Under the pieces are notes generated by a model. The model was not told the DNA's origin. It did not search any database and was given only the letters and a program-made list of their open reading frames with translations. A stretch of DNA of 64,000 nucleotides from Thioalkalivibrio sp. AKL19 (lineage in GTDB: Bacteria > Pseudomonadota > Gammaproteobacteria > Ectothiorhodospirales > Ectothiorhodospiraceae): positions 1-64,000 of the forward strand of contig NZ_ATUK01000012.1 in the NCBI RefSeq assembly GCF_000420165.1, in the 5' to 3' direction. Every line of letters starts with the position of its first letter. Position 1 is the stretch's first letter. This document shows positions 1-64,000 of the stretch, in pieces. Position numbers and translations under genes: made by a program.

Positions 1-36
1 GGATTCGAATCCCAGAGCGCCGGGGACAACCATGCA

Positions 37-60
37 AAAGGGGCCGCTCGGGCCCCTTTG
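37..60 (-). terminator. Terminator after tRNA-Ser
   Basis: A 9-bp perfect stem, AAAGGGGCC with GGCCCCTTT, closes a 5-nt loop just beyond the CCA end of tRNA-Ser. The flanking A and T runs make it usable from either strand, so it could also end a transcript entering from the left edge. Confidence 0.7.
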
Positions 61-68
61 CTTGAATC

Positions 69-159
69 TGGCGGAGAGGGAGGGATTCGAACCCTCGATA
101 CGGGGTTACCGTATACACACTTTCCAGGCGTGCGCCTTCGACCGCTCGGCCACCTCTCC
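69..159 (-). tRNA. tRNA-Ser (anticodon GGA)
   Basis: On the minus strand a 91-nt class II tRNA can be folded. The acceptor stem GGAGAGG pairs with CCTCTCC, followed by discriminator G and an encoded CCA. The anticodon loop reads CTGGAAA, giving GGA, which reads UCC and UCU. The extra arm is long, with a self-complementary ATACGG/CCGTAT core typical of serine tRNAs, and the T-arm carries the standard GGTTCGAATCC. A terminator hairpin follows and a matching promoter lies about 35 nt upstream, so it looks like a single-gene unit. Confidence 0.95.
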
Positions 160-195
160 GTTTTCCGCAACCGCTACACGGCCACGAAGCGCGGA

Positions 196-224
196 ATCCT
201 AAACCAGGCGCGGCATCGGCGCAA
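196..224 (-). promoter_or_regulatory. Sigma-70-type promoter for tRNA-Ser
   Basis: On the minus strand TTGCGC and TAGGAT are separated by 17 nt. The predicted start lies about 30 nt before the mature tRNA 5' end, a normal leader length for a tRNA gene. No alternative gene in this orientation would use it. This is a consensus match by eye only. Confidence 0.55.
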
Positions 225-254
225 TGCAGGGCCCCAGGGGAAATGCTTGCGCAC

Positions 255-584
255 TCAGGAACCGCCCTTGCCCGGCAGCCCGGGAAACGCGTGCACGTTA
301 CCGCCAGCCGTGCCCGCATCGTGGATGCGGGGCGTCCCGACGGCCGTGACCTCGTCAATCCGGATCAGCGCGTGCATCGGCACATGAAAGCGCTCCACCC
401 CCTCGAACTCGGTGCGCAGTCGCTCCTCCGACGGGTCCACCACCACCTGCGAGCGTTCGCCAAACAACAGGCCCTCGATGGTGACGAACCCGTAGAGCTC
501 GTCCTGGTAGACATCGCGGGCGAACAACTCGTACGTCTTTCCGTTGTTCAGGAAGCTGATGCGGTAGCGAATGTTCTTTTCCAT
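255..584 (-). CDS. DUF1820 family protein
   Basis: A 109-residue soluble protein starting MEKNIRYRISFLNNGKTYEL. The N-terminal half (positively charged start, a short NNGK turn, then YELFARDVYQDEL) matches the small DUF1820 family of gammaproteobacteria, whose function is unknown. The chosen ATG has GGAG 7 nt upstream. Another ATG three codons earlier lacks any ribosome-binding sequence. The gene is divergent from the diiron oxygenase gene at 654. The last 25 residues are Gly/Pro-rich and probably disordered. No membrane segment or metal motif is visible. The family is recalled, not searched. Confidence 0.75.
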   Translation of the reverse strand: MEKNIRYRISFLNNGKTYELFARDVYQDELYGFVTIEGLLFGERSQVVVDPSEERLRTEFEGVERFHVPMHALIRIDEVTAVGTPRIHDAGTAGGNVHAFPGLPGKGGS

Positions 585-653
585 GGGCTCCATAATGGGG
601 GAGCAACCGCAGATTGCAACGGGTTGGCGTTGGTCCATGCGGACAGAGTCGGT

Positions 654-1556
654 ATGATTCCCGCCGTCATCCGCATGGGCCCCGGCACACCAACGATGAA
701 TTCCTCCCAGGAGCTGCTCGATCACCTGAGCCGCAACAGCTCGCCGTACCAGGATCCGCTCACGCGGATTCGCTGGGATGCGCTGTCGTCGGAGGATTTC
801 TGGATCCCGGAAGAGGCCATCTCGCTGTTCGGCACCCCGGAGTACTCCGCCCTGTCCGGCGAGCAGAAACGCCGCCTCTCGCAGTACGAGTTTCTCTATT
901 TCATCAGCGGTGCGCTGTGGCTGGAAGGTCTGTTCATGGAGCGCATCTCGCGCATCTCCATGCACTCGACCGGCCGCCTGGACCGGCTGAACTACCGCCT
1001 GCACGAACTGCGCGAAGAGGCCGGGCACAGTTTGATGTTCATCGAGTTCATGCGCCGCAGCGGCCTGAACCTGCCCGAGAAGCGATTCCCCAAGCCCCGG
1101 CTCGCCACCCTGGTGGGCCGCTTTGCCCCGTTCGAGTCCTCGGTTTTCTGGATCGCGGTCATGATTGGCGAGGAAGTCCCCGACCGCATGAACCGCCTGA
1201 TCCACCAGCGCCGCGAACAGATCAGTCCCACGGTGCATGACGTGGTGACCACCCACATGATCGACGAGGCCCGCCACATGGCGCATGCCCGGGATACGCT
1301 GGAAAGCTGTCTGGACACCCTACCGGCGTGGCAGAAGGCGGCCTACCGTCCGCTGATGCGGCACGTGTTCCGGCAGTTCGTGCACGCCTTCTACTATCCA
1401 ACGGCGGATATCTACCAGTTGGCAGGCCTGCCCGCGGGTCCCGACTACCGGCGGCTTGCCCGCGATAACCCCCGCCGTGCGGCCTTTATCGATACCTGTG
1501 TCGATCCCGCGCTGCAGATCCTCCGCGCCCAGGGGCTGGTGCTGAACTGGCGGTAG
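654..1556 (+). CDS. AurF-like diiron oxygenase family protein
   Basis: A protein of about 300 residues with the signature of a ferritin-like diiron enzyme: EEAGH at residues 121-125, a second glutamate pair (IGEEVPD) near 173, and DEARH at 204-208. These would supply the carboxylate and histidine ligands of a di-iron site. The pattern resembles the AurF/p-aminobenzoate N-oxygenase family (PF11583). Many such proteins outside antibiotic clusters have no assigned substrate, and nothing here suggests an N-oxidation pathway. The start is uncertain: in-frame ATGs lie at 654, 675 and 696, none with a good ribosome-binding site. Conserved-looking sequence begins near residue 15, so 696 is possible. 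No signal peptide is seen, so it is probably cytoplasmic. Confidence 0.7.
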   Translation: MIPAVIRMGPGTPTMNSSQELLDHLSRNSSPYQDPLTRIRWDALSSEDFWIPEEAISLFGTPEYSALSGEQKRRLSQYEFLYFISGALWLEGLFMERISRISMHSTGRLDRLNYRLHELREEAGHSLMFIEFMRRSGLNLPEKRFPKPRLATLVGRFAPFESSVFWIAVMIGEEVPDRMNRLIHQRREQISPTVHDVVTTHMIDEARHMAHARDTLESCLDTLPAWQKAAYRPLMRHVFRQFVHAFYYPTADIYQLAGLPAGPDYRRLARDNPRRAAFIDTCVDPALQILRAQGLVLNWR

Positions 1557-1605
1557 CGGCAGCGCACCGGACCCGCGGTCACGCTGCCTGCATGACCGAT
1601 TGGGT

Positions 1606-3171
1606 ATGATCAGGCCCATGGCCCCGTACCTCCACCTCCGCCCGCCGAGCACCACGTGGCGCCAGATCGAACTGGGCCTCTTTGTCGTGCTGCTGGTCAT
1701 GATCGGCCTGCGGGTATGGTTCCAGCCGCCCTCGGCCCTGCAGCAGCTTACGTTCCGCGAAGAGTTGCAGGTGGTGCTGGTCGAAAATCCGCTTGGGCGC
1801 TCGGAACTGGCGGCCACCAACGGTCACGGCCAGCTGGAACTGGACCTCCTGCACGGCTTTGCGCGGGAACTGGGCACCCGCATCCGGGTGACCCGGGTGG
1901 AGACGGCGGCCGAGGCGCACCGTCGGCTGCGCGAACAGCGCGTGGACCTGGCCGCCGGGCTGCTGGTGGCCCCCGACGACCCGTCGATCAAGGCAGGCCC
2001 GGAGATCCTCGCCATCCAGCAGGTCCTCGCCTTCTGGCGCGGGAACGAATCCACCGCCGCCCTGCCGTCCCTCACCGATCTGCCAGCCGGGACGCGGCTG
2101 GGGTTCACCGCCCAGTCGCCCCTGCCGGAGCGCCTGCGCCTGTACGTGGCCGGGGTCGACGACGACCCGGCACCGTACGCCATACCGGAACAGGACCCCG
2201 GTGCCGAGTCCGCGGATCGGGAGAGGCCCGGCCGGGAAGACGATATGGCGCACGTGCCGGCCGTAGAACTGATCCCCATGGGCACCGCCGAGGCACTGCG
2301 CCAGGCCCTGGCCGCGGGCGATATCGACTACGCCCTGATGAACTCGCTGGAATTCGGTCGCCTGCGGCGGCTGCACCCCGAACTGCGCACGGCACACGAA
2401 TTCGAGACCGGAGCTACCGTCACCTGGCTGTTCCCGTCCGGGTTCGACCGCAGCCTGATCGACGCGGCGGAGCGTTTTGTCGAACGTCTGCGCGAAAACC
2501 GGGAACTGGAGCTGCTGAGCGACCGATACCTCGGACACCTGGAGATCCACGGCCTGGTGGACGCCCTGACCTTCGCCCGCCGGGTGGAAAATCGCCTGGG
2601 CCGTTTTCGCGAGCTGTTCGAGCGCGCGGGCGAGGAGTACGGCCTGGACTGGCGCTTTATCGCCGCGGTGGCCTATCAGGAATCGCACTGGAATGCGGAT
2701 GCGGTCTCCCCGACCGGGGTCCGCGGGCTGATGATGCTGACCCAGGACACCGCCGCCGGACTCGGCGTCGAGGACCGCACCGACCCGGCATCCAGTGTGG
2801 ATGGCGGCACTCGCTACCTGCTGGATCTGCGCGAACGCCTTCCGGAACGCATCCCGGAACCCGACCGAACCTGGATGACGCTGGCCGCCTACAACGTGGG
2901 CCTCGGCCACCTTCACGATGCGCGGCGCCTGGCCGAGGCCAATGGCGATGATCCGGATCGCTGGCTGGACGTAATGCAGTGGCTCCCGCGCCTGGCCGAC
3001 CCCGAATGGTACGAGCGCACCCGCTACGGCTACGCGCGTGGCTGGGAGCCGGTGGTCTACGTGCAGAACATTCGCAGCTACTACGACAAACTGATCCAGC
3101 GCTTCCCCGAGAGCAATGACCATGCGCAACCGGCTCCCGAGCTCTACCGAAGGGTCCCGCTGTCGCTCTAG
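1606..3171 (+). CDS. mltF: Membrane-bound lytic murein transglycosylase F
   Basis: A 521-residue enzyme predicted to cleave peptidoglycan between MurNAc and GlcNAc, leaving 1,6-anhydromuropeptides. An N-terminal hydrophobic segment (about residues 20-38, LGLFVVLLVMIGL) acts as anchor or signal. A periplasmic solute-binding-like domain (about 45-310) follows, then an SLT lysozyme-like domain with YQESHWN, whose glutamate at about residue 359 is the expected catalytic acid. Downstream come the SPTGVRGLMMLT motif and the AAYNVGLGH motif typical of family 1 transglycosylases. This two-domain layout matches MltF. ATG at 1618 is an alternative start. The TAG stop lies inside the left terminal repeat of the adjoining MITE-like element, so the last codon or codons may have been changed by insertion. 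Confidence 0.88.
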   Translation: MIRPMAPYLHLRPPSTTWRQIELGLFVVLLVMIGLRVWFQPPSALQQLTFREELQVVLVENPLGRSELAATNGHGQLELDLLHGFARELGTRIRVTRVETAAEAHRRLREQRVDLAAGLLVAPDDPSIKAGPEILAIQQVLAFWRGNESTAALPSLTDLPAGTRLGFTAQSPLPERLRLYVAGVDDDPAPYAIPEQDPGAESADRERPGREDDMAHVPAVELIPMGTAEALRQALAAGDIDYALMNSLEFGRLRRLHPELRTAHEFETGATVTWLFPSGFDRSLIDAAERFVERLRENRELELLSDRYLGHLEIHGLVDALTFARRVENRLGRFRELFERAGEEYGLDWRFIAAVAYQESHWNADAVSPTGVRGLMMLTQDTAAGLGVEDRTDPASSVDGGTRYLLDLRERLPERIPEPDRTWMTLAAYNVGLGHLHDARRLAEANGDDPDRWLDVMQWLPRLADPEWYERTRYGYARGWEPVVYVQNIRSYYDKLIQRFPESNDHAQPAPELYRRVPLSL

Positions 3172-3440
3172 GGAAACACTGATCCATGTACACACTCGCG
3201 CTCGAGTCGCTTTTGCGTGCGAACAAGGCGCGGTGACTGCCGTGCAGTCATTCTGCACAAAGGAACCGCAACGCCGTGCGCGCGCAAAAGCGGCCGAGCC
3301 CCTTGGGGTTGGCACCCCAGGTTCCCCGATCCGGCGTTGCGCCGCTTGCGGGTAGAACCACTACCCGCTGCACGACGCGCCTTGTCTCGGAAAACCTGGG
3401 GTACCAACGCGAGTGTGTACATGGATCAGTGTTTCCCTAG
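3168..3440. mobile_element. MITE-like element with 33-bp perfect terminal inverted repeats
   Basis: Positions 3168-3200 and 3408-3440 are perfect inverted repeats (33/33), beginning CTAGGGAAACACTGATCC. The 207 bp between them contains no credible gene but has two further nested arms: 3201-3221 with about 3281-3298, and 3309-3329 with 3387-3407. Short perfect hairpins sit inside each arm (3235-3249 and 3348-3368). The outer end is TA or CTAG, so a TA target duplication (as for IS630/Tc1-mariner) or a CTAG duplication is possible; the palindrome hides the boundary. No transposase is present, so movement would need one in trans. The element supplies the stop codon of mltF. Confidence 0.7.
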
Positions 3441-3586
3441 GTGTGATCTCTCAATAGGTTGTCCACGGGGCGAGTTCGAATCCTGGCCGGTCCACGCGCA
3501 TCCCGGGCACGGCTGCTCGCGGGCCAACCCTGGATCAATCCCGAGCGCTCGCGCGTCTATTCTCGAATCCCGCCACCAAGGTTTCC
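3441..3586. other. Intergenic spacer with a tRNA T-arm-like fragment
   Basis: This spacer precedes the thioredoxin-fusion gene. Near 3472 it contains GAGTTCGAATCCTGG followed by CCGGTCCA, which resembles the T-arm and acceptor 3' end of a tRNA, but no upstream tRNA body can be folded. It could be a decayed tRNA or attachment-site remnant, or chance. Nothing else was recognised here. Confidence 0.25.
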
Positions 3587-4894
3587 ATGACTCGCCCCAT
3601 TACCGCAGTACTGCTCGCTATGCTACCTCTTGTCTGGACGCCGTTCACGGCCGTGGCCCAGGCACCCGCCGACACTGCAGGCGCCGTGGATGCGTCCGCC
3701 GCGATCGAAGCCGGCGGTACCGAAGTGCCGATAGAACGCTACCGCGTCGCGGGTGACGCGGTCCTGCTGTGGTTTCCCTCCGAACACGGCGTCCAGGACG
3801 GGCACCGGGAACAGGCCCTGGCCCTTCAGGCGTCCGGGGTCGAGGTCTGGCTGGCCGATCCGTTCACCGGCCACTTCCTGCCCGAGGCGGCGTCCAGCTT
3901 CGACGACATGCCCACTGCCACGGTGGCGGAGCTGATCGAGGCGGCGCACGCCGACACCGGCCGCCCGGTTTTCGCGTTCGGGCACGACCGTGCCCTGCCC
4001 TGGCTGCTCACCGGGCTCTATCAATGGCAGCAGGCTCACCCCGGTGCGGATCACCTGGGCGGCCTCCTGATGGCCAGCCCCTTCCTGCACACCGGCGCGG
4101 ACACGGAGGCGACCGAACTGCAGCCCATCGTCGGGCTGACCAACCTGCCGGTGTACATCCTGCAGCCCGAACAATCGCCCCAGCGCCAGCAACTCGGGCG
4201 GGTTCGCGCCGGGCTTGCCGAGAGCGGCAGCGCGGTAGGCGTCCGTCTGCTCGCCGACATCCGCGACCGGTTCTTTTTCCGTCCGGACGCCACGGAAGGG
4301 GAGCGGCTGGCAAGCGAGACCTTCCATCGCGAGATCGTCTTCGGCATGGAGCTGTTGTCGCGTCTACCCCGCCAGCGGATGCCCGCGGTCGCCGATGCCG
4401 ACACGGACCTGGCCGTACGAACCCCCAGCGGCACCGACGCACAACTTAATGCCCTGGAGGAACCCGTGGTGGCCCCGCCACTGAAGCGCTCCGACCTGGA
4501 GGGCAACATCCACCGCCTGGAGGACTATCGCGGCGAGGTGGTGCTGATCAACTTCTGGGCCAGCTGGTGTCCGCCCTGCGTACACGAGATGCCCTCCATG
4601 CAGCTGCTGGAGGACGAACTGCGCGATGAAGGCTTCCGCATCCTGGCGGTGAACCTCGGCGAGGACGAGGACACCATCGGCCGCTTCATCGAGGACGAAG
4701 TGCAAACGGAATTCACCATCCTCCTCGACCCGGATCAGGATTCGCTCGAAGACTGGCGCGCCATGGCCTACCCCACCAGCTACGTCGTCGACCGCGAAGG
4801 CCGCCTGCGCTACTACCTGTTCGGCGCCATCGAATGGACTGAACCCGGCGTGATCGGCCAGATCCGCGAACTCCTTGAAGAAGATGATTCATAG
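3587..4894 (+). CDS. Secreted hydrolase-like/thioredoxin (TlpA-type) fusion protein
   Basis: A 435-residue protein with a Sec signal peptide (residues 1-25, cleavage after AVAQA). Residues about 40-270 resemble an alpha/beta-hydrolase fold, but the expected nucleophile elbow reads FGHDRA instead of GxSxG, so hydrolase activity is doubtful. Residues about 300-435 form a TlpA/ResA-like thioredoxin domain with WASWCPPC (Cys328 and Cys331) and the cis-proline strand YPTSYVV. The domain probably reduces or exchanges disulfides in the periplasm. A paralogue with the same layout lies at 5974-7263 in the opposite direction, and a secreted rhodanese gene lies between them. The combination suggests periplasmic thiol or sulfane-sulfur handling, which is inference. 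Confidence 0.75.
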   Translation: MTRPITAVLLAMLPLVWTPFTAVAQAPADTAGAVDASAAIEAGGTEVPIERYRVAGDAVLLWFPSEHGVQDGHREQALALQASGVEVWLADPFTGHFLPEAASSFDDMPTATVAELIEAAHADTGRPVFAFGHDRALPWLLTGLYQWQQAHPGADHLGGLLMASPFLHTGADTEATELQPIVGLTNLPVYILQPEQSPQRQQLGRVRAGLAESGSAVGVRLLADIRDRFFFRPDATEGERLASETFHREIVFGMELLSRLPRQRMPAVADADTDLAVRTPSGTDAQLNALEEPVVAPPLKRSDLEGNIHRLEDYRGEVVLINFWASWCPPCVHEMPSMQLLEDELRDEGFRILAVNLGEDEDTIGRFIEDEVQTEFTILLDPDQDSLEDWRAMAYPTSYVVDREGRLRYYLFGAIEWTEPGVIGQIRELLEEDDS

Positions 4895-5135
4895 GAACCG
4901 GGGGCCGCAGAACCGGCACATTCCCGGCAGCGCTCGGCACCGGGGGAACACTGACCGAAGCGACCCCGCCTTGGCGCATCCGGCATCCGGACGCTTTCCG
5001 CCGGGCCCCTGCGGCGGGCAGCCCGTCCCGCAAGAAACCGGACCCGGACAGCCCCGACGCGCGTGCGGTCTTGCGTGCGGACGCTGCCAGCCGGGCCTAT
5101 CTTCAGGATTGGGGGCACGCGAACCGGAGATGGCC

Positions 5136-5810
5136 ATGAAGACACGCCGGAGCACAGGAACAGCCGCACTCCCACTACTCGCGATCGCGGGATTCTGGCT
5201 CGCGTTACCGGCATTCGCGGAGGTGGAGGTCGGCATCACCACCGACCTTTCCGAGTTCGAGGTACTCCACGGCGACGAGCGTGTGACGGTGTCTCGCGAC
5301 CAGGACACCTTCGCGACGATCGACCTCGACTACGCGCAGATCGCACGCCCCTGCCCGCCCTTCTGCATTCAGCCGATGAGCCTTGGACGCGGCGTCGAGA
5401 CACTGGGTGAACTGGAGTTCATCGACTATCTGCAACAGACCACCGAGCGCGACGACCTGGTGATCATTGACTCGCGCACGCCGCGCGAGTACCGCCGCGG
5501 CACCATCCCGGGGGCCGTCAACATCCCCTGGGACCGGCTGCACTTCGCTTCCGGGGCCGACCCGGACGACGTGCGCAACGTGCTGACCGAAGACTTCGGC
5601 GCAATCTTCGACGGCGACTTCTACAACTTCAGCCGCGCGAAGACCCTGGTGCTTTTCTGCAACGGCCCCTGGTGCGGCCAGTCCCCCACCAACGTCCGCA
5701 CCCTGACCAACCTCGGCTACCCGGCCGAACGCATCAAGTGGTACCGCGGCGGCATGCAGATGTGGCACGCCTTCGGCCTGACGATTGTTGAAGGCGAGAC
5801 CGACGACTAG
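5136..5810 (+). CDS. Secreted rhodanese-domain protein
   Basis: A 224-residue protein with a signal peptide ending in LPAFA (about residue 27). The rhodanese domain occupies about residues 90-215, with DSRTPREYRRGTIPGAVNIP before the active site and the loop CNGPWCGQS carrying Cys175 and Cys180. Cys175 is in the position of the persulfide-forming cysteine; the second cysteine could form a disulfide with it. A further pair, CPPFC, lies near residue 74. The ATG at 5136 has GGAG 6 nt upstream. The gene sits between two thioredoxin-fusion paralogues, which could reduce its cysteine persulfide or disulfide. The substrate is unknown; sulfur transfer in the periplasm is likely. Confidence 0.82.
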   Translation: MKTRRSTGTAALPLLAIAGFWLALPAFAEVEVGITTDLSEFEVLHGDERVTVSRDQDTFATIDLDYAQIARPCPPFCIQPMSLGRGVETLGELEFIDYLQQTTERDDLVIIDSRTPREYRRGTIPGAVNIPWDRLHFASGADPDDVRNVLTEDFGAIFDGDFYNFSRAKTLVLFCNGPWCGQSPTNVRTLTNLGYPAERIKWYRGGMQMWHAFGLTIVEGETDD

Positions 5811-5830
5811 CCCAAGAGGACGTCGACCCC

Positions 5831-5926
5831 GTCATTGCGAGCGCAGCGAAGCAATCAGCCCGCTGAGGGCACCGCCATATGCGCGATCAAGGCCCCACTG
5901 GATTGCTTCTCTGCGCTCGCAACGAC
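5831..5926. repeat. REP-like inverted repeat (GTCATTGCGAG family)
   Basis: GTCATTGCGAGCGCAGCGAA and following bases at 5831-5856 are matched by an imperfect inverted copy at 5901-5926. The pair lies between two convergent genes and could fold into a bidirectional hairpin. Related copies occur at 23513-23550 and 63734-63846. This sequence family is very common between genes in many proteobacteria. Confidence 0.65.
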
Positions 5927-5973
5927 CGGGTGAGTGGCCGAATCAGCGATGACTCCGCCTGCCTGCCCGCAAG

Positions 5974-7263
5974 CTACTGCTGCTCCGCCATCAGGGCCTC
6001 GACGATGCCGATCACGTCGGGGTCGTCCCATTCGATGGCGCTGTTGACCGAAAAGCGCACGCGGCCATCACGGCCGAGGATGAACGAGCTGGGGAAGGCG
6101 AACACGCGCCAGTCAGCGGCGACCCGGCCGTCGAAGTCCATCAGGACCGGGAAGTCCACCTGTACCTCGTCCATGAAGGCGGTAATGTGCTCCGCGCTCT
6201 CCTGGTAGTTGACCGAAACGATGGCAAATCCGTCTCCCAGGGTCTCGGCCATGCGGTTCATCGACGGGATCTCGTGTACGCAGGGCGGGCACCAGCTGGC
6301 CCAGAAATTCAGCAGCACCACCTGCCCTGCGTAATCGGACAGCGACTGCTCGTCACCCAGGTGATCGGTGAGCGTGAAGTCATTCACGGGTGGCCGCTGA
6401 TCGCGCGCCACCAGCCCCCGACCGGCCTCGATGTCACGCGCAGTCTCGGGCATCGGCGCGGCCTCCAGCGGGCGCCGGACACTGGCGAGAAGCCGGCCCG
6501 CCTGCAGCAACTGCGCGGGCAGTCGCCCGGCCGCGGCGGCCTCCTCCGGCTCGGGCTCGGAACGGCGCAGGTAGTAGAAATCGCGCACGTCCGGGACCAT
6601 CTGGACGAACACCGCACTGCCGCCGCGGCGCAGGTCGGCGAGGATCTCGTCGAGGTGCCAGCGATAGACGCCCTGGGTCGGCTGCAGCAGGTAGACGGGC
6701 AGGCTGGTGGCCTGCACGACGTCCACGAACTCCGCGGGCGCACCAGCCACCGGGGTGTCCACCATGAGGTTGGGGAAGGCCAGTGCCGCACCGAGCACGT
6801 AGGCTGCCTCGGGCCCGTCTTCCTGCCACTGGCGCAGCCCTCGCAGGGCCGTGATGGCCGGACGGCCCGAGGCCACCAGCATCACCTGCTTGCCGGTCTG
6901 CGTGTTCGCGGCGCGCAGCAGCGCGGCAACGCTGACACCGTCCAGGCTGCGCATGCTCTCGTTGGTGCGAGGGAGGAAGTGGGCATCCAGCAGATCCACC
7001 TGCCAGACCTCTATACCCATCGCGGCCAGCTCGTGGCCGAAGCGCGCATGGTTGGCGTGTTCGCCCGCCTGCGGCAGCAGCCAGAGATAGAGGCGGTCGC
7101 CGGCGGCCGGGTACACGGTGACGTCCAGGCCGACGCCTGCGGGATCGGTGACTGTCAACGTGCGCGGTTCAATCTCTCCGGCACTCGCCGGCGAGAGCAG
7201 GAGAAGCAGAGACAGCAGCAGGTACACGCACGGCAGGAATCGTATCGACACGCGGGCATCCAT
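5974..7263 (-). CDS. Secreted hydrolase-like/thioredoxin (TlpA-type) fusion protein, paralogue
   Basis: A 429-residue protein (ATG at 7263; a TTG precedes it) with a signal peptide ending near SPASAGE. It has the same two-part layout as the product at 3587-4894: a hydrolase-like region (about residues 40-265) and a C-terminal thioredoxin domain with WASWCPPC (Cys325, Cys328), VHEIPSM and FPSSF. The motif in place of the hydrolase elbow reads VASGRPA, which again lacks GxSxG. Shared phrases include DAHFLPRTNES versus DPFTGHFLPEAAS, VYLLQPTQ versus VYILQPEQ and RDFYYLR versus RDRFFFR. The two genes are therefore duplicates that have diverged considerably. It is convergent with the rhodanese gene across a REP-like repeat. 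Confidence 0.75.
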   Translation of the reverse strand: MDARVSIRFLPCVYLLLSLLLLLSPASAGEIEPRTLTVTDPAGVGLDVTVYPAAGDRLYLWLLPQAGEHANHARFGHELAAMGIEVWQVDLLDAHFLPRTNESMRSLDGVSVAALLRAANTQTGKQVMLVASGRPAITALRGLRQWQEDGPEAAYVLGAALAFPNLMVDTPVAGAPAEFVDVVQATSLPVYLLQPTQGVYRWHLDEILADLRRGGSAVFVQMVPDVRDFYYLRRSEPEPEEAAAAGRLPAQLLQAGRLLASVRRPLEAAPMPETARDIEAGRGLVARDQRPPVNDFTLTDHLGDEQSLSDYAGQVVLLNFWASWCPPCVHEIPSMNRMAETLGDGFAIVSVNYQESAEHITAFMDEVQVDFPVLMDFDGRVAADWRVFAFPSSFILGRDGRVRFSVNSAIEWDDPDVIGIVEALMAEQQ

Positions 7264-7338
7264 CAAGGGAACCGACCGCGACTATAGCGCCCCGCCCCGT
7301 CTGCGGGAATGCCGCGCGCAGAGCCCGCGCGGGTGGCG

Positions 7339-7911
7339 TCAGCGCGGGTGCGTGTGCCGGTAGGTCCGCAGGCGGCGGGTCTTCTCCACCATGCGCCAGA
7401 GAGAACGGCTGTTGTTGTAGCGCGAGACATGCTGCAGCGGCACCCAGAGGATGTCATGCGACTCGTGGCTGCCGGGCACCGGCAAACGGTCGTCGATCTC
7501 GAGCAGGAAGCGCACGTCGATGTGCTCGTGCATGGGGAAATGCGGGCTGGCCGGGATGGTGTGGATGTCGAGGTCGAAGACATCCTCCTCCACCAGGCGG
7601 ATCTGCTCGGGGGCCAGACCGGTCTCTTCGTGGGTCTCGCGCAGGGCCACCTGCAGGATGTCGGCCTGGCCGTCGGCATGCCCGCCCGGCTGGAACCAGC
7701 GGTGGTGCTTGCCGTGCAGCAGCAGCAGGGCCTGTTCGCGGTCGGGGCTGACCACCCAGGCGGAACCGGTCACATGCGCGGGCAGGAGGTCGCAGTGGAA
7801 GCAGTCCGGGTGCTCGCTGACGAACTCCAGGGCGCGACGGACGTATCCGGCCTCCTCGATGAAGGTCGTCTGGTGTCGGGCGAGCAGGTCCAGCAGCTGG
7901 GCGCGATGCAT
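7339..7911 (-). CDS. NUDIX hydrolase
   Basis: A 190-residue protein with a full Nudix box at about residues 77-98: GGHADGQ followed by RETHEETGL, matching Gx5Ex7REUxEExGU apart from the residue where the first glutamate is expected (aspartate or glutamine here). It should hydrolyse a nucleoside diphosphate linked to some group X using Mg2+. The substrate cannot be read from sequence. The ATG begins 1 nt after the stop codon of the upstream CsoS1D-like gene, so the two are almost certainly co-translated. Whether this links it to carboxysome or ribulose-bisphosphate metabolism is unknown. The C-terminus ends in a His/Arg-rich tail (RTYRHTHPR). Confidence 0.85.
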   Translation of the reverse strand: MHRAQLLDLLARHQTTFIEEAGYVRRALEFVSEHPDCFHCDLLPAHVTGSAWVVSPDREQALLLLHGKHHRWFQPGGHADGQADILQVALRETHEETGLAPEQIRLVEEDVFDLDIHTIPASPHFPMHEHIDVRFLLEIDDRLPVPGSHESHDILWVPLQHVSRYNNSRSLWRMVEKTRRLRTYRHTHPR

Positions 7912-7912
7912 C

Positions 7913-8527
7913 TCAGGTCCCGGCGGGGTTGTGCAGCGCGTGGATCGCCGCACGCGCGGCCTCGTCCACGTCGCCTTCCCGGCCGGCCAGCGTCAGACGG
8001 CCAAAGGCACCCACCGCACGCACGTCGATCAGCGAGACGTTAGCGGCCTTCAGCGCCTGGTTCGCGGCGTAGATGATGTACCCGGCCGGCTCCGCCTCGA
8101 GGATGAACATGCTCTGTTCCGGAAGGATCATGTTGCCGCGACGGTTCTGGCGGTTGATCAGCACGGTGTGGTCCGGCGTCATCCCGCGGATGGTCTCCTG
8201 CCACGGGATGCGACAGGGCTGGCGATCGTCCTGGCTGGCACCCAGGCGCGCCAGCAGTACGCGGCCAGCCTCCTGCACGTCACTCTGGTCGCGGTGGTGG
8301 ATCACCATGGAGCCGAATTCGCGCTCCACCACCTGCTGCGCGAGGTGCACGTTGGTCGCCTTCAGCGCCACGTCGGTCAGGCGGTGCACCGCCATACCCG
8401 GCGAGACCTCCACCCACAGACAGGAGTCCCCCGGAACGGGCAGAAAACCCTGGGAGACCGTAGCCATGTATTCCGCCAGCTGCGGCTGGAGAGAATCCAT
8501 GTAGACGTAGGTACGCAGCTGGATCAT
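7913..8527 (-). CDS. csoS1D: CsoS1D-type tandem-BMC carboxysome shell protein
   Basis: A 204-residue protein made of two bacterial-microcompartment (BMC) domains. The first (residues 1-100) begins [13 protein letters not shown] and contains [19 protein letters not shown]. The second (about 105-204) contains LEAEPAGYI and [20 protein letters not shown]. The order of elements and phrases such as [20 protein letters not shown] closely recall CsoS1D of alpha-carboxysomes, a trimeric, pore-gated shell protein for larger metabolites. No other cso or cbb gene is in the window, so the gene is separate from any main carboxysome operon nearby. Cyanobacterial CsoS1D has an extra N-terminal extension that is absent here. 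It is likely co-transcribed with the NUDIX gene from the promoter at 8669-8697. Confidence 0.85.
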
Positions 8528-8668
8528 CGATTCGCTCTGGGCCAGGACCCGGGGTCGCGTGGTTCCCGCGCGTCGCGGCCCGAACCCGCACGGGAGTCCG
8601 CGCACGCGCGCTGCCGGCCGCCTCGTCAACGCCGGCCTGCGCGGGCACACGGGAGAATTGGAGTGCGT

Positions 8669-8697
8669 ATTGTGAACGCAGCGCGCCCCAAGCTCAA
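8669..8697 (-). promoter_or_regulatory. Putative promoter for csoS1D-NUDIX
   Basis: On the minus strand TTGAGC and CACAAT are separated by 17 nt. Transcription would start about 135 nt before the csoS1D ATG, leaving a long untranslated leader. The rest of the 316-bp divergent spacer (8528-8843) shows no gene. It also carries a consensus TATAAT at 8805-8810 facing the other way. Confidence 0.4.
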
Positions 8698-8804
8698 TCT
8701 CCGGGCCCGGGCCGGCGGCACCGCCCTACCCACGTCGGGCCACTCCAGCGACGCGCGCCGGCATGGATCGACGCCCCGGGAAGCGCCGCCCTGGCCTGCA
8801 TTCG

Positions 8805-8810
8805 TATAAT
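8805..8810 (+). promoter_or_regulatory. Consensus -10 element (TATAAT) upstream of the Gcr-like gene
   Basis: TATAAT lies 34 nt before the ATG at 8844, in the only AT-rich part of this spacer. No good -35 hexamer is found 16-18 nt upstream, so an activator or an extended -10 element may be involved. Confidence 0.4.
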
Positions 8811-8843
8811 GATTCGCTCACGTCCATCAGCCCAGGGATTGCC

Positions 8844-10865
8844 ATGCCAAAGCAGGATGCGGACCACCTTCTCGCCCGCGTGGAAGATGCCGATCTCGAC
8901 CTGGCCGAGACCCTGCGCCAGATCGTCGACTGGCTGCGCCCGGAAGACCCGCGCAACGTCGCGCCGGTGATCGCCCGGATCGAACAGCTGACCCTGGCGC
9001 TGGCGGAGAACCCGCGCCTTCAGGAGCGGCTGCGCACGCGGCTGGAAGACGGGCTGGAAGACGCCCGGCACCTCACGCTGTACACCGGCATCGGGTTGTT
9101 CTCGCGCAAGGGGTTCTTCCGCGAGGCGGCCGAGCTGATCTACGAGCGCGTCAATCCGCGACCGATGGATCGGGGCGACCTGAAGGACGTGTTGTTCCAC
9201 GTCTTCCACCAGACCGATGACGCCATCTGGGTCGCGGCCCTGCCGGACGATGCCTGGTGGCGTTTCCTGGAATCGCTGGGTTGCCTCTCCGGCGAGCACC
9301 CCGGCGTCCTGCACCGGGCCCGCGAAGAGATCCTCTACGCCCTGGAGATGCTCTCCATCTGGGTCGCCGCGGAGGAACTGGAACCGGAGCTGCTGCGCCT
9401 GGACCCCTCGATCGCCGAACGCAACTCGGCGTTTGTCGCCCAGGAGCGGGAGATCTCGGCCTACGTGCGCGACTACCGCGCCGCGCTGGAAGACCCCAAC
9501 CGCGAGCGCATGGACGACCGCCACGCCCGGGTGCTGCTCGAGCAGTGCGGCGAGCAGATCGCGCGTCTGCGCCGTCTGGCCATCACCCACGGCAACAGCC
9601 TGTCGCTCACGCACCTGCTGGAGCGGCTGGACCAAACCCTCCGGCGCATCCACAAGCTGCTCGACCTGCTGGAGCCCGACCCGGACCGCGACGCCCGCGC
9701 CGCCTCGGTAGGGGTGTTCCGCGAACTCATCACCATCAGCGCCCGCCAGCACGGCGTACGCGCGCTGTGGCAGGACAACATCAAGCTGGTCTCGCGCAGC
9801 ATCACCCAGCATGTCAGCGACACCGGCGAGCATTACATCACCCAGTCGCGCGGCGAATACTTCCAGATGCTGCGCTCCGGGGCCGGCGCCGGGCTGATTA
9901 TCGCAGTGATGGCCCTGATCAAGATCCAGATTGAATCCCTCGGGCTGTCCCACGCGGCCAACACCCTTTGGGTAAGCCTGAATTACGGCCTCGGCTTCGT
10001 GCTGATCCACATCCTGCATTTCACGGTGGCCACCAAGCAGCCGGCCATGACCGCCGCGCGCCTGGCCGCCGCCATCGAGGAGAGCGACCGCGGCACGGCC
10101 GACCCGCGCAAGATGGCGGATCTGCTGATGCGCGTGGGACGTTCGCAGTTTGCCGCGGTGCTTGGCAACGTGGGCATCGCCCTGCCCACCGCCATCGTGA
10201 TCGGCTTTCTTGCGGCCACCATGTTCGAGGCCCCGATCCTGTCCAGTCGCGAGATCGACTACCTGATGGACGGCCTGCGCCCGATCATGGGCCTGGCGCT
10301 TTTCTTCGCCGCGATTGCCGGGGTATGGCTGTTCGTCTCCGGCCTGATCGCCGGCTTTTTCGACAACCGCTGCGCCTATCTCGACCTGCCCGGGAGACTG
10401 CGCGAACACCCACTGCTGCGCCGGCTCCTGCCGACCGGCGCACGCCACCGCCTGGCCGACTGGATCGGCTACAACTACGGCGCGCTGATCGGCAACTTCC
10501 TGTTCGGGGTCCTGCTGGGGGTTACCGGCTATATCGGTTACCTGCTGAACCTCCCGCTGGATATCCAGCACGTGGCCTTCGCCTCGGCCAACCTGGGCTA
10601 TGTGACCGCCAGTGAGGCCCCCGGCCTGGCCATGTTCGCACTGTTCCTGGTGTTCGTGCTGCTGATCGGCGCGGTCAACCTGTGGGTCAGTTTCGGGCTC
10701 GCGCTGTACGTCGCGCTGCGCGCACGCGGCGTGCGTATCGGGGCCTTCGGCCGCGTGTTCCAGGCCTACGGTCAACACCTGCGCGAACGCCCCCGCGAGT
10801 TCCTGTTCCCGCCCGGTCCCCCGAACAGCGCCGACGGGGACGACGACCCGTCCGATGCGCGGTAA
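8844..10865 (+). CDS. Gcr-type 'site-specific recombinase' family membrane protein
   Basis: A 673-residue protein of the SpecificRecomb/Gcr family (PF10136). Residues 1-330 are soluble and largely helical (repeated LLERLDQTLRRIHKLLDLL-like stretches). The C-terminal half has about six membrane segments, for example near residues 350-365, 385-400, 445-465, 485-515, 545-570 and 600-630. The historic recombinase label comes from a gonococcal gene, but no recombinase catalytic motif is visible and the membrane topology argues against that role, so the function is best called unknown. AGGGA lies 7 nt before the ATG. The 3' end overlaps the next gene by 11 nt, implying coupled translation. Confidence 0.75.
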   Translation: MPKQDADHLLARVEDADLDLAETLRQIVDWLRPEDPRNVAPVIARIEQLTLALAENPRLQERLRTRLEDGLEDARHLTLYTGIGLFSRKGFFREAAELIYERVNPRPMDRGDLKDVLFHVFHQTDDAIWVAALPDDAWWRFLESLGCLSGEHPGVLHRAREEILYALEMLSIWVAAEELEPELLRLDPSIAERNSAFVAQEREISAYVRDYRAALEDPNRERMDDRHARVLLEQCGEQIARLRRLAITHGNSLSLTHLLERLDQTLRRIHKLLDLLEPDPDRDARAASVGVFRELITISARQHGVRALWQDNIKLVSRSITQHVSDTGEHYITQSRGEYFQMLRSGAGAGLIIAVMALIKIQIESLGLSHAANTLWVSLNYGLGFVLIHILHFTVATKQPAMTAARLAAAIEESDRGTADPRKMADLLMRVGRSQFAAVLGNVGIALPTAIVIGFLAATMFEAPILSSREIDYLMDGLRPIMGLALFFAAIAGVWLFVSGLIAGFFDNRCAYLDLPGRLREHPLLRRLLPTGARHRLADWIGYNYGALIGNFLFGVLLGVTGYIGYLLNLPLDIQHVAFASANLGYVTASEAPGLAMFALFLVFVLLIGAVNLWVSFGLALYVALRARGVRIGAFGRVFQAYGQHLRERPREFLFPPGPPNSADGDDDPSDAR

Positions 10866-11889
10866 CCGGGCCCTTCGCCTGCTGGTGCCGGTAGCCGCAC
10901 TCTGGCTGGCCGGCTGTGCCGGGGCGGCCCCCAGTCCATCCGGCGACGGGACGCGCGCCGCGATGATCGCACCGGACGCCATCCACACGGCCGATGGCGA
11001 CCAGCTGCCGCTGCACCGCTGGGGACCGGACGACCCCGAGCAGGTCGCGCTCGCGCTGCACGGCTTCAATGACCACGGGGGCAGCATGCAGGCCCTGGGC
11101 GAGGCCCTCGCCGGGCACGGGATCACCGTCTACGCCTATGACCAGCGCGGCTTCGGGGGCACGCGGAACGTGGGCTACTGGTCCGGTCATCATCTGATGG
11201 CCGAGGACGCCCGCACCGCGCTGCGGCTGCTGCGCGAGCGCTATCCCGAACAGCCCCCGTTCGTGATTGGCAAGAGCATGGGAGGTGCCGTGGCCCTGCT
11301 GGCCGTGGCACACACACCCGAGCCCGGTGAGGCATCGTCGCTGGTGGCCGGTTCGGTACTGATCGCACCGGCGGTATGGAGCCGCGGCGACATGCCCTGG
11401 TACCAGCGCTTCGGCCTGTGGCTGGGGGCGCGCCTGGCGCCCGGCTGGCGCCTGGACGGGGAGATGGCGGCGGAACTGGATATCCGCCCTACGGATGACC
11501 CTGCCGTGCTGGAGCGGATGCGCGACGACCCACTGGTGCTGCGCGATGCCCGCATCGATGCCCTGGACGGCCTCACCACCCTGATGACCCACGCGCTGGA
11601 GGCCGGCCCCGACCTTCCCCCGCCCAGCCTGACGCTGTACGGGGCCCGCGACGACCTGGTGCCGCCCCTGCCCCTGGCGCGCCTGCTGGAGGGCCTGGCC
11701 GCTCAGGAGTCCAGTGATCATCGCGCCGTGCTCTATCCCGAGGGCTATCACATGCTGACGCGCTACACCCGCGCCGAGGCCACCTTCGCGGACATCGCCG
11801 CGTGGCTGCAGGACCCGCGGGCCACCCTGCCCTCGGGTCACGAACGCACACCCGCGGACCTGGCCCGGCACCTGCGCGACAAGGACTGA
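10855..11889 (+). CDS. Lipoprotein alpha/beta hydrolase (lysophospholipase-like)
   Basis: A 344-residue protein with a lipobox, LAGC, at about residues 18-21, so it is probably anchored to a membrane facing the periplasm. The hydrolase fold is complete: HGFNDHGGS oxyanion region, nucleophile elbow GKSMGG with Ser141, an acidic residue in GARDDLVPP, and His299 in GYHMLT. This matches the monoacylglycerol-lipase/lysophospholipase L2 branch (Hydrolase_4). It overlaps the upstream membrane-protein gene by 11 nt, so the two form a small operon. The natural ester substrate is unknown. Confidence 0.82.
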   Translation: MRGNRALRLLVPVAALWLAGCAGAAPSPSGDGTRAAMIAPDAIHTADGDQLPLHRWGPDDPEQVALALHGFNDHGGSMQALGEALAGHGITVYAYDQRGFGGTRNVGYWSGHHLMAEDARTALRLLRERYPEQPPFVIGKSMGGAVALLAVAHTPEPGEASSLVAGSVLIAPAVWSRGDMPWYQRFGLWLGARLAPGWRLDGEMAAELDIRPTDDPAVLERMRDDPLVLRDARIDALDGLTTLMTHALEAGPDLPPPSLTLYGARDDLVPPLPLARLLEGLAAQESSDHRAVLYPEGYHMLTRYTRAEATFADIAAWLQDPRATLPSGHERTPADLARHLRDKD

Positions 11890-12020
11890 GCCCCGGCCAC
11901 CGGGCGGCGGCCGTCACCCGCCGCGCATCCCGCCGGCCCCGCAAGACCCGGCGCCAGCAAGCACCGGCAAAGACCACCCCATCCATCGATACATACCGAT
12001 ATATGGATTTTCGATGGTTG

Positions 12021-12034
12021 TTGATCCAGATCAA
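12021..12034. promoter_or_regulatory. Perfect FNR/Anr/Dnr-type binding site
   Basis: TTGATCCAGATCAA matches the FNR-family consensus TTGAT-N4-ATCAA in all ten defined positions and is a perfect dyad apart from the centre. It lies 80 nt upstream of the GGDEF-EAL gene in a locally AT-rich stretch (AT-rich from about 11990). If it activated from position -41.5, transcription would begin near 12069, but no clear -10 element is visible there, so repression or a poor -10 are alternatives. Confidence 0.6.
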
Positions 12035-12113
12035 GCCAAAACTGTGACCGAGTCCGCACCCTGACGACCTCCATGCCCGGCCACGGGCCGTCCACCCATG
12101 CTCGAGGTCATCC

Positions 12114-14696
12114 ATGAATGCGGCATCTCGACCCGCCCCCCGCCGTGCCCTGCGCCTGAGACTGTTCATCATCGCGGCGATCATGGCCGTGGCCCTGCTG
12201 GTATTCCTGGCCGTCAACGCGACCACCACCCTGATCTACGAACGCACCATGGCCCGTCAGGCGGAGCAGACGGCCAGCGGTATCGCGCACCAAACCTTTG
12301 CCTCGATGTTCCAGATCATGCGCGAGGGCTGGAGCCGCGAGCAGCTGGAGGCCTTCTCCACCGGGATCGAGGAATCGCTGGACGGGACACCGCTGACGCT
12401 GGAGCTGTACCGCGGGGAAAAGGTCGCGGCGCTCTATGGCGAGGTTGGACAACCCTCGTGGAACGAACGCATCGAGCACGCCTTTGACACCGGGGTCATC
12501 GAAAGCCGCCAGGACAACGGCGAGCTGCAGTACACCTTTCCGCTGCGGGCGCGCAACGAATGCCTGAGCTGTCACACCAATGCATCCGCCGGCGATGTCC
12601 TGGGCGTCATGGAGGTGCGACAGGATCTCGGCACCGCGATCAACGAAGCACGCAGCCAGCACATATGGACCTTCTTCGGCACCGGGCTGGGAACCCTGCT
12701 GCTGGGCACGCTGATCGCGACCTGGGCGACCGGGCCCATCACCCGTTCGGTGCGGCGGTTCCAGGACCAGGTGACGCGGGTCAACGCGATCAAGGATCTC
12801 AACGAGATGGAGCCGCAGGCAATCGACACCGGCTTCGTCGAGCTGAACCAGGTCGTCGACCAGGTGGACGAGCTGGTGCGCAAACTGCGCTCGGTGGCCG
12901 TGGACAAGGACATCCTCGAGTTCGAGCTGAAGCTGCTGGACAAGTTCATCATCACCTCGGACGTGGTCCGTGACTGGCGCGAGTACATCGGTGTCCTGCT
13001 GACCGAGATCAACACGATCATCGATGCCTACACGTTGTTCACGCTATTCAAGGCCAACGACGAGGTCTACGAACTGGAGATCTTCTGGCGCGCCGAACCG
13101 AGCGAGAACACCCGGCGCACGGTGGAGCGCCTGGCCGCACACCGGATCCGTGCGGCCGAACAGTTCGCAATGGACGCCAACCTGACCATCCGCCACAACG
13201 TCGCGGACTCCAGCCACGCACTGCCGGAGCTATCGCCACACACCATCGAGATGGCGACCAAGTCACTGCTGCTGGATGCGCCGCGCATCGGCGGGGTGGT
13301 CGGCATCGGCGTGCAGTCCGACCTGGTGCGCGATCCCGTGAGACATGTGGTCATCGAAAGCATCCTCTCCACCCTCCTGAATCTGGTCGGGTCGGTGAAG
13401 GCCATCTACAAGTACACCCAGGATCTGGAGTACTACGCCACCCGTGACCCGCTGACCAACCTGTACAACCAGCGGGTGTTCTGGGAGCTGTTCAACTACG
13501 AGATCAAGCGCGCCGAGGGGCATGCCTATCCGTTTTCGGTGATGGTCGTGGATCTGGACAACTTCAAGACCATCAACGACCGCTATGGCCACGCCTTCGG
13601 CGACCGCTTCCTGCAGGCCTACGCCGAGACGATCCAGGGGGCCATCCGCAACGAGGACATCCTGGCCCGGTACGGCGGCGACGAATTTGCGCTGATCCTG
13701 CCGGAGACCGACCAGCAGGCCGCCTGGCAACTCGCCGCGCACATGGCCGAAGCGACGGACCGGCTGTCGCTGCCCGCCCCGGACGGGTCGCGGGTCAAGG
13801 CGACGACCTGCATCGGGATTGCCGCCTACCCACGCCACGGCCGCGACACCCGAGACCTGTTCCTGGTGGCCGACAACATGATGTACAAGGCCAAGCGCGA
13901 GGGGAAAAACGCCGTCTGCGTCCCCAGCGACGAAGAGGTCGCCGCGGTGTTCCGGGAGGCCGGCGAGACCGGGATCATGATCATGGAGGCGCTGGAGGAC
14001 CGGCGTATCGTGCCCTTTTTCCAGCCCATCATGGACACGGCTACCGGCGAGGCCCGCATCCACGAATTGCTGATGCGCATCCGCGTGGGTGACCAGTTGA
14101 TCCCGGCCGGCCAGTTCGTGGAAGTGGCCGAGACCATGGGGGTGATGCACCAGCTCGACTACGTCCTGATCGAACAGGCCTTTGCCGAGGTGCAGCGCTC
14201 GGACTATACCGGACTCCTGTTCATCAACCTGTCCCCGCGCGCGCTGATCATTGGCGAGTTCATCGGCAAGGTCCGCAAGCTGGCGCAGGATCACCAGATC
14301 GATCCGGCCACGGTCGTATTCGAGATCACCGAACGCGACACGGTGAAGAACATGGCCGTGCTGGAGAAGTTCGTGCTCGATCTCAAGCAGCAAGGGTTCC
14401 AGTTCGCCGTGGACGACTTCGGCTCGGGGTTCTCCTCGTTCCATTACCTGAAGCGCTTTCCCATCGACTTCGTGAAGATCGAAGGTGACTTCGTGCGCAA
14501 CATGGTCCACGACCCGCGCGACCAGGCCTTCGTGCGTTCCATCGCCGCACTCGCCCGTGACTTGGACGTGCGCACCATTGCCGAATTTGTCGAGGATCAG
14601 GAGATCCTCGAAGCGGTCCAGTCCATCGGCATCCATTACGCCCAGGGTTTCCATGTCGGCCACCCCGGTCCACGGCTCGGGAACCCACCGGCATGA
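12114..14696 (+). CDS. Membrane GGDEF-EAL protein with periplasmic CXXCH haem motif
   Basis: An 860-residue c-di-GMP enzyme. A membrane segment at about residues 14-36 is followed by a periplasmic domain of about 150 residues ending in CLSCH (150-154), a c-type haem-binding motif, as in DUF3365/Tll0287-like sensors. A second membrane segment (about 185-205) leads to a HAMP-like linker, a GAF-like region, a GGDEF domain and an EAL domain. GGDEF (521-525) is intact. The EAL signature reads ELL (651-653), but FEITERD, DDFGSG, VKIEGDF and the late EFVEDQE are kept, so phosphodiesterase activity remains possible. An FNR-type box lies upstream, suggesting control by oxygen or NO. Its stop overlaps the next gene's ATG. 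Confidence 0.85.
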   Translation: MNAASRPAPRRALRLRLFIIAAIMAVALLVFLAVNATTTLIYERTMARQAEQTASGIAHQTFASMFQIMREGWSREQLEAFSTGIEESLDGTPLTLELYRGEKVAALYGEVGQPSWNERIEHAFDTGVIESRQDNGELQYTFPLRARNECLSCHTNASAGDVLGVMEVRQDLGTAINEARSQHIWTFFGTGLGTLLLGTLIATWATGPITRSVRRFQDQVTRVNAIKDLNEMEPQAIDTGFVELNQVVDQVDELVRKLRSVAVDKDILEFELKLLDKFIITSDVVRDWREYIGVLLTEINTIIDAYTLFTLFKANDEVYELEIFWRAEPSENTRRTVERLAAHRIRAAEQFAMDANLTIRHNVADSSHALPELSPHTIEMATKSLLLDAPRIGGVVGIGVQSDLVRDPVRHVVIESILSTLLNLVGSVKAIYKYTQDLEYYATRDPLTNLYNQRVFWELFNYEIKRAEGHAYPFSVMVVDLDNFKTINDRYGHAFGDRFLQAYAETIQGAIRNEDILARYGGDEFALILPETDQQAAWQLAAHMAEATDRLSLPAPDGSRVKATTCIGIAAYPRHGRDTRDLFLVADNMMYKAKREGKNAVCVPSDEEVAAVFREAGETGIMIMEALEDRRIVPFFQPIMDTATGEARIHELLMRIRVGDQLIPAGQFVEVAETMGVMHQLDYVLIEQAFAEVQRSDYTGLLFINLSPRALIIGEFIGKVRKLAQDHQIDPATVVFEITERDTVKNMAVLEKFVLDLKQQGFQFAVDDFGSGFSSFHYLKRFPIDFVKIEGDFVRNMVHDPRDQAFVRSIAALARDLDVRTIAEFVEDQEILEAVQSIGIHYAQGFHVGHPGPRLGNPPA

Positions 14697-15844
14697 GCGG
14701 GCCCCGGACCACCCTGATCCAGGGGCTGAAACAGCAGCTGGGCTGCCCCGATCCGGAGTTGTTGCTGATGCCCTGGCGGCACCACGCCCTGCTGGAGCAT
14801 CAGCGAGCCCGCCTGATTATTTCCCGGGTGCGCCTGGTCGCGTTTCTTTTCGCCCTGCTCACGCCCCTGTGGATCCTGGTGGACCTCGTGTTCCTGCCCT
14901 GGCCGGTCTGGGGCGAGCTCGCGCTGGCGCGCCTGCTGACGAGCGCCGCCTTCCTGTGGATGTCGCTGCGCTATCAGCCCTCCGACAGCATGCCGCGGGC
15001 CTGGGTCGCGCTGGCCCTGCTGTTTGCCATTCCGACCCTTTTCTTCCTCTATTCCCACCCGCTACTCGCCTTCCGGGAGATGGCCGGGATCGAGGCCGCC
15101 ATCGCCGCCGGCTACGCCTTCCTGCCCTTCGTGATGATCGCGGGGCTGGCCATCTTTCCACTCACCGTCACCGAGGCCGTGGCCTACTCGATCCCGGTGC
15201 TCGCCGGCCAGGCCGTGGCGGCCCTGCTCCAGCTCGACAGTATGGACTGGACCACGCACGTCGGTGCCTTCTGGTTGCTGCTGCTGATCGCGTCGGTTGG
15301 CGCGCTGGCCAGCACCAGCCAGTTACAGTTCCTGGCGGCCCTGGTGCGGGAGTCTTCGCGTGATGCTCTGACCGGGTGCTACACGCGCGGGAGCGGCAAG
15401 CGCCTGCTGGAACGCGAGATGGCACGGACCCGGCGACAGGGCCGGCCCCTCGCCGTGGCCTTTGTCGACCTCGACCGCTTCAAGGCGCTGAACGACCGCT
15501 TCGGACACGAGGAAGGCGACCGGGCCCTGCGCGCCGTCGCCAACGCCCTGACCAAACGCCTGCGCAGCATCGACAGCGTGATCCGCTGGGGCGGCGAGGA
15601 GTTCCTGATCCTGATGCCGGAGACCAGCCGGGAGGAGGCACGCCAGGCCCTGGAACGGGTGCTGAGCGAACCGGCCAGTCACACCCCCGACGGCCAGGCA
15701 TTGACCGCGAGCATCGGCATCGCGAGCTGGCCGGAGGATATCCGGGCGACCGACGCCGAGGCCCTGGTGCACGAGGCGGACCTTCGGATGTATCGTGCCA
15801 AGAACAAGGGGGGTGATCGCATCATCGACGCCCGCGCCGCCTGA
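14693..15844 (+). CDS. Membrane diguanylate cyclase
   Basis: A 383-residue protein: six or so membrane helices (about residues 45-225) followed by a GGDEF domain (about 230-380) with RDALTGCYTR, DLDRFKALNDRFGHEEGD and WGGEEF, the active site at 300-304. All catalytic features for making c-di-GMP from two GTP are present. No RxxD inhibitory site is seen five residues before GGEEF. The membrane part resembles a MASE-type sensor but I cannot assign the class. Its ATG overlaps the upstream TGA (ATGA), so it is translated with the haem-motif GGDEF-EAL protein. Confidence 0.85.
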   Translation: MSGPRTTLIQGLKQQLGCPDPELLLMPWRHHALLEHQRARLIISRVRLVAFLFALLTPLWILVDLVFLPWPVWGELALARLLTSAAFLWMSLRYQPSDSMPRAWVALALLFAIPTLFFLYSHPLLAFREMAGIEAAIAAGYAFLPFVMIAGLAIFPLTVTEAVAYSIPVLAGQAVAALLQLDSMDWTTHVGAFWLLLLIASVGALASTSQLQFLAALVRESSRDALTGCYTRGSGKRLLEREMARTRRQGRPLAVAFVDLDRFKALNDRFGHEEGDRALRAVANALTKRLRSIDSVIRWGGEEFLILMPETSREEARQALERVLSEPASHTPDGQALTASIGIASWPEDIRATDAEALVHEADLRMYRAKNKGGDRIIDARAA

Positions 15845-15862
15845 GCATGACTGGAGGGCAGC

Positions 15863-16246
15863 ATGAAGCATTCCAATGACCGGCTGGACCAACTCGTTGC
15901 ACAGGCACGGCAGTCGCAGGCCGAACGGGAGCGCGGCTACCGCGAGCAGGCGCTCAAGATGTACCCGTGGGTGTGTGGCCGCTGCGGGCGCGAGTTCACC
16001 CGCGCCAACCTGCGCGAGCTGACCGTGCACCATCGCGACCACAATCACGACAACAATCCCAGCGACGGCAGCAATTGGGAGCTGCTGTGCCTGTACTGCC
16101 ACGACAACGAGCACCAGCGCTACACCGACGCCACCCCCGGCAGCGACAAGACAACGGGGACCGCCGCCACGCACAACCCGTTCGCCGGACTGGCCGGCCT
16201 GCTCAAGGGCGACAGCGATCCGGACGACGACCATTCCGGGACGTAG
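15863..16246 (+). CDS. yajD: YajD-like HNH domain protein
   Basis: A 127-residue protein with an HNH fold: CGRCGREF (zinc cysteines near residues 38-41), TVHHRDHNHDNNP (His-His active motif near 57) and LLCLYCHDNEH (second cysteine pair). This matches the YajD family of small putative HNH nucleases. GGAGGG lies 5 nt before the ATG. The last 35 residues are low-complexity and acidic. Nuclease activity is assumed from the fold; the biological role is unknown. It follows the diguanylate cyclase gene by 18 nt and may be read from the same transcript. Confidence 0.75.
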   Translation: MKHSNDRLDQLVAQARQSQAERERGYREQALKMYPWVCGRCGREFTRANLRELTVHHRDHNHDNNPSDGSNWELLCLYCHDNEHQRYTDATPGSDKTTGTAATHNPFAGLAGLLKGDSDPDDDHSGT

Positions 16247-16449
16247 CGCCCGGACACCAGGAGCCGCTCAGAGCCAGCGCCAGCACCAGCGTGCTCTCCG
16301 GACAGTCGACGTAGTCCTGCAGGTAGCGCGCCTCGTACTCCGCGCGGTCCTGGTAGAGATAGGACCACTCACGGAACACCGCAATGCGCAGGCGCGCCAC
16401 ATCCTCCAGGTAGGGCACGATCCCCGCGCCGCTGACAATCCTGAATTCA
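16203..16449 (-). pseudogene. Remnant of a GNAT N-acetyltransferase gene
   Basis: On the minus strand a reading frame encodes EFRIVSGAGIVPYLEDVARL and then RIAVFREWSYLY and YEARYLQDYVDCPESTLVLAL. This is the start of a familiar GNAT acetyltransferase family. Similarity stops after about 60 residues and the frame runs on into yajD antisense sequence. Where the start codon would be expected, behind GAGGAG, the sequence reads ATT rather than ATG. The fragment directly follows the DUF21 gene on the same strand. It looks like a 3'-deleted, decaying gene. Confidence 0.55.
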
Positions 16450-16468
16450 ATCCGTCCCGAACTCCTCG

Positions 16469-17506
16469 TCAGGCCAGTCCAGGCGCCTGCGCCGGTACCG
16501 GACGTCCCACGCCGCGCAGCAGGCGTCCCAGGATATCGGTCCCGCTCAGGATGCGCCGCTGGTCATCGGTCCACAGCAGGATCACGTCGTCGCCGACCAC
16601 GGTGTCGCCGCTGCTCGCCGGTCGCACCTTGAAATACGGCACCAGCCCGCCGAGGCGCCGGGCGCCGTCGCGCACCACCAGCGGGTGATGGCAATGATGG
16701 TGGGGATCAAAGCGTTCTGGCGCAAACAGGGCCTCGCGGGTGAACTCCGCGACCCGGATCACGGTGCGCGGCTCGCCCTCGGGATCGGTGATCACCATCC
16801 AGCCACGTCCCGGCCGATTGAGTCGACGCAGGAACGGATCGTCGGTGCGGGGCTCGATCGCCGGAAACACCGGAAGACTGTCCGCGAATTCGAGCGTGAT
16901 CACGCTGTCCGGGTCCAGTGCCTCGCCCTCGTGCTGCACCAGGATGTCATCCAGCTCGAGGAAATTGCGCGCGCCGCGCCCCTCCACACGCGTGATCTCG
17001 CTGCCGTGCGCCTGCATGTGCAAATCGAGCAGATGGTGCAGGTCCCGTTCGGGAAAGAAGCGAATCTCCTCGCCTCCCAGCCAGCGATCCAGAACCCAGG
17101 CAGTGGGCCGCGCCACCGGATACATCAGGACCTGATAGAAGCGCAGCAACGGATACAGCGTCCCGGCCACCTTGAGGGCGTGCCGGGAAAAATAGGACTG
17201 CGGCAGGATCTCGGCAAAGATCGTGATCACCACGGTGGAAAACAGGAATGCCGCCACGCCGCCCATCGCCGAACCCGACAGCAACGCCAGCAGGACATTG
17301 ACGCCGACATTGCCCCACAGGATGGTCACCAGGGCGAAGTTGGCATCGCCGCGCAGGGCCAGCAGCCGCTCCGCGCGCGCGTCCCCCTTCTGCGCCTCGA
17401 CCTCCAGCTCCAGCTTGCTGCGCGAGAACAGGCCCAGATTCAGTCCGGACAGAATGGCGGACTGGGACAGGCAGACGAGGATACCCAGCCAGGTCAGGAG
17501 GCTCAT
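16469..17506 (-). CDS. DUF21 (CNNM-like) membrane protein
   Basis: A 345-residue protein with a DUF21/CNNM transmembrane domain (about residues 1-170, three or four helices, with SGLNLGLFSRSKLELE and AEILPQSYFSRHALKVAG). It is followed by a cytoplasmic region (about 190-345) occupying the place of the CBS pair in CorC/HlyC-type proteins, though clear CBS motifs are hard to see. Family members are linked to divalent cation, especially Mg2+, export. A histidine-rich FDPHHHCHHP segment near residue 275 could bind metal. AAGGAA lies 6 nt before the ATG. It is divergent from the host-attachment-family gene. Confidence 0.75.
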   Translation of the reverse strand: MSLLTWLGILVCLSQSAILSGLNLGLFSRSKLELEVEAQKGDARAERLLALRGDANFALVTILWGNVGVNVLLALLSGSAMGGVAAFLFSTVVITIFAEILPQSYFSRHALKVAGTLYPLLRFYQVLMYPVARPTAWVLDRWLGGEEIRFFPERDLHHLLDLHMQAHGSEITRVEGRGARNFLELDDILVQHEGEALDPDSVITLEFADSLPVFPAIEPRTDDPFLRRLNRPGRGWMVITDPEGEPRTVIRVAEFTREALFAPERFDPHHHCHHPLVVRDGARRLGGLVPYFKVRPASSGDTVVGDDVILLWTDDQRRILSGTDILGRLLRGVGRPVPAQAPGLA

Positions 17507-17729
17507 GGCAGCTTTTCCTTGGCATTCAGAGGCATTCAGGGTACCGCGCGAGGTGGTGCGTGCGCGTCCGCACGGAACGCCCGATCCATTGCACGGGACC
17601 CCTCCCGGGACACCGCAAAGCATCTACACTTGGAAACGGGGCCGGCGCCTGCCGGGCCAACCCCGCAGCGGTCCCCGCGGCCCGGAAACGGGCCGGACGG
17701 GACCCCGTCTACGCTACAGGAGGATCTGC

Positions 17730-18179
17730 ATGGATACTGTCTGGATCGTTGTCGCCGATGCCGCGCGCGCCCGCATCTTTTCCTGCGAGGGCCGCGCCTG
17801 CCAGGGGATGCACGAGAGCGAGACGCTCTCGCACAGCGAGTCCCGCGCCCACAATCAGGACCTTGTCTCGGACCGCCCCGGGCGCAGCTGGAGCAGTGCC
17901 AGCGGGGACGCCCGCCACGCCATGCAGGACAGCACCGATCCCGCCGCCAACGAGCGCAACCGCTTTGCCCGCCAGGTGGCGGAGCGGCTCAGGGCCGCCT
18001 ACCACGACGGCACTTTCAAGAAGCTGGTGATCGTCGCCGCACCCTCGTTCCTGGGCGCCCTGCGCGACATGCTGGACCCCACCGTCGCCCAGAGTGTCAC
18101 CGCCGAGGTGGCCAAGAACGTGACCAAGTCCACCGACGCCAGCACCCTGCGCAAGCACCTGCCCGACTTCCTCTACTAG
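17730..18179 (+). CDS. Host attachment family protein (PF10116)
   Basis: A 149-residue soluble protein beginning WIVVADAARARIFSCEG and ending in the conserved VTAEVAKNVTK and LRKHLP. This is the pattern of the 'protein required for attachment to host cells' family. That name comes from a plant-associated bacterium; in free-living species the role is unknown, and the fold resembles the eRF1/Pelota RNA-binding module. AGGAGG lies 6 nt before the ATG. A strong GC hairpin at 18190-18212 follows, so it is probably monocistronic. Confidence 0.82.
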   Translation: MDTVWIVVADAARARIFSCEGRACQGMHESETLSHSESRAHNQDLVSDRPGRSWSSASGDARHAMQDSTDPAANERNRFARQVAERLRAAYHDGTFKKLVIVAAPSFLGALRDMLDPTVAQSVTAEVAKNVTKSTDASTLRKHLPDFLY

Positions 18180-18189
18180 CGGGCCCACC

Positions 18190-18212
18190 CCGGCCCCGCC
18201 CTGCGGGGCCGG
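18190..18212 (+). terminator. GC-rich hairpin after the host-attachment-family gene
   Basis: CCGGCCCCGC and GCGGGGCCGG form a 10-bp perfect stem with a CCT loop. No run of T follows, so it may stabilise the mRNA end rather than terminate on its own. It also faces the 3' end of the convergent histidine phosphatase. Confidence 0.45.
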
Positions 18213-18259
18213 TTCGCCCGGTCCGGCCGCGGACGGCCCACGTCTTCGCGGCATCCCGG

Positions 18260-18859
18260 TCAGGGGCCTGCCAGAGCGTCCGGCTGCAGCGTCCCCAGCA
18301 GGCGCGCCCCGTCGGCGTGCGGCTCGAACACCGCCATCTCCGCCTCCTCGATCTCCACCTCGGCGGCATGGCGCAGGTTCAGGTCGTGTCCGACCATGAC
18401 GGTGTTCTTCCGTGGATCCTCGGGTGGGGTGTTCAGGAGGCGCCGCAGGCCCTCGATCAGATCCTCGCGCCGTTCGTCCTCCTGAATGATGGGAAGATTG
18501 TAGAGTTCGGTCCGGATCTCGTACCGGCCGAAGCCGTAGTGCGCGGTCTCCCAGTTGCGGCAGAACTCGCTGGTCAGCACCTCCTCCACCGGGATCGCGT
18601 GCTGTTCGAAGCCCTTGCCCACCTGCCGCGCCTGCTCGCGCCCGCGCGTACTCAGGTTGCGCTGCCCTTCGCAGTCATCCATGTCCGACAGGTCGTAGTC
18701 GTCATGCGAGCGATCCGTCGCCGCGTGCCGCCAGTAGACCACCAGCCCGCCCGCCTGCAGGCGCTCGATCAGTGCCTCCGGCGCAAGTGTGTCGGCGATC
18801 GCCGTGGTGAACCCGCCCAGCAACAGCACCAGCATCCCGATCGCGATGGTGTCTCGCAT
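18260..18859 (-). CDS. Periplasmic histidine phosphatase superfamily protein (copy 2)
   Basis: A 199-residue protein with a signal peptide (cleavage after AIADT, about residue 24). The N-terminal catalytic motif is WRHAATD instead of the usual RHG, the second arginine lies in EFCRNWETA, and the second histidine is in VMVGHDLNLRHA. These fit the phosphoglycerate-mutase-like fold acting on phosphate esters in the periplasm. It is the downstream member of a tandem pair with the gene at 18913, sharing most of its motifs. The 53-nt gap suggests a common transcript. The substrate is unknown. Confidence 0.78.
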   Translation of the reverse strand: MRDTIAIGMLVLLLGGFTTAIADTLAPEALIERLQAGGLVVYWRHAATDRSHDDYDLSDMDDCEGQRNLSTRGREQARQVGKGFEQHAIPVEEVLTSEFCRNWETAHYGFGRYEIRTELYNLPIIQEDERREDLIEGLRRLLNTPPEDPRKNTVMVGHDLNLRHAAEVEIEEAEMAVFEPHADGARLLGTLQPDALAGP

Positions 18860-18912
18860 CCCGCCCTCCTCGTGATTTCCGTCCCTTGCGTACGCAGACG
18901 ATCCGCCGGCGG

Positions 18913-19509
18913 TCAGTCGAAATCCTCGGGGCTGAGGATGCCGAGTACCCGGGGCTCGCCACCGCCCGGCTCGAACACCGCGATCTCGCCCTCGTCGATG
19001 CGCACCCGTGCCGCGCGTTGCAGATTGATATTGTGGCCCACGATGACCACGTTCTTTTGCGCATCCTTCGGTGGCGTCACGAGATAGTCCTGCAGGGCGC
19101 TCACCAGGGCCTGCTGACGCTGCCGATCGCGTACCGGTGGCACGTTGAACAGGTCGTCCCGGATCTCGAAGGAATCCTCGCCGAAGGCGATCCGGGCGGT
19201 GTCGATATTGCGGCAGAACGGCGAGCTCAGGATGCGTTCCACCGGAATCGCGTGGCGTTCGAGGCCCTCGCCTACCCGGCGAGCCTGCTCGCGTCCAAGA
19301 TCATCGAGATTCCTCTGCATCTCGCAGCGGCTCATGTCAGTGAGATCCCGGTCACGGCGGCTGTGATCCGTGGCCGCGTGGCGCCAGTAGATCACCAGCC
19401 CGCCGGCCTGCATGCGCTCGATCAGGGCGTCGGGTTCGAGGGTGTCGGCACTTGCCGCAGAGGGCAGAAACAGCAGGATCAGCAAGAGCCACAAGGCGGA
19501 CCGGACCAT
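18913..19509 (-). CDS. Periplasmic histidine phosphatase superfamily protein (copy 1)
   Basis: A 198-residue protein with a signal peptide ending SAASA (about residue 21). It carries YWRHAATDHS, SPFCRN and VIVGHNINLQRAA in the same spacing as the neighbour at 18260-18859, to which it is clearly a tandem duplicate. Both have ADTLxPxALIERxQAGGLVxYWRHAATD at the mature N-terminus, so the divergence lies mainly in the middle and C-terminus. The predicted activity is phosphate ester hydrolysis through a phosphohistidine. No partner gene indicates the pathway. Confidence 0.78.
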   Translation of the reverse strand: MVRSALWLLLILLFLPSAASADTLEPDALIERMQAGGLVIYWRHAATDHSRRDRDLTDMSRCEMQRNLDDLGREQARRVGEGLERHAIPVERILSSPFCRNIDTARIAFGEDSFEIRDDLFNVPPVRDRQRQQALVSALQDYLVTPPKDAQKNVVIVGHNINLQRAARVRIDEGEIAVFEPGGGEPRVLGILSPEDFD

Positions 19510-19672
19510 CGGGATCTCCTCGACGAATAGGCATTCTATGGGTTAACTGACCACGGCTGGGCGGAACCAGTTCGGTGCACCCGCCCGCGGCGCTCACCGG
19601 TGCAGTGCGTTGACGCCCCCCGACCCCAGCCCTAGTATGCCGTCACTGCCTTGCCCGGAAACCCGCGCCCCC

Positions 19673-20497
19673 ATGACCTACTGTGTCGCCATTGACCTGG
19701 ACGACGGCCTCGTCTTCGCCTCCGACTCCCGCACCAATGCGGGCGTCGACCAGGTCAGCACCTACAGCAAGATGCACACCTTCGAGATCGAGGGTCAGCG
19801 GGTCTTCGTGGTCCTCGCCGCGGGCAACCTGGCCACCACGCAGTCGGTGGTGCAGCAGCTCAAGCGCGACATGGAGGAAGGCGCGGAGGAAAGCCTGTCA
19901 ACGGTGGAGCGCATGTCGGATGCCGCCGAATACCTCGGGCGGCTCAACCGCGAGGAAGCGGAAAAGCACTCCGAGGCCCTGTCCCGATCCGGCATCAAGG
20001 CCGAGGCCACGCTGATCATCGGGGGCCAGATCGGCGACGACGCCCCGGCGATCTTCCTCGTCTACCCCCAGGGCAACTACATCACCACCTCGCAGCAGAC
20101 GCGCTTCTTGCAGATCGGCGAGAGCAAATACGGCAAGCCGATCCTGGATCGCATCATCGAACCGGCCACCCCGCTGGGGGATGCCGCCCGCTGTGCCCTG
20201 GTCTCCATCGACTCGACCATCCGCTCGAACCTGACCGTGGGGCCCCCGATCGAGGTGATGGTTTACGAGCGCGGCACCCTGACCTTCGATCACTACCTGT
20301 GCCTGGAAACCGACGACGCCTACCTGCGTTCGCTCACTCAGGCCTGGGATATGAACATCAAGAAGGCCTTCACCGACCTGCCGCGCTTCGACTGGGAGTC
20401 CGCCCACGCACGCAAGCAGCGCGGGACCCGCGTCAGCCGTGAGTCGGGCAAGACGGCGGGCACCTCCTCGAGCAAACCGAAAAAATCCCGCCGCTGA
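19673..20497 (+). CDS. Anbu-type proteasome-like peptidase
   Basis: A 274-residue member of the Ntn-hydrolase proteasome superfamily. It starts MTYCVAIDLDDGLVFASDSR, where removal of Met would expose Thr as the N-terminal nucleophile. The body has the AGNLATTQ and FLQIGESKYGKPILDR segments typical of Anbu, an HslV relative that forms open helical rings. An upstream in-frame ATG would bury the Thr, so it was rejected. The last 35 residues are basic and low-complexity. The gene is convergent with the alpha-E and ATP-grasp genes, its usual genomic partners, instead of being in line with them. Its peptidase substrate is unknown. Confidence 0.85.
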   Translation: MTYCVAIDLDDGLVFASDSRTNAGVDQVSTYSKMHTFEIEGQRVFVVLAAGNLATTQSVVQQLKRDMEEGAEESLSTVERMSDAAEYLGRLNREEAEKHSEALSRSGIKAEATLIIGGQIGDDAPAIFLVYPQGNYITTSQQTRFLQIGESKYGKPILDRIIEPATPLGDAARCALVSIDSTIRSNLTVGPPIEVMVYERGTLTFDHYLCLETDDAYLRSLTQAWDMNIKKAFTDLPRFDWESAHARKQRGTRVSRESGKTAGTSSSKPKKSRR

Positions 20498-20515
20498 CCC
20501 CCGGTCGGCCGCGGA

Positions 20516-21475
20516 CTACGCCACCTGGGTCTGCACCTGCGCCGGCGCAGCCAGGAACCAGGTCTCGGCGTTCGCGCCGTGAATGTCCGCGATATCGCGC
20601 TGCAGCACGTCGATGAAGGCGTGCAGGCCATCCTCCTTGATGAGTTCGTCCACCTGCGCGCTGGAGGCATGGCGGCGCGCCTGGATCACCAGCCGCAGCG
20701 GCAGTTCGTTGTTCGGCAGCTTCTCCAGCGCGTCCTGTACCTGGGTCAGGGCGTGGGTGACCGAGCGCGGGAAGGCCTTGTCCTGCAACAGGTAGCGCAC
20801 CACGTCCACCCCATTGATGCGCCGCTTCACGTGCTGACGATACATCTGGAAGCCGCTCTCCGAGCGCAGGATGCTGGTCCACAGAAGCCCCTCGTACGGC
20901 TCCGGATCCTCGCCGTCCTTCTTCAGGTGCCGCAGCGCCCCAACGTCGATCTGGCGCGTCCCCATGTCGGCCCGCTCCAGGTTGCGCCCCAGGCGGATGA
21001 AGTCGTAGGCCGCGTCGTGGCTCATGGTCCCGGCCAGCAGCCCGGTGAGGGTCTGGCAGCGCTGGATCACCTCGGACAGGAACTCGAAACGCCCACGCTT
21101 GCCAATGCCCTGGTCGATGTGGTCACGCGCGAACAGGTACAGTTCGTTCATCACCTCCCAGGCCTCGGACGGCACGAGGTCGCGCGTGGTGCGCACGTTC
21201 TCGCGGGCCGCACGCAGCGAATTCAGCACGGAGCTCGGGTTGTCCGCGTCGGCCAGCAGGAACTTCACGCAATTGCGTTCATCGTCGCGCTGGTAGTGGT
21301 TGTCGAACGACACCTCGTTGCCGGTCACCTCGACCAGCCCCTTCCACGACAGCTGGACGGACTTCGGCATGTCCAGGGCCAGCAGGTTGAAGGCCATGAC
21401 CATGCGCGCGGTGTTCTCGGCACGTTCGACATAGCGCGCCATCCAGTAGACGCGTTCAGCGACTCTCGAGAGCAT
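20516..21475 (-). CDS. Alpha-E domain protein (DUF403)
   Basis: A 319-residue largely helical protein starting LSRVAERVYWMARYVERAEN, the hallmark of the alpha-E family. Members always sit beside a circularly permuted ATP-grasp protein and often beside Anbu and a transglutaminase-like peptidase. They are suspected to act in making or breaking a peptide tag. The start codon follows the ATP-grasp stop by 1 nt, so the two are translated together. The 3' end faces the Anbu gene across 18 bp. No catalytic residues are known. Confidence 0.88.
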   Translation of the reverse strand: MLSRVAERVYWMARYVERAENTARMVMAFNLLALDMPKSVQLSWKGLVEVTGNEVSFDNHYQRDDERNCVKFLLADADNPSSVLNSLRAARENVRTTRDLVPSEAWEVMNELYLFARDHIDQGIGKRGRFEFLSEVIQRCQTLTGLLAGTMSHDAAYDFIRLGRNLERADMGTRQIDVGALRHLKKDGEDPEPYEGLLWTSILRSESGFQMYRQHVKRRINGVDVVRYLLQDKAFPRSVTHALTQVQDALEKLPNNELPLRLVIQARRHASSAQVDELIKEDGLHAFIDVLQRDIADIHGANAETWFLAAPAQVQTQVA

Positions 21476-21476
21476 C

Positions 21477-22925
21477 TCAGTTCTCCTCGTCCACGATCCA
21501 GGTGTCCTTGCTGCCCCCGCCCTGCGACGAGTTCACCACCAGCGACCCCTTGCGCATGGCGACGCGCGTCAGCCCGCCGGCGGTCACGTCAGTGCGTACC
21601 CCCTGCAGGATGAAGGGACGCAGGTCCAGGTGACGCGGCTCGATCTCGTCACCGCACAGGGTCGGTGCCACGGAAAGATCCAGCGTTGGCTGGGCAATGT
21701 AGTTGCGCGGGTCCTTCTTGATCAGCTGCGCAAACTCTGCCCGCTGCTTCTTGGTGGCATGCGGGCCGACCAGCATCCCGTAGCCGCCGGACTCGTTGGC
21801 CGGCTTCACCACCAGCTCGTCGAGATGGTCCAGCACGTAGGCGCGATCCTTCTCGTTCACGCACAGATAGGTCGGCACGTTGGGGATGATCGGTTCCTGG
21901 TCCAGGTAGTAGCGGATGATGTCCGGCACGTAGGCATACATCACCTTGTCGTCCGCCACGCCGGCGCCGGGGGCGTTGGCCAGCCCGACGTTGCCCTGGC
22001 GCCAGGCCCGCATCAGGCCGGGCACGCCCAGCATCGAGTCGGGATTGAAGACCTCCGGATCGAGGAACTCGTCGTCGATGCGGCGATAGATGACGTCGAC
22101 GCGTTCCAGCCCGTCAATGGTGCGCATGTAGACACAGTCGTCGTCGCCGACCACCAGGTCCGCGCCCTCCACCAGCTCCGCGCCCATGCGCTGCGCGAGG
22201 AAGGAGTGCTCGAAGTACGCGGAGTTGTAGATGCCGGGCGTCAGCACCGCGATCTCCGGGTAGTCCTGCGGCCGCGGCGAGATCGACGCCAGCATGTCGA
22301 ACAGCTGGGTGGGGTATTCGTCCACCGGCAGGATGCTGGAGCTCTCGAACATCTCCGGGAACACGCGCTTGGTAACCTGCCGATTCTCCAGCATGTAAGA
22401 GACCCCGGAGGGCACGCGCAGGTTGTCCTCCAGGACATAGAACTGCCCCGATCCGTCACGCACCAGATCGCTGCCGCAGATATGCGCCCAGACGCCCTGC
22501 GGCGGCTTGATCCCGATGCACTGCTCGCGGAAATTCTTAGACTGGTTGAGGACGTAGCGCGGGATCACCTTGTCCTGGAAGATCCGCTGCTCGTTGTAGA
22601 TATCGTCGATGAACAGGTTCAGCGCGTTCAGCCGCTGCTCCAGCCCGGCCGAGACCTGATCCCACTCCTTGCGCGCGATGACCCGGGGGATGATGTCGAA
22701 CGGCCAGGCGCGGTCGATGTTCTCGCCCTCGGTGTAGACCGTGAAGCTGATGCCCATCTCGAGGATCGCGCTGTCCGCCGACTGCTTGCGGCTGTGAATC
22801 TCGCCCTCGTCCAGCGAGGCGAGGTATTCGGCCAGCGCCTTGCCCGGGCCACGGGGCTTGCCGGGCTTTTCGATCAGTTCGTCATAGAACGGGGCGGGGT
22901 CGTAGCGCTTCCAGTCGATGGCCAT
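21477..22925 (-). CDS. Circularly permuted ATP-grasp protein (DUF404/DUF407)
   Basis: A 482-residue protein beginning with the conserved region YDPAPFYDELIEKPGKPRGPG and containing FREQCIGIKPPQGVWAHI, ENRQVTKRVFPEMF and VVKPANESGGYGMLVGP, as in the predicted ATP-grasp ligases of the Anbu/alpha-E system. These enzymes probably use ATP to join an amino acid or peptide to an acceptor carboxylate. It is the first gene of a two-gene minus-strand operon with the alpha-E gene. A transglutaminase-like peptidase, normally the fourth member, is not encoded in this window. Confidence 0.88.
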   Translation of the reverse strand: MAIDWKRYDPAPFYDELIEKPGKPRGPGKALAEYLASLDEGEIHSRKQSADSAILEMGISFTVYTEGENIDRAWPFDIIPRVIARKEWDQVSAGLEQRLNALNLFIDDIYNEQRIFQDKVIPRYVLNQSKNFREQCIGIKPPQGVWAHICGSDLVRDGSGQFYVLEDNLRVPSGVSYMLENRQVTKRVFPEMFESSSILPVDEYPTQLFDMLASISPRPQDYPEIAVLTPGIYNSAYFEHSFLAQRMGAELVEGADLVVGDDDCVYMRTIDGLERVDVIYRRIDDEFLDPEVFNPDSMLGVPGLMRAWRQGNVGLANAPGAGVADDKVMYAYVPDIIRYYLDQEPIIPNVPTYLCVNEKDRAYVLDHLDELVVKPANESGGYGMLVGPHATKKQRAEFAQLIKKDPRNYIAQPTLDLSVAPTLCGDEIEPRHLDLRPFILQGVRTDVTAGGLTRVAMRKGSLVVNSSQGGGSKDTWIVDEEN

Positions 22926-23062
22926 TCGTCGGGGTCCTCTGACGCGGTGGGCGGGGTTCCTCTACAGTAACGCCTTTTCGTGACAGCAGGCGCAACCGTC
23001 ATGCAAACGCGGATCAGCGTCTCGCTCAGGTCTTCGTCCGCCACGCCCCAACCGAGGTTCCC

Positions 23063-23341
23063 ATGTCCGACCTACTCGAACAACGGCTGATCGAACTGTT
23101 CCAGCACCCGCAGATCCAGGGCTGCAACTGGCAACCGCGCCTGTTCTGGCGCCCGACGGCGGACGGTTCGGCCTTTGGCGAGTTGCGGGTGGATGGCCGC
23201 GAACTCGAGGTCTTTTTCGCGACCATCATCGGCGAGGCCTCGACCGAGCAGGCAGCCCTGGACCAGGAGCACGACGGCAGGGGCCGCTTCATCGCGGCCA
23301 ATGCGCGACGCCACGAACTGCCGCTGTTCACGCGCCGCTGA
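23063..23341 (+). CDS. Small conserved-looking protein of unknown function
   Basis: A 92-residue acidic protein, MSDLLEQRLIELFQHPQIQG at its start and PLFTRR at its end, with no signal peptide, membrane segment or cysteine pair. The codon usage is as GC-rich at third positions as the neighbours and a short GAGG lies before the ATG, so it is probably real. I do not recognise the family. It is divergent from the ATP-grasp gene across 137 bp. Confidence 0.5.
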   Translation: MSDLLEQRLIELFQHPQIQGCNWQPRLFWRPTADGSAFGELRVDGRELEVFFATIIGEASTEQAALDQEHDGRGRFIAANARRHELPLFTRR

Positions 23342-23512
23342 CTGCCGGCGCGCCTACTCCAGGCACCGTCATCACGACGCCCCGTCAGGGGCCATGGCAC
23401 AAAAGCGCGAAGCGCATTGAACGACCGCAGTTCGGCCCGAAGGGCAAGCGCAGGGAGGACCCTTCTGACGGAGCCCCGGCATTTGCCCGCCTCCGGCGTC
23501 GGGGCGCTCCAT

Positions 23513-23550
23513 GGAGATCGCCACGGCGCTGCGCGCCTCGCGATGACGGT
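23513..23550. repeat. REP-like repeat, partial copy
   Basis: GGAGATCGCCACGGCGCTGC and the following CGCCTCGCGATGACGGT match the right half of the repeat at 63809-63846 almost base for base. The surrounding 240-bp spacer (23342-23581) has no gene. Confidence 0.6.
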
Positions 23551-23581
23551 GCTCCTGGCGGAGCCCTGCGAGGAACTGCGT

Positions 23582-24199
23582 TCAGGCCGGCTTGCGGAAC
23601 TCGACTTGCTTCCAGTAACCGAAAAGACTGGCCGGGGCGACCATGCAGGGTTCCTGCCCGGTTACCCGCACGAAGTCCTCGTATTCCATGTCCGGGCGAA
23701 AGCCCACGGCCTTGGAGAGCGGCCGCAGGCACCGCTCGAAGCCCCGGAGCAGCCATTGCTGCGAGGCGAAGTGATTGACCACTAGCAGGCGCCCGCCCGG
23801 ACGGCAGACCCGCCACATCTCGGCGAACAGCGCCTCGGGGTCGGGGACAACGGTCGCCACGTACATCGCCACCACCGCGTCGAAGCTGTTGTCGGCGAAA
23901 CCGAGTTGCTCCGCGTCCATCTCGCACAGCCCCGATACGGCGGGCAGACCGCCATTCAGGCGGCCGCGCGCGACCTCCAGCATCTCCCGGGAGACGTCGA
24001 TACCCACGACCTCGCAGTCGTCGGGGTAGTCCGGCAGCGAGATGCCGGTACCCACGCCAACCTCCAGGATTCTCTTGCCGGAAAGCGGCGCCAGGGTTTC
24101 CTGCGCACTCGCGCGCCCGGTCGCGAACACCCGCCCGAACGTCGCGTCGTAATGGCGGGCGTAGCGGCGATAACTCTTGCGAATACTGACGAGATCCAT
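23582..24199 (-). CDS. SAM-dependent methyltransferase (PmtA-like)
   Basis: A 205-residue class I methyltransferase. Motif I reads LEVGVGTGISLPDYP (about residues 44-58), the acidic end of strand 2 is VVGIDVSREML, and motif II is FDAVVAMYVATVVPDP. The layout with SYRRYARHYDATFG at the start resembles phosphatidylethanolamine N-methyltransferases of the PmtA type and related ubiquinone/phospholipid methyltransferases. The product could thus be phosphatidylcholine precursors, but the substrate is not determined by sequence alone. The start at 24199 was preferred over a longer one because it begins where family similarity begins. Confidence 0.72.
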   Translation of the reverse strand: MDLVSIRKSYRRYARHYDATFGRVFATGRASAQETLAPLSGKRILEVGVGTGISLPDYPDDCEVVGIDVSREMLEVARGRLNGGLPAVSGLCEMDAEQLGFADNSFDAVVAMYVATVVPDPEALFAEMWRVCRPGGRLLVVNHFASQQWLLRGFERCLRPLSKAVGFRPDMEYEDFVRVTGQEPCMVAPASLFGYWKQVEFRKPA

Positions 24200-24226
24200 G
24201 CCGAAGCGTCCCGAATCTGAATAGCC

Positions 24227-24247
24227 GGGCACCGGACTCCGGTGCCC
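24227..24247 (-). terminator. Hairpin after pnp
   Basis: GGGCACCGG and CCGGTGCCC form a 9-bp perfect stem with a 3-nt loop 20 nt beyond the pnp stop. No T run follows, so it may serve as the 3' stabilising stem of the long rimP-pnp transcript. Confidence 0.45.
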
Positions 24248-24266
24248 CTGAACGAACCGCGTCCGA

Positions 24267-26354
24267 TCAGGACTCGGGCTCGACCGCCTTCATGCTCAGA
24301 CGAATGCGACCCTGCTTGTCCACCTCCAGCACGCGCACGGTCACGGAATCCCCCTCGGAGAGGAAATCGCCGACGTTCTCGACCCGCTCGTCGGAGATCT
24401 GCGAGATATGCACCAGGCCGTCGCGGCCCGGAAGGATCGAGACGAACGCGCCGAAGTCCATGATCTTGGCCACCTTGCCGGTGTACTGGCGACCCACCTC
24501 GATATCCGCGGTCAATTCCTCGATACGGCGCTTGGCCTCGAGCCCGGCCGCCTGGTCGGTGGAGGCGACCTTCACCGTACCGTCGTCCTGGATGTCGATG
24601 CTCGCACCGGTCTCCTCGGTCAGGGCACGGATGGTCGCCCCGCCCTTGCCGATCACGTCACGGATCTTGTCCGGATTGATCTTCATGGTGATGAAACGCG
24701 GCGCGTGCGAGGACATCTCTTCACGGTGCCGCGGCAGCGCCTCGTTCATGCAGCCGAGGATATGCATGCGGCCCTCGCGCGCCTGCGCCAGCGCCTGCTC
24801 CATGATCTCGCGGGTGATGCCGTCGATCTTGATGTCCATCTGCAGGGCGGTGACGCCGTCCGAGGTCCCGGCGACCTTGAAGTCCATGTCACCAAGATGA
24901 TCCTCGTCGCCCAGGATGTCGGAGAGCACCGCGAAGCGTTCGCCTTCCTTGATCAGGCCCATGGCGATCCCCGCGACCGGGGCCTTCAGCGGCACACCGG
25001 CATCCATTAGCGCCAGCGAGGTACCACAGACCGAGGCCATCGAACTGGACCCGTTGGATTCGGTGATCTCGGAAACCACGCGGATCACGTAGGGGAAGTC
25101 GGTCTCGCTCGGCATGACCGCCTGTACACCGCGCTTGGCGAGTCGCCCGTGACCGATCTCGCGGCGCTTGGGCGTGCCGACGAAACCGGTCTCGCCGGTG
25201 CAGTAGGGCGGAAAGTTGTAATGCAGCATGAAGCGGTCGCGGCGCTCGCCTTCCAGGGCGTCGATCACCTGCGCATCGCGGTCGGTCCCAAGGGTCGCAA
25301 CCACCATCGCCTGCGTCTCGCCTCGCGTGAACACCGCGGACCCGTGCGCGCGCGGCAGCACGCTCGTATCCACGTGGATCGGGCGCACCGTCTTGGTGTC
25401 GCGGCCATCGATGCGCGGGTTGCCGTCGAGGATGCGATCCCGCACCAGGCGGTACTCGAGGTCGTGGAATGCCGTCTTTACATCGTCCGCGCCGGGCCCG
25501 GACTCGTCCTCGCTGGCCAGGGCCTCCACGGCCTTGCCGCGCAGCTCGCCAATGCGCTGGGTGCGTGCCTGCTTCTCGGCGATCTGGTACGCCTCGACGA
25601 GCTCACTGCCAACCACGCCCTTGACCTGGTCCTCCAGCGACTCGATGGATACCGGCGGCTGCCAGTCCCAGGCGGGCTTGCCGGCCTCGGCAGCCAGCTC
25701 CCGGATCGCCTGGATGGCGGCCTGCATCTGCTCGTGACCGAACATCACCGCGCCCAGCATCGCCTCTTCGGAGAGCTGATTGGCCTCGGATTCCACCATC
25801 AGCACGGCGTTCTCGGTCCCCGCCACGACCAGGTCGAGGTCGGATTCCTCCAGGGCGCTGTAGGTAGGGTTCAGCAGGTACTCGCCAGCGCGGTAACCGA
25901 CGCGCGCGGCGCCGATCGGGCCGGCAAACGGCACGCCGGACAGCGCCAGCGCCGCGGAGGTGCCAAGCATCGCGGGGATGTCGGGGTCCACCTCGGGGTT
26001 GATCGACATCACGGTCGCCACCACCTGGGTCTCGTTCTTGAAGCCCTCGGGGAACAGCGGACGGATCGGGCGATCAATCAGTCGGCAGGTCAGGGTCTCC
26101 TTCTCGCTCGGACGCCCCTCGCGCTTGAAGAACCCGCCGGGGATCTTGCCGGCCGCGTAGGTGCGTTCCTGATAGTTCACGGTCAGGGGGAAGAAGTCGC
26201 GTCCCGGATCCGCGTCCTTGCGGGCCACCACGGTGACCAGAACCACGGTCTCGGCCATGTTGACGAGGACGGCGCCACTGGCCTGGCGGGCGATGTCACC
26301 GGTCTCGAAGGTGACGGTATGGTTTCCGTACTGAAACGACTTCTTGTATGCCAC
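24267..26354 (-). CDS. pnp: Polyribonucleotide nucleotidyltransferase (PNPase)
   Basis: A 695-residue phosphorolytic 3'-5' exoribonuclease and degradosome component. It has two RNase PH-like domains (about residues 1-220 and 300-540) around a helical linker, then a KH domain ([20 protein letters not shown], about 555-610) and an S1 domain ([17 protein letters not shown] to the end). The length is typical. The start codon is GTG. It lies 122 nt downstream of rpsO across a GC hairpin, the classic rpsO-pnp arrangement, in which pnp mRNA is also subject to RNase III processing and autocontrol in E. coli. Confidence 0.97.
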
Positions 26355-26436
26355 GTTATTTCCCGTTTCCCGTGTTCATGCGACGTTGATGCCTGAATTC
26401 TAGCCTTCGCGGGACGTTTGCGCGGCCCCGAAAGCG

Positions 26437-26467
26437 AACGGGCCCGCACCAGTGGCGCGGGCCCGTT
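26437..26467 (-). terminator. rpsO-pnp intergenic hairpin
   Basis: AACGGGCCCGC and GCGGGCCCGTT form an 11-bp stem directly after rpsO. A T-rich tract is lacking, so readthrough into pnp is expected. It may act as the rpsO attenuator or as an RNase processing stem. Confidence 0.6.
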
Positions 26468-26476
26468 GTGCCAGCC

Positions 26477-26746
26477 TTAGCGGCGCAGCCCAAGCTCCTG
26501 AACCAGGGCCTGATAGCGGTCCTGGTCGTGGCGCTTGAGGTAGGTCAGCAGCTTGCGACGCTGGCTGACCATCTTCAGCAGCCCGCGGCGCGAGTGATGA
26601 TCCTGCTTGTGCTTGTCGAAATGCCCCATCAGATGCTGGATGCGGGCCGTCAGCAGCGCGACCTGGACCTCCGGCGAACCGGTGTCGTTGGCATCGCGCT
26701 TGTGCTTCTCGACGATGGCCGATTTTTCTTCGGTAGTGAGCGACAT
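26477..26746 (-). CDS. rpsO: 30S ribosomal protein S15
   Basis: An 89-residue protein, the standard length, with [36 protein letters not shown] and the C-terminal LLTYLKR. It binds the central domain of 16S rRNA and forms an intersubunit bridge. AGGAG lies about 10 nt before the ATG. The 112-nt space before it probably holds its own promoter and the autoregulatory leader known from other species. Confidence 0.98.
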
Positions 26747-26810
26747 GAAAACCTGACTCCTGAGATTTCTAGACCGTTAATCGACCAGTGGCGCTGGCGA
26801 TAGGCGCGCA

Positions 26811-26838
26811 ATGGTAGCACGACGCACGCGGCCATGAA
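26811..26838 (-). promoter_or_regulatory. Possible internal promoter for rpsO-pnp
   Basis: On the minus strand TTCATG and TACCAT are separated by 16 nt in the truB-rpsO spacer, about 65 nt upstream of the rpsO ATG. An rpsO promoter is known at this place in E. coli. The match here is modest. Confidence 0.35.
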
Positions 26839-26858
26839 CAGAAAACAACCCGGCGCGC

Positions 26859-27818
26859 TCAGGCCGCCGGCACGAACAGACGCCGCGCCCGAACCTGCCC
26901 CTGATCGTCGCGCACGCCCACCGCCAGGAAGCGACGGTCGGCATCGAATATCCGCACCAGCGGCCAGCCGGTTTCCGCCTCCAGCGGGGCATCGGGCGCA
27001 CCCGGGGACTGTGCCAGTACCGCGCCGGCGCCGGCCGGATTGCCATGACGCATGGCGGCGCTGGCGGCCGCATCCAGCGTCACGGCCGGCCAGTGCGCCA
27101 GCGCCGTCTGTGCGGGTTGCAGCAGGGCCTCGATGGCGGGCGCCCCACCCGCCTCGAAGGCGGCCTCGATGGCCTCCAGCGACACCATCGCGGACGCATC
27201 GAAGTGACCATGCCCCACCCGGTGCAGGGTATCCACCGCCGCGCCACAACCGAGCACGTGGCCGATATCGGCCACCAGCGACCGGATATAGGTCCCCTTG
27301 GAGCAATGCACCTCAAGCCGCAGGCGATCCGGGGCCGTCTGCTCGATGCGGAGGGAATGGATGCGCACGGCGCGCGGGGGCCGGTCGACCTCCACGCCCT
27401 GGCGGGCGAGTTCGTACAGCCGCCGGCCCTGGTGCTTCAGCGCCGAGACCATGGGCGGCACCTGCGCCTGTTCGCCACTGAAGCGCTGCTCCAGTTCGCG
27501 AAGGGTCGCCGGCGCGATCTCCGGAACAACCGCCTCGCGGATCACCGCGCCATCGAGATCCGCGCTGTCGGTCTCCACACCCAGGCGCGCCTCGGCGATG
27601 TAGCGCTTGTCCGCATCCAGCAGCCAGCCGGAGACCTTGGTGGCCTGCCCGAAGCACAACGGCAAAAGGCCGGTCGCCCGCGGGTCCAGTGCCCCGGTAT
27701 GACCGGCCTTCTTCGCCTGCAACAGATACTTGACCCGGCCAAGCGCCTGGTTGGAACTGCGCCCGCGCGGCTTGTCCAGCAACAGGATGCCGTCGACCTC
27801 GCGCCGCTTGCCCGCCAT
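26859..27818 (-). CDS. truB: tRNA pseudouridine(55) synthase
   Basis: A 319-residue enzyme converting U55 to pseudouridine in the T-loop of tRNAs. The catalytic region is visible as GHTGALDP with its aspartate (about residue 48), with DGILLLDKP near the start and the late VHCSKGTYIRSLVADIG motif. The C-terminal 70 residues form the PUA-like extension. The ATG at 27818 was chosen because it avoids overlap with rbfA and begins at the usual MAGKRRxVDGILLLDKP pattern. It is followed by rpsO in the conserved operon. Confidence 0.95.
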   Translation of the reverse strand: MAGKRREVDGILLLDKPRGRSSNQALGRVKYLLQAKKAGHTGALDPRATGLLPLCFGQATKVSGWLLDADKRYIAEARLGVETDSADLDGAVIREAVVPEIAPATLRELEQRFSGEQAQVPPMVSALKHQGRRLYELARQGVEVDRPPRAVRIHSLRIEQTAPDRLRLEVHCSKGTYIRSLVADIGHVLGCGAAVDTLHRVGHGHFDASAMVSLEAIEAAFEAGGAPAIEALLQPAQTALAHWPAVTLDAAASAAMRHGNPAGAGAVLAQSPGAPDAPLEAETGWPLVRIFDADRRFLAVGVRDDQGQVRARRLFVPAA

Positions 27819-27849
27819 GGAAGAACCGTCCGGCCGGATACGCGCGGCC

Positions 27850-28311
27850 TCAGGCCCCGCGTTCCGGTCCTTCGCCGGGCTCGCGTCCGTGATCTCCGTC
27901 TTCATCCGGAGCATCGCCCGTCCGCGATTCCGCGTCGTCGGCATGATGCGCCCGGTCCTCTGCCAGCGCCTGGTCGATCAGCGAAGATAGATGGGCACCG
28001 CGCTCCGGGGTGTCGTCGTAGACAAAACGCAGCTGCGGCACCGACCGCAGCCGCATGCGCTGGCCCAGTGCCCGGCGCAGGAAGCCGGCCGCATTGTTCA
28101 GCCCTTTCTGCGCTTCCTGGCCCTTTTCCGCACCCCCCAGCTGGGTGAAGAACACCCGGGCATGGGCGAGATCACGCGAGACCTCGACACCGGCCAGGGT
28201 AATCATGCCCACGCGCGGGTCCTTGACCTCCATGCGGATCAGCTCGGCCAGCTCGCGCTGGATCTGCTCGCCGACACGGTCCGAGCGATGGAAATCACGG
28301 TTCCCGGGCAT
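27850..28311 (-). CDS. rbfA: 30S ribosome-binding factor A
   Basis: A 153-residue KH-fold factor needed for 16S 5'-end maturation and cold growth. Recognisable parts are RVGEQIQRELAELI, VEVSRDLAHARVFFT and LRSVPQLRFVYDD. The last 30 residues form an acidic, glycine-rich tail that is longer than in E. coli. Its ATG overlaps the infB stop by one base (TGATG), so translation is coupled to initiation factor 2. Confidence 0.95.
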   Translation of the reverse strand: MPGNRDFHRSDRVGEQIQRELAELIRMEVKDPRVGMITLAGVEVSRDLAHARVFFTQLGGAEKGQEAQKGLNNAAGFLRRALGQRMRLRSVPQLRFVYDDTPERGAHLSSLIDQALAEDRAHHADDAESRTGDAPDEDGDHGREPGEGPERGA

Positions 28312-31055
28312 CAGAGCGTCCGGGCCACCTCGACGCGCTGGAAGACCTCAATCTGGTCACCCGCCTTCACGTCGTTGTAGTTCTTCACCGCGATACCGCA
28401 CTCGGTACCGGCCTTGACCTCGTTCACGTCCTCCTTGAAGCGACGCAGGCTCTCCAGCTCGCCCTCGTAGATCACCACGTTGTCGCGCAGCACGCGAATC
28501 GGGTTGCCACGCTTGACCGCGCCCTCGACCACCAGGCAGCCCGCGACCTGGCCAAAGCCCGAGGCCTTGAACACGTCGCGCACCTCGGCCAGACCGATGA
28601 CCTCTTCGCGGATCTCCGCCGAGAGCAGGCCGGACAGCGCCTGTTTCACGTCGTCGATGGCCTCGTAGATGACCGAGTAATAGCGCACGTCGATCTCGTT
28701 CTCGGCCGCCAGGCGCTTGGCCCCGGCATCGGCACGCACGTTGAATGCGATCACGATCGCCTCGGAGGCCATCGCCAGGTTCATGTCGGACTCGGAGATC
28801 CCGCCCACACCGGCGGACACCACCTTCACCCGGACCTCGTCGGTCGACAACTTGACCAGCGACTCGCGCAGCGCCTCGGCCGACCCCTGGACATCCGCCT
28901 TGATCAGGATGTTCACGGTGGCGATCTCGCCTTCCTGCATCTGGTTGAAGATGTTCTCCAGCTTGGCCGCCTGCTGCGCGGCCAGCTTGCGCTCGCGCTG
29001 CTTGGTGTCGCGGTGCTCGGCCACCTCGCGGGCGGTCTTGTCGTCCGCGACCACCAGGACCTCGTCGCCCGCCTCCGGCACGCCGGAGAGCCCGAGGACC
29101 TCCACCGGCATCGACGGACCGACTTCCTTCACCGCCGTACCGGTATCATCGAACATCGCCCGCACGCGACCGTATTCCTTGCCCGAGAGCAGGATGTCGC
29201 CGTGCTTGAGCTTGCCGGACTGCACGAGGATGGTCGCGACCGGGCCACGCCCCTTCTCCAGGCGCGATTCGATCACCACGCCACGGGCTGGACCTTCGTC
29301 CGGGGCCTTCAGCTCCATCACCTCGGCCTGCAGGCCCAGGGCCTCGAGGAGTTCGTCGATCCCCTGCCCGGTATGGGCAGAGACATGGATGAACTGGGTA
29401 TCGCCGCCCCAAGCCTCCGGGATCACTTCGTGCTGGGCCAGTTCGTTCATGACCCGGTCCGGTTCGGCTTCTGGCTTGTCGACCTTGTTTACCGCGACCA
29501 CAACGGGCACACCCGCCGCCTTCGCATGCTGGATCGCCTCTATGGTCTGCGGCATCACGCCATCATCCGCGGCCACCACCAGGATCACGATATCCGTGGA
29601 CTGCGCGCCACGGGCACGCATAGCGGTAAACGCGGCATGTCCCGGCGTATCCAGGAAGGTCACGCCATCGTGATTGTTCTTCACGTGGTAGGCGCCGATG
29701 TGCTGGGTAATCCCGCCGGCCTCGCCAGACGCGACCTTCTCCTTGCGGATGTAGTCCAGCAGCGAGGTCTTCCCGTGGTCGACGTGTCCCATGACCGTGA
29801 CCACCGGGGGACGCGGCTTGGCCTCGGCGTTCTGTTCGAGACCGGTATCGATCTCGTCCTCCACCGACGTCTCCTTCGCGGCGATCGGCTTGTGGCCCAT
29901 CTCCTCGACCACCAGCATCGCGGTGTCCTGGTCGATGGACTGGTTGATGGTGGCCATCACACCCATGCCCATCAGGGCCTTGATCAGCTGCGGGGCCTTG
30001 ATCGCCATCGCCTGGGCCAGATCGGCCACGGTGATGGTCTCCGGCACCTCGACCTCGCGCACCACCGGAGCGGTCGGCTTGGCAAAGCCGTGCTTGCTGG
30101 TCACCGCCTGGGCGGCGGCGGACTGGGCCTTGCGGCTCTCGCCCTTCTTGCGGCGGCCGCGACGATCGCCAGCCACGTGCAGTTCCTTGCGGTCGTCCTT
30201 GCGGCCACCCTTGCGGGCGCCCTTGCCGGACTTGGCATCGCCTTCCGGCGCCGCCGGCGCGGCCGCCCGGGCCGCGGCCTCGCGCTCCAGACGCGCCTGC
30301 TCTTCCTTCTCGCGCTTGGCTTCCTGGGCCTCCAGTTCCTTCTGACGACGCTTCACGCGTTCCTCGCGGTCGGCGGCTTCCTGCTTGCGCGCCTCGGAGG
30401 CCTTGCGCTGGGCCTCGCGCTCGGCCTCGACCTGCAGCGCCAGTTGCTCGGTCCGGCTCAGCGGACGCTTCGGCTTGGCCGGCGCCTCTTCAACGGGCTC
30501 CGGTTCCGGCGCGGGCTCTTCGGCCGGCGCCTCTTCAGCCACCTCGGGTTCCGGCTCGGCCGGCGTCTCTTCCACGGGTTCCGGCTCCGCGGCGGGCGTA
30601 TCTTCGGCGGCCGGGGTCTCCTCCACCGGGGCCTCGGCCGCGGGCTCTTCCACCGGGGCGACGGATGCACGGGTCTCCTCGGGGGCCTCCGGAGCCGGGG
30701 CCTGTTCCTCGGCCGCCGGTTCCTCTTCCACCGGCGCCTCGGGCTGGGCCTCGGCCGGCTTGCGCTTCAGGGTACGCTTCTTGCGCACCTCGACGTTGAC
30801 CGTCTTTGAGCGGCCCTGACCGGAGCTGACCTTGAGGGTCTGCGCCTGGGTCCGGCGCTTCAGGGTCACACGCCCGGACTCGCCGCCCTCGCCGTGCGAC
30901 TGGCGGAGGTGATCGAGCAGCTTGCGCTTCTCGGCATCGGTGATCGCCGCCTCGGGACCATCGACGTCGACGCCCGCCTCCTTGAGCTGAACCATGAGGC
31001 GGTCAACCGGTGTCCCCACCGATTCCGCGAATTGCTGCACTGTCATTTGCGCCAT
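28311..31055 (-). CDS. infB: Translation initiation factor IF-2
   Basis: A 914-residue GTPase that positions initiator tRNA on the 30S subunit. An N-terminal IF2_N domain ([20 protein letters not shown]) is followed by a long linker. Residues about 108-192 are a Pro/Glu/Ala-rich acidic stretch and about 195-300 a highly charged Lys/Arg/Glu helical region. The G domain starts near 415 with GHVDHGKTS, then DTPGHAAF and NKVDKP, followed by the C1 and C2 domains. GGAGGT lies 7 nt before the chosen ATG. In E. coli the gene yields shorter isoforms from internal starts; that cannot be judged here. Confidence 0.97.
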
Positions 31056-31133
31056 GGCGCCTACCTCCATTCCAGATTCTTTTCAGGCCAGCCGACAGCC
31101 TGTGATACGGGTTCGCGATGCCAGCGACCGGGG

Positions 31134-32630
31134 TTAGTCCCCGGTCTCGAACCACGGGGCGCGCGCCGTCATGATCAGCGCCGACGCCTCTTCCGTATCC
31201 AGGCCGGTCATCTCGACCACATCGTCGGATGCCTGCTCCGCCAGGTCCTCCATGGTGCACACGCCGTGTGACGCCAGCTTGTTCGCCAGCGCCGCCGTCA
31301 TGCCGTCCATGTTGAGCAAATCCTCCGCGGGCTGATAACCCTCGCGACCTTCCTCGGCCGCGATGGCCTTGGTCAGGAGCGCATCGCTCGCGCGGTTGCG
31401 CAACTCCTCGACCATGTCCTCGTCGAACTCCTCGATGGCCAGCAACTCGGCCTCGTCCACATAGGCCACCTCGTCCAGGGTGGTAAAGCCTTCCTGGACC
31501 AGAATGCCGGCGACTTCCTCGTCGACATCCAGGGCCCCCATGAAGAAGGTGACCAGCTGCTGTGCCTCGGCCTCGCTCTTCTCGGCCGCCTGTTCCTCGG
31601 TCATCACGTTCAGTTCCCAGCCAGTCAGCTGGGAGGCCAGACGGATGTTCTGCCCGCCACGGCCGATGGCCAGCGACAACTTGTCTTCCTCGACCGCGAT
31701 GTCCATCGACTGCTTGTCCTCGTCGACCACGATCGACAGGACCTCGGCCGGCGACATCGCGTTGATCACGAACTGCGCCGGGTTTTCATCCCAGACGATG
31801 ATGTCGATACGCTCGCCGGCGAGTTCGTTGGAGACCGACTGCACGCGTGACCCGCGCATGCCGACGCACGCGCCCACCGGGTCGAGGCGTGAATCGTTGG
31901 AGCGCACGGCGATCTTGGCACGCATGCCCGGATCGCGGGCCGCACCCATGATGTCGATGATGTTCTGACCGACCTCGGGCACCTCGAGCTTGAACAGCTC
32001 GATCAGGAACTCCGGCGCCGTCCGGCTGAGGATCAGCTGCGGCCCACGCGCCTCGGGGCGGATCTCCTTCAGGAATCCGCGCAGACGGTCGTTGGTGCGC
32101 ACCGTCTCGCGCGGAATCATGTGTTCCCGCGGGATCAGCGCCTCGGCATTGTTGCCCAGGTCCACGTAGGTGCCGTTGCGATCGGTGCGCTTGACGATCC
32201 CCATCACCAGCGTGCCGACACGATCCTGATATTCCTCGACCACCTTGGCGCGCTCGGCCTCGCGCACCTTCTGCACGATGACCTGCTTCGCGGTCTGCGC
32301 CGCGATGCGCCCGAAGTCCACGGCCTCGACCGGCTCCTCCATGACGTCGCCCACCTGGGCGTCCGGGTTCTTCTGCCGGGCATAGGACAGCAGGATCTGG
32401 TACTCCGGGGATTCGAACTCCGGATCCTCGTCGTCCACCACGGTCCAGCGGCGGAAGGCCTCGTAGTCGCCTTCCTCGCGGTCGATGCTCACGCGGACGT
32501 CCATCTTGCCGCCGTGGTACTTGCGAGTCGCCATCGCCAGGGCCGATTCCAGGGCGTCGAAGATGATGTCCTTCTCCACTCCCTTCTCGTTCGCCACGGC
32601 ATCGGCGACCAGCAGGATCTCCTTGTTCAT
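31134..32630 (-). CDS. nusA: Transcription termination/antitermination protein NusA
   Basis: A 498-residue RNA polymerase-binding protein. The N-terminal domain (1-130) is followed by S1 (GTLVMGIVKRTDRNGTYVDL), KH1 and KH2 (about 200-345, with VGACVGMRGSRVQSV and LAIGRGGQNIRLAS). Two acidic helix-hairpin-helix repeats (AR1 and AR2, about 365-498) end the protein, as in gammaproteobacteria. It modulates pausing, termination and antitermination, and in E. coli controls its own operon at the terminators after metY, a pair of which is present here. Confidence 0.97.
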   Translation of the reverse strand: MNKEILLVADAVANEKGVEKDIIFDALESALAMATRKYHGGKMDVRVSIDREEGDYEAFRRWTVVDDEDPEFESPEYQILLSYARQKNPDAQVGDVMEEPVEAVDFGRIAAQTAKQVIVQKVREAERAKVVEEYQDRVGTLVMGIVKRTDRNGTYVDLGNNAEALIPREHMIPRETVRTNDRLRGFLKEIRPEARGPQLILSRTAPEFLIELFKLEVPEVGQNIIDIMGAARDPGMRAKIAVRSNDSRLDPVGACVGMRGSRVQSVSNELAGERIDIIVWDENPAQFVINAMSPAEVLSIVVDEDKQSMDIAVEEDKLSLAIGRGGQNIRLASQLTGWELNVMTEEQAAEKSEAEAQQLVTFFMGALDVDEEVAGILVQEGFTTLDEVAYVDEAELLAIEEFDEDMVEELRNRASDALLTKAIAAEEGREGYQPAEDLLNMDGMTAALANKLASHGVCTMEDLAEQASDDVVEMTGLDTEEASALIMTARAPWFETGD

Positions 32631-32705
32631 GTCTTGCCTCTCCGCACTCGGCAGTCGCCTGCCGATTCAACAAAAGCGTAGCAGCGCCCTGTACGACAGC
32701 CGCCT

Positions 32706-33161
32706 TTACAGCTGTTCGAGGACCCGCGCGTTATGGATGGCGGCCAGCGGCAGCTCGTAGGCCATGCCGTCCACTTCCACTTCGATCATGGGATCGTCCA
32801 CCGACAGCAACATGCCGCGGAAATTGCGGCGGTCGTGCTCCGGCCACGACAGGCGCACCTTCACCGGGTGGCCGATGTAGCGACGGAACTGCTCGGGGGT
32901 GAAAAGGGGGCGTTCCACCCCCGGGCTGGATACTTCCAGGGTGTAGTTGCCCTTCAGGATCTGCTCGACTTCCAGCACCGCGCCGACCTGTTCGCTGACG
33001 CGTGCGCAATCATCTACCGTGACGCCATTCTCGCCATCAATGAAAATGCGCACCACGGGCGGCTTGGAACCGGCATGATACTCCAGCCCCCACAGCTCCA
33101 TACCCTCCCCCTCGACCACCGGGGTTAGCAGCGTATTCAGTTGTTCGGCCTTTTGCGACAA
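32706..33161 (-). CDS. rimP: Ribosome maturation factor RimP
   Basis: A protein of about 151 residues required for 30S assembly. It shows the RimP pattern: LLTPVVEGEGMELWGLEY, VVRIFIDGENGVTVDDCARVS, YTLEVSSPGVERPL and RGMLLSVDD. The best start is TTG at 33161, at the beginning of LSQKAEQLNTLL, with GAG upstream. A longer reading from 33206 would begin inside the terminator hairpin that precedes the gene and is unlikely. It is the first protein gene of the nusA-infB operon. Confidence 0.9.
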   Translation of the reverse strand: MSQKAEQLNTLLTPVVEGEGMELWGLEYHAGSKPPVVRIFIDGENGVTVDDCARVSEQVGAVLEVEQILKGNYTLEVSSPGVERPLFTPEQFRRYIGHPVKVRLSWPEHDRRNFRGMLLSVDDPMIEVEVDGMAYELPLAAIHNARVLEQL

Positions 33162-33203
33162 GGGCGTCTCGATCAACTCCGTCCCGTTGGCGGGACCCGG
33201 AAA

Positions 33204-33228
33204 CAAAAAAAGGGCGCCGAACGCCCCT
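33204..33228 (-). terminator. Rho-independent terminator immediately before rimP
   Basis: On the minus strand GGGGCGTTCGGCGCCC is followed by seven T residues. It ends about 40 nt before the rimP start, after the initiator tRNA and its own terminator, so all read-through transcription into rimP-nusA-infB must pass it. Antitermination by NusA or partial read-through is the expected control. Confidence 0.75.
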
Positions 33229-33323
33229 CGTACACCTCTGAAGATGACAGCGGCACCGTGGGTGCCACGAGGCGCGCGGGAGCGCGGCCCAAGGGCGATT
33301 CGCCAGCGGCGACCTCCCTTAAC

Positions 33324-33346
33324 AAAAAGGCCCCGTACGGGGCCTC
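33324..33346 (-). terminator. Terminator after tRNA-fMet
   Basis: On the minus strand GGCCCCGTACGGGGCC, a perfect palindrome, is followed by TTTTTG. It lies 10 nt after the CCA of the initiator tRNA and is the first of two terminators before rimP. Confidence 0.8.
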
Positions 33347-33355
33347 TCTGACAAT

Positions 33356-33432
33356 TGGTAGCGGGGGCAGGATTTGAACCTGCGACCTTCGGGTTATGAG
33401 CCCGACGAGCTGCCAGACTGCTCCACCCCGCA
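33356..33432 (-). tRNA. metY: Initiator tRNA-fMet (CAT), metY position
   Basis: A 77-nt tRNA on the minus strand with anticodon CAT. The three consecutive G:C pairs next to the anticodon loop (CGGG and CCCG) and an unpaired first position (T1 opposite T72) are hallmarks of the initiator. CCA is encoded. It lies directly upstream of rimP-nusA-infB, as metY does in E. coli, and has its own promoter and terminator. Confidence 0.97.
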
Positions 33433-33445
33433 TCCGAGACGCAGA

Positions 33446-33475
33446 ACTATACCAAAGCGCCGGCCCGCCCCGCAA
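33446..33475 (-). promoter_or_regulatory. Sigma-70-type promoter for metY-rimP-nusA-infB
   Basis: On the minus strand TTGCGG and TATAGT are separated by 18 nt, with the start predicted about 7 nt before the mature tRNA. The spacer is very GC-rich and a GC-rich discriminator (TCTGCG) follows, as in growth-rate-controlled stable-RNA promoters. Confidence 0.65.
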
Positions 33476-33492
33476 GGGCTGCCGACGATTAT

Positions 33493-33837
33493 TTACCGGG
33501 TCCGGCGCTGGCCGGTGCGCAGATGAGGCCGCAGGTCGTAGCGCCAGATGTAACCCGGCAGCGCGAACATCGCGAACAGCGACAGGGTGATCACGTAGAA
33601 CTCCCAGCCCTGTGGGTGGATGCCGCCCGTCGCCTGGAACTCCAGGCCCTTGCCAATGGCTCCCACCAGGAAATAGAGCACGAGCCATTCGCCGATCCGG
33701 GTCCAGGGACCCTTGGTCCCGCTCTCCGGGAGCACCATCAAGCCGATGCGCTCACTCAACCAGGGCAGGTTCGCGCTGACGAACGCGACGACCACAAACC
33801 CCCAGACCAGTACTTCAAACGGAATCCACTGTGTCAC
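33493..33837 (-). CDS. DUF2818 family small membrane protein
   Basis: A 114-residue protein with three membrane segments (about residues 8-25, 48-68 and 78-97) and a basic C-terminus. It begins 3 nt after the nuoN stop. The family DUF2818 occurs next to nuoN in betaproteobacteria and some gammaproteobacteria. A role with complex I is therefore suspected but not shown. Confidence 0.8.
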   Translation of the reverse strand: MTQWIPFEVLVWGFVVVAFVSANLPWLSERIGLMVLPESGTKGPWTRIGEWLVLYFLVGAIGKGLEFQATGGIHPQGWEFYVITLSLFAMFALPGYIWRYDLRPHLRTGQRRTR

Positions 33838-33840
33838 GAC

Positions 33841-35289
33841 TTACCCGATGATTGCGTAGTGTGTGAGAGACAGCAGAAGGCCCGGGAAAATTCCCAGCAG
33901 CAGAACCGCCAGCCCGTTGATGCTGAGCGCCGTGGCCAGCGCGCCGGACGGCTGCACGGGCTCCTCGGCCCCCTCCTGCGGGTCATCGAAGAACATCATC
34001 TTCACCACACGCAGGTAGTAGAAGGCACCGATGATGGAGAAGATTACCGCGACGATCGCCAGCCAGACCAGGTCCGCACCCACGGCCGCCTGGATCACGG
34101 CCAGCTTGGCGTAGAAGCCGACCGTCGGCGGTACACCGGCCATGGAGAACAACAGGAGCAGCATGATGAACGCAAACCAGGGGTTGCGCTTGGCCAGCCC
34201 CTTGAAGTCGTCGATCTGGTCGGCCTCATAGCCCTTGCGCGACAGGAACACGATCATGCCGAAGCCACCCGCCGCGGTAATCGCGTAGACGATCACGTAG
34301 AACATCGCCGAGGCGTACCCGCTGTCGGTGCCCGCCAGGATGCCCATGAACAGGAAGCCGATATGGGCGATGGTCGAATAGGCCAGCATGCGCTTGATGC
34401 TGGTCTGGGCGATCGCGATCACGTTCCCCACGGCCAGCGACAGCACGGCCAGGATGATCAGCATGCCCTGCCAATCGGCGTGCAGTGGCCCCATGCCTTC
34501 CACCAGCAGCCGCATCAGGAAGGCGAACGCCGCAATCTTCGGCGCCGTGGCGATGAACAGCGTGACCGCCGTGGGCGCACCGTCGTAGACGTCCGGGACC
34601 CACATATGGAACGGCACCGCCCCCAGCTTGAACGCGATCGCCACGACCAGGAACACCAGACCGAACACCAGCGGAATATTCAGGCTCTCGTCCGCGGCCA
34701 CCAGTTCGGCGGCGATCACCGCGATATCCAGCGATCCGGTCATGCCGTAGATCATCGACATGCCGTACAGCAGCAGACCGGAGGCCAGCGCGCCCAGCAC
34801 GAAGTACTTCATCGCCGCCTCGGTGGCGCGCGAGTTGTCGCGCCAGAACGCGACCAGCGCGTAGGACGATAGCGACAGCAGTTCCAGGCCCAGGTACAGG
34901 GTCAACAGATTGTGCCCGGAGATCATGATCATCATGCCGAGCACGGCAAACAGGCCCAGCACGTAGAACTCGCCCTTATGGATGCCCCGCTCCATCAGGT
35001 ACGGCCGGGAATACAGGAAGACAAGGAAGCTGGTCACGTACACCGCCACCTTCAGGATGTCGGCCATCGGGTCCTTCACGAAGGTATCCGAGAAGGTCAG
35101 GACCGTCTCCGGCCCCATCATCCACAGTGTCAGGCCGGCCGCCGCGACCAGCGTCGCCTGCACCAGGCCGTAGGTGACATCGCGCCGCGAATCCGGCAGG
35201 AACGCGTCGATCACCAGGATCAGGCACGCCATCCCGAGCACGAACATCTCGGGCACGGCGGGGAGGAAATTGGGGATCTCGAAATTCAT
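33841..35289 (-). CDS. nuoN: NADH-quinone oxidoreductase subunit N
   Basis: A 482-residue polytopic protein with 14 predicted helices, homologous to Mrp-type Na+/H+ antiporters. It forms one of the three antiporter-like proton channels of complex I. Conserved signs are a lysine/glutamate path including [16 protein letters not shown] and the broken-helix motif [20 protein letters not shown]. It is the last nuo gene, 13 nt after nuoM. Confidence 0.97.
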
Positions 35290-35302
35290 GTCAGGCGTCC
35301 CT

Positions 35303-36817
35303 TCAGAGCTTCGACTGCGCGATATGCGCCACGAGGTGGTCGATGGTCGCGTTCATCACATCCAGCAGCGGGGCCGGCCACACACCCAGCAGCAGCGTGA
35401 AGAAGGCCAGCACGCCCATCAGGAAGAACTCGCGGCGATTCATGTCGGAAAGACCGGCCACGTTCTCGTTGGCCACGGCGCCGAAGATCACGCGCTTGAC
35501 CAGCCACAGGGTGTACCCGGCGGCCAGGATCAGGGTGGTCGCGGCCAGAAAGGCGATCCAGAAGTCCGCCTTGAACGCGGCCAGGATGACCATGAACTCG
35601 CCGACAAAACCGGAGGTGCCCGGCAACCCGGTGTTCGCCATCGCGAACAGCACGAAGAACGCCGCGAACCACGGCATGGTGTTCACCACGCCGCCGTAGT
35701 CGGCGATCTGGCGGCTGTGCAGGCGGTCGTACAGCACCCCCACCGCAAGGAACATCGCCGCCGAGATGAAGCCGTGCGAGATCATCTGCACCATACCGCC
35801 GGCGATACCCAGCGAGGCGCCTTCCCAGTCACCGGTGTTGGAGTAGATGTAGAACGCGAGGAAGAAGCCCAGGGTCACGAAGCCCATGTGGGCGATCGAC
35901 GAATACGCAATCAGCTTCTTCATGTCGCTCTGGATCAGCGCCACCAGGCCGATGTAGACGATCGCGATCAGCGACAGCACGATCATCATGGTGTCCAGCA
36001 CGGCGCTGGCATCCGGGGTGATCGGCAGCGAGAAGCGCAGGAAGCCGTAGCCCCCGATCTTCAGCATGATCGCCGCCAGGATCACCGAGCCACCGGTGGG
36101 CGCTTCCACGTGCGCATCCGGCAGCCAGGTGTGGACCGGGAACATCGGAATCTTCACCGCAAACGCCATGAAGAATGCGAGGAATATCAGGATCTGCGCA
36201 GTCAGCCCAATCTGCAGGGCATGGAAGTCCTGGATCAGGAAGCTGCCGGACTGGATATACATCCAGATCAGCGCGACCAGCATGAACACCGAGCCGAGGA
36301 AGGTGTAGAGGAAGAACTTGATGGTCGCGTACACACGCCGCGGACCGCCCCAGATCCCGATCACCAGGAACATCGGAATCAGCATGGCCTCGAAGAACAC
36401 GTAGAACAGCACCGCGTCCATCGACGCGAACATGCCGATCATCAGGCCTTCCATCACCAGCATCGCGGCCATGTAGTAGGCAATGCGGTCCTTCACCGAC
36501 TCCCAGGCGGCGATCACGACAACCACGGTGATCAGCGTGGTCAGCAGGATCAGCGGCATGGAGATGCCATCCACGCCCAGGTGGTAGTTCACGTTGAACG
36601 CCGGGATCCACGAGGCCAGCTCCTGGAACTGCATGTCCGCCGTGCCCCGCTCGAAGGCAAACCACAGCGGCAGGCTGGCCACGAAGGTCGCCACGGCCAC
36701 CGCGAGCCCGAGACGCCGCGCCACGTGGGGCGCGTCGCGCCCGGCGGCGAGCACCAGGAAGCCGCCGAGAATCGGCAGCCAGATCAACAGACTCAAGATA
36801 GGCCAGTCAGCAAACAT
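35303..36817 (-). CDS. nuoM: NADH-quinone oxidoreductase subunit M
   Basis: A 504-residue antiporter-like membrane subunit of complex I with about 14 helices. [18 protein letters not shown] carries the conserved helix-5 glutamate, and [20 protein letters not shown] marks the discontinuous helix. The length and the order L-M-N are standard. It follows nuoL by 52 nt, a slightly wider gap than most in this operon. Confidence 0.97.
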
Positions 36818-36869
36818 GGTCGTTCCTTGAAACAGCGATGGGCTTCGAGCGCATGGGTGTCGAAGCCGC

Positions 36870-38873
36870 TCAGATCACGAAGGCGAACATCAGGACCAGC
36901 AGGCCGATGATCATCACGAACGCGTAGTGGTAGAGGAAGCCGGACTGCATGTGGCGAACCCGCGACGAGATCCAGCCAATCGAGCGCGCGGTGCCATTGA
37001 CCAGCAGTCCGTCGATAATCAGCGCGTCACCATAGCGCCACAGCGCACGCCCGAGACGGACCGTCCCGCCGGCGAAGAACCAGTCATTGAAACGATCGAA
37101 GCCGTACTTGTCCTCGAGGATGCGCACACCCAGTTTCAGACGTTCGGCGATCACCGCCGGCAGTTCCGGGCGCTTCATGTACAGATACCAGGCCGTCGCC
37201 AGGCCCGCCATCGCCAGCCAGAACGCTGGCAGCATCAGGCCGTGCAGCACGAAGCCGATGACTCCGGTGTAGGTCTCGCCCTTGGTCGCCAGCACGTCCT
37301 GTTCCGGCAGCACGAACAGGCTGTTGGCGAAGAAGTCGCCGAACAGCATCGGCCCGATGAAGTAACCGGCCACGACCGACGGGATCGCCAGCAGGATCAG
37401 CGGCACGGTCACCACCCAGGGCGACTCCTTCGGCTGCAGCGGGCCGTGATCGTCGTGATGATCGTCGTCGTGATCATCCCCGTGGTCGGGCATGTACTTG
37501 TGCGCCTGGTCATAGCGTTCCTCGCCGTGGAACACCATGAAGAACATGCGGAAGGTATACAGCGCGGTCACGAATACCCCGGCCAGTACCAGCCAGTAGG
37601 CGAAGGTCGCACCCGGGATCTGCGAATACCCCACCGCCTCGATGATCGCGTCCTTGGAGAAGAACCCGGAGAAGAACGGGAAGCCGATCAGGGCCAGCGA
37701 CCCGATCAGCGCGGTCACGTAGGTGATCGGCATGTGCCGGCGCAGGCCGCCCATCGCGCGCATGTCCTGCAGGTGGTGCATGGCGATGATCACCGAACCC
37801 GCGGCCAGGAACAGCAGCGCCTTGAAGAAGGCGTGGGTCATCAGGTGGAACAGGCCGGCGGCGTAGGCCGAAGCGCCCAGCGCCACGGTCATGTAGCCGA
37901 GCTGGGACAGCGTCGAGTACGCGACCACGCGCTTGATGTCGTTCTGCACCAGACCGATGAGTCCCATAAAGAACGCGGTGATGGCGCCGATGATCAGGAT
38001 GAACGACAGCGCCGCGACCGAGAACTCGTACAGCGGCGACATGCGCGCGACCATGAAAATCCCGGCGGTCACCATGGTGGCCGCGTGGATCAGCGCGGAG
38101 ATCGGCGTCGGGCCTTCCATGGAATCCGGCAGCCAGACGTGCAGCGGCACCTGGGCGGATTTCCCCATCGCACCGATGAACAGGAAGATCAGGGCCAGAT
38201 CCAGCAGGCCGAAGGTCCAGCTCGGCCAGATGGTGATGGTCGCCTCGCTCATCGACTGCCCTTCGGCGAACACCTCGGTGTAGTTGAGGCTGCCGGTATA
38301 GAACACCAGCGCGGCGATCCCGATCAGGAACCCGAAGTCCCCGACGCGGTTCACGATGAACGCCTTCATGTTCGCGTAGGTCGCGGTCGGGCGCTTGTAC
38401 CAGAAGCCGATCAGCAGGTACGAGACCAGGCCCACGGCCTCCCAGCCGAAGAACAGCTGCATGAAGTTGTTCGCCATCACCAGCATCAGCATGGAGAAGG
38501 TGAACAAGGAGATGTACGCGAAGAAACGCTGGTACCCCGGATCATCCTTCATGTAGCCGATGGTGTAGATGTGCACCATCAACGAGACGAAGGTGACCAC
38601 GAGCATCATCATCGCGGTCAGGTTGTCCACCAGGAAGCCGACCTCGAACTGGATGCCGTCGGAGACCATCCACGTGTAGACGGTCTCGTTGTAGACCCCG
38701 GCGTCCCCGAAGACGTGGGCCCAGAACACCACCACCGACAGGACGAACGACACCGCCACCCCCAGGATGGTGACGGTATGCGCGCCAGTGCGGCCGATCT
38801 GGCGGCCGAACAGGCCGGCGGCGATCGCGCCGAACAGCGGCGCCAGGACGATGAGCAGATAAATCGTATCCAT
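36870..38873 (-). CDS. nuoL: NADH-quinone oxidoreductase subunit L
   Basis: A 667-residue antiporter-like subunit with 16 helices and the long lateral helix at the C-terminus that ties the membrane arm together. LLIGFWY, KSAQVPLHVWLPDSMEGPTP and ALIHAATMVTAG are the usual proton-channel motifs. An unusual His/Asp-rich stretch, MPDHGDDHDDDHHDDHGP, sits at about residues 458-478 in a loop between helices, where most NuoL proteins have a shorter polar loop. It could bind divalent metal. Otherwise it is canonical. Confidence 0.97.
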   Translation of the reverse strand: MDTIYLLIVLAPLFGAIAAGLFGRQIGRTGAHTVTILGVAVSFVLSVVVFWAHVFGDAGVYNETVYTWMVSDGIQFEVGFLVDNLTAMMMLVVTFVSLMVHIYTIGYMKDDPGYQRFFAYISLFTFSMLMLVMANNFMQLFFGWEAVGLVSYLLIGFWYKRPTATYANMKAFIVNRVGDFGFLIGIAALVFYTGSLNYTEVFAEGQSMSEATITIWPSWTFGLLDLALIFLFIGAMGKSAQVPLHVWLPDSMEGPTPISALIHAATMVTAGIFMVARMSPLYEFSVAALSFILIIGAITAFFMGLIGLVQNDIKRVVAYSTLSQLGYMTVALGASAYAAGLFHLMTHAFFKALLFLAAGSVIIAMHHLQDMRAMGGLRRHMPITYVTALIGSLALIGFPFFSGFFSKDAIIEAVGYSQIPGATFAYWLVLAGVFVTALYTFRMFFMVFHGEERYDQAHKYMPDHGDDHDDDHHDDHGPLQPKESPWVVTVPLILLAIPSVVAGYFIGPMLFGDFFANSLFVLPEQDVLATKGETYTGVIGFVLHGLMLPAFWLAMAGLATAWYLYMKRPELPAVIAERLKLGVRILEDKYGFDRFNDWFFAGGTVRLGRALWRYGDALIIDGLLVNGTARSIGWISSRVRHMQSGFLYHYAFVMIIGLLVLMFAFVI

Positions 38874-38879
38874 GGCCGG

Positions 38880-39185
38880 TTATCCCTTCATTGCGTCCAT
38901 GTCCTGGACGTTGATGGTTCCGCGGTTACGGAACAGCAACACCAGGATGGCGAGGCCGATGGCGGCCTCGGCCGCGGCGACAGTCAGGATGAAGAACACG
39001 AACACCTGGCCCGCGAGGTCCTGCAGGAAGAACGAGAAGGCAATGAAGTTGATGTTGACCGCGAGCATCATCAGCTCGATGCACATCAACAGCACGATCA
39101 CGTTTTTCCGGTTCAGGAAGATCCCGGCCACGCTGATGGAAAACAAAAGCGCGGCCAGCACCAGGTAGTGCTCTAGCGTAATCAT
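38880..39185 (-). CDS. nuoK: NADH-quinone oxidoreductase subunit K
   Basis: A 101-residue subunit with three membrane helices. The two helix-buried glutamates of NuoK are present, one in [13 protein letters not shown] and one in [13 protein letters not shown]. Together with A, J and H it forms the part of the membrane arm that connects quinone chemistry to the antiporter subunits. It precedes nuoL by 6 nt. Confidence 0.97.
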
Positions 39186-39274
39186 GTTCTAGCCCTGAGT
39201 TCTTTCGGGGGCGGCAACCGCCCCCGGTGTCCGGGTCCCGGCGCGGGGCCGGGATGCCTGTGTACTCGGTTTGC

Positions 39275-39931
39275 CTACTTCGGGTCGTCGTCGCCGTCCG
39301 GCGCGTTCGCCCCGGACCCCTGCGCCCCACGGCGCGGAGCCTTCTTCTTTTCAGACGGCATGGCGACCATGCGCACCCGGCCCTCGCGGGAGACCGCCAT
39401 CTGCTTGCCGGGGTCGATGGACTTGTTATCCGGGCGCTTGCGCATGGTCAGCGAGATCGCGGCGATGATCGCGACCAGCAGGATCACCGCGGCGATCTCG
39501 AATGGATACACGTATTCGGTGTACAGGATCGCGCCCAAGGCCTCGGTGTTGGCGTACTCGGGCCCGGCGCGCTCGGGAACCTCCATGGTGATGTAGCGCG
39601 TAATCACCAGCACCAGCACGGTGGCCATGGCCAGCGCAACCACGATGCCCACCGGGAGGTATTCGGTGAAGCCCTCGCGCAGCTTGGCGAGATTGATGTC
39701 CAGCATCATCACCACGAACAGGAACAGCACCATCACCGCCCCGACATAGACGAGGACCAGGACGATGCCGAGGAACTCGGCCTCCGCCAGCAGCCACAGC
39801 GCGGCGGCGGACACGAAACACAGCACCAGGAACAGTGCCGCATGCACCGGGTTGCGCACGCTGATCATCGCCAGCGCGCCGCCCAGCAGGATCGCGCCGA
39901 ACAGGTAGAAAAGGACGAGCTCGAAGGTCAT
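39275..39931 (-). CDS. nuoJ: NADH-quinone oxidoreductase subunit J
   Basis: A 218-residue membrane subunit with five helices (residues about 1-165), including VYVGAVMVLFLFVVMML with the conserved third helix that twists during turnover. The C-terminal 45 residues are a charged, low-complexity tail ending DGDDDPK that is not needed for the fold. An 89-bp gap separates it from nuoK, wider than the other spacings here, and contains no recognisable signal. Confidence 0.95.
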   Translation of the reverse strand: MTFELVLFYLFGAILLGGALAMISVRNPVHAALFLVLCFVSAAALWLLAEAEFLGIVLVLVYVGAVMVLFLFVVMMLDINLAKLREGFTEYLPVGIVVALAMATVLVLVITRYITMEVPERAGPEYANTEALGAILYTEYVYPFEIAAVILLVAIIAAISLTMRKRPDNKSIDPGKQMAVSREGRVRMVAMPSEKKKAPRRGAQGSGANAPDGDDDPK

Positions 39932-39946
39932 GAGGCGTTCCCTGCG

Positions 39947-40435
39947 TTACCGGTAGGGGGCATCGACCGCGCGGGCCTGCGCGATCTCTTTCTCGAAGCG
40001 GTCACCAATGGCCAGGAGCTTGTCCTTGGTCATGATCTGCTCACCCCGGTTCTCGAAGTGGTACTCGAAGATGTGCGTCTCGACGATGGAATCCACCGGA
40101 CAGGCCTCCTCGCAGAAACCGCAAAAGATGCACTTGAACAGGTCGATGTCGTAGCGCGTGGTGCGCCGCGTGCCATCGTCGCGCTCCTCGGAGTCGATGG
40201 TGATCGCCAGCGCGGGGCACACCGCCTCGCACAGTTTGCAGGCAATGCATCGCTCCTCGCCGTTGGGATAACGGCGCAGGGCATGCAGCCCGCGAAAGCG
40301 GGGCGACATCGGGGTCTTTTCGTCCGGGTACTGCACGGTGAACTTGCGGCTCAACAGGTAGCGCCCGGTCAGGCGCAACCCCAGCAGCAGCTCGAAGAAC
40401 AGGAAACTCTTGAAGAAACGGCGCACGGCTTTCAT
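39947..40435 (-). CDS. nuoI: NADH-quinone oxidoreductase subunit I (8Fe ferredoxin)
   Basis: A 162-residue peripheral subunit with two tetranuclear cluster motifs, [12 protein letters not shown] and [12 protein letters not shown], ligating clusters N6a and N6b that carry electrons toward quinone. The N-terminal amphipathic helices dock on the membrane arm. GAGGAG precedes the ATG at 40435; a longer reading would overlap nuoH and was rejected. Confidence 0.97.
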
Positions 40436-40445
40436 CACGATCTCC

Positions 40446-41510
40446 TCAGGCGAACCACGGGCCGACGTTGAACGCGACCAGCACGCCCTCGACAAACAGC
40501 CAGACGATGGTCACCGGGATCAGGACCTTCCAGCCCAGGCGCATGATCTGGTCATAGCGATAGCGCGGGAAGGTGGCGCGGAACCACAGGAAGGCAAACA
40601 GGAACACCGCCGTCTTGAACAGGAACCAGTGAATCCCGTGATCCAGCAGCGACCCGATCACCGGCCAGTCGAACACCGCGGCCGGCAGGATGCCCTGGAA
40701 CGGCGACAGCCAGCCCCCCAGGAACAGGATCGCGGTCAGCGCCGAGATCAGGATCATGTTGGCGTATTCCGCGAGGAAGAACACCGCGAACGCCATGCCG
40801 GAGTATTCCACGTGGAACCCGGCCACGATCTCGGACTCGCCCTCCGCGACATCGAAGGGCGCGCGGTTGGTCTCGGCGATCCCGGAGATGAAGTACACGA
40901 AGAACATCGGCAGCAGCGGCAGCAAGAACCAGTGGTACATGCTCCCCGACTGCGCCTCGATGATACCGCCCACGTTCAGCGTGCCCGCGGCCATCAGCAC
41001 GCCGACCAGGGCAAAGCCCATGGCGATCTCGTAGGAGACGAGCTGTGCCGCCGACCGAAGGGAGCCCAGCAGCGCGTACTTCGAGTTCGACGCCCAGCCC
41101 GCGATGATGATCCCGTACACCCCCAGCGAGGTCAGGGCGAGCAGGTACAGCAGGCCCGCGTTCACGTCAGCCAGGGCACCGCCCTCGAAGAACGGCACCA
41201 CGGCCCACGCGGCCAGCGCCGGGGCGATGGTCAGCACCGGGGCACTCAGGAACAGGAAGCGGTTGGCATTGGTCGGGAGGATGACCTCCTTGGTCAGCAG
41301 CTTCAGCGCGTCCGCAATCGGCTGCAGCCAGCCCCGCGGCCCAACCCGGTTCGGGCCCACACGCACGTGGGCGTAGCCGATCACCTTGCGCTCGGCGAAG
41401 GTGGTGTAGGCCACGGCCAGCATCAGCGGGATCACGATCAGCTGAATGCCGATCAGGATCTGCATCACCGTCGGCAGGCTGTAGAAGAGGTTCATCATCC
41501 AGTCGAACAT
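40446..41510 (-). CDS. nuoH: NADH-quinone oxidoreductase subunit H
   Basis: A 354-residue membrane subunit with eight helices that forms most of the quinone cavity. Conserved parts are [20 protein letters not shown] near residue 40 and [20 protein letters not shown], the acidic loop near 215 known as the E-channel. It lies between nuoG and nuoI as usual. Confidence 0.97.
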
Positions 41511-41522
41511 GTCTTAAGTCCC

Positions 41523-43922
41523 TCAGGCCCGCGCCAGCGCGACCGTCGTGTTCGGCAGGCCAAGCGCCCCCATGGCCGCGGAACCGGCGAAGGTCACGGC
41601 CAGTCCCGGCGGCACCGAGTCATCCAGCAACAGGGTCAGCTCCGTCTCGGCCTTGCCCTGGCGCAGCCGCACGCGACTGCCGTGGGCATGCCCGCCGGCC
41701 GACTCGGGATGCACCAGCACGCTCTCGGCGAGCAGCCCCTCGGGGCTGGCCTGCAGAGGCTCGGCGCGGCGCAGCAGCGGATCGCCGCTGTAGAGGGCCG
41801 CCGCCTGGACGCGATGCAGGCCGTCACGTTCGCTGGCCTCGGGCAGTTCCACATGGACCTTGTTGAGGTTGACGCCGGTATCGAAGCTGGCTTCCGCCAG
41901 CTGCCCCTTCAGCTCGTCCCGCACCGCGGGCGAATCCAGGAAGTCGAAGCCCCGCTGGTCGAGCAAGTTGCCCAGTACGCGCCAGACCTTCCAGCCTGGT
42001 CGGGCATCATCCGGCGCCCGCGAGGCCGCACGGAAGCTCTGCCAGCGGCCCTCGGCGTTCACGAAGGTCCCGGAGTGCTCGAAGCTCGTGGTCACCGGCA
42101 ACAGGACGTCGGCCACGGCCTCCAGCTCGGCGTTCACGAAGCTGGTCAACGCGACCACCAGACCGGCCCGCTCCAGGGCCGCGCGGAAGGCCACCGGATC
42201 AGCGCCATCCCGGCCCGGTTCGAGACCGGCGATCACGAAGGCATCACGACCCTGCTCGATCATCTCGGCGGCATTCGCGCCGGAGGTGTCCAGTTCGGTA
42301 CCACCCGGGCCGCGATGCGGCAGGGCACCGGCCAGCCAGGCGCCGGCAGCATTCCCGCCCGGCGGCAGGTAACCCAGGCTCGCACCGGTATGCTTGGCGA
42401 TCCAGCCCGCCAGGGCACGCAGGGTGGCAAAGACCGGCCCGTTGATGGCGGCCGCCCCCAGCAGGACATGGCCCTGCTTCCCGTCCAGCAGCGCCCGCGC
42501 CGCGCGCTCGAACGCCTCGCGGGTGGCGGCGTCATCGGTCTCGGCGGCCTTGACCACCTTCTCGAGTTTCTTCGGCAGAGCCTTGCCGGCCGCGGCGATC
42601 TGGCCGGCGATCCCCGCCAGCGCCAGGACCTGGTCGTGCGCGTCACCGACCAGCTGCGCCTGTACCGGATAGGTCAACTCCAGCAACATGTCGTTGATCA
42701 GGCTGACCCGGGCCCCGCGCGACGCGGCCTTGCGCAGGCGATGGGCGATCATCGGCTGCTCGCGGCGCGGATTGCTGCCGACCAGCAGCACGGCATCTGC
42801 GTTTTCCAGATCGCCGATCGCGGCACCCAGGTAGGGGAACAGCGGCGCGGCCGCCTCGTCGCGGAAATCGCGCTGGTTCACGCGGTGGTCGATGTCGGCC
42901 ACGCCCATGCCCCGCAGGACCTTCTGCGCCAGGTAGTGCTCCTCCAGTGACAGCCCGGGTGACAGCAGGGCACCCACGCGCTCCGGAGCGACCTCTTTCA
43001 GGCCCTCGACGGCGTAGCTCAGGGCGGTCTCCCAGGAGACCTCCTGCCACTGCCCGTCGACCTTGATACGCGGGCGGGTCAGGCGATCCTCGGCATACAA
43101 GCCGGTGTAGCTGAAGCGGTCGCGGTCCGAGATCCAGGTCTCGTTGATGGCCTCGTTCTCGCGCGGGACCACGCGCATCGCGCGGCCGTCATCGGTATGC
43201 AGGAACAGGTTCGAACCCACGGCGTCGTGCGGGGCGATGGTCGCGGCCTGGGCATATTCCCAGGCCCGCGCGCCGTAGCGCGACGGCTTGGCGGTCAGCG
43301 CGCCCACCGGGCACAGGTCGATCACGTTGCCGGACAGCTCGTGCGCGACGGTCTTCTCGACATAGGTGCCGATGCGCATGTGCTCGCCGCGGCCGGTCGC
43401 GCCCAGCTCGCGCACCCCGGCGATCTCCTCGCCAAAGCGCACGCAACGGGTGCAGTGGATGCAGCGGGTCATCTCGGTCTCGATCAGCGGACCGATGTCC
43501 TTGTCCTTCACCACGCGCTTGGCTTCGGTGTAGGTGGAGACACTCTCGCCATAGCCCATGGCGACGTCCTGCAACTCGCACTCGCCGCCCTGGTCGCAGA
43601 TCGGGCAGTCCAGCGGATGGTTGATCAGCAGGAACTCCATGGTCCCCTTCTGCGCGCGCAGCGCCAGCGGGGACTGGGTGTAGACCTTCATGCCGTCCAT
43701 CACCGGGGTGGCACAGGCCGGCAGCGGCTTCGGCGCCTTCTCCACCTCGACCAGACACATACGGCAGTTCGCCGCCACCGACAGCTTCTTGTGGTAGCAG
43801 AAGCGCGGAATGCGGATATCGGCATCATCGGCGACGTCGATGAGCATGGCGCCCTTGGGCGCCTCCACCGTACGGCCGTCAATCTCGATGCTGACCAGAT
43901 CCTGTTTCTGATCCTGACTCAT
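41523..43922 (-). CDS. nuoG: NADH-quinone oxidoreductase subunit G
   Basis: A 799-residue iron-sulfur subunit. The N-terminal ferredoxin-like domain has CYHKKLSVAANCRMC for a 2Fe-2S cluster. CPICDQGGECELQD and CIHCTRCVRF then ligate the chain clusters, and a molybdopterin-oxidoreductase-like domain (about residues 220-690) lacks cofactor. It carries electrons from NuoEF toward NuoI. It is shorter than the E. coli protein (about 900 residues), which is normal for this group. Confidence 0.97.
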   Translation of the reverse strand: MSQDQKQDLVSIEIDGRTVEAPKGAMLIDVADDADIRIPRFCYHKKLSVAANCRMCLVEVEKAPKPLPACATPVMDGMKVYTQSPLALRAQKGTMEFLLINHPLDCPICDQGGECELQDVAMGYGESVSTYTEAKRVVKDKDIGPLIETEMTRCIHCTRCVRFGEEIAGVRELGATGRGEHMRIGTYVEKTVAHELSGNVIDLCPVGALTAKPSRYGARAWEYAQAATIAPHDAVGSNLFLHTDDGRAMRVVPRENEAINETWISDRDRFSYTGLYAEDRLTRPRIKVDGQWQEVSWETALSYAVEGLKEVAPERVGALLSPGLSLEEHYLAQKVLRGMGVADIDHRVNQRDFRDEAAAPLFPYLGAAIGDLENADAVLLVGSNPRREQPMIAHRLRKAASRGARVSLINDMLLELTYPVQAQLVGDAHDQVLALAGIAGQIAAAGKALPKKLEKVVKAAETDDAATREAFERAARALLDGKQGHVLLGAAAINGPVFATLRALAGWIAKHTGASLGYLPPGGNAAGAWLAGALPHRGPGGTELDTSGANAAEMIEQGRDAFVIAGLEPGRDGADPVAFRAALERAGLVVALTSFVNAELEAVADVLLPVTTSFEHSGTFVNAEGRWQSFRAASRAPDDARPGWKVWRVLGNLLDQRGFDFLDSPAVRDELKGQLAEASFDTGVNLNKVHVELPEASERDGLHRVQAAALYSGDPLLRRAEPLQASPEGLLAESVLVHPESAGGHAHGSRVRLRQGKAETELTLLLDDSVPPGLAVTFAGSAAMGALGLPNTTVALARA

Positions 43923-43955
43923 GCTCGATTCCTGATGCGATGGCGCGGTAGAGCG

Positions 43956-45236
43956 TCAGGCGGCGTCTGCCACCGGGCTCCGGCCGTGCTGGATGTAGTG
44001 TTCGAATTCGTGGCGAAAGTGCTTGACGAAGCTGCGCACCGGCATGGCGGCCGCGTCGCCCAGGGCACAGATGGTGTGCCCCTCGATCTTGCTTGCCACG
44101 TCGTCCAGGCGTTCCAGGTCCTCGGGACGCCCCTGCCCCTCGACGATGCGGGTCAGCATGCGGTAGAGCCAGCCGGTCCCCTCGCGGCAGGGCGTGCACT
44201 GGCCGCAGGACTCGGAGAAATAGAAGCGCGAGATCCGCTGCAGGGCCTTGACCATGTCGGCGGTCTCGTCCATCACGATCACCGCCCCGGAACCCAGCAT
44301 GGACCCGGCGTGGGCGATAGAGTCGAAGTCCATGTTGGCCTGCAGCATCACGTCACCCGGCACCACCGGCACCGACGACCCGCCCGGGATTACGGCCTTC
44401 AGCTTGCGCCCGTTCAGTACGCCCCCGGCCATTTCCAGCAGGTCCTTGAACGGGGTCCCCAGCGGGATCTCGTAGTTGCCCGGCTTGTTCACGTGGCCGG
44501 ACACGGAAAACAGCTTTTCGCCGCCGGACTTGGGCACACCCAGGTCCGCGAACCACTGCCCGCCGTTGCGAATGATCGACGGAATCGAGGCCAGTGACTC
44601 GGTGTTGTTGATGGTGGTCGGCTTGCCGTACAGGCCGAAGTTGGCCGGGAACGGCGGCTTGAAGCGCGGCTGGCCCTTCTTGCCTTCCAGCGATTCGAGC
44701 AGCGCGGTTTCCTCGCCACAGATGTAGGCCCCCGCGCCCAGCGACGGGTGCAGGTCGAAGTCCACCCCCGAGCCGAAGATGTCCTTGCCGAGATAGCCGG
44801 CGTCGTAGGCCTCCTGCAGGGCGGTGGTAAAGCGGGTGTTCACCTCGTCCATGAACTCGCCGCGCATGTAGTTGTAGCCCACCGTCGCACCGATCGCGTA
44901 ACCGGCGATGGCCATGCCCTCGATCAGGGCGTGCGGGTTATACATCAGGATCTCGCGATCCTTGCAGGTGCCGGGCTCGGATTCGTCCGAGTTACACACG
45001 ATGTACTTCTGCCCGGCGGTGTTGCGCGGCATGAACGACCACTTGAGCCCGGTCGGGAACCCGGCGCCGCCGCGACCGCGCAGGTTGGAGGTCTTGACCT
45101 CCTCGATCACGTCCTCGGGGGCCATCTTGCCCTTGTAGACCTTCTCCAGCGCCTGGTAGCCGCCGACGCTCTTGTAGGTCTCGAGCGAGGCGGGGTCGTC
45201 CAGGTAACGCGTGGCAAAGCAGATCTGGTTGGCCAT
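43956..45236 (-). CDS. nuoF: NADH-quinone oxidoreductase subunit F
   Basis: A 426-residue subunit that binds NADH and FMN. The nucleotide loop [15 protein letters not shown] and the acidic [14 protein letters not shown] segment are intact, and [16 protein letters not shown] near residue 350 supplies ligands for the N3 4Fe-4S cluster. Electrons enter complex I here. It begins 1 nt after the nuoE stop. Confidence 0.97.
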
Positions 45237-45237
45237 G

Positions 45238-45768
45238 CTACTTCTCCAGACCGTCGAGGATCTCGTCGACCTTTTCGGGCGTGAGATTCTCGTAGTACCT
45301 GTGGTCCACCTGCATCATCGGGGCGCCGCAACAGGCTGCAAGGCACTCCTCTTCCAGCTTCAGGTAGAACTTGCCGTCCGGTGTGCTCTCGCCGCGCTTG
45401 ATGCCCAGACGCTTCTCGAGGTGCTCGATGATGGGCTCCGCGCCACGCAGCATGCAGGAGATGTTGTTGCACACCATGATGGTGTGCTTGCCCACCGGCT
45501 CGAGCTCGTACATCGAATAGAACGAGCCGACTTCGTAGACCGCGATGGCCGGCAGCCCGAGGTAATCGGCCACGGCGTCCATCTTCGCGGTGGAGAGATA
45601 GCCGTCCTCGTGCTGCACCGCGCGCAGCGCGCCCAGCACGGCCGAGCGCTTCTGGTCGTCCGGATAGCGCGCCAGCCAGGCGTCGATCTCTTCGCGCTCG
45701 TGATCGCTAAGCTCGACCTTCTTGCCGGCCGGCTTGTGGAAGGCAACGGTTTTCTGTTCGGCAGCCAT
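45238..45768 (-). CDS. nuoE: NADH-quinone oxidoreductase subunit E
   Basis: A 176-residue thioredoxin-like subunit with the four ligands of the N1a 2Fe-2S cluster in CNNISC and CLAACCGAP. The latter has an additional adjacent cysteine. Its ATG overlaps the nuoD stop by one base (TGATG). An extended reading upstream runs through nuoD in another frame and is not real. Confidence 0.97.
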
Positions 45769-47021
45769 CAGCGGTCGATCTCCCCGAATACGATGTCCTG
45801 GGTCCCGATGATGGCGACCACGTCGGCCAGCATGTGGCCGCGCGCCATCTCGTCCAGCGCGGACAGGTGCACAAAGCCCGGCGGACGGACCTTCAGACGA
45901 TACGGTTTGTTGGAACCATCCGAGACCAGGTAGACCCCGAACTCGCCCTTCGGATGCTCGATCGCCGCGTAGGCCTCGCCTTCCGGCAGGCACATGCCCT
46001 CGGTGAACAGCTTGAAGTGGTGGATCAGGGCCTCCATGTCGGCCTTCATCTCCTCGCGCTTTGGCGGGGTGATCTTGTGATCCTCGAGGAGCACCGGGCC
46101 CGGATTCTGGCGCAGCCAGTCCACACACTGACGAATGATGCGGTTCGACTGGCGCATCTCCTCGATGCGCACCAGGTAGCGGTCGTAACAATCGCCGTTG
46201 GTGCCCACCGGGATGTCGAAGTCGAGACGGTCGTAGACCTCGTAGGGCTGCTTCTTGCGCAGGTCCCACTCGATGCCCGAGCCGCGCAGCATCGGGCCGG
46301 TGAAGCCCAGCTGCTTCGCACGATCCGGGTCGACCACGCCGATCCCGACGGTGCGCTGCTTCCAGATCCGGTTATCGGTCAGCAGGGTCTCGTACTCGTC
46401 CACGCAGCCGGGGAAGCGCTCGGTAAACGCCTCGATGAAGTCCAGCAACGAGCCCTGACGGATCTTGTTCAGGTCATCCACCACCTCCTGCGACTTCCAG
46501 GAGGACGGTTGATACTTCGGCATCGTGCCGGGCAGGTCCCGCGCGACGCCGCCAGGGCGGTAATAGGTCGCGTGCATGCGCGCACCCGAGACCGCCTCGT
46601 AGCAGTCCATCAGGTCCTCGCGCTCACGGAAGGCGTACAGGAACACCGCCATGGCGCCGATATCCAGCGCATGCGCCCCCAGCCACATCAGGTGGTTCAG
46701 GATGCGGGTGATCTCGTCGAACATCACCCGGATGTACTGCGCGCGCAGCGGGGCCTCGATGCCCAGCAGCTTTTCCATCGCGAGCACATAGCCGTGCTCG
46801 TTGGCCATCATGGACACGTAGTCCAGACGGTCCATGTAGCCGATCGACTGGTTGTAGGGCTTGCTCTCCGCGAGCTTCTCGGTGCCGCGGTGCAGCAGGC
46901 CGATGTGCGGGTCGGCCCGCTGCACCACCTCGCCATCCATCTCCAGCACCAGGCGCAATACGCCGTGGGCGGAGGGATGCTGCGGCCCGAAGTTCAGGGT
47001 GAAGTTGCGAATCTCAGGCAT
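45768..47021 (-). CDS. nuoD: NADH-quinone oxidoreductase subunit D
   Basis: A 417-residue 49-kDa-type subunit related to NiFe hydrogenase large subunits but without metal ligands. [14 protein letters not shown] at the start contains the histidine that faces the quinone head group, and [23 protein letters not shown] and [18 protein letters not shown] at the end are typical. It overlaps nuoC by 8 nt. NuoC and NuoD are separate proteins here, unlike the fused NuoCD of E. coli. Confidence 0.97.
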
Positions 47022-47733
47022 TCTCGGCTCCTTCGCCCGGCTTCTCGCCCTCGCTGTAGCGATGGTCGTCGCGGATCACCTTGGGCACCAGCACGCGCGG
47101 CTCGATGGTCACCGGCTGGTACACCACGCGCGCCTGCTCGGCGTCGTAGCGCATCTCGACATGCCCGATCAGGGGGAAATCCTTGCGGAACGGATGCCCC
47201 ACAAAGCCGTAGTCCGTGAGGATGCGGCGCAGGTCCGGGTGGCCGGAGAACAGGATGCCGAACAGGTCGAAGGCCTCGCGCTCGAACCAGTTGGCCGAGG
47301 CCCAGACCTCCACCAGCGACTCGACCTCGGGGAATTCCTCGTCATCCAGCCAGGCGCGCATGCGTACACGGCGGTTGTGTTCCACCGACAGCAGGTGGGC
47401 CACCACGGTGAAGCGCGGCCCGTCCCAGTTGGAGTCTTCCGGGGCGTCGTCGAAGGTGAAGCGCCCGGAGGTCGCCGCCTCCACACCGCGCGAGAACCCG
47501 GTGTTGGTGGCGGAGTCCGTGCCCCATTCGTCCTGGCCGTATTCGAGGTAATCCACCCCGCACAGGTCGATCAGGATCTCGAAGCCCAGGGCATCGCGGA
47601 GCTTCTCGCCCGCCGCGCGCCAGGACTCGGGCACGATATCGACGGTGATCTCGTCGTTCGCCTCGTGCAGGCTCTCCAGGGCATCGCCCAGTTCCGCCCG
47701 CAGGGCGTCGATCCAGTTGTCTTGTTCAGCCAT
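47014..47733 (-). CDS. nuoC: NADH-quinone oxidoreductase subunit C
   Basis: A 239-residue 30-kDa-type subunit that scaffolds NuoB and NuoD. The signature [20 protein letters not shown] and the following [17 protein letters not shown] are present. The chosen ATG gives MAEQDNW; a longer reading would enter nuoB antisense-free sequence without a ribosome-binding site. A Gly/Asp-rich loop of about 30 residues (near residues 66-100) is an insertion relative to E. coli. Confidence 0.96.
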
Positions 47734-47750
47734 CTGAAACCCCGGGTGCG

Positions 47751-48227
47751 TCAGCGCGCGATGGTGTTCGTGCGCCGGATCTTGTTCTGCAGCTGGATGA
47801 TGCCGTAGAGCAGTGCCTCCGCCGTTGGCGGGCACCCCGGCACATACACGTCCACCGGGACGATGCGGTCGCAGCCGCGCACCACAGCGTAGGAGTAGTG
47901 GTAGTAACCGCCGCCATTGGCGCAGGACCCCATGGAGATCACCCAGCGCGGCTCGGGCATCTGGTCGTAGACCTTGCGCAGGGCCGGGGCCATCTTGTTC
48001 ACCAGCGTGCCGGCCACGATCATCACGTCCGACTGCCGGGGACTCGGCCGGAAGATAATCCCGAACCGGTCCATGTCGTAGCGAGCCGCGCCGGCGTGCA
48101 TCATTTCCACCGCGCAGCAGGCCAGACCGAAGGTCATCGGCCAGAGCGACCCGGTGCGGGCCCAGTTGATGAGCTTGTCCGCCGAGGTGGTGACGAAGCC
48201 CTTCTCAAGAACGCCTTCTATTCCCAT
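47751..48227 (-). CDS. nuoB: NADH-quinone oxidoreductase subunit B
   Basis: A 158-residue subunit holding cluster N2, the last cluster before quinone. The adjacent cysteines ACCAVEMM, the single GSCAN and VPGCPPT supply the four ligands. Its start at 48227 overlaps the nuoA 3' end by 10 nt, so translation is coupled. Confidence 0.97.
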
Positions 48228-48574
48228 TCCAGCGCCCCCTTCTTCCACTCGTAGATGAAACCGACGACCAGAATGACAAGAAACAGGGCCATCGCAAGAA
48301 GCCCGAACAGGCCAATGGTGTCTAGCGACACGGCCCACGGGAAGAGAAACGCGATCTCGAGATCAAAGATGATGAACAGGATCGCGACCAGGTAGAAGCG
48401 GACATCGAACTTCAGCCGCGAATCCTCGAAGGCCTCGAAACCGCACTCGTAGGGCGAGTTCTTCGCGGCATCGGGCTTGTTGGGTCCAACCGCCATACCG
48501 ACGATCAACGGCACAATGCCGATCACGATGCCTACTGCGATGAACAGCAGGATGGGTAGATAACCTTCCAGCAT
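48218..48574 (-). CDS. nuoA: NADH-quinone oxidoreductase subunit A
   Basis: A 118-residue subunit with three membrane helices. [20 protein letters not shown] is the conserved loop between the first two helices and [11 protein letters not shown] the acidic second helix. It is the first gene of the 14-gene nuo operon, behind the promoter at 48724-48753, with a leader of about 140 nt. Confidence 0.97.
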
Positions 48575-48723
48575 TTCTCTCTCCCGTACGCCGCCTCGGG
48601 CGGGCAGGTTCGCGAGGCGTCGCGTGGATCGGGCGCGCCGGCGAGCCGTTCAGCGTTGCTGGTTGAAAGCGCGGGTACGGGTCGGTCTCGCAGGGGCGAG
48701 ACAGGGCCGCACACCGGGCACGG

Positions 48724-48753
48724 AGTCTAGGTGATGCCCAAAAACGGTGTCAA
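48724..48753 (-). promoter_or_regulatory. nuoA: Sigma-70-type promoter of the nuo operon
   Basis: On the minus strand TTGACA (perfect -35) and TAGACT are separated by 18 nt, immediately preceded by an AT-rich stretch (48760-48793) that could serve as an UP element. It lies between tRNA-Leu and nuoA, so nuo can be expressed independently of the secG-tRNA unit. Confidence 0.75.
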
Positions 48754-48838
48754 GTATTCGTAATTTTATAAGATGCTGTTTTTATTGTTATTTGCCCCGG
48801 GGACCAACGAATGTTCAGAACCCGAGCCAACCGAAATT

Positions 48839-48923
48839 TGGTGCAGATGGTGGGACTCGAACCCACACGGCTTGCGCCACTACCCCCTCAAGATAGCGTG
48901 TCTACCAATTCCACCACATCTGC
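48839..48923 (-). tRNA. tRNA-Leu (anticodon GAG)
   Basis: An 85-nt class II tRNA on the minus strand: acceptor GCAGATG with CATCTGC, discriminator A and encoded CCA. The anticodon loop TTGAGGG gives GAG, which reads CUC and CUU. The extra arm GGCGCAAGCC forms a short hairpin. It lies between secG and nuoA as in many gammaproteobacteria. Confidence 0.95.
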
Positions 48924-48945
48924 CGTTTGCTACAGGGGCCCGATG

Positions 48946-49326
48946 TCAGTCGGGCACGTCGGCCGGCCGGCCGGATTGCGGGGTGTCCCCGGCGGGTTCG
49001 CCATCCGGAATCACCTCGCGCGGAAGGTCCGGCGGACCATCGCCTTCCTCTTCCATGGCCTCCATCTGGTCCAGCAGGCTCTCGGCCTCGGGGCTGGACG
49101 CAGCGAGATAGGCCAGCGTCAAGCTGTTCAGGAAGAACACCACAGCCAGCACGGCGGTCGAGCGGCTGAGGAAGTTGGCCGACCCGGCCGCCCCGAACAC
49201 CGTCGCGGAGGCACCGCTGCCGAAGGCGGCGCCGGCATCGGCGCCCTTCCCGTGCTGCATCAGGATCAGCGCAATCAGGCCGATCGAGACCGCGACCTGG
49301 ACGACCAGGAGCAGGCCGTAAATCAT
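48946..49326 (-). CDS. secG: Protein-export membrane protein SecG
   Basis: A 126-residue accessory subunit of the SecYEG translocon with two membrane helices (about residues 3-22 and 52-72) and the conserved cytosolic loop LMQHGKGADAGAAFGSGAS. The C-terminal 45 residues are acidic and low-complexity. Its ATG overlaps the tpiA stop (ATGA), the usual tpiA-secG coupling. Confidence 0.95.
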   Translation of the reverse strand: MIYGLLLVVQVAVSIGLIALILMQHGKGADAGAAFGSGASATVFGAAGSANFLSRSTAVLAVVFFLNSLTLAYLAASSPEAESLLDQMEAMEEEGDGPPDLPREVIPDGEPAGDTPQSGRPADVPD

Positions 49327-50090
49327 GTTGCGGCTCGCTCGCCCGCGGCGCGGACGATGGCGGTGAATGCGTCGGCGTCCAGCGAGGCCCCGCCGATCAG
49401 CCCACCGTCGATATCCTCCAGCGCCAGCAGGCCGGCCGCGTTGTCGGCCTTCATGCTGCCGCCGTAGAGGATGCGCAGGTCGGCGGCAACTCGCGGATCG
49501 CGACCGGCAACCCGATTGCGGATGAAGGCGTGCGCTTCCTGGGCCTGCTCCGGCGTCGCGGTCAGGCCGGTTCCGATGGCCCAGACGGGTTCGTAGGCGA
49601 TGACCGCGCGATCGAATGCCTCGACCCCGGCGGCGTCCAGCACCGCGTCCAGCTGCTCGGCCACCACCGTCTCGGTACGGCCGCCTTCGCGATCGGCCTT
49701 CTGCTCGCCCACGCACAGGATCGGGGTCAGCCCGGCGGCCTGCGCGGCCACGAACTTGGCGGCCACCCAGGCGCTGTCCTCGTTCTGGCGTTCGCGGCGC
49801 TCGGAGTGTCCGACGATCACATAGCGGCAACCGACCTCGGCCAGCATGGAGCCGGCGAGTTCGCCGGTGTAGGCGCCCTTCTCCTGATCCGAACAGTCCT
49901 GGGCACCCACCGCGATGGGGCTGCCGGAGAGCTCGCTGGCGATCTCGCCGAGGTAGACGGCAGGCGGGCACACCGCCACGTCCACGCCCCGGATGTCGCC
50001 CAGGCTGCCCTTCAGGGCGGACAGGAGCGCGCGATTCGCGTCCCGCGAACCGTTCATCTTCCAGTTTCCGGCGACCAGCGGCATGCGCAT
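49323..50090 (-). CDS. tpiA: Triose-phosphate isomerase
   Basis: A 255-residue TIM barrel that interconverts glyceraldehyde 3-phosphate and dihydroxyacetone phosphate in glycolysis and the Calvin cycle. AGNWKMNG carries the active lysine, IVGHSERR the electrophilic histidine, and AYEPVWAIGTG the catalytic glutamate. GGAGGAAG precedes the first of two nearby ATG codons. It heads the tpiA-secG-tRNA-Leu unit behind the promoter at 50164-50192. Confidence 0.97.
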   Translation of the reverse strand: MRMPLVAGNWKMNGSRDANRALLSALKGSLGDIRGVDVAVCPPAVYLGEIASELSGSPIAVGAQDCSDQEKGAYTGELAGSMLAEVGCRYVIVGHSERRERQNEDSAWVAAKFVAAQAAGLTPILCVGEQKADREGGRTETVVAEQLDAVLDAAGVEAFDRAVIAYEPVWAIGTGLTATPEQAQEAHAFIRNRVAGRDPRVAADLRILYGGSMKADNAAGLLALEDIDGGLIGGASLDADAFTAIVRAAGERAAT

Positions 50091-50163
50091 GCGGATCTTC
50101 CTCCTGCGATCGGCCGGACCCCGCGGATAGACGGGGTCCGATCATGATGATTAGAGCGGCGGG

Positions 50164-50192
50164 ATGTTACCGGCGCACCGGGAGCAAATCAA
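50164..50192 (-). promoter_or_regulatory. tpiA: Promoter for tpiA-secG-tRNA-Leu
   Basis: On the minus strand TTGATT and TAACAT are separated by 17 nt, with a predicted start about 65 nt before the tpiA ATG. It lies in the 178-bp gap that separates tpiA from glmM. Confidence 0.55.
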
Positions 50193-50268
50193 CCAAGCGG
50201 GCACGCAGCACCGGGCCAGGGGCATGCCACGGGAGGCGACAGGGCGCGCCCCGGAGCGAGGCCGCGGG

Positions 50269-51609
50269 TCAGATCGCGGCGCGGATGCTGTCCGCGATGC
50301 GTTCGGCCGCCGAGCGAGTCTCGTCGGCGTTCTCGCCTTCGACCATCACCCGCACCAGGGGTTCGGTACCCGAGGGGCGCAACAGCACGCGGCCGCGCTG
50401 GCCGAGCTGCCCCTCCACCGCGGCAACCTGCGTACGCACCGGCTCGGCCTCCAGACAGCCGGCGACGGCGCCGCTGACAGGCACATTGATCAGGCATTGC
50501 GGGAGCTTGGGAATGGCCGCCGCCAGCGCCGACAGCGGCTGGCCCGTCCGGTGCATCAAGTGCGCGACCTGCAACGCGGCAACGGTGCCGTCCCCGGTCG
50601 TGGTGTGCTCGAGACAGACGATGTGGCCCGACCCCTCGCCGCCCAGGGTCCAGTCCCGCCGGCGGAGCTCTTCGAGCACGTAGCGATCCCCGACCCTGGC
50701 GCGCACGAACGGGATGCCGGCAGCGCTCAGGGTCTGCTCGAGGCCCAGATTGGTCATAAGCGTCCCGACCACGCCGCCATCGAAGCCACCGGCCTGCTGC
50801 CGCGCGAGGGCGAGGATCCCGAGGATCTGGTCGCCGTCGACGACCGTCCCGTCAGCATCGGCCAGGATTACCCGATCGCCGTCACCGTCCAGCGCGATCC
50901 CCAGATCGGCCCCGCTTGCCCGCACCTGTTCCGCCACCTTCTCGGGATACAGCGCGCCGACACCCTCGTTGATGTTGTAGCCATCCGGGCTGGCCCCGAG
51001 GGTCTCGACACGGGCGCCGAGCTCCTCGAACACGTGCGGGGAGACGTTGTAGGTCGCCCCGTGGGCGCAGTCGATCACGATCTTCATGCCGCGCAGCTCG
51101 GAGCGCGCCGGGATCGCGCTCTTGCAGAACTCCACATAGCGCCCGGCCGCATCGGCAATACGCACGGCCTTGCCCAGGCGCGCGGCGTCGATCGGCTGCG
51201 CCGGCTGGTCCAGCCGTGCCTCGATGGCGGCCTCGGTTGCATCCGGCAGCTTGTCGCCCTCGGGCGTGAAGAACTTGAACCCGTTGTCGTGAAACGGGTT
51301 GTGCGAGGCGCTGATCACGATTCCCGCCGTGGCGCGGAAGGTGTGCGTCAGGTAGGCAATGGCTGGCGTCGGCATCGGCCCCAGCAGCGCAACGTCGAGC
51401 CCGGCGGCGGACAACCCCGCCTCCAGGGCCGACTCGAACATATAGCCGGACACGCGCGTGTCCTTGCCCACCAGCACCGGGCCCTGGCGCTGGCCATTCT
51501 CGCCCAGCACCTCGCCCACGGCGTAACCCAGGCGCAGCGCGAACTCCGGCGTCATTGGCCAGTCCCCGGTGCGCCCGCGAATCCCGTCGGTTCCGAAATA
51601 CTTGCCCAT
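50269..51609 (-). CDS. glmM: Phosphoglucosamine mutase
   Basis: A 446-residue enzyme converting glucosamine 6-phosphate to glucosamine 1-phosphate for peptidoglycan and LPS precursors. The phosphoserine loop VISASHNPFHDNG (Ser near residue 101), the metal loop DGDGDR, GEGSGHIV and the phosphate-binding RPSGTEPLVRVM are all present. Its ATG overlaps the folP stop by one base, matching the ftsH-folP-glmM order of other gammaproteobacteria. Confidence 0.97.
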   Translation of the reverse strand: MGKYFGTDGIRGRTGDWPMTPEFALRLGYAVGEVLGENGQRQGPVLVGKDTRVSGYMFESALEAGLSAAGLDVALLGPMPTPAIAYLTHTFRATAGIVISASHNPFHDNGFKFFTPEGDKLPDATEAAIEARLDQPAQPIDAARLGKAVRIADAAGRYVEFCKSAIPARSELRGMKIVIDCAHGATYNVSPHVFEELGARVETLGASPDGYNINEGVGALYPEKVAEQVRASGADLGIALDGDGDRVILADADGTVVDGDQILGILALARQQAGGFDGGVVGTLMTNLGLEQTLSAAGIPFVRARVGDRYVLEELRRRDWTLGGEGSGHIVCLEHTTTGDGTVAALQVAHLMHRTGQPLSALAAAIPKLPQCLINVPVSGAVAGCLEAEPVRTQVAAVEGQLGQRGRVLLRPSGTEPLVRVMVEGENADETRSAAERIADSIRAAI

Positions 51610-52502
51610 CAGTTCCCTCGACTGTCCTGCTCGTTGTCACCATCCGCATTCAGTACCGAGTATAGCGCCAGGGCATCACGGGTCGCCGAGACGTCGTGCA
51701 CACGCAGCACACGCGCCCCGGCCTGCGCGGCCAGCAGGGCGGCAACCGCACTGCCCGGATCCCGCTCGGCGACCGGACGGTCGCCGAGCAACTGCCCGAT
51801 CATCGACTTGCGCGAGACCCCGACCAGCAGCGGCAACCCGGCGGCCGCCAGGCGCGGCAATCCGCGAAACAGCGCAACGTTGTGCTCAAGGGTCTTCCCG
51901 AAGCCAAACCCCGGATCCAGCAGGATCTGCCCACGCGACACCCCGGCCGCCATCAGCTCGGCCGCCCGCTGGTCGAGGAACGCACCGACATCGGCCACCA
52001 CGTCGTCGTAGTGCGGCGAACGCTGCATCGACTGCGGCTCGCCCTGCATATGCATGGCACAAAGCGCCACGCCGCGCTCGCGGGCGGCCTCCACCGCCAC
52101 GGCCAGGGCCCCCTCGGCGCGAAAGCCATTGACGGCGTTCAGCAGCCCGGCGCCCGTGGCCACCGCCTCGCGCATGAGCGCCGGCTTCATCGTGTCCACC
52201 GACAGGGGCACGGCCAGTTCCGCATACAGGGCCTCAATGACTGGCAGCACGCGACGGCGTTCCTCCTCCAGCGGTACCGGCTCGGCCCCGGGGCGCGTGG
52301 ACTCGCCGCCAATGTCGAGGATGTCGGCGCCTTGCGCGACCAGGGCCCGGGCACGCGCGAGGGCCTCGTCGACCCGGGCGTACCGGCCACCATCGGAGAA
52401 CGAGTCGGGGGTCACGTTGAGGATACCCATGATGCGCGCCTGCCCAAGATCGAGGGTGCGCTCCCCGCATTGCAGGACGGCTTGATCAATCGGCACGGTC
52501 AT
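51609..52502 (-). CDS. folP: Dihydropteroate synthase
   Basis: A 297-residue TIM-barrel enzyme joining p-aminobenzoate to dihydropterin pyrophosphate in folate synthesis. ILNVTPDSFSDGG near residue 27 and DIGGESTRPGAEPV near 60 are the two family signatures; DPGFGFGKT and the late RVHDV complete the pterin site. It lies downstream of ftsH but a strong terminator separates the two, so it may have its own promoter or rely on read-through. Confidence 0.97.
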   Translation of the reverse strand: MTVPIDQAVLQCGERTLDLGQARIMGILNVTPDSFSDGGRYARVDEALARARALVAQGADILDIGGESTRPGAEPVPLEEERRRVLPVIEALYAELAVPLSVDTMKPALMREAVATGAGLLNAVNGFRAEGALAVAVEAARERGVALCAMHMQGEPQSMQRSPHYDDVVADVGAFLDQRAAELMAAGVSRGQILLDPGFGFGKTLEHNVALFRGLPRLAAAGLPLLVGVSRKSMIGQLLGDRPVAERDPGSAVAALLAAQAGARVLRVHDVSATRDALALYSVLNADGDNEQDSRGN

Positions 52503-52521
52503 TCTCCCGAAGAGCCCAACG

Positions 52522-52553
52522 AAAAAGGCCGCCAGGCAACGGGCCTGGCGGCC
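52522..52553 (-). terminator. Rho-independent terminator after ftsH
   Basis: On the minus strand GGCCGCCAGGC and GCCTGGCGGCC form an 11-bp perfect stem around a 5-nt loop, followed by TTTTTC. It lies about 50 nt downstream of the ftsH stop and about 20 nt before folP. Confidence 0.85.
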
Positions 52554-52600
52554 TGATACAGCGACCGGACACGAGCCCGGTCACACACGGAACGGGCCGG

Positions 52601-54580
52601 TCAGGACTGCGGCGCGGGGCCGCCCACGACGCCCTTGTTGTCGTCATCCCTGCCCTCTGAGCCGTCACCGGAGCCACCCTCGGCATCCGTGGCGCCGGCC
52701 TCGGCATCATCACTGGCCTGAGCGGAACCGCCAGAACCACCGCCACTGTCCCAGTCAGCCGGCTCGCGAGGTTCCCGCCCGGCCATGATGTCCTCGATCT
52801 GCTTGTCGTCGATGGTCTCGTACTTCATCAAGGCCCCAGCCATCGCGTGCAGCTTGTCGATATTGTCCACCAGGATCTGCTTCGCATGCTGGTAGTTGGT
52901 ATCAATGATCTGGCGCACCTCGGCGTCGATCTGGCGCGCGGTGTCATCCGACATCGGCTTGGACTTGCCCATCTGACCACCGAGGAAGGGGTGCCCCTCT
53001 TCCTCGCCATAATCCAGCGGCCCCAGTTTTTCCGAGAGCCCCCATTTGGTCACCATGTTGCGGGCGATCTGGGTCGCACGCTCGATGTCATTGGAAGCCC
53101 CGGTAGTCACCTTTTCATCGCCAAAGATGATCTCTTCCGCCAGGCGTCCGCCGAACAGGCTCGCCAACTGACTCTGCAAGCGAGTCTTGGAATGACTGTA
53201 GCGGTCTTCCTCGGGCAGGAACATGGTCACACCCAGGGCACGGCCACGCGGGATGATGCTGACCTTGTACACCGGGTCGTGCTCCGGCACCGTCAGGCCG
53301 ACGATCGCATGCCCGGCCTCGTGGTAGGCCGTCAGCTTCTTCTCGTCCTCGGACATCACCATGGACTTGCGTTCGGCGCCCATCATGATCTTGTCCTTGG
53401 CACGCTCGAAGTCGGACATGTCCACCAGGCGCTTGTTGGCGCGTGCCGCGAAAAGCGCGGCCTCGTTCACCAGGTTCGCCAGATCAGCGCCAGAGAAGCC
53501 CGGCGTACCGCGCGCGATCAAGTCCGGTCGGACATCGTCGGCGATCGGGGTCTTCTTCATGTGGACCTTGAGGATCTGCTCGCGGCCGCGCACATCCGGC
53601 GGCGGCACCACCACCTGGCGGTCGAAGCGGCCCGGCCGCAGCAGAGCCGGATCCAGCACGTCCGGACGGTTGGTCGCCGCGATCACGATGACCCCCTCGG
53701 TGCCCTCGAAGCCGTCCATCTCGACCAGCAGCTGGTTCAGGGTCTGCTCGCGCTCGTCGTGACCGCCACCCATGCCGGCGCCACGCTGGCGACCGACCGC
53801 ATCGATCTCGTCAATGAAGATAATGCAGGGGGCATGTTTCTTGGCCTCGGAGAACATATCGCGCACGCGCGAGGCGCCCACGCCAACAAACATCTCGACG
53901 AAGTCGGAGCCGGAGATGCTGAAGAATGGCACCTTGGCCTCGCCGGCGATGGCTTTGGCCAGCAGCGTCTTCCCGGTACCCGGCGAACCGACCATCAGCA
54001 CGCCCCGGGGGATCTGGCCGCCCAGCTTCTGGAACTTGGAGGGATCACGCAGGAAGTCGACCAACTCGGTCACCTCCTCCTTGGCCTCGTCGCAGCCCGC
54101 GACGTCGCCAAAGCCGACCTTCACCTGGTCCTCGGACATCAGCTTGGCCTTGGACTTGCCGAAGGACATCGCGCCCTTGCCACCGGCACCCCCGCCCTGC
54201 ATCTGGCGCATGAAGTAGATCCACACGGCGATCAGCAGCAGGATCGGGAACCAGCTGATCAGGATGCTCATCAGCAGGGAACGTTCGGCCTCCTCATGGG
54301 CATTGACCTCCACGTTGTTCTGCAGCAGATCGCCGATCAGGCCGGGGTCATTCGGATTCACCGTAGTGAACTGCTGGCCCTCGATCGTGGTGCCCTTGAT
54401 CTTCTCGCCCTCGATGGTCACGTTGTCCACGCGACCACCCTGCACATCGCGGATGAACTCGGAGTAGGTAATACTCCGCACGTCCTGCGTCTGCTGCTGC
54501 GGGCCGAAGTTGTTGAAGACAGACATCAGGACGACGGCAATCACCGCCCAGATGATCAGGTTCTTGGCCAGACCGTTCAA
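52601..54580 (-). CDS. ftsH: ATP-dependent zinc metalloprotease FtsH
   Basis: A 659-residue membrane AAA+ protease that degrades unassembled membrane proteins and regulators. Two membrane helices (about residues 5-23 and 104-121) flank a periplasmic domain. The AAA domain has Walker A GSPGTGKT (usually GPPGTGKT), Walker [12 protein letters not shown] and arginine fingers, and the protease zinc site is HEAGH near residue 420. The C-terminal 45 residues are Gly/Asp-rich. The start is TTG with GAGG upstream. It follows rlmE by 42 nt. Confidence 0.97.
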
Positions 54581-54622
54581 AACGACACCTCGAAAAACAT
54601 CAATCGTCAGTTGCGGGGAGCT

Positions 54623-55249
54623 TTACACATCCCGGGGCTCGCGCGCCAATACATACACTTCCCGTGACCGTGGCCGCGAGGCCTTCGGCTTGCGCACCTT
54701 GACCGATCCGAACCGGCGGCGGACTTCGGCCAGGTAGGCGTCCGAACCCTCCCCCTGAAACAGCTTGACCAGAAACGCCCCCCGAGGGTTCAGAATCTGG
54801 GTGGCCAACTCCAGTGCCAGTTCACAAAGGTGGATCGAGCGCGGCTGGTCCACGGCATCCGTACCGGTCAGGTTGGGGGCCATGTCGGAAAGGACCAGGT
54901 CGGCGGGTTCGCCCCCGAGGGCCGCGAGGATCGCGTCCAGAACGGTATCCTCGCGGAAGTCGCCGGTCACGATCGCCGCGCCCGGGACCGGGTCCATCGG
55001 CAGGATGTCCGTGGCGACCAGCACCCCCTTGCGACCGATCTTCTGGGCCGCGTACTGGGTCCAGCCGCCGGGGGCCGCGCCCAGATCCACCACGCGCATC
55101 CCCGGCTTCAGCAGCCGGTCACGTTCGTCGATCTCCTGCAGCTTGTAGACCGCGCGCCCGCGATAGCCCTCCTGCTGGGCCCGCTGGACGTAGGGGTCGT
55201 CGAAATGCTCCTTCAGCCAGCGCTGGCTGGAGCGGCTACGCTTGGGCAT
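54623..55249 (-). CDS. rlmE: 23S rRNA (uridine-2'-O)-methyltransferase RlmE
   Basis: A 208-residue enzyme that methylates U2552 of 23S rRNA. It shows [13 protein letters not shown] for SAM binding, [11 protein letters not shown], and the lysines of the K-D-K-E catalytic set (for example in [10 protein letters not shown]). It is co-directional with ftsH, the usual rlmE-ftsH pair, and divergent from yhbY. Confidence 0.96.
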
Positions 55250-55316
55250 ACCCGATCCTCGCGCCGGGGCGCGGCGTGCTACAATTTCGTGGTTTCAACA
55301 CCGAAAACGGCCTCCC

Positions 55317-55616
55317 GTGAATCTGACCGACGCGCAACGCCGCCATCTGCGCAGCCTCGCCCATCCTCGCAAACCCATCGTGACCATTGGCCGCAATGGG
55401 CTGACCGACGCGGTGCTCGCGGAGCTGGAGCAGGCGCTCACCCACCACGAACTGGTCAAGATCAAGGTCAACATCGGCGACCGCGAGGCCCGCAACGGGA
55501 CCGTCGAAGAACTGTGCGAACGCACCGGCGCCGAGCGGGTACAACGCATTGGTCATGTGGCCACCCTGTTCCGGCGCAACCCGGACGACCCCAAGGTCTC
55601 GCTAGACCCCGCCTGA
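55317..55616 (+). CDS. yhbY: Ribosome assembly RNA-binding protein YhbY
   Basis: A 99-residue CRM-domain protein associated with pre-50S particles. LRSLAHPRKPIVTIGRNGLT contains the GxxG loop of the CRM fold, and VATLFRRNPDDP ends it. The start is GTG at 55317. TACAAT at 55280-55285 could be its -10 element. It is the only plus-strand gene in this stretch, lying between rlmE and greA. Confidence 0.93.
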   Translation: MNLTDAQRRHLRSLAHPRKPIVTIGRNGLTDAVLAELEQALTHHELVKIKVNIGDREARNGTVEELCERTGAERVQRIGHVATLFRRNPDDPKVSLDPA

Positions 55617-55623
55617 CAGCGCC

Positions 55624-55643
55624 GCCCGGCCCCGCAACCGGGC
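55624..55643. terminator. Hairpin between convergent yhbY and greA
   Basis: GCCCGG and CCGGGC flank an 8-nt loop in the 46-bp spacer. A further GCCCGG-like repeat follows, allowing alternative pairings. No T tract is present on either strand, so termination is uncertain. Confidence 0.3.
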
Positions 55644-55662
55644 GCAACCGGGCACGGCCACG

Positions 55663-56138
55663 TCAGTTGACGTAGCGAACCTCCAGGATCTCGTATTCCG
55701 TCTCCCCGCCCGGGGCCTGCACGGTGACCACATCGCCCTCTTCCTTGCCGATCAGCGCCCGCGCGATGGGGGAGGAGACCGAGATCATGTTGTTCTTGAT
55801 GTCGGCCTCGTCCTCGCCCACGATCTTGTAGGTCACCTGGCGCCCGTCCTCGGTCGCCTCCAGCACCACGGTCGTGCCGAACACCACCTTGCCGGTCTGC
55901 GGCAACGTGGTCACGTCGATGATCTGCGCGTTGGAGAGCTTCGCCTCCAGCTCGCGGATGCGGCCCTCGATGAAACTCTGCTGCTCGCGTGCGGCGTGAT
56001 ACTCGGCATTCTCCTTGAGGTCACCATGCTCGCGCGCCTCGGAGATCGCGTTGACCACGCGCGGGCGATCCTCGCCCTTCAGCTTCTTCAATTCTTCCTT
56101 CATCTTTTCCGCGCCGGTCACGGTCAAGGGCGTCTTGT

Positions 56139-56142
<4 letters not shown>
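55663..56142 (-). CDS. greA: Transcription elongation factor GreA
   Basis: A 159-residue factor that rescues backtracked RNA polymerase. The N-terminal coiled coil contains the acidic tip [16 protein letters not shown] (near residues 42-58), and the C-terminal FKBP-like domain has [14 protein letters not shown]. Its ATG overlaps the carB stop (ATGA), the common carAB-greA coupling. Confidence 0.97.
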
Positions 56143-59372
<3,230 letters not shown>

Positions 59373-59432
59373 GTGACGGCTCTCGCAGGCTGTCGAAATC
59401 GGAAATTCGGTCGTGAAAACGGGGGGAAGGCG

Positions 59433-60566
59433 TTAGCTGCGCGCCGTGCGCATCATCTCGACAAAGTCGTCGAACGCCGGGGACACGTCATGCGGACCCG
59501 GACTCGCCTCCGGATGGCCCTGCAGGCTGAAGGCCGGGCAGTCGGTGCGGGCGATGCCCTGGAGCGTGCCGTCGAACAGCGAGCGGTACGTCGGCGTCAG
59601 CGTCTCCGGCAGGTTGTCCTCGTCGATCGCGAAGCCGTGGTTCTGCGACGAGATCATCACCCGCCCGCTGGCCTCGTGCCGGATCGGGTGGTTCGCCCCG
59701 TGGTGGCCGAACTTCATCTTCACGCTCTTGCCGCCACTGGCGATACCCAGCAGCTGATGCCCCAGGCAGATCCCGAACAGCGGCAGCTTGCGCTCGCAGA
59801 AGTCGCGGATCGCATTGATCGCATAGGTGCAGGGCTCGGGGTCGCCCGGACCATTGGACAGGAACACGCCATCCGGCTTGAGTTCCATCACCTCGTCCAC
59901 CGGCGTCTCGGCCGGAACGACGGTCACGCGGCAGCCGCGATCCGCCAGCATGCGCAGGATGTTTTGTTTCATGCCGAAATCGTAGGCCACCACATGGTAG
60001 TCGGCGGCCTTCGCATCAACCCGGGCCGGCTCCTCGCCCAGCTGCCAGGTCCCCTCCAGCCACTCGTAGCGGCTGCGCGTGGTCACCTCGCGCGCCAGGT
60101 CCATGCCCTTGATCCCGGGAAACTCGCGGGCCGCCGCCAGGGCCGCAGCCTCGTCCACGTCACCGGCCTGGATGCAGCCGTTCAGCGCGCCCTTCTCGCG
60201 CAGGATGCGGGTCAGCTTGCGGGTATCGATCCCGCTGATCGCCACGATGCCGTGACGCAGCAGATAGTCGGGCAGCGACTCGCGCGAGCGCCAGTTGGAC
60301 ACCAGCGGCGGCAGATCACGGATGATCAGCCCTGCGGCATGTGCCCGCGAGGATTCGTCGTCCTCCGGGTTGGTCCCGGTATTGCCGATATGCGGATAGG
60401 TCAGCGTAACCATCTGCCGGTGATAGGACGGATCGGTGAGGATCTCCTGATACCCGGTCATCGCGGTGTTGAACACCACCTCGCCAACCGTCTGGCCCAG
60501 GGCGCCAATCGCCTGACCATGAAACACAGTGCCATCTTCCAGGACGAGCAGAGCAGGCGCGGACAC
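59433..60566 (-). CDS. carA: Carbamoyl-phosphate synthase small subunit
   Basis: A 377-residue glutaminase subunit. An N-terminal domain ([13 protein letters not shown]) precedes a class I glutamine amidotransferase domain with [11 protein letters not shown] (nucleophilic cysteine near residue 270) and [10 protein letters not shown], supplying His and Glu. Ammonia is passed to CarB. The start is taken as GTG at 60566, behind GGAGG with 6-nt spacing. An in-frame ATG at 60632 would add 22 residues of poor conservation. Confidence 0.95.
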
Positions 60567-60838
60567 GGGGGACCTCCGGATGGTCTGGGTCGGGGCCGCC
60601 AGGCCTTTGCCGGCGGCGATACTGCGATTCATTCGGGATCTTCGACCCGGCCTTTCCCGCACCGTTTCACCGGGGGACTGGACCCCGTTCACGGACAACG
60701 GTTCGGAGCTTCAGGACGGGTACGGATACGCCCTCAAGTGTACGCGAGCGCCGCGCGCGGCGTCCAACGAGATCCCCGCTTTCGGCGTCATCCGCCTCTC
60801 CGCCCCAGGCTGGCAATCGCTCACCCTTGGGCGTTGAT

Positions 60839-60953
60839 GGCTGGTCCCCGTTCGTCGCCCGGTGTTTCGCCTGCCTTCGGCCCGCCGCCTGCCTCGTGGT
60901 GGCTGGCCCTGGTTCGGCATCGGTGTTTACGTGCCTTCGTCCGGCCGCCTGCC
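60839..60953. repeat. Two tandem copies of a 62-bp unit
   Basis: GGCTGGTCCCCGTTCG at 60839 recurs as GGCTGGCCCTGGTTCG at 60901, and each unit ends with the block CGCCTGCC after GGTGTTT and GCCTTCG. Period 62 bp, with several mismatches. The unit is the outer edge of the structured element that follows; the inverted copy near 61630 has it only once. Confidence 0.6.
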
Positions 60954-61200
60954 AGGCGCTGACTCGCCAGCGCGCCGCGAGGCACTTCTTTGCTCGTGCA
61001 AAGAAGTGCCCAAGAAACACGCCCGACTGCCGCGACCCCGGCCCGCTGTGCGGGCCGGGGTTTCCCTCGCTCCGAGGGTTTTCGCGGGCGGCGCTGAACT
61101 CGCTGCGCCTACGGCTCCGCTCAGACATCCAGCCCCTTTTCTCCCGCGAAAACCCTCTCCACTCGGCGCGACGACAACGGGGGGTTCAAGGTCAAGACAA
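60895..61200 (+). repeat. Structured intergenic repeat, copy A
   Basis: About 300 bp with a modular fold. First is a 13-bp perfect hairpin (60981-60993 with 60998-61010, loop TCGT), then an 11-bp hairpin (61036-61046 with 61050-61060, loop TGT). A 15-bp perfect stem (61074-61088 with 61143-61157) then encloses a core reading GCTGAACTCGCTGCGCC through CAGACATCCAG. A second copy lies inverted at 61342-61640 with an almost identical core but different stem sequences that still pair. No credible protein is encoded; open frames here are low-complexity and frame-inconsistent. Together with its partner it fills the carA-ruvA gap. Confidence 0.65.
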
Positions 61201-61341
61201 CGGCGATCCACACGTGCGCGCCAGTAGATGAAGGCTGGGTCTTCCGGCATCTGGGCACGCTCGGCCTGCGGCCATAGCGTGCCGCGCCCGCAAGCGGGCG
61301 CCGGGGGCTTTCGGGCGGCGATGCCTATGGTTAGGCAGAAG
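61201..61341. other. Spacer between the two inverted repeat copies
   Basis: This 140-bp centre separates copies A and B. It contains two nested GC-rich palindromes (for example GCGCCCGCAAGCGGGCGCC near 61286) but no gene or promoter that I can support. Confidence 0.3.
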
Positions 61342-61640
61342 CGTGAGGATACGTTCGGTTTTGACCTTCCTCTCCCGTATGGAGCCCCTTGCGGAAGGGT
61401 TCTCGGGCCGGGAGAAGGCGCTGGATGTCTGAGCGGAGCCGAAGGCGTAGCGAGTTCAGCGCCGCCGGCCCGAGGGCCCTGGAGCAAGGTTCCTGGGCGG
61501 AATCCGGGTGCCCTTCTTTGGGTCCTTTCTTGGACAAGCAAGAAAGGACCTCGCGGTGCGCTGGCGAGAGAGCGCGTGGCAGGCGGCAGACCGGAGCCAC
61601 CGTAAACAACCCAGGACGAACCGGGGCCAGCCTGCATGGG
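61342..61640 (-). repeat. Structured intergenic repeat, copy B (inverted)
   Basis: Read on the minus strand this copies the layout of copy A. A 12-bp perfect hairpin (61521-61532 with 61539-61550) corresponds to the first hairpin of A, and a 10-bp perfect stem (61402-61411 with 61465-61474) closes the same core, which matches copy A except at about four positions. Stem sequences differ from A yet remain complementary. The outer flank includes the GGCTGGCCCCGGTTCG and CGCCTGCC blocks also seen around 60839-60953. Confidence 0.65.
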
Positions 61641-61707
61641 GCGAGACAGGACACTGAAGCAAAAGGCTCGTGAAACGGTAGCCAGCGAGCGCGCAGCCGG
61701 GTGTGCG

Positions 61708-62316
61708 CTAGCGCTTGACGGTGGAGCGCAGGGCGAGCCGCACCAGCGTCTCCACCGAATCCGCCTGGTCGCGGACCGCCGCGACCATCTTCTCGGCGCT
61801 GGCCCGCGGATAGCCCAACGACTCCAGCGCGGCCAGTGCCTCGCCCTCCATCGCGGCGGCGGGCGTCGGCTCGCTGCCGGCCACGCCCCCGGCGGGTGCA
61901 GCGGCAAAGCCCATCTCTACGAGACGCTCGCCCAGTTCCAGCACGATGCGCTCGGCCGTGCGCTTGCCGATGCCCGGCACCTTGGCCAGGCCCGTGACGT
62001 CACCACCACTGATCAGACCCGCCAGCTCGTCGCCGGCATAGGTGGAGAGCATCGCGAGCGCGAGCTTGGCGCCGATGCCGTTCACCCGGATCAGGCGCCG
62101 GAACAGGTCGCGATCGCGCTTGTTCAGGAAGCCGAACAGCTGGTGGGCATCCTCGCGCACGACGAGGTGGGTGGCCAGCACGACGGTTTCGCCCGGCTCT
62201 GGCAGGGCCGCCAGCGTGGACAGCGGGACATCGACCTCGTAGCCGACCCCGCCGGTGTCGATCACAACACCACCCACCTCGCGGCTGATCAGCCGGCCTT
62301 CCAGCCGGGCAATCAT
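61708..62316 (-). CDS. ruvA: Holliday junction branch migration protein RuvA
   Basis: A 202-residue DNA-binding subunit that forms tetramers on Holliday junctions with RuvB. An OB-fold domain begins the protein (MIARLEGRLISREVGGVVID), followed by two helix-hairpin-helix motifs (LIRVNGIGAKLALAML and LAKVPGIGKRTAERIV) and the mobile C-terminal domain (about 150-202). The usual next gene, ruvB, is not found downstream; the repeat region lies there instead. Confidence 0.97.
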   Translation of the reverse strand: MIARLEGRLISREVGGVVIDTGGVGYEVDVPLSTLAALPEPGETVVLATHLVVREDAHQLFGFLNKRDRDLFRRLIRVNGIGAKLALAMLSTYAGDELAGLISGGDVTGLAKVPGIGKRTAERIVLELGERLVEMGFAAAPAGGVAGSEPTPAAAMEGEALAALESLGYPRASAEKMVAAVRDQADSVETLVRLALRSTVKR

Positions 62317-62837
62317 GGACGCCCCCCGATCATGGCGGAGGCCGAACCCAGCAGGCGCGCCTCATTCTGCTGGGTGTGGGCATGGCAAAGCGCGACGGCC
62401 AGGGCGTCGGCGGCATCGCTGCTGGCCGGTTCGGCCAGGCGTAGCAGTTGCTGCATCATGTGCTGGACCTGTTCCTTGTCCGCCCCGCCGATGCCGACCA
62501 CGGCCAGCTTGATCGCGCGCGGGGCGTATTCGTGTACCGCAAGGCCGGCCTGGGTGGCGGCGCAGATGGCCGCGCCCCGGGCATGCCCCAGCTTGATCGC
62601 GGACTGGGCATTGCGCGCGACGAACACCGATTCGATGGCCAGCACGTCGGGCTTGAGCTCGTCGATCACCTCGACCACCCCCGCGAAGATCTCGCCCAGG
62701 CGCTCGGGAAAGGCCTTCGCCTTCGGCCGGATCACCCCGTGGCCGCAGGAACGGCCGCGGCTTCGGTCATACTCGATCACGGCGAAACCGGTGACCCGGG
62801 AACCGGGGTCGATCCCGAGGATGCGCACGCCGCTCAC
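62313..62837 (-). CDS. ruvC: Crossover junction endodeoxyribonuclease RuvC
   Basis: A 174-residue Mg2+-dependent resolvase that cuts Holliday junctions. The four acidic active residues appear in ILGIDPGSR (Asp), LAIESVFVARN (Glu) and SSDAADALAVALCH (two Asp near residue 140). The start is GTG. It overlaps ruvA by 4 nt (ATGA) and follows yebC by 12 nt. Confidence 0.97.
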   Translation of the reverse strand: MSGVRILGIDPGSRVTGFAVIEYDRSRGRSCGHGVIRPKAKAFPERLGEIFAGVVEVIDELKPDVLAIESVFVARNAQSAIKLGHARGAAICAATQAGLAVHEYAPRAIKLAVVGIGGADKEQVQHMMQQLLRLAEPASSDAADALAVALCHAHTQQNEARLLGSASAMIGGRP

Positions 62838-62849
62838 ACCGCGTCCGGA

Positions 62850-63590
62850 TCAGTCACCGCTGACCTCTTCCGGGAAGTCGGCGTTGGTGTAGACGTTCTG
62901 CACGTCGTCCAGGTCATCGAGCATGTCCAGCAGCTTGAGGACCGACTCAGCGGTTTCCGCATCCAGCGGTGCGAGGGTCTCCGGACGCCAGGTGACTTCG
63001 GCGTTTTCCGGCTCCAGGCCGCGCTCCGTCAGCGCGGCGCGCACGTCCTGGTAGGTCTCCGGCTCGGTGATCACCTCGATGGCACCGTCGTCCTCGACCT
63101 GGACGTCCTCGGCCCCGCCCTCCAGCGCGGCCTCCATCACCACCTCGTCATCCAGCCCGGGGGCGAAACGGATCACGCCCTTGTTCTGGAACAGGTAGGC
63201 GACCGAGCCGTCGGTGCCAAGGTTGCCGCCCATCTTGGAGAAGGCATGACGGACCTCGGCGACCGTGCGGTTGCGGTTGTCGGTCATGCAGTCGACCAGG
63301 ACCGCCGCGCCGCCCGGGCCATAGCCCTCGTAGCGGATTTCCTCGACATTGTCGCCATCACTCTCGCCGGCGCCGCGCTTGGCGGCCCGCTCGATGGTGT
63401 CGCGGGTCATGTTGGAACCCAGCGCCTTGTCGATCGCCAGGCGCAGGCGCGGGTTGGTCTCCGGGTCCGAGCCACCCTGGCGCGCGGCGACGGTGATCTC
63501 GCGGATCAGCTTGGTGAAGAGTTTGCCGCGCTTGGCGTCCTGGGCATTCTTGCGATGCTGGATGTTCGCCCACTTGCTGTGGCCTGCCAT
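62850..63590 (-). CDS. yebC: YebC/PmpR family DNA-binding regulator
   Basis: A 246-residue three-domain protein starting [20 protein letters not shown], the invariant family start, with [20 protein letters not shown] in domain 2. YebC proteins act as regulators and, in recent work, as factors that help ribosomes through proline-rich stretches. GGAG lies 9 nt upstream of the ATG. It heads the conserved yebC-ruvC-ruvA operon. Confidence 0.96.
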
Positions 63591-63733
63591 TCGGTCACGA
63601 CTCCTTGGGTTGGGTTCGGTTATACCGACCCGGCATGCCGCCGGGCACCGGAATGCGCACAGTCTAATCGCTGGGGCCGTGCTAATCACGGATGCGCGTG
63701 GCGGCATGCCCACCCCACCGTCACCGTCGCCCT

Positions 63734-63846
63734 GTCATTGCGAGACACTCAGCGGCGAAGCAATCGCCTGACGAAACCGTAGCGTTCGCATCGTCGCCGG
63801 GGCACCCTGGGAGATCGCCACGGCGCTGCGCGCCTCGCGATAACGG
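63734..63846. repeat. REP-like inverted repeat (GTCATTGCGAG family)
   Basis: GTCATTGCGAG at 63734-63744 with GCGAAGCAATC at 63755-63765 forms the left arm; the right arm GAGATCGCCACGGCGCTGC...GCGATAACGG lies at 63811-63846. The right arm is nearly identical to 23513-23550. It fills most of the 288-bp gap before yebC. Confidence 0.6.
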
Positions 63847-63878
63847 TTCTTGTTGCCCCTGACCGGGCTAGCCAGGCG

Positions 63879-64000
63879 TCAGGGCAGGAACTCGCCCGCC
63901 TCCAGAAAGTGCAGGGTCTCGTGCGCCACCACGGTGTCGAACAGCATGCCCATGTGCGTGACCGGAAGGGTCAGGTGGCGCGAGACGTCGGGGCCCTGCG
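63879..64000 (-). CDS. 3' end of a probable alpha/beta-hydrolase gene, cut by the window edge
   Basis: The last 40 codons are visible on the minus strand, reading HLTLPVTHMGMLFDTVVAHE and ending FLEAGEFLP. A His in VTHMGMLF followed by a terminal helix is the usual C-terminal end of a serine hydrolase (esterase/lipase-like) fold, but too little is present for a firm call. Confidence 0.4.
   Translation of the reverse strand, partial: QGPDVSRHLTLPVTHMGMLFDTVVAHETLHFLEAGEFLP

Follow-up and report, generated by a model that had tools for sequence, protein, structure and literature searches.

A dispersed two-module repeat of Thioalkalivibrio with covarying stems and strand-asymmetric loops: a candidate folded single-strand DNA element

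The stretch of DNA that we have analysed, hereafter the window, comprises 64,000 nucleotides of a contig of Thioalkalivibrio sp. AKL19. Between its minus-strand open reading frames at 59433-60698 and 61708-62316, which we take to be carA and ruvA, lies one copy of a dispersed, non-coding unit in which two structured modules, A and B, face each other: the modules fold, their stems carry compensatory changes, the two-module layout is kept, related modules are spread over many bacterial families, the apical loops differ between the strands, and copies occur in opposite orientations and have exchanged sequence with each other. In appearance it is not a gene but a folding DNA element of a kind that has been little described; on the comparisons presented here, our tentative reading, which we judge to fall just short of probable, is that it is a non-autonomous element with a REPIN-like layout, selected in the form of a folded single DNA strand.

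The first-pass annotation of the window had described two facing elements of roughly 300 bp, with nearly identical cores and perfectly paired flanking stems. The facing arrangement stands, but the two elements are not independent, both being located within one dispersed unit (624 bp for its inner part), which is enclosed by outer repeats of about 55 bp (Table 1). The cores (61089-61142 in A, and 61412-61464, reverse-complemented, in B) differ at 4 of 53 aligned positions; the closing stems (A 61074-61088/61143-61157; B 61402-61411/61465-61474, the latter being a portion of a longer imperfect helix) and the upstream hairpins (A 60981-60993/60998-61010; B 61521-61532/61539-61550) are exact, as had been reported, and the inner stem of module A (61090-61096/61130-61136) has one mismatch in the window copy. 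From the outside inward, the unit consists of the outer repeat, the hairpins H0, H1 and H2 (or a smaller hairpin), the closing stem, the inner stem, the apex and a variable spacer; a 7-base linker directly follows the first left copy of the outer repeat. The ends of the inner unit have been judged from the alignment of copies, from the relatives L088 and L090, in which the match to the unit ends within the outer repeat, and from a core-less palindrome in genome G026. The region 60895-61640 holds four perfect inverted repeats of at least 12 bases with loops of at most 60, compared with none in 200 dinucleotide-preserving shuffles. The frames that run through the element were expected to be poor proteins, and none of the eight matches a Pfam or NCBIfam family.

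Table 1. Coordinates of the window copy and of TwoAYGGAY matches at related loci.
Feature	Position	Strand	Remark
Outer repeat, left copy 1	60839..60893	+	GGCTGG...CCGCCTGCC; direct-repeat (60-bp spacing) and outer-repeat searches
Outer repeat, left copy 2	60901..60953	+	abuts inner unit
Inner unit: module A, spacer, module B, facing	60954..61577	.	624 bp end to end
H0, module A terminal hairpin	60956..60973	+	GCGCTG/CAGCGC; GCGCTC/GAGCGC in other copies
H1 hairpin, module A	60981..61010	+	13-bp perfect stem, tail CAAGAAACACGCCC
H2 hairpin, module A	61035..61061	+	
Module A: closing and inner stems, apical core	61074..61157	+	minus-strand apex C(GTA)G
Spacer between modules	61158..61386	.	more variable; frames without protein family
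Module B: closing and inner stems, apical core (61412-61464)	61387..61489	-	plus-strand apex C(GAA)G
H1 hairpin, module B	61521..61550	-	12-bp perfect stem
H0, module B terminal hairpin	61558..61575	-	
Outer repeat, right copy	61578..61632	-	
TwoAYGGAY matches, locus L148	642-978	both strands	Rfam
TwoAYGGAY matches, locus L160	23-92, 269-337 (below cut-off), 1734-1802	both strands	Rfam

The 84-base core of module A has 28 matches in the host genome, which form 13 facing A/B pairs (308-389 bases from start to start) and two singles at contig ends; a search with the outer repeat added three loci that hold module fragments only (L120-L122), and twelve loci match the window unit, in one piece or in two, at 85-91% across most of its approximately 750 bp. 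The modules A and B differ in type, and both types are kept: among 120 module matches, the loci with two complete modules hold one A and one B, with the sole exception of L096, where both modules score as B, while single modules occur at the ends of contigs or fetched stretches, at the reduced site L102, or as fragments. The type of H1 can be swapped between A and B (L096, L097, L088, L090), and the frames of the longest spacer (L090) are unremarkable by the listing of open reading frames. By DNA similarity, the core occurs in 16 of 58 genomes, including the host, all from one genus, and 14 of the 30 genomes of this genus have no core match.

Several local variations have been observed among the copies. 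Inserts of about 15-20 bases, one type of which is palindromic, replace part of the 5' arm of H1 in L028, L091, L092, L098, L106, L108, L113, L114, L115 and L119; inserts of this size are located beside the closing stem in L009, L010, L026 and others; the contig ends L013 and L014 have a common interior variant, with an inverted repeat of the type GGTGCG...CGCACC beside module B. Ends resembling those of insertion sequences abut H1 in the host-genome loci L008 (before about 158; a transposase-like C-terminus, presumably IS481-like) and L121 (about 500-535), as if the insertion sequence targeted H1.

The proposal that the structure is kept by compensatory changes has been borne out in many copies. 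Our alignments contain 17 of the 42 distinct complete A modules and 20 of the 47 complete B modules, hand-picked for few small inserts and for diversity. Both-sided changes affect 11 of the 57 pairs of module A (mean of the shuffles 4.4) and 14 of the 49 pairs of module B (mean of the shuffles 8.5), values that none of 500 shuffles reached in either case; when the structures are slid by 1-3 columns, 0-3 both-sided pairs are left. The number of further pair types does not exceed the shuffles, 87 of 500 (A) and 491 of 500 (B) of which reach the observed value; a few alternative pairs are reused often in the stems, and, with exchange within the genome, some of the paired changes may be few events that were copied many times. 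Stem changes are almost always from one Watson-Crick pair to another: 1859 of 1908 stem cells are Watson-Crick, 8 are G-T on the module strand, 18 are G-T on the other strand (A-C on the module strand) and 23 are of other kinds, excluding one variable apical pair per alignment, with which the G-T counts become 13 and 26. RNA families usually contain more G-U pairs.

Outer repeat and inner unit are distinct repeats, one nested in the other: in genomes G007 and G012 the match to the unit ends within the outer repeat, and genome G009 has 27 outer-repeat matches versus one core match. At locus L101 of G026, two outer arms stand face to face around a 7-base linker and the inner unit is absent; a second reduced site occurs in G026 and one in G022, and these sites are compatible with either a pre-insertion state or deletion. 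The two reduced sites of G026 were inspected for target duplication, and neither is a clean empty site.

At least 11 sites of the host genome have been compared with eight relatives. At the eight sites where both flanks and two modules are present in a relative, the unit, among the matches listed, has the same orientation in 7 of 16 site-by-genome comparisons and is flipped in 9, which are not 16 events, as the relatives share ancestry. Copies at matching sites resemble each other no more closely than paralogues do (A 0.939 versus 0.947; B 0.878 versus 0.907), thus the module sequences are not independent. In genome G002, the left flank of the window copy is joined to the right flank of L007, and the right flank of the window copy to the left flank of L007, with A and B between each, which is a reciprocal exchange between the two copies. 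Elsewhere, at L081 (about 9996-10130, in G026) and L103 (in G024), flanks of different host-genome sites are joined with only outer-repeat remnants between them.

These dynamics bear on the main rival to the folded single-strand reading, according to which the unit is an ordinary repeat that is kept palindromic by mutation bias, i.e. by template switching in hairpins together with gene conversion, so that paired changes arise without functional selection. The nearly exclusive occurrence of perfect, both-sided changes with few intermediates, the recurrence of alleles between copies, the lack of greater similarity between orthologous sites than between paralogues, and the occurrence of a recombining unit in both orientations all fit such a bias; we consider it unlikely nonetheless, since it leaves unexplained the strand asymmetry of the loop, as well as the similar loop class, the H1 tail and the facing layout that are found in several families with other stems.

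The strand asymmetry was assessed by calling the apex on the strand opposite to the module, with a longest-stem rule. Of the 83 distinct cores of the own genus, 66 have the apex C(GNA)G and the other 17 have no GNA or GNNA apex; in other genera, 29 of 51 cores have such an apex (20 GNA and 9 GNNA, 27 of them closed by C-G) and 22 have none, and the mirror loops TNC and TNNC were found in none of these 51 cores by the same rule. Eight of the nine GNNA loops have a pyrimidine at the third position, unlike the GNRA loops of RNA, and one is GAAA. According to PMC4686876, DNA mini-hairpins in which two or more G-C pairs close a GNA or GNNA loop are extraordinarily stable. An energy-based DNA fold with a stricter core pattern gave 53 GNA, 1 mirror, 25 other and 2 unfolded among 81 cores of the own genus, and 7 GNNA, 3 GNA, 10 other and 12 unfolded among 32 of other genera, and is weaker support than the longest-stem count; the unfolded short cores include GC(GNA)GC strings, whose published stability the folding program did not reproduce. 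Read on the module strand, the long apices that occur in the own genus give c(UNCG)g, an RNA loop, hence in that genus taken by itself the loop does not discriminate between DNA and RNA; a distinction between the two is provided by the short triloops and by the GNNA apices of other genera.

The alternative that the modules encode structured non-coding RNAs, either two of them or a single one that is read from either strand, and that the stems are maintained because the RNA has to fold, seems to us more unlikely still than mutation bias. Module A has a very strong fold as RNA on the plus strand (z = -7.27; as DNA on the minus strand, z = -6.44), and the c(UNCG)g apices would suit an RNA; against this stand the rarity of G-T pairs on both strands, the short apices that are not c(UNCG)g, the lack of a sigma-70 promoter match, and the lack of an Rfam match above threshold. 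In the window, the only Rfam matches above the cut-off are three tRNAs, all outside the element, and five chance-level matches lie below the cut-off at the element, in keeping with the first-pass annotation, which had proposed the Rfam comparison. The three tRNA genes are on the minus strand, at 72-159, 33359-33432 and 48842-48923.

One Rfam family does occur at modules elsewhere: TwoAYGGAY (RF01731) has matches at module apices, or next to them, in G396 and G193, both genomes of one family (loci L148 and L160), and in neither the window nor the other 18 of the 20 loci searched. The matches in the apex region are in favour of an RNA, but at L148 the family matches once on each strand, i.e. once per orientation, each time opposite to the module strand; in these two genomes it is located on the strand that bears the GNA or GNNA apex elsewhere. 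It differs from the present element in that the window apex is unmatched and that Rfam lists a cis-regulatory RNA, not half of a facing DNA pair. TwoAYGGAY is given as a probable RNA, not cis-regulatory, in the list of PMC2864571, and has been proposed to bind CsrA in the account of PMC4333381. The first-pass annotation had left the choice between a folded RNA and single-stranded DNA as in REP transposition; the single-stranded DNA is favoured over RNA because of the loop type, the strand asymmetry, the rare G-T pairs and the lack of a promoter match, while membership of the REP sequences is not supported.

The spread of the modules beyond the genus has been followed with a covariance model built from them, R1, whose E-values are rough. 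R1 matches 74 of 369 genomes of the class, in 59 of 271 genera (two of the 74 genomes being from the host's own genus), and 58 of the 398 genomes of the phylum sample, including the own genus; a single family group outside the class accounts for 25 of these 58. There are further matches in Desulfobulbaceae/Desulfuromonadales and, more weakly, in Bacteroidota (18-24 bits only in Flavobacterium and Parabacteroides), and some of the named matches are metagenome bins that could be contamination. At the loci read by eye, for example in Haemophilus quentini, Variovorax and a Desulfobulbaceae genome, the order is H1, a purine-rich tail, a long stem and an apex similar to AACTCGC...GCTCARACA, with quite different stem sequences. 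R1 misses relatives, such as Marinobacter L165, where two long stems face each other and bear the core at their apex, but H1 is absent and R1 does not match. Among 40 loci from 40 genomes of the class, one hand-picked R1 match per genome, a partner detected by R1 or by motif is facing in 11, tandem in one and clearly divergent in none, and the rest have no detected partner; facing R1 pairs occur at seven other named loci (L178, L179, L186, L187, L208, L219, L233), and Luteimonas L175 has a divergent pair. The 19-base core alone is not diagnostic: of the 80 listed of at least 118 stretches, 31 have an R1 match (E <= 0.01) and 49 have none.

Among viral contigs, 18 of the 80 loci listed, of 87 stretches, have an R1 match, and in related contigs single modules are located upstream of the neighbour of a gene similar to that of the terminase small subunit, the gene names being taken from gene order and similarity to PHL101. 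The gap at the module position is 111 bases in PHL101 versus 244 in L352, with proteins that are only 45% identical. Modules are also seen among the structural genes of prophages that are related to each other and apparently P2-like (L286, L290, L340, L352, L294, L354). Plasmid and phage collections gave no match to the window unit, and no match in most searches with units from other bacteria; in one such search, 27 plasmid records matched, none covering 80% of the query, mostly with short H1 matches, and a 48-base match to H1 plus tail (87.5%) lies on an Ilyobacter plasmid. Literature searches with the H1 string, the core strings and the topic, in titles and abstracts, returned no description of the element family, an absence that is limited to these searches.

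What the unit has in common with REPINs and BIMEs is that hairpins in inverted pairs are scattered over intergenic positions (the host genome has 13 facing pairs), and that recognition of single-strand DNA is inferred. The present unit differs in its module of about 200 nt with several hairpins, and in the stems, which differ between the two modules of one unit. The definition of REP sequences, as worded in PMC2817692, includes a GT(A/G)G head that immediately precedes a short palindrome; by eye, this head is absent from the aligned copies, where other bases precede H0 and H1. Since two defining features, this head in the aligned copies and a flanked RAYT gene at the 20 Y1 loci searched, were not found, we do not claim membership of REP or REPIN.

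That the unit is nevertheless moved in trans by a Y1 (RAYT/IS200-type) HUH transposase, as a REPIN-like unit would be, appears very improbable. Besides the dispersed inverted pair of hairpins, this alternative can call on the greater frequency of Y1 matches where modules are present (60 of the 74 genomes with modules and 181 of the 295 other genomes of the class, p = 0.0015, an enrichment that may follow genome size or quality), and on a Y1 subclass in Chromatiales which, according to the text of PMC6006769, is not flanked by REP-like structures. However, 14 of the 74 module-bearing genomes have no Y1 match, including the single-contig genome G396, and a search of 20 Y1 loci gave only two weak module matches (E = 0.006), none convincing. 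Least probable of all is that the modules are single-strand initiation sites, one per strand, at which DNA synthesis is primed when a single strand is exposed: the presence of a GNA-type apex on each strand and the modules in viral contigs would agree with this, such hairpins being linked with phage replication origins, but no known primosome motif was recognised by eye and nearly half of the genomes of the genus (14 of 30) have no core match.

Other known repeats have also been considered. The unit shares with MITEs its multiple copies, its terminal inverted repeats and the lack of an internal gene, but no parent transposon was found, its internal structure covaries, and the two reduced sites of G026 are not clean empty sites. 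The R200 family of P. fluorescens (320 bp; PMC2718517), compared by description only, is likewise a long intergenic repeat, with no structure given in the table of that source. The Soda Lake RNA (smtA motif) is, as described in PMC11109978, a large covarying structure found only in Thioalkalivibrio, the genus of the window, beside purH; it was rejected by location, as none of 26 purH loci (1.5 kb on each side of the domain) holds the unit.

Under the folded single-strand reading, each module would fold into H0, H1, H2 or a smaller hairpin and the long closing stem; at the tip of this stem, a GNA or GNNA mini-hairpin would form on the strand opposite to the module. Because the modules face each other, each chromosome strand would bear one GNA-type apex, whichever strand is exposed, for example as the lagging-strand template. 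Single-stranded DNA would be the selected form, a putative trans-acting protein would recognise the folded strand, and the same putative protein would copy or move the unit; copies within a genome are homogenised and recombine with each other, and this would invert the unit at its site and cause rearrangements of the chromosome.

A broader extension, which we regard as doubtful, is that these units may belong to an unnamed, bacteria-wide class of paired single-strand DNA elements with free stems, an H1 tail that recurs, a GNA or GNNA apex of which one works on each strand, and a putative conserved factor that recognises them, in which case TwoAYGGAY, and perhaps Bacillaceae-1, would be apices of such DNA and not RNAs. 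If the DNA reading is true, covariation of intergenic DNA is insufficient to call an RNA, and some of the listed RNA families need a second look; if distant bacteria have one factor that reads such an apex, it would be an unrecognised part of single-strand DNA handling. The open frames of the unit have no protein-family match, and it is likely that spurious "hypothetical proteins" derive from them. Regardless of the mechanism, the unit occurs in both orientations at shared sites and is located at a chromosome rearrangement.
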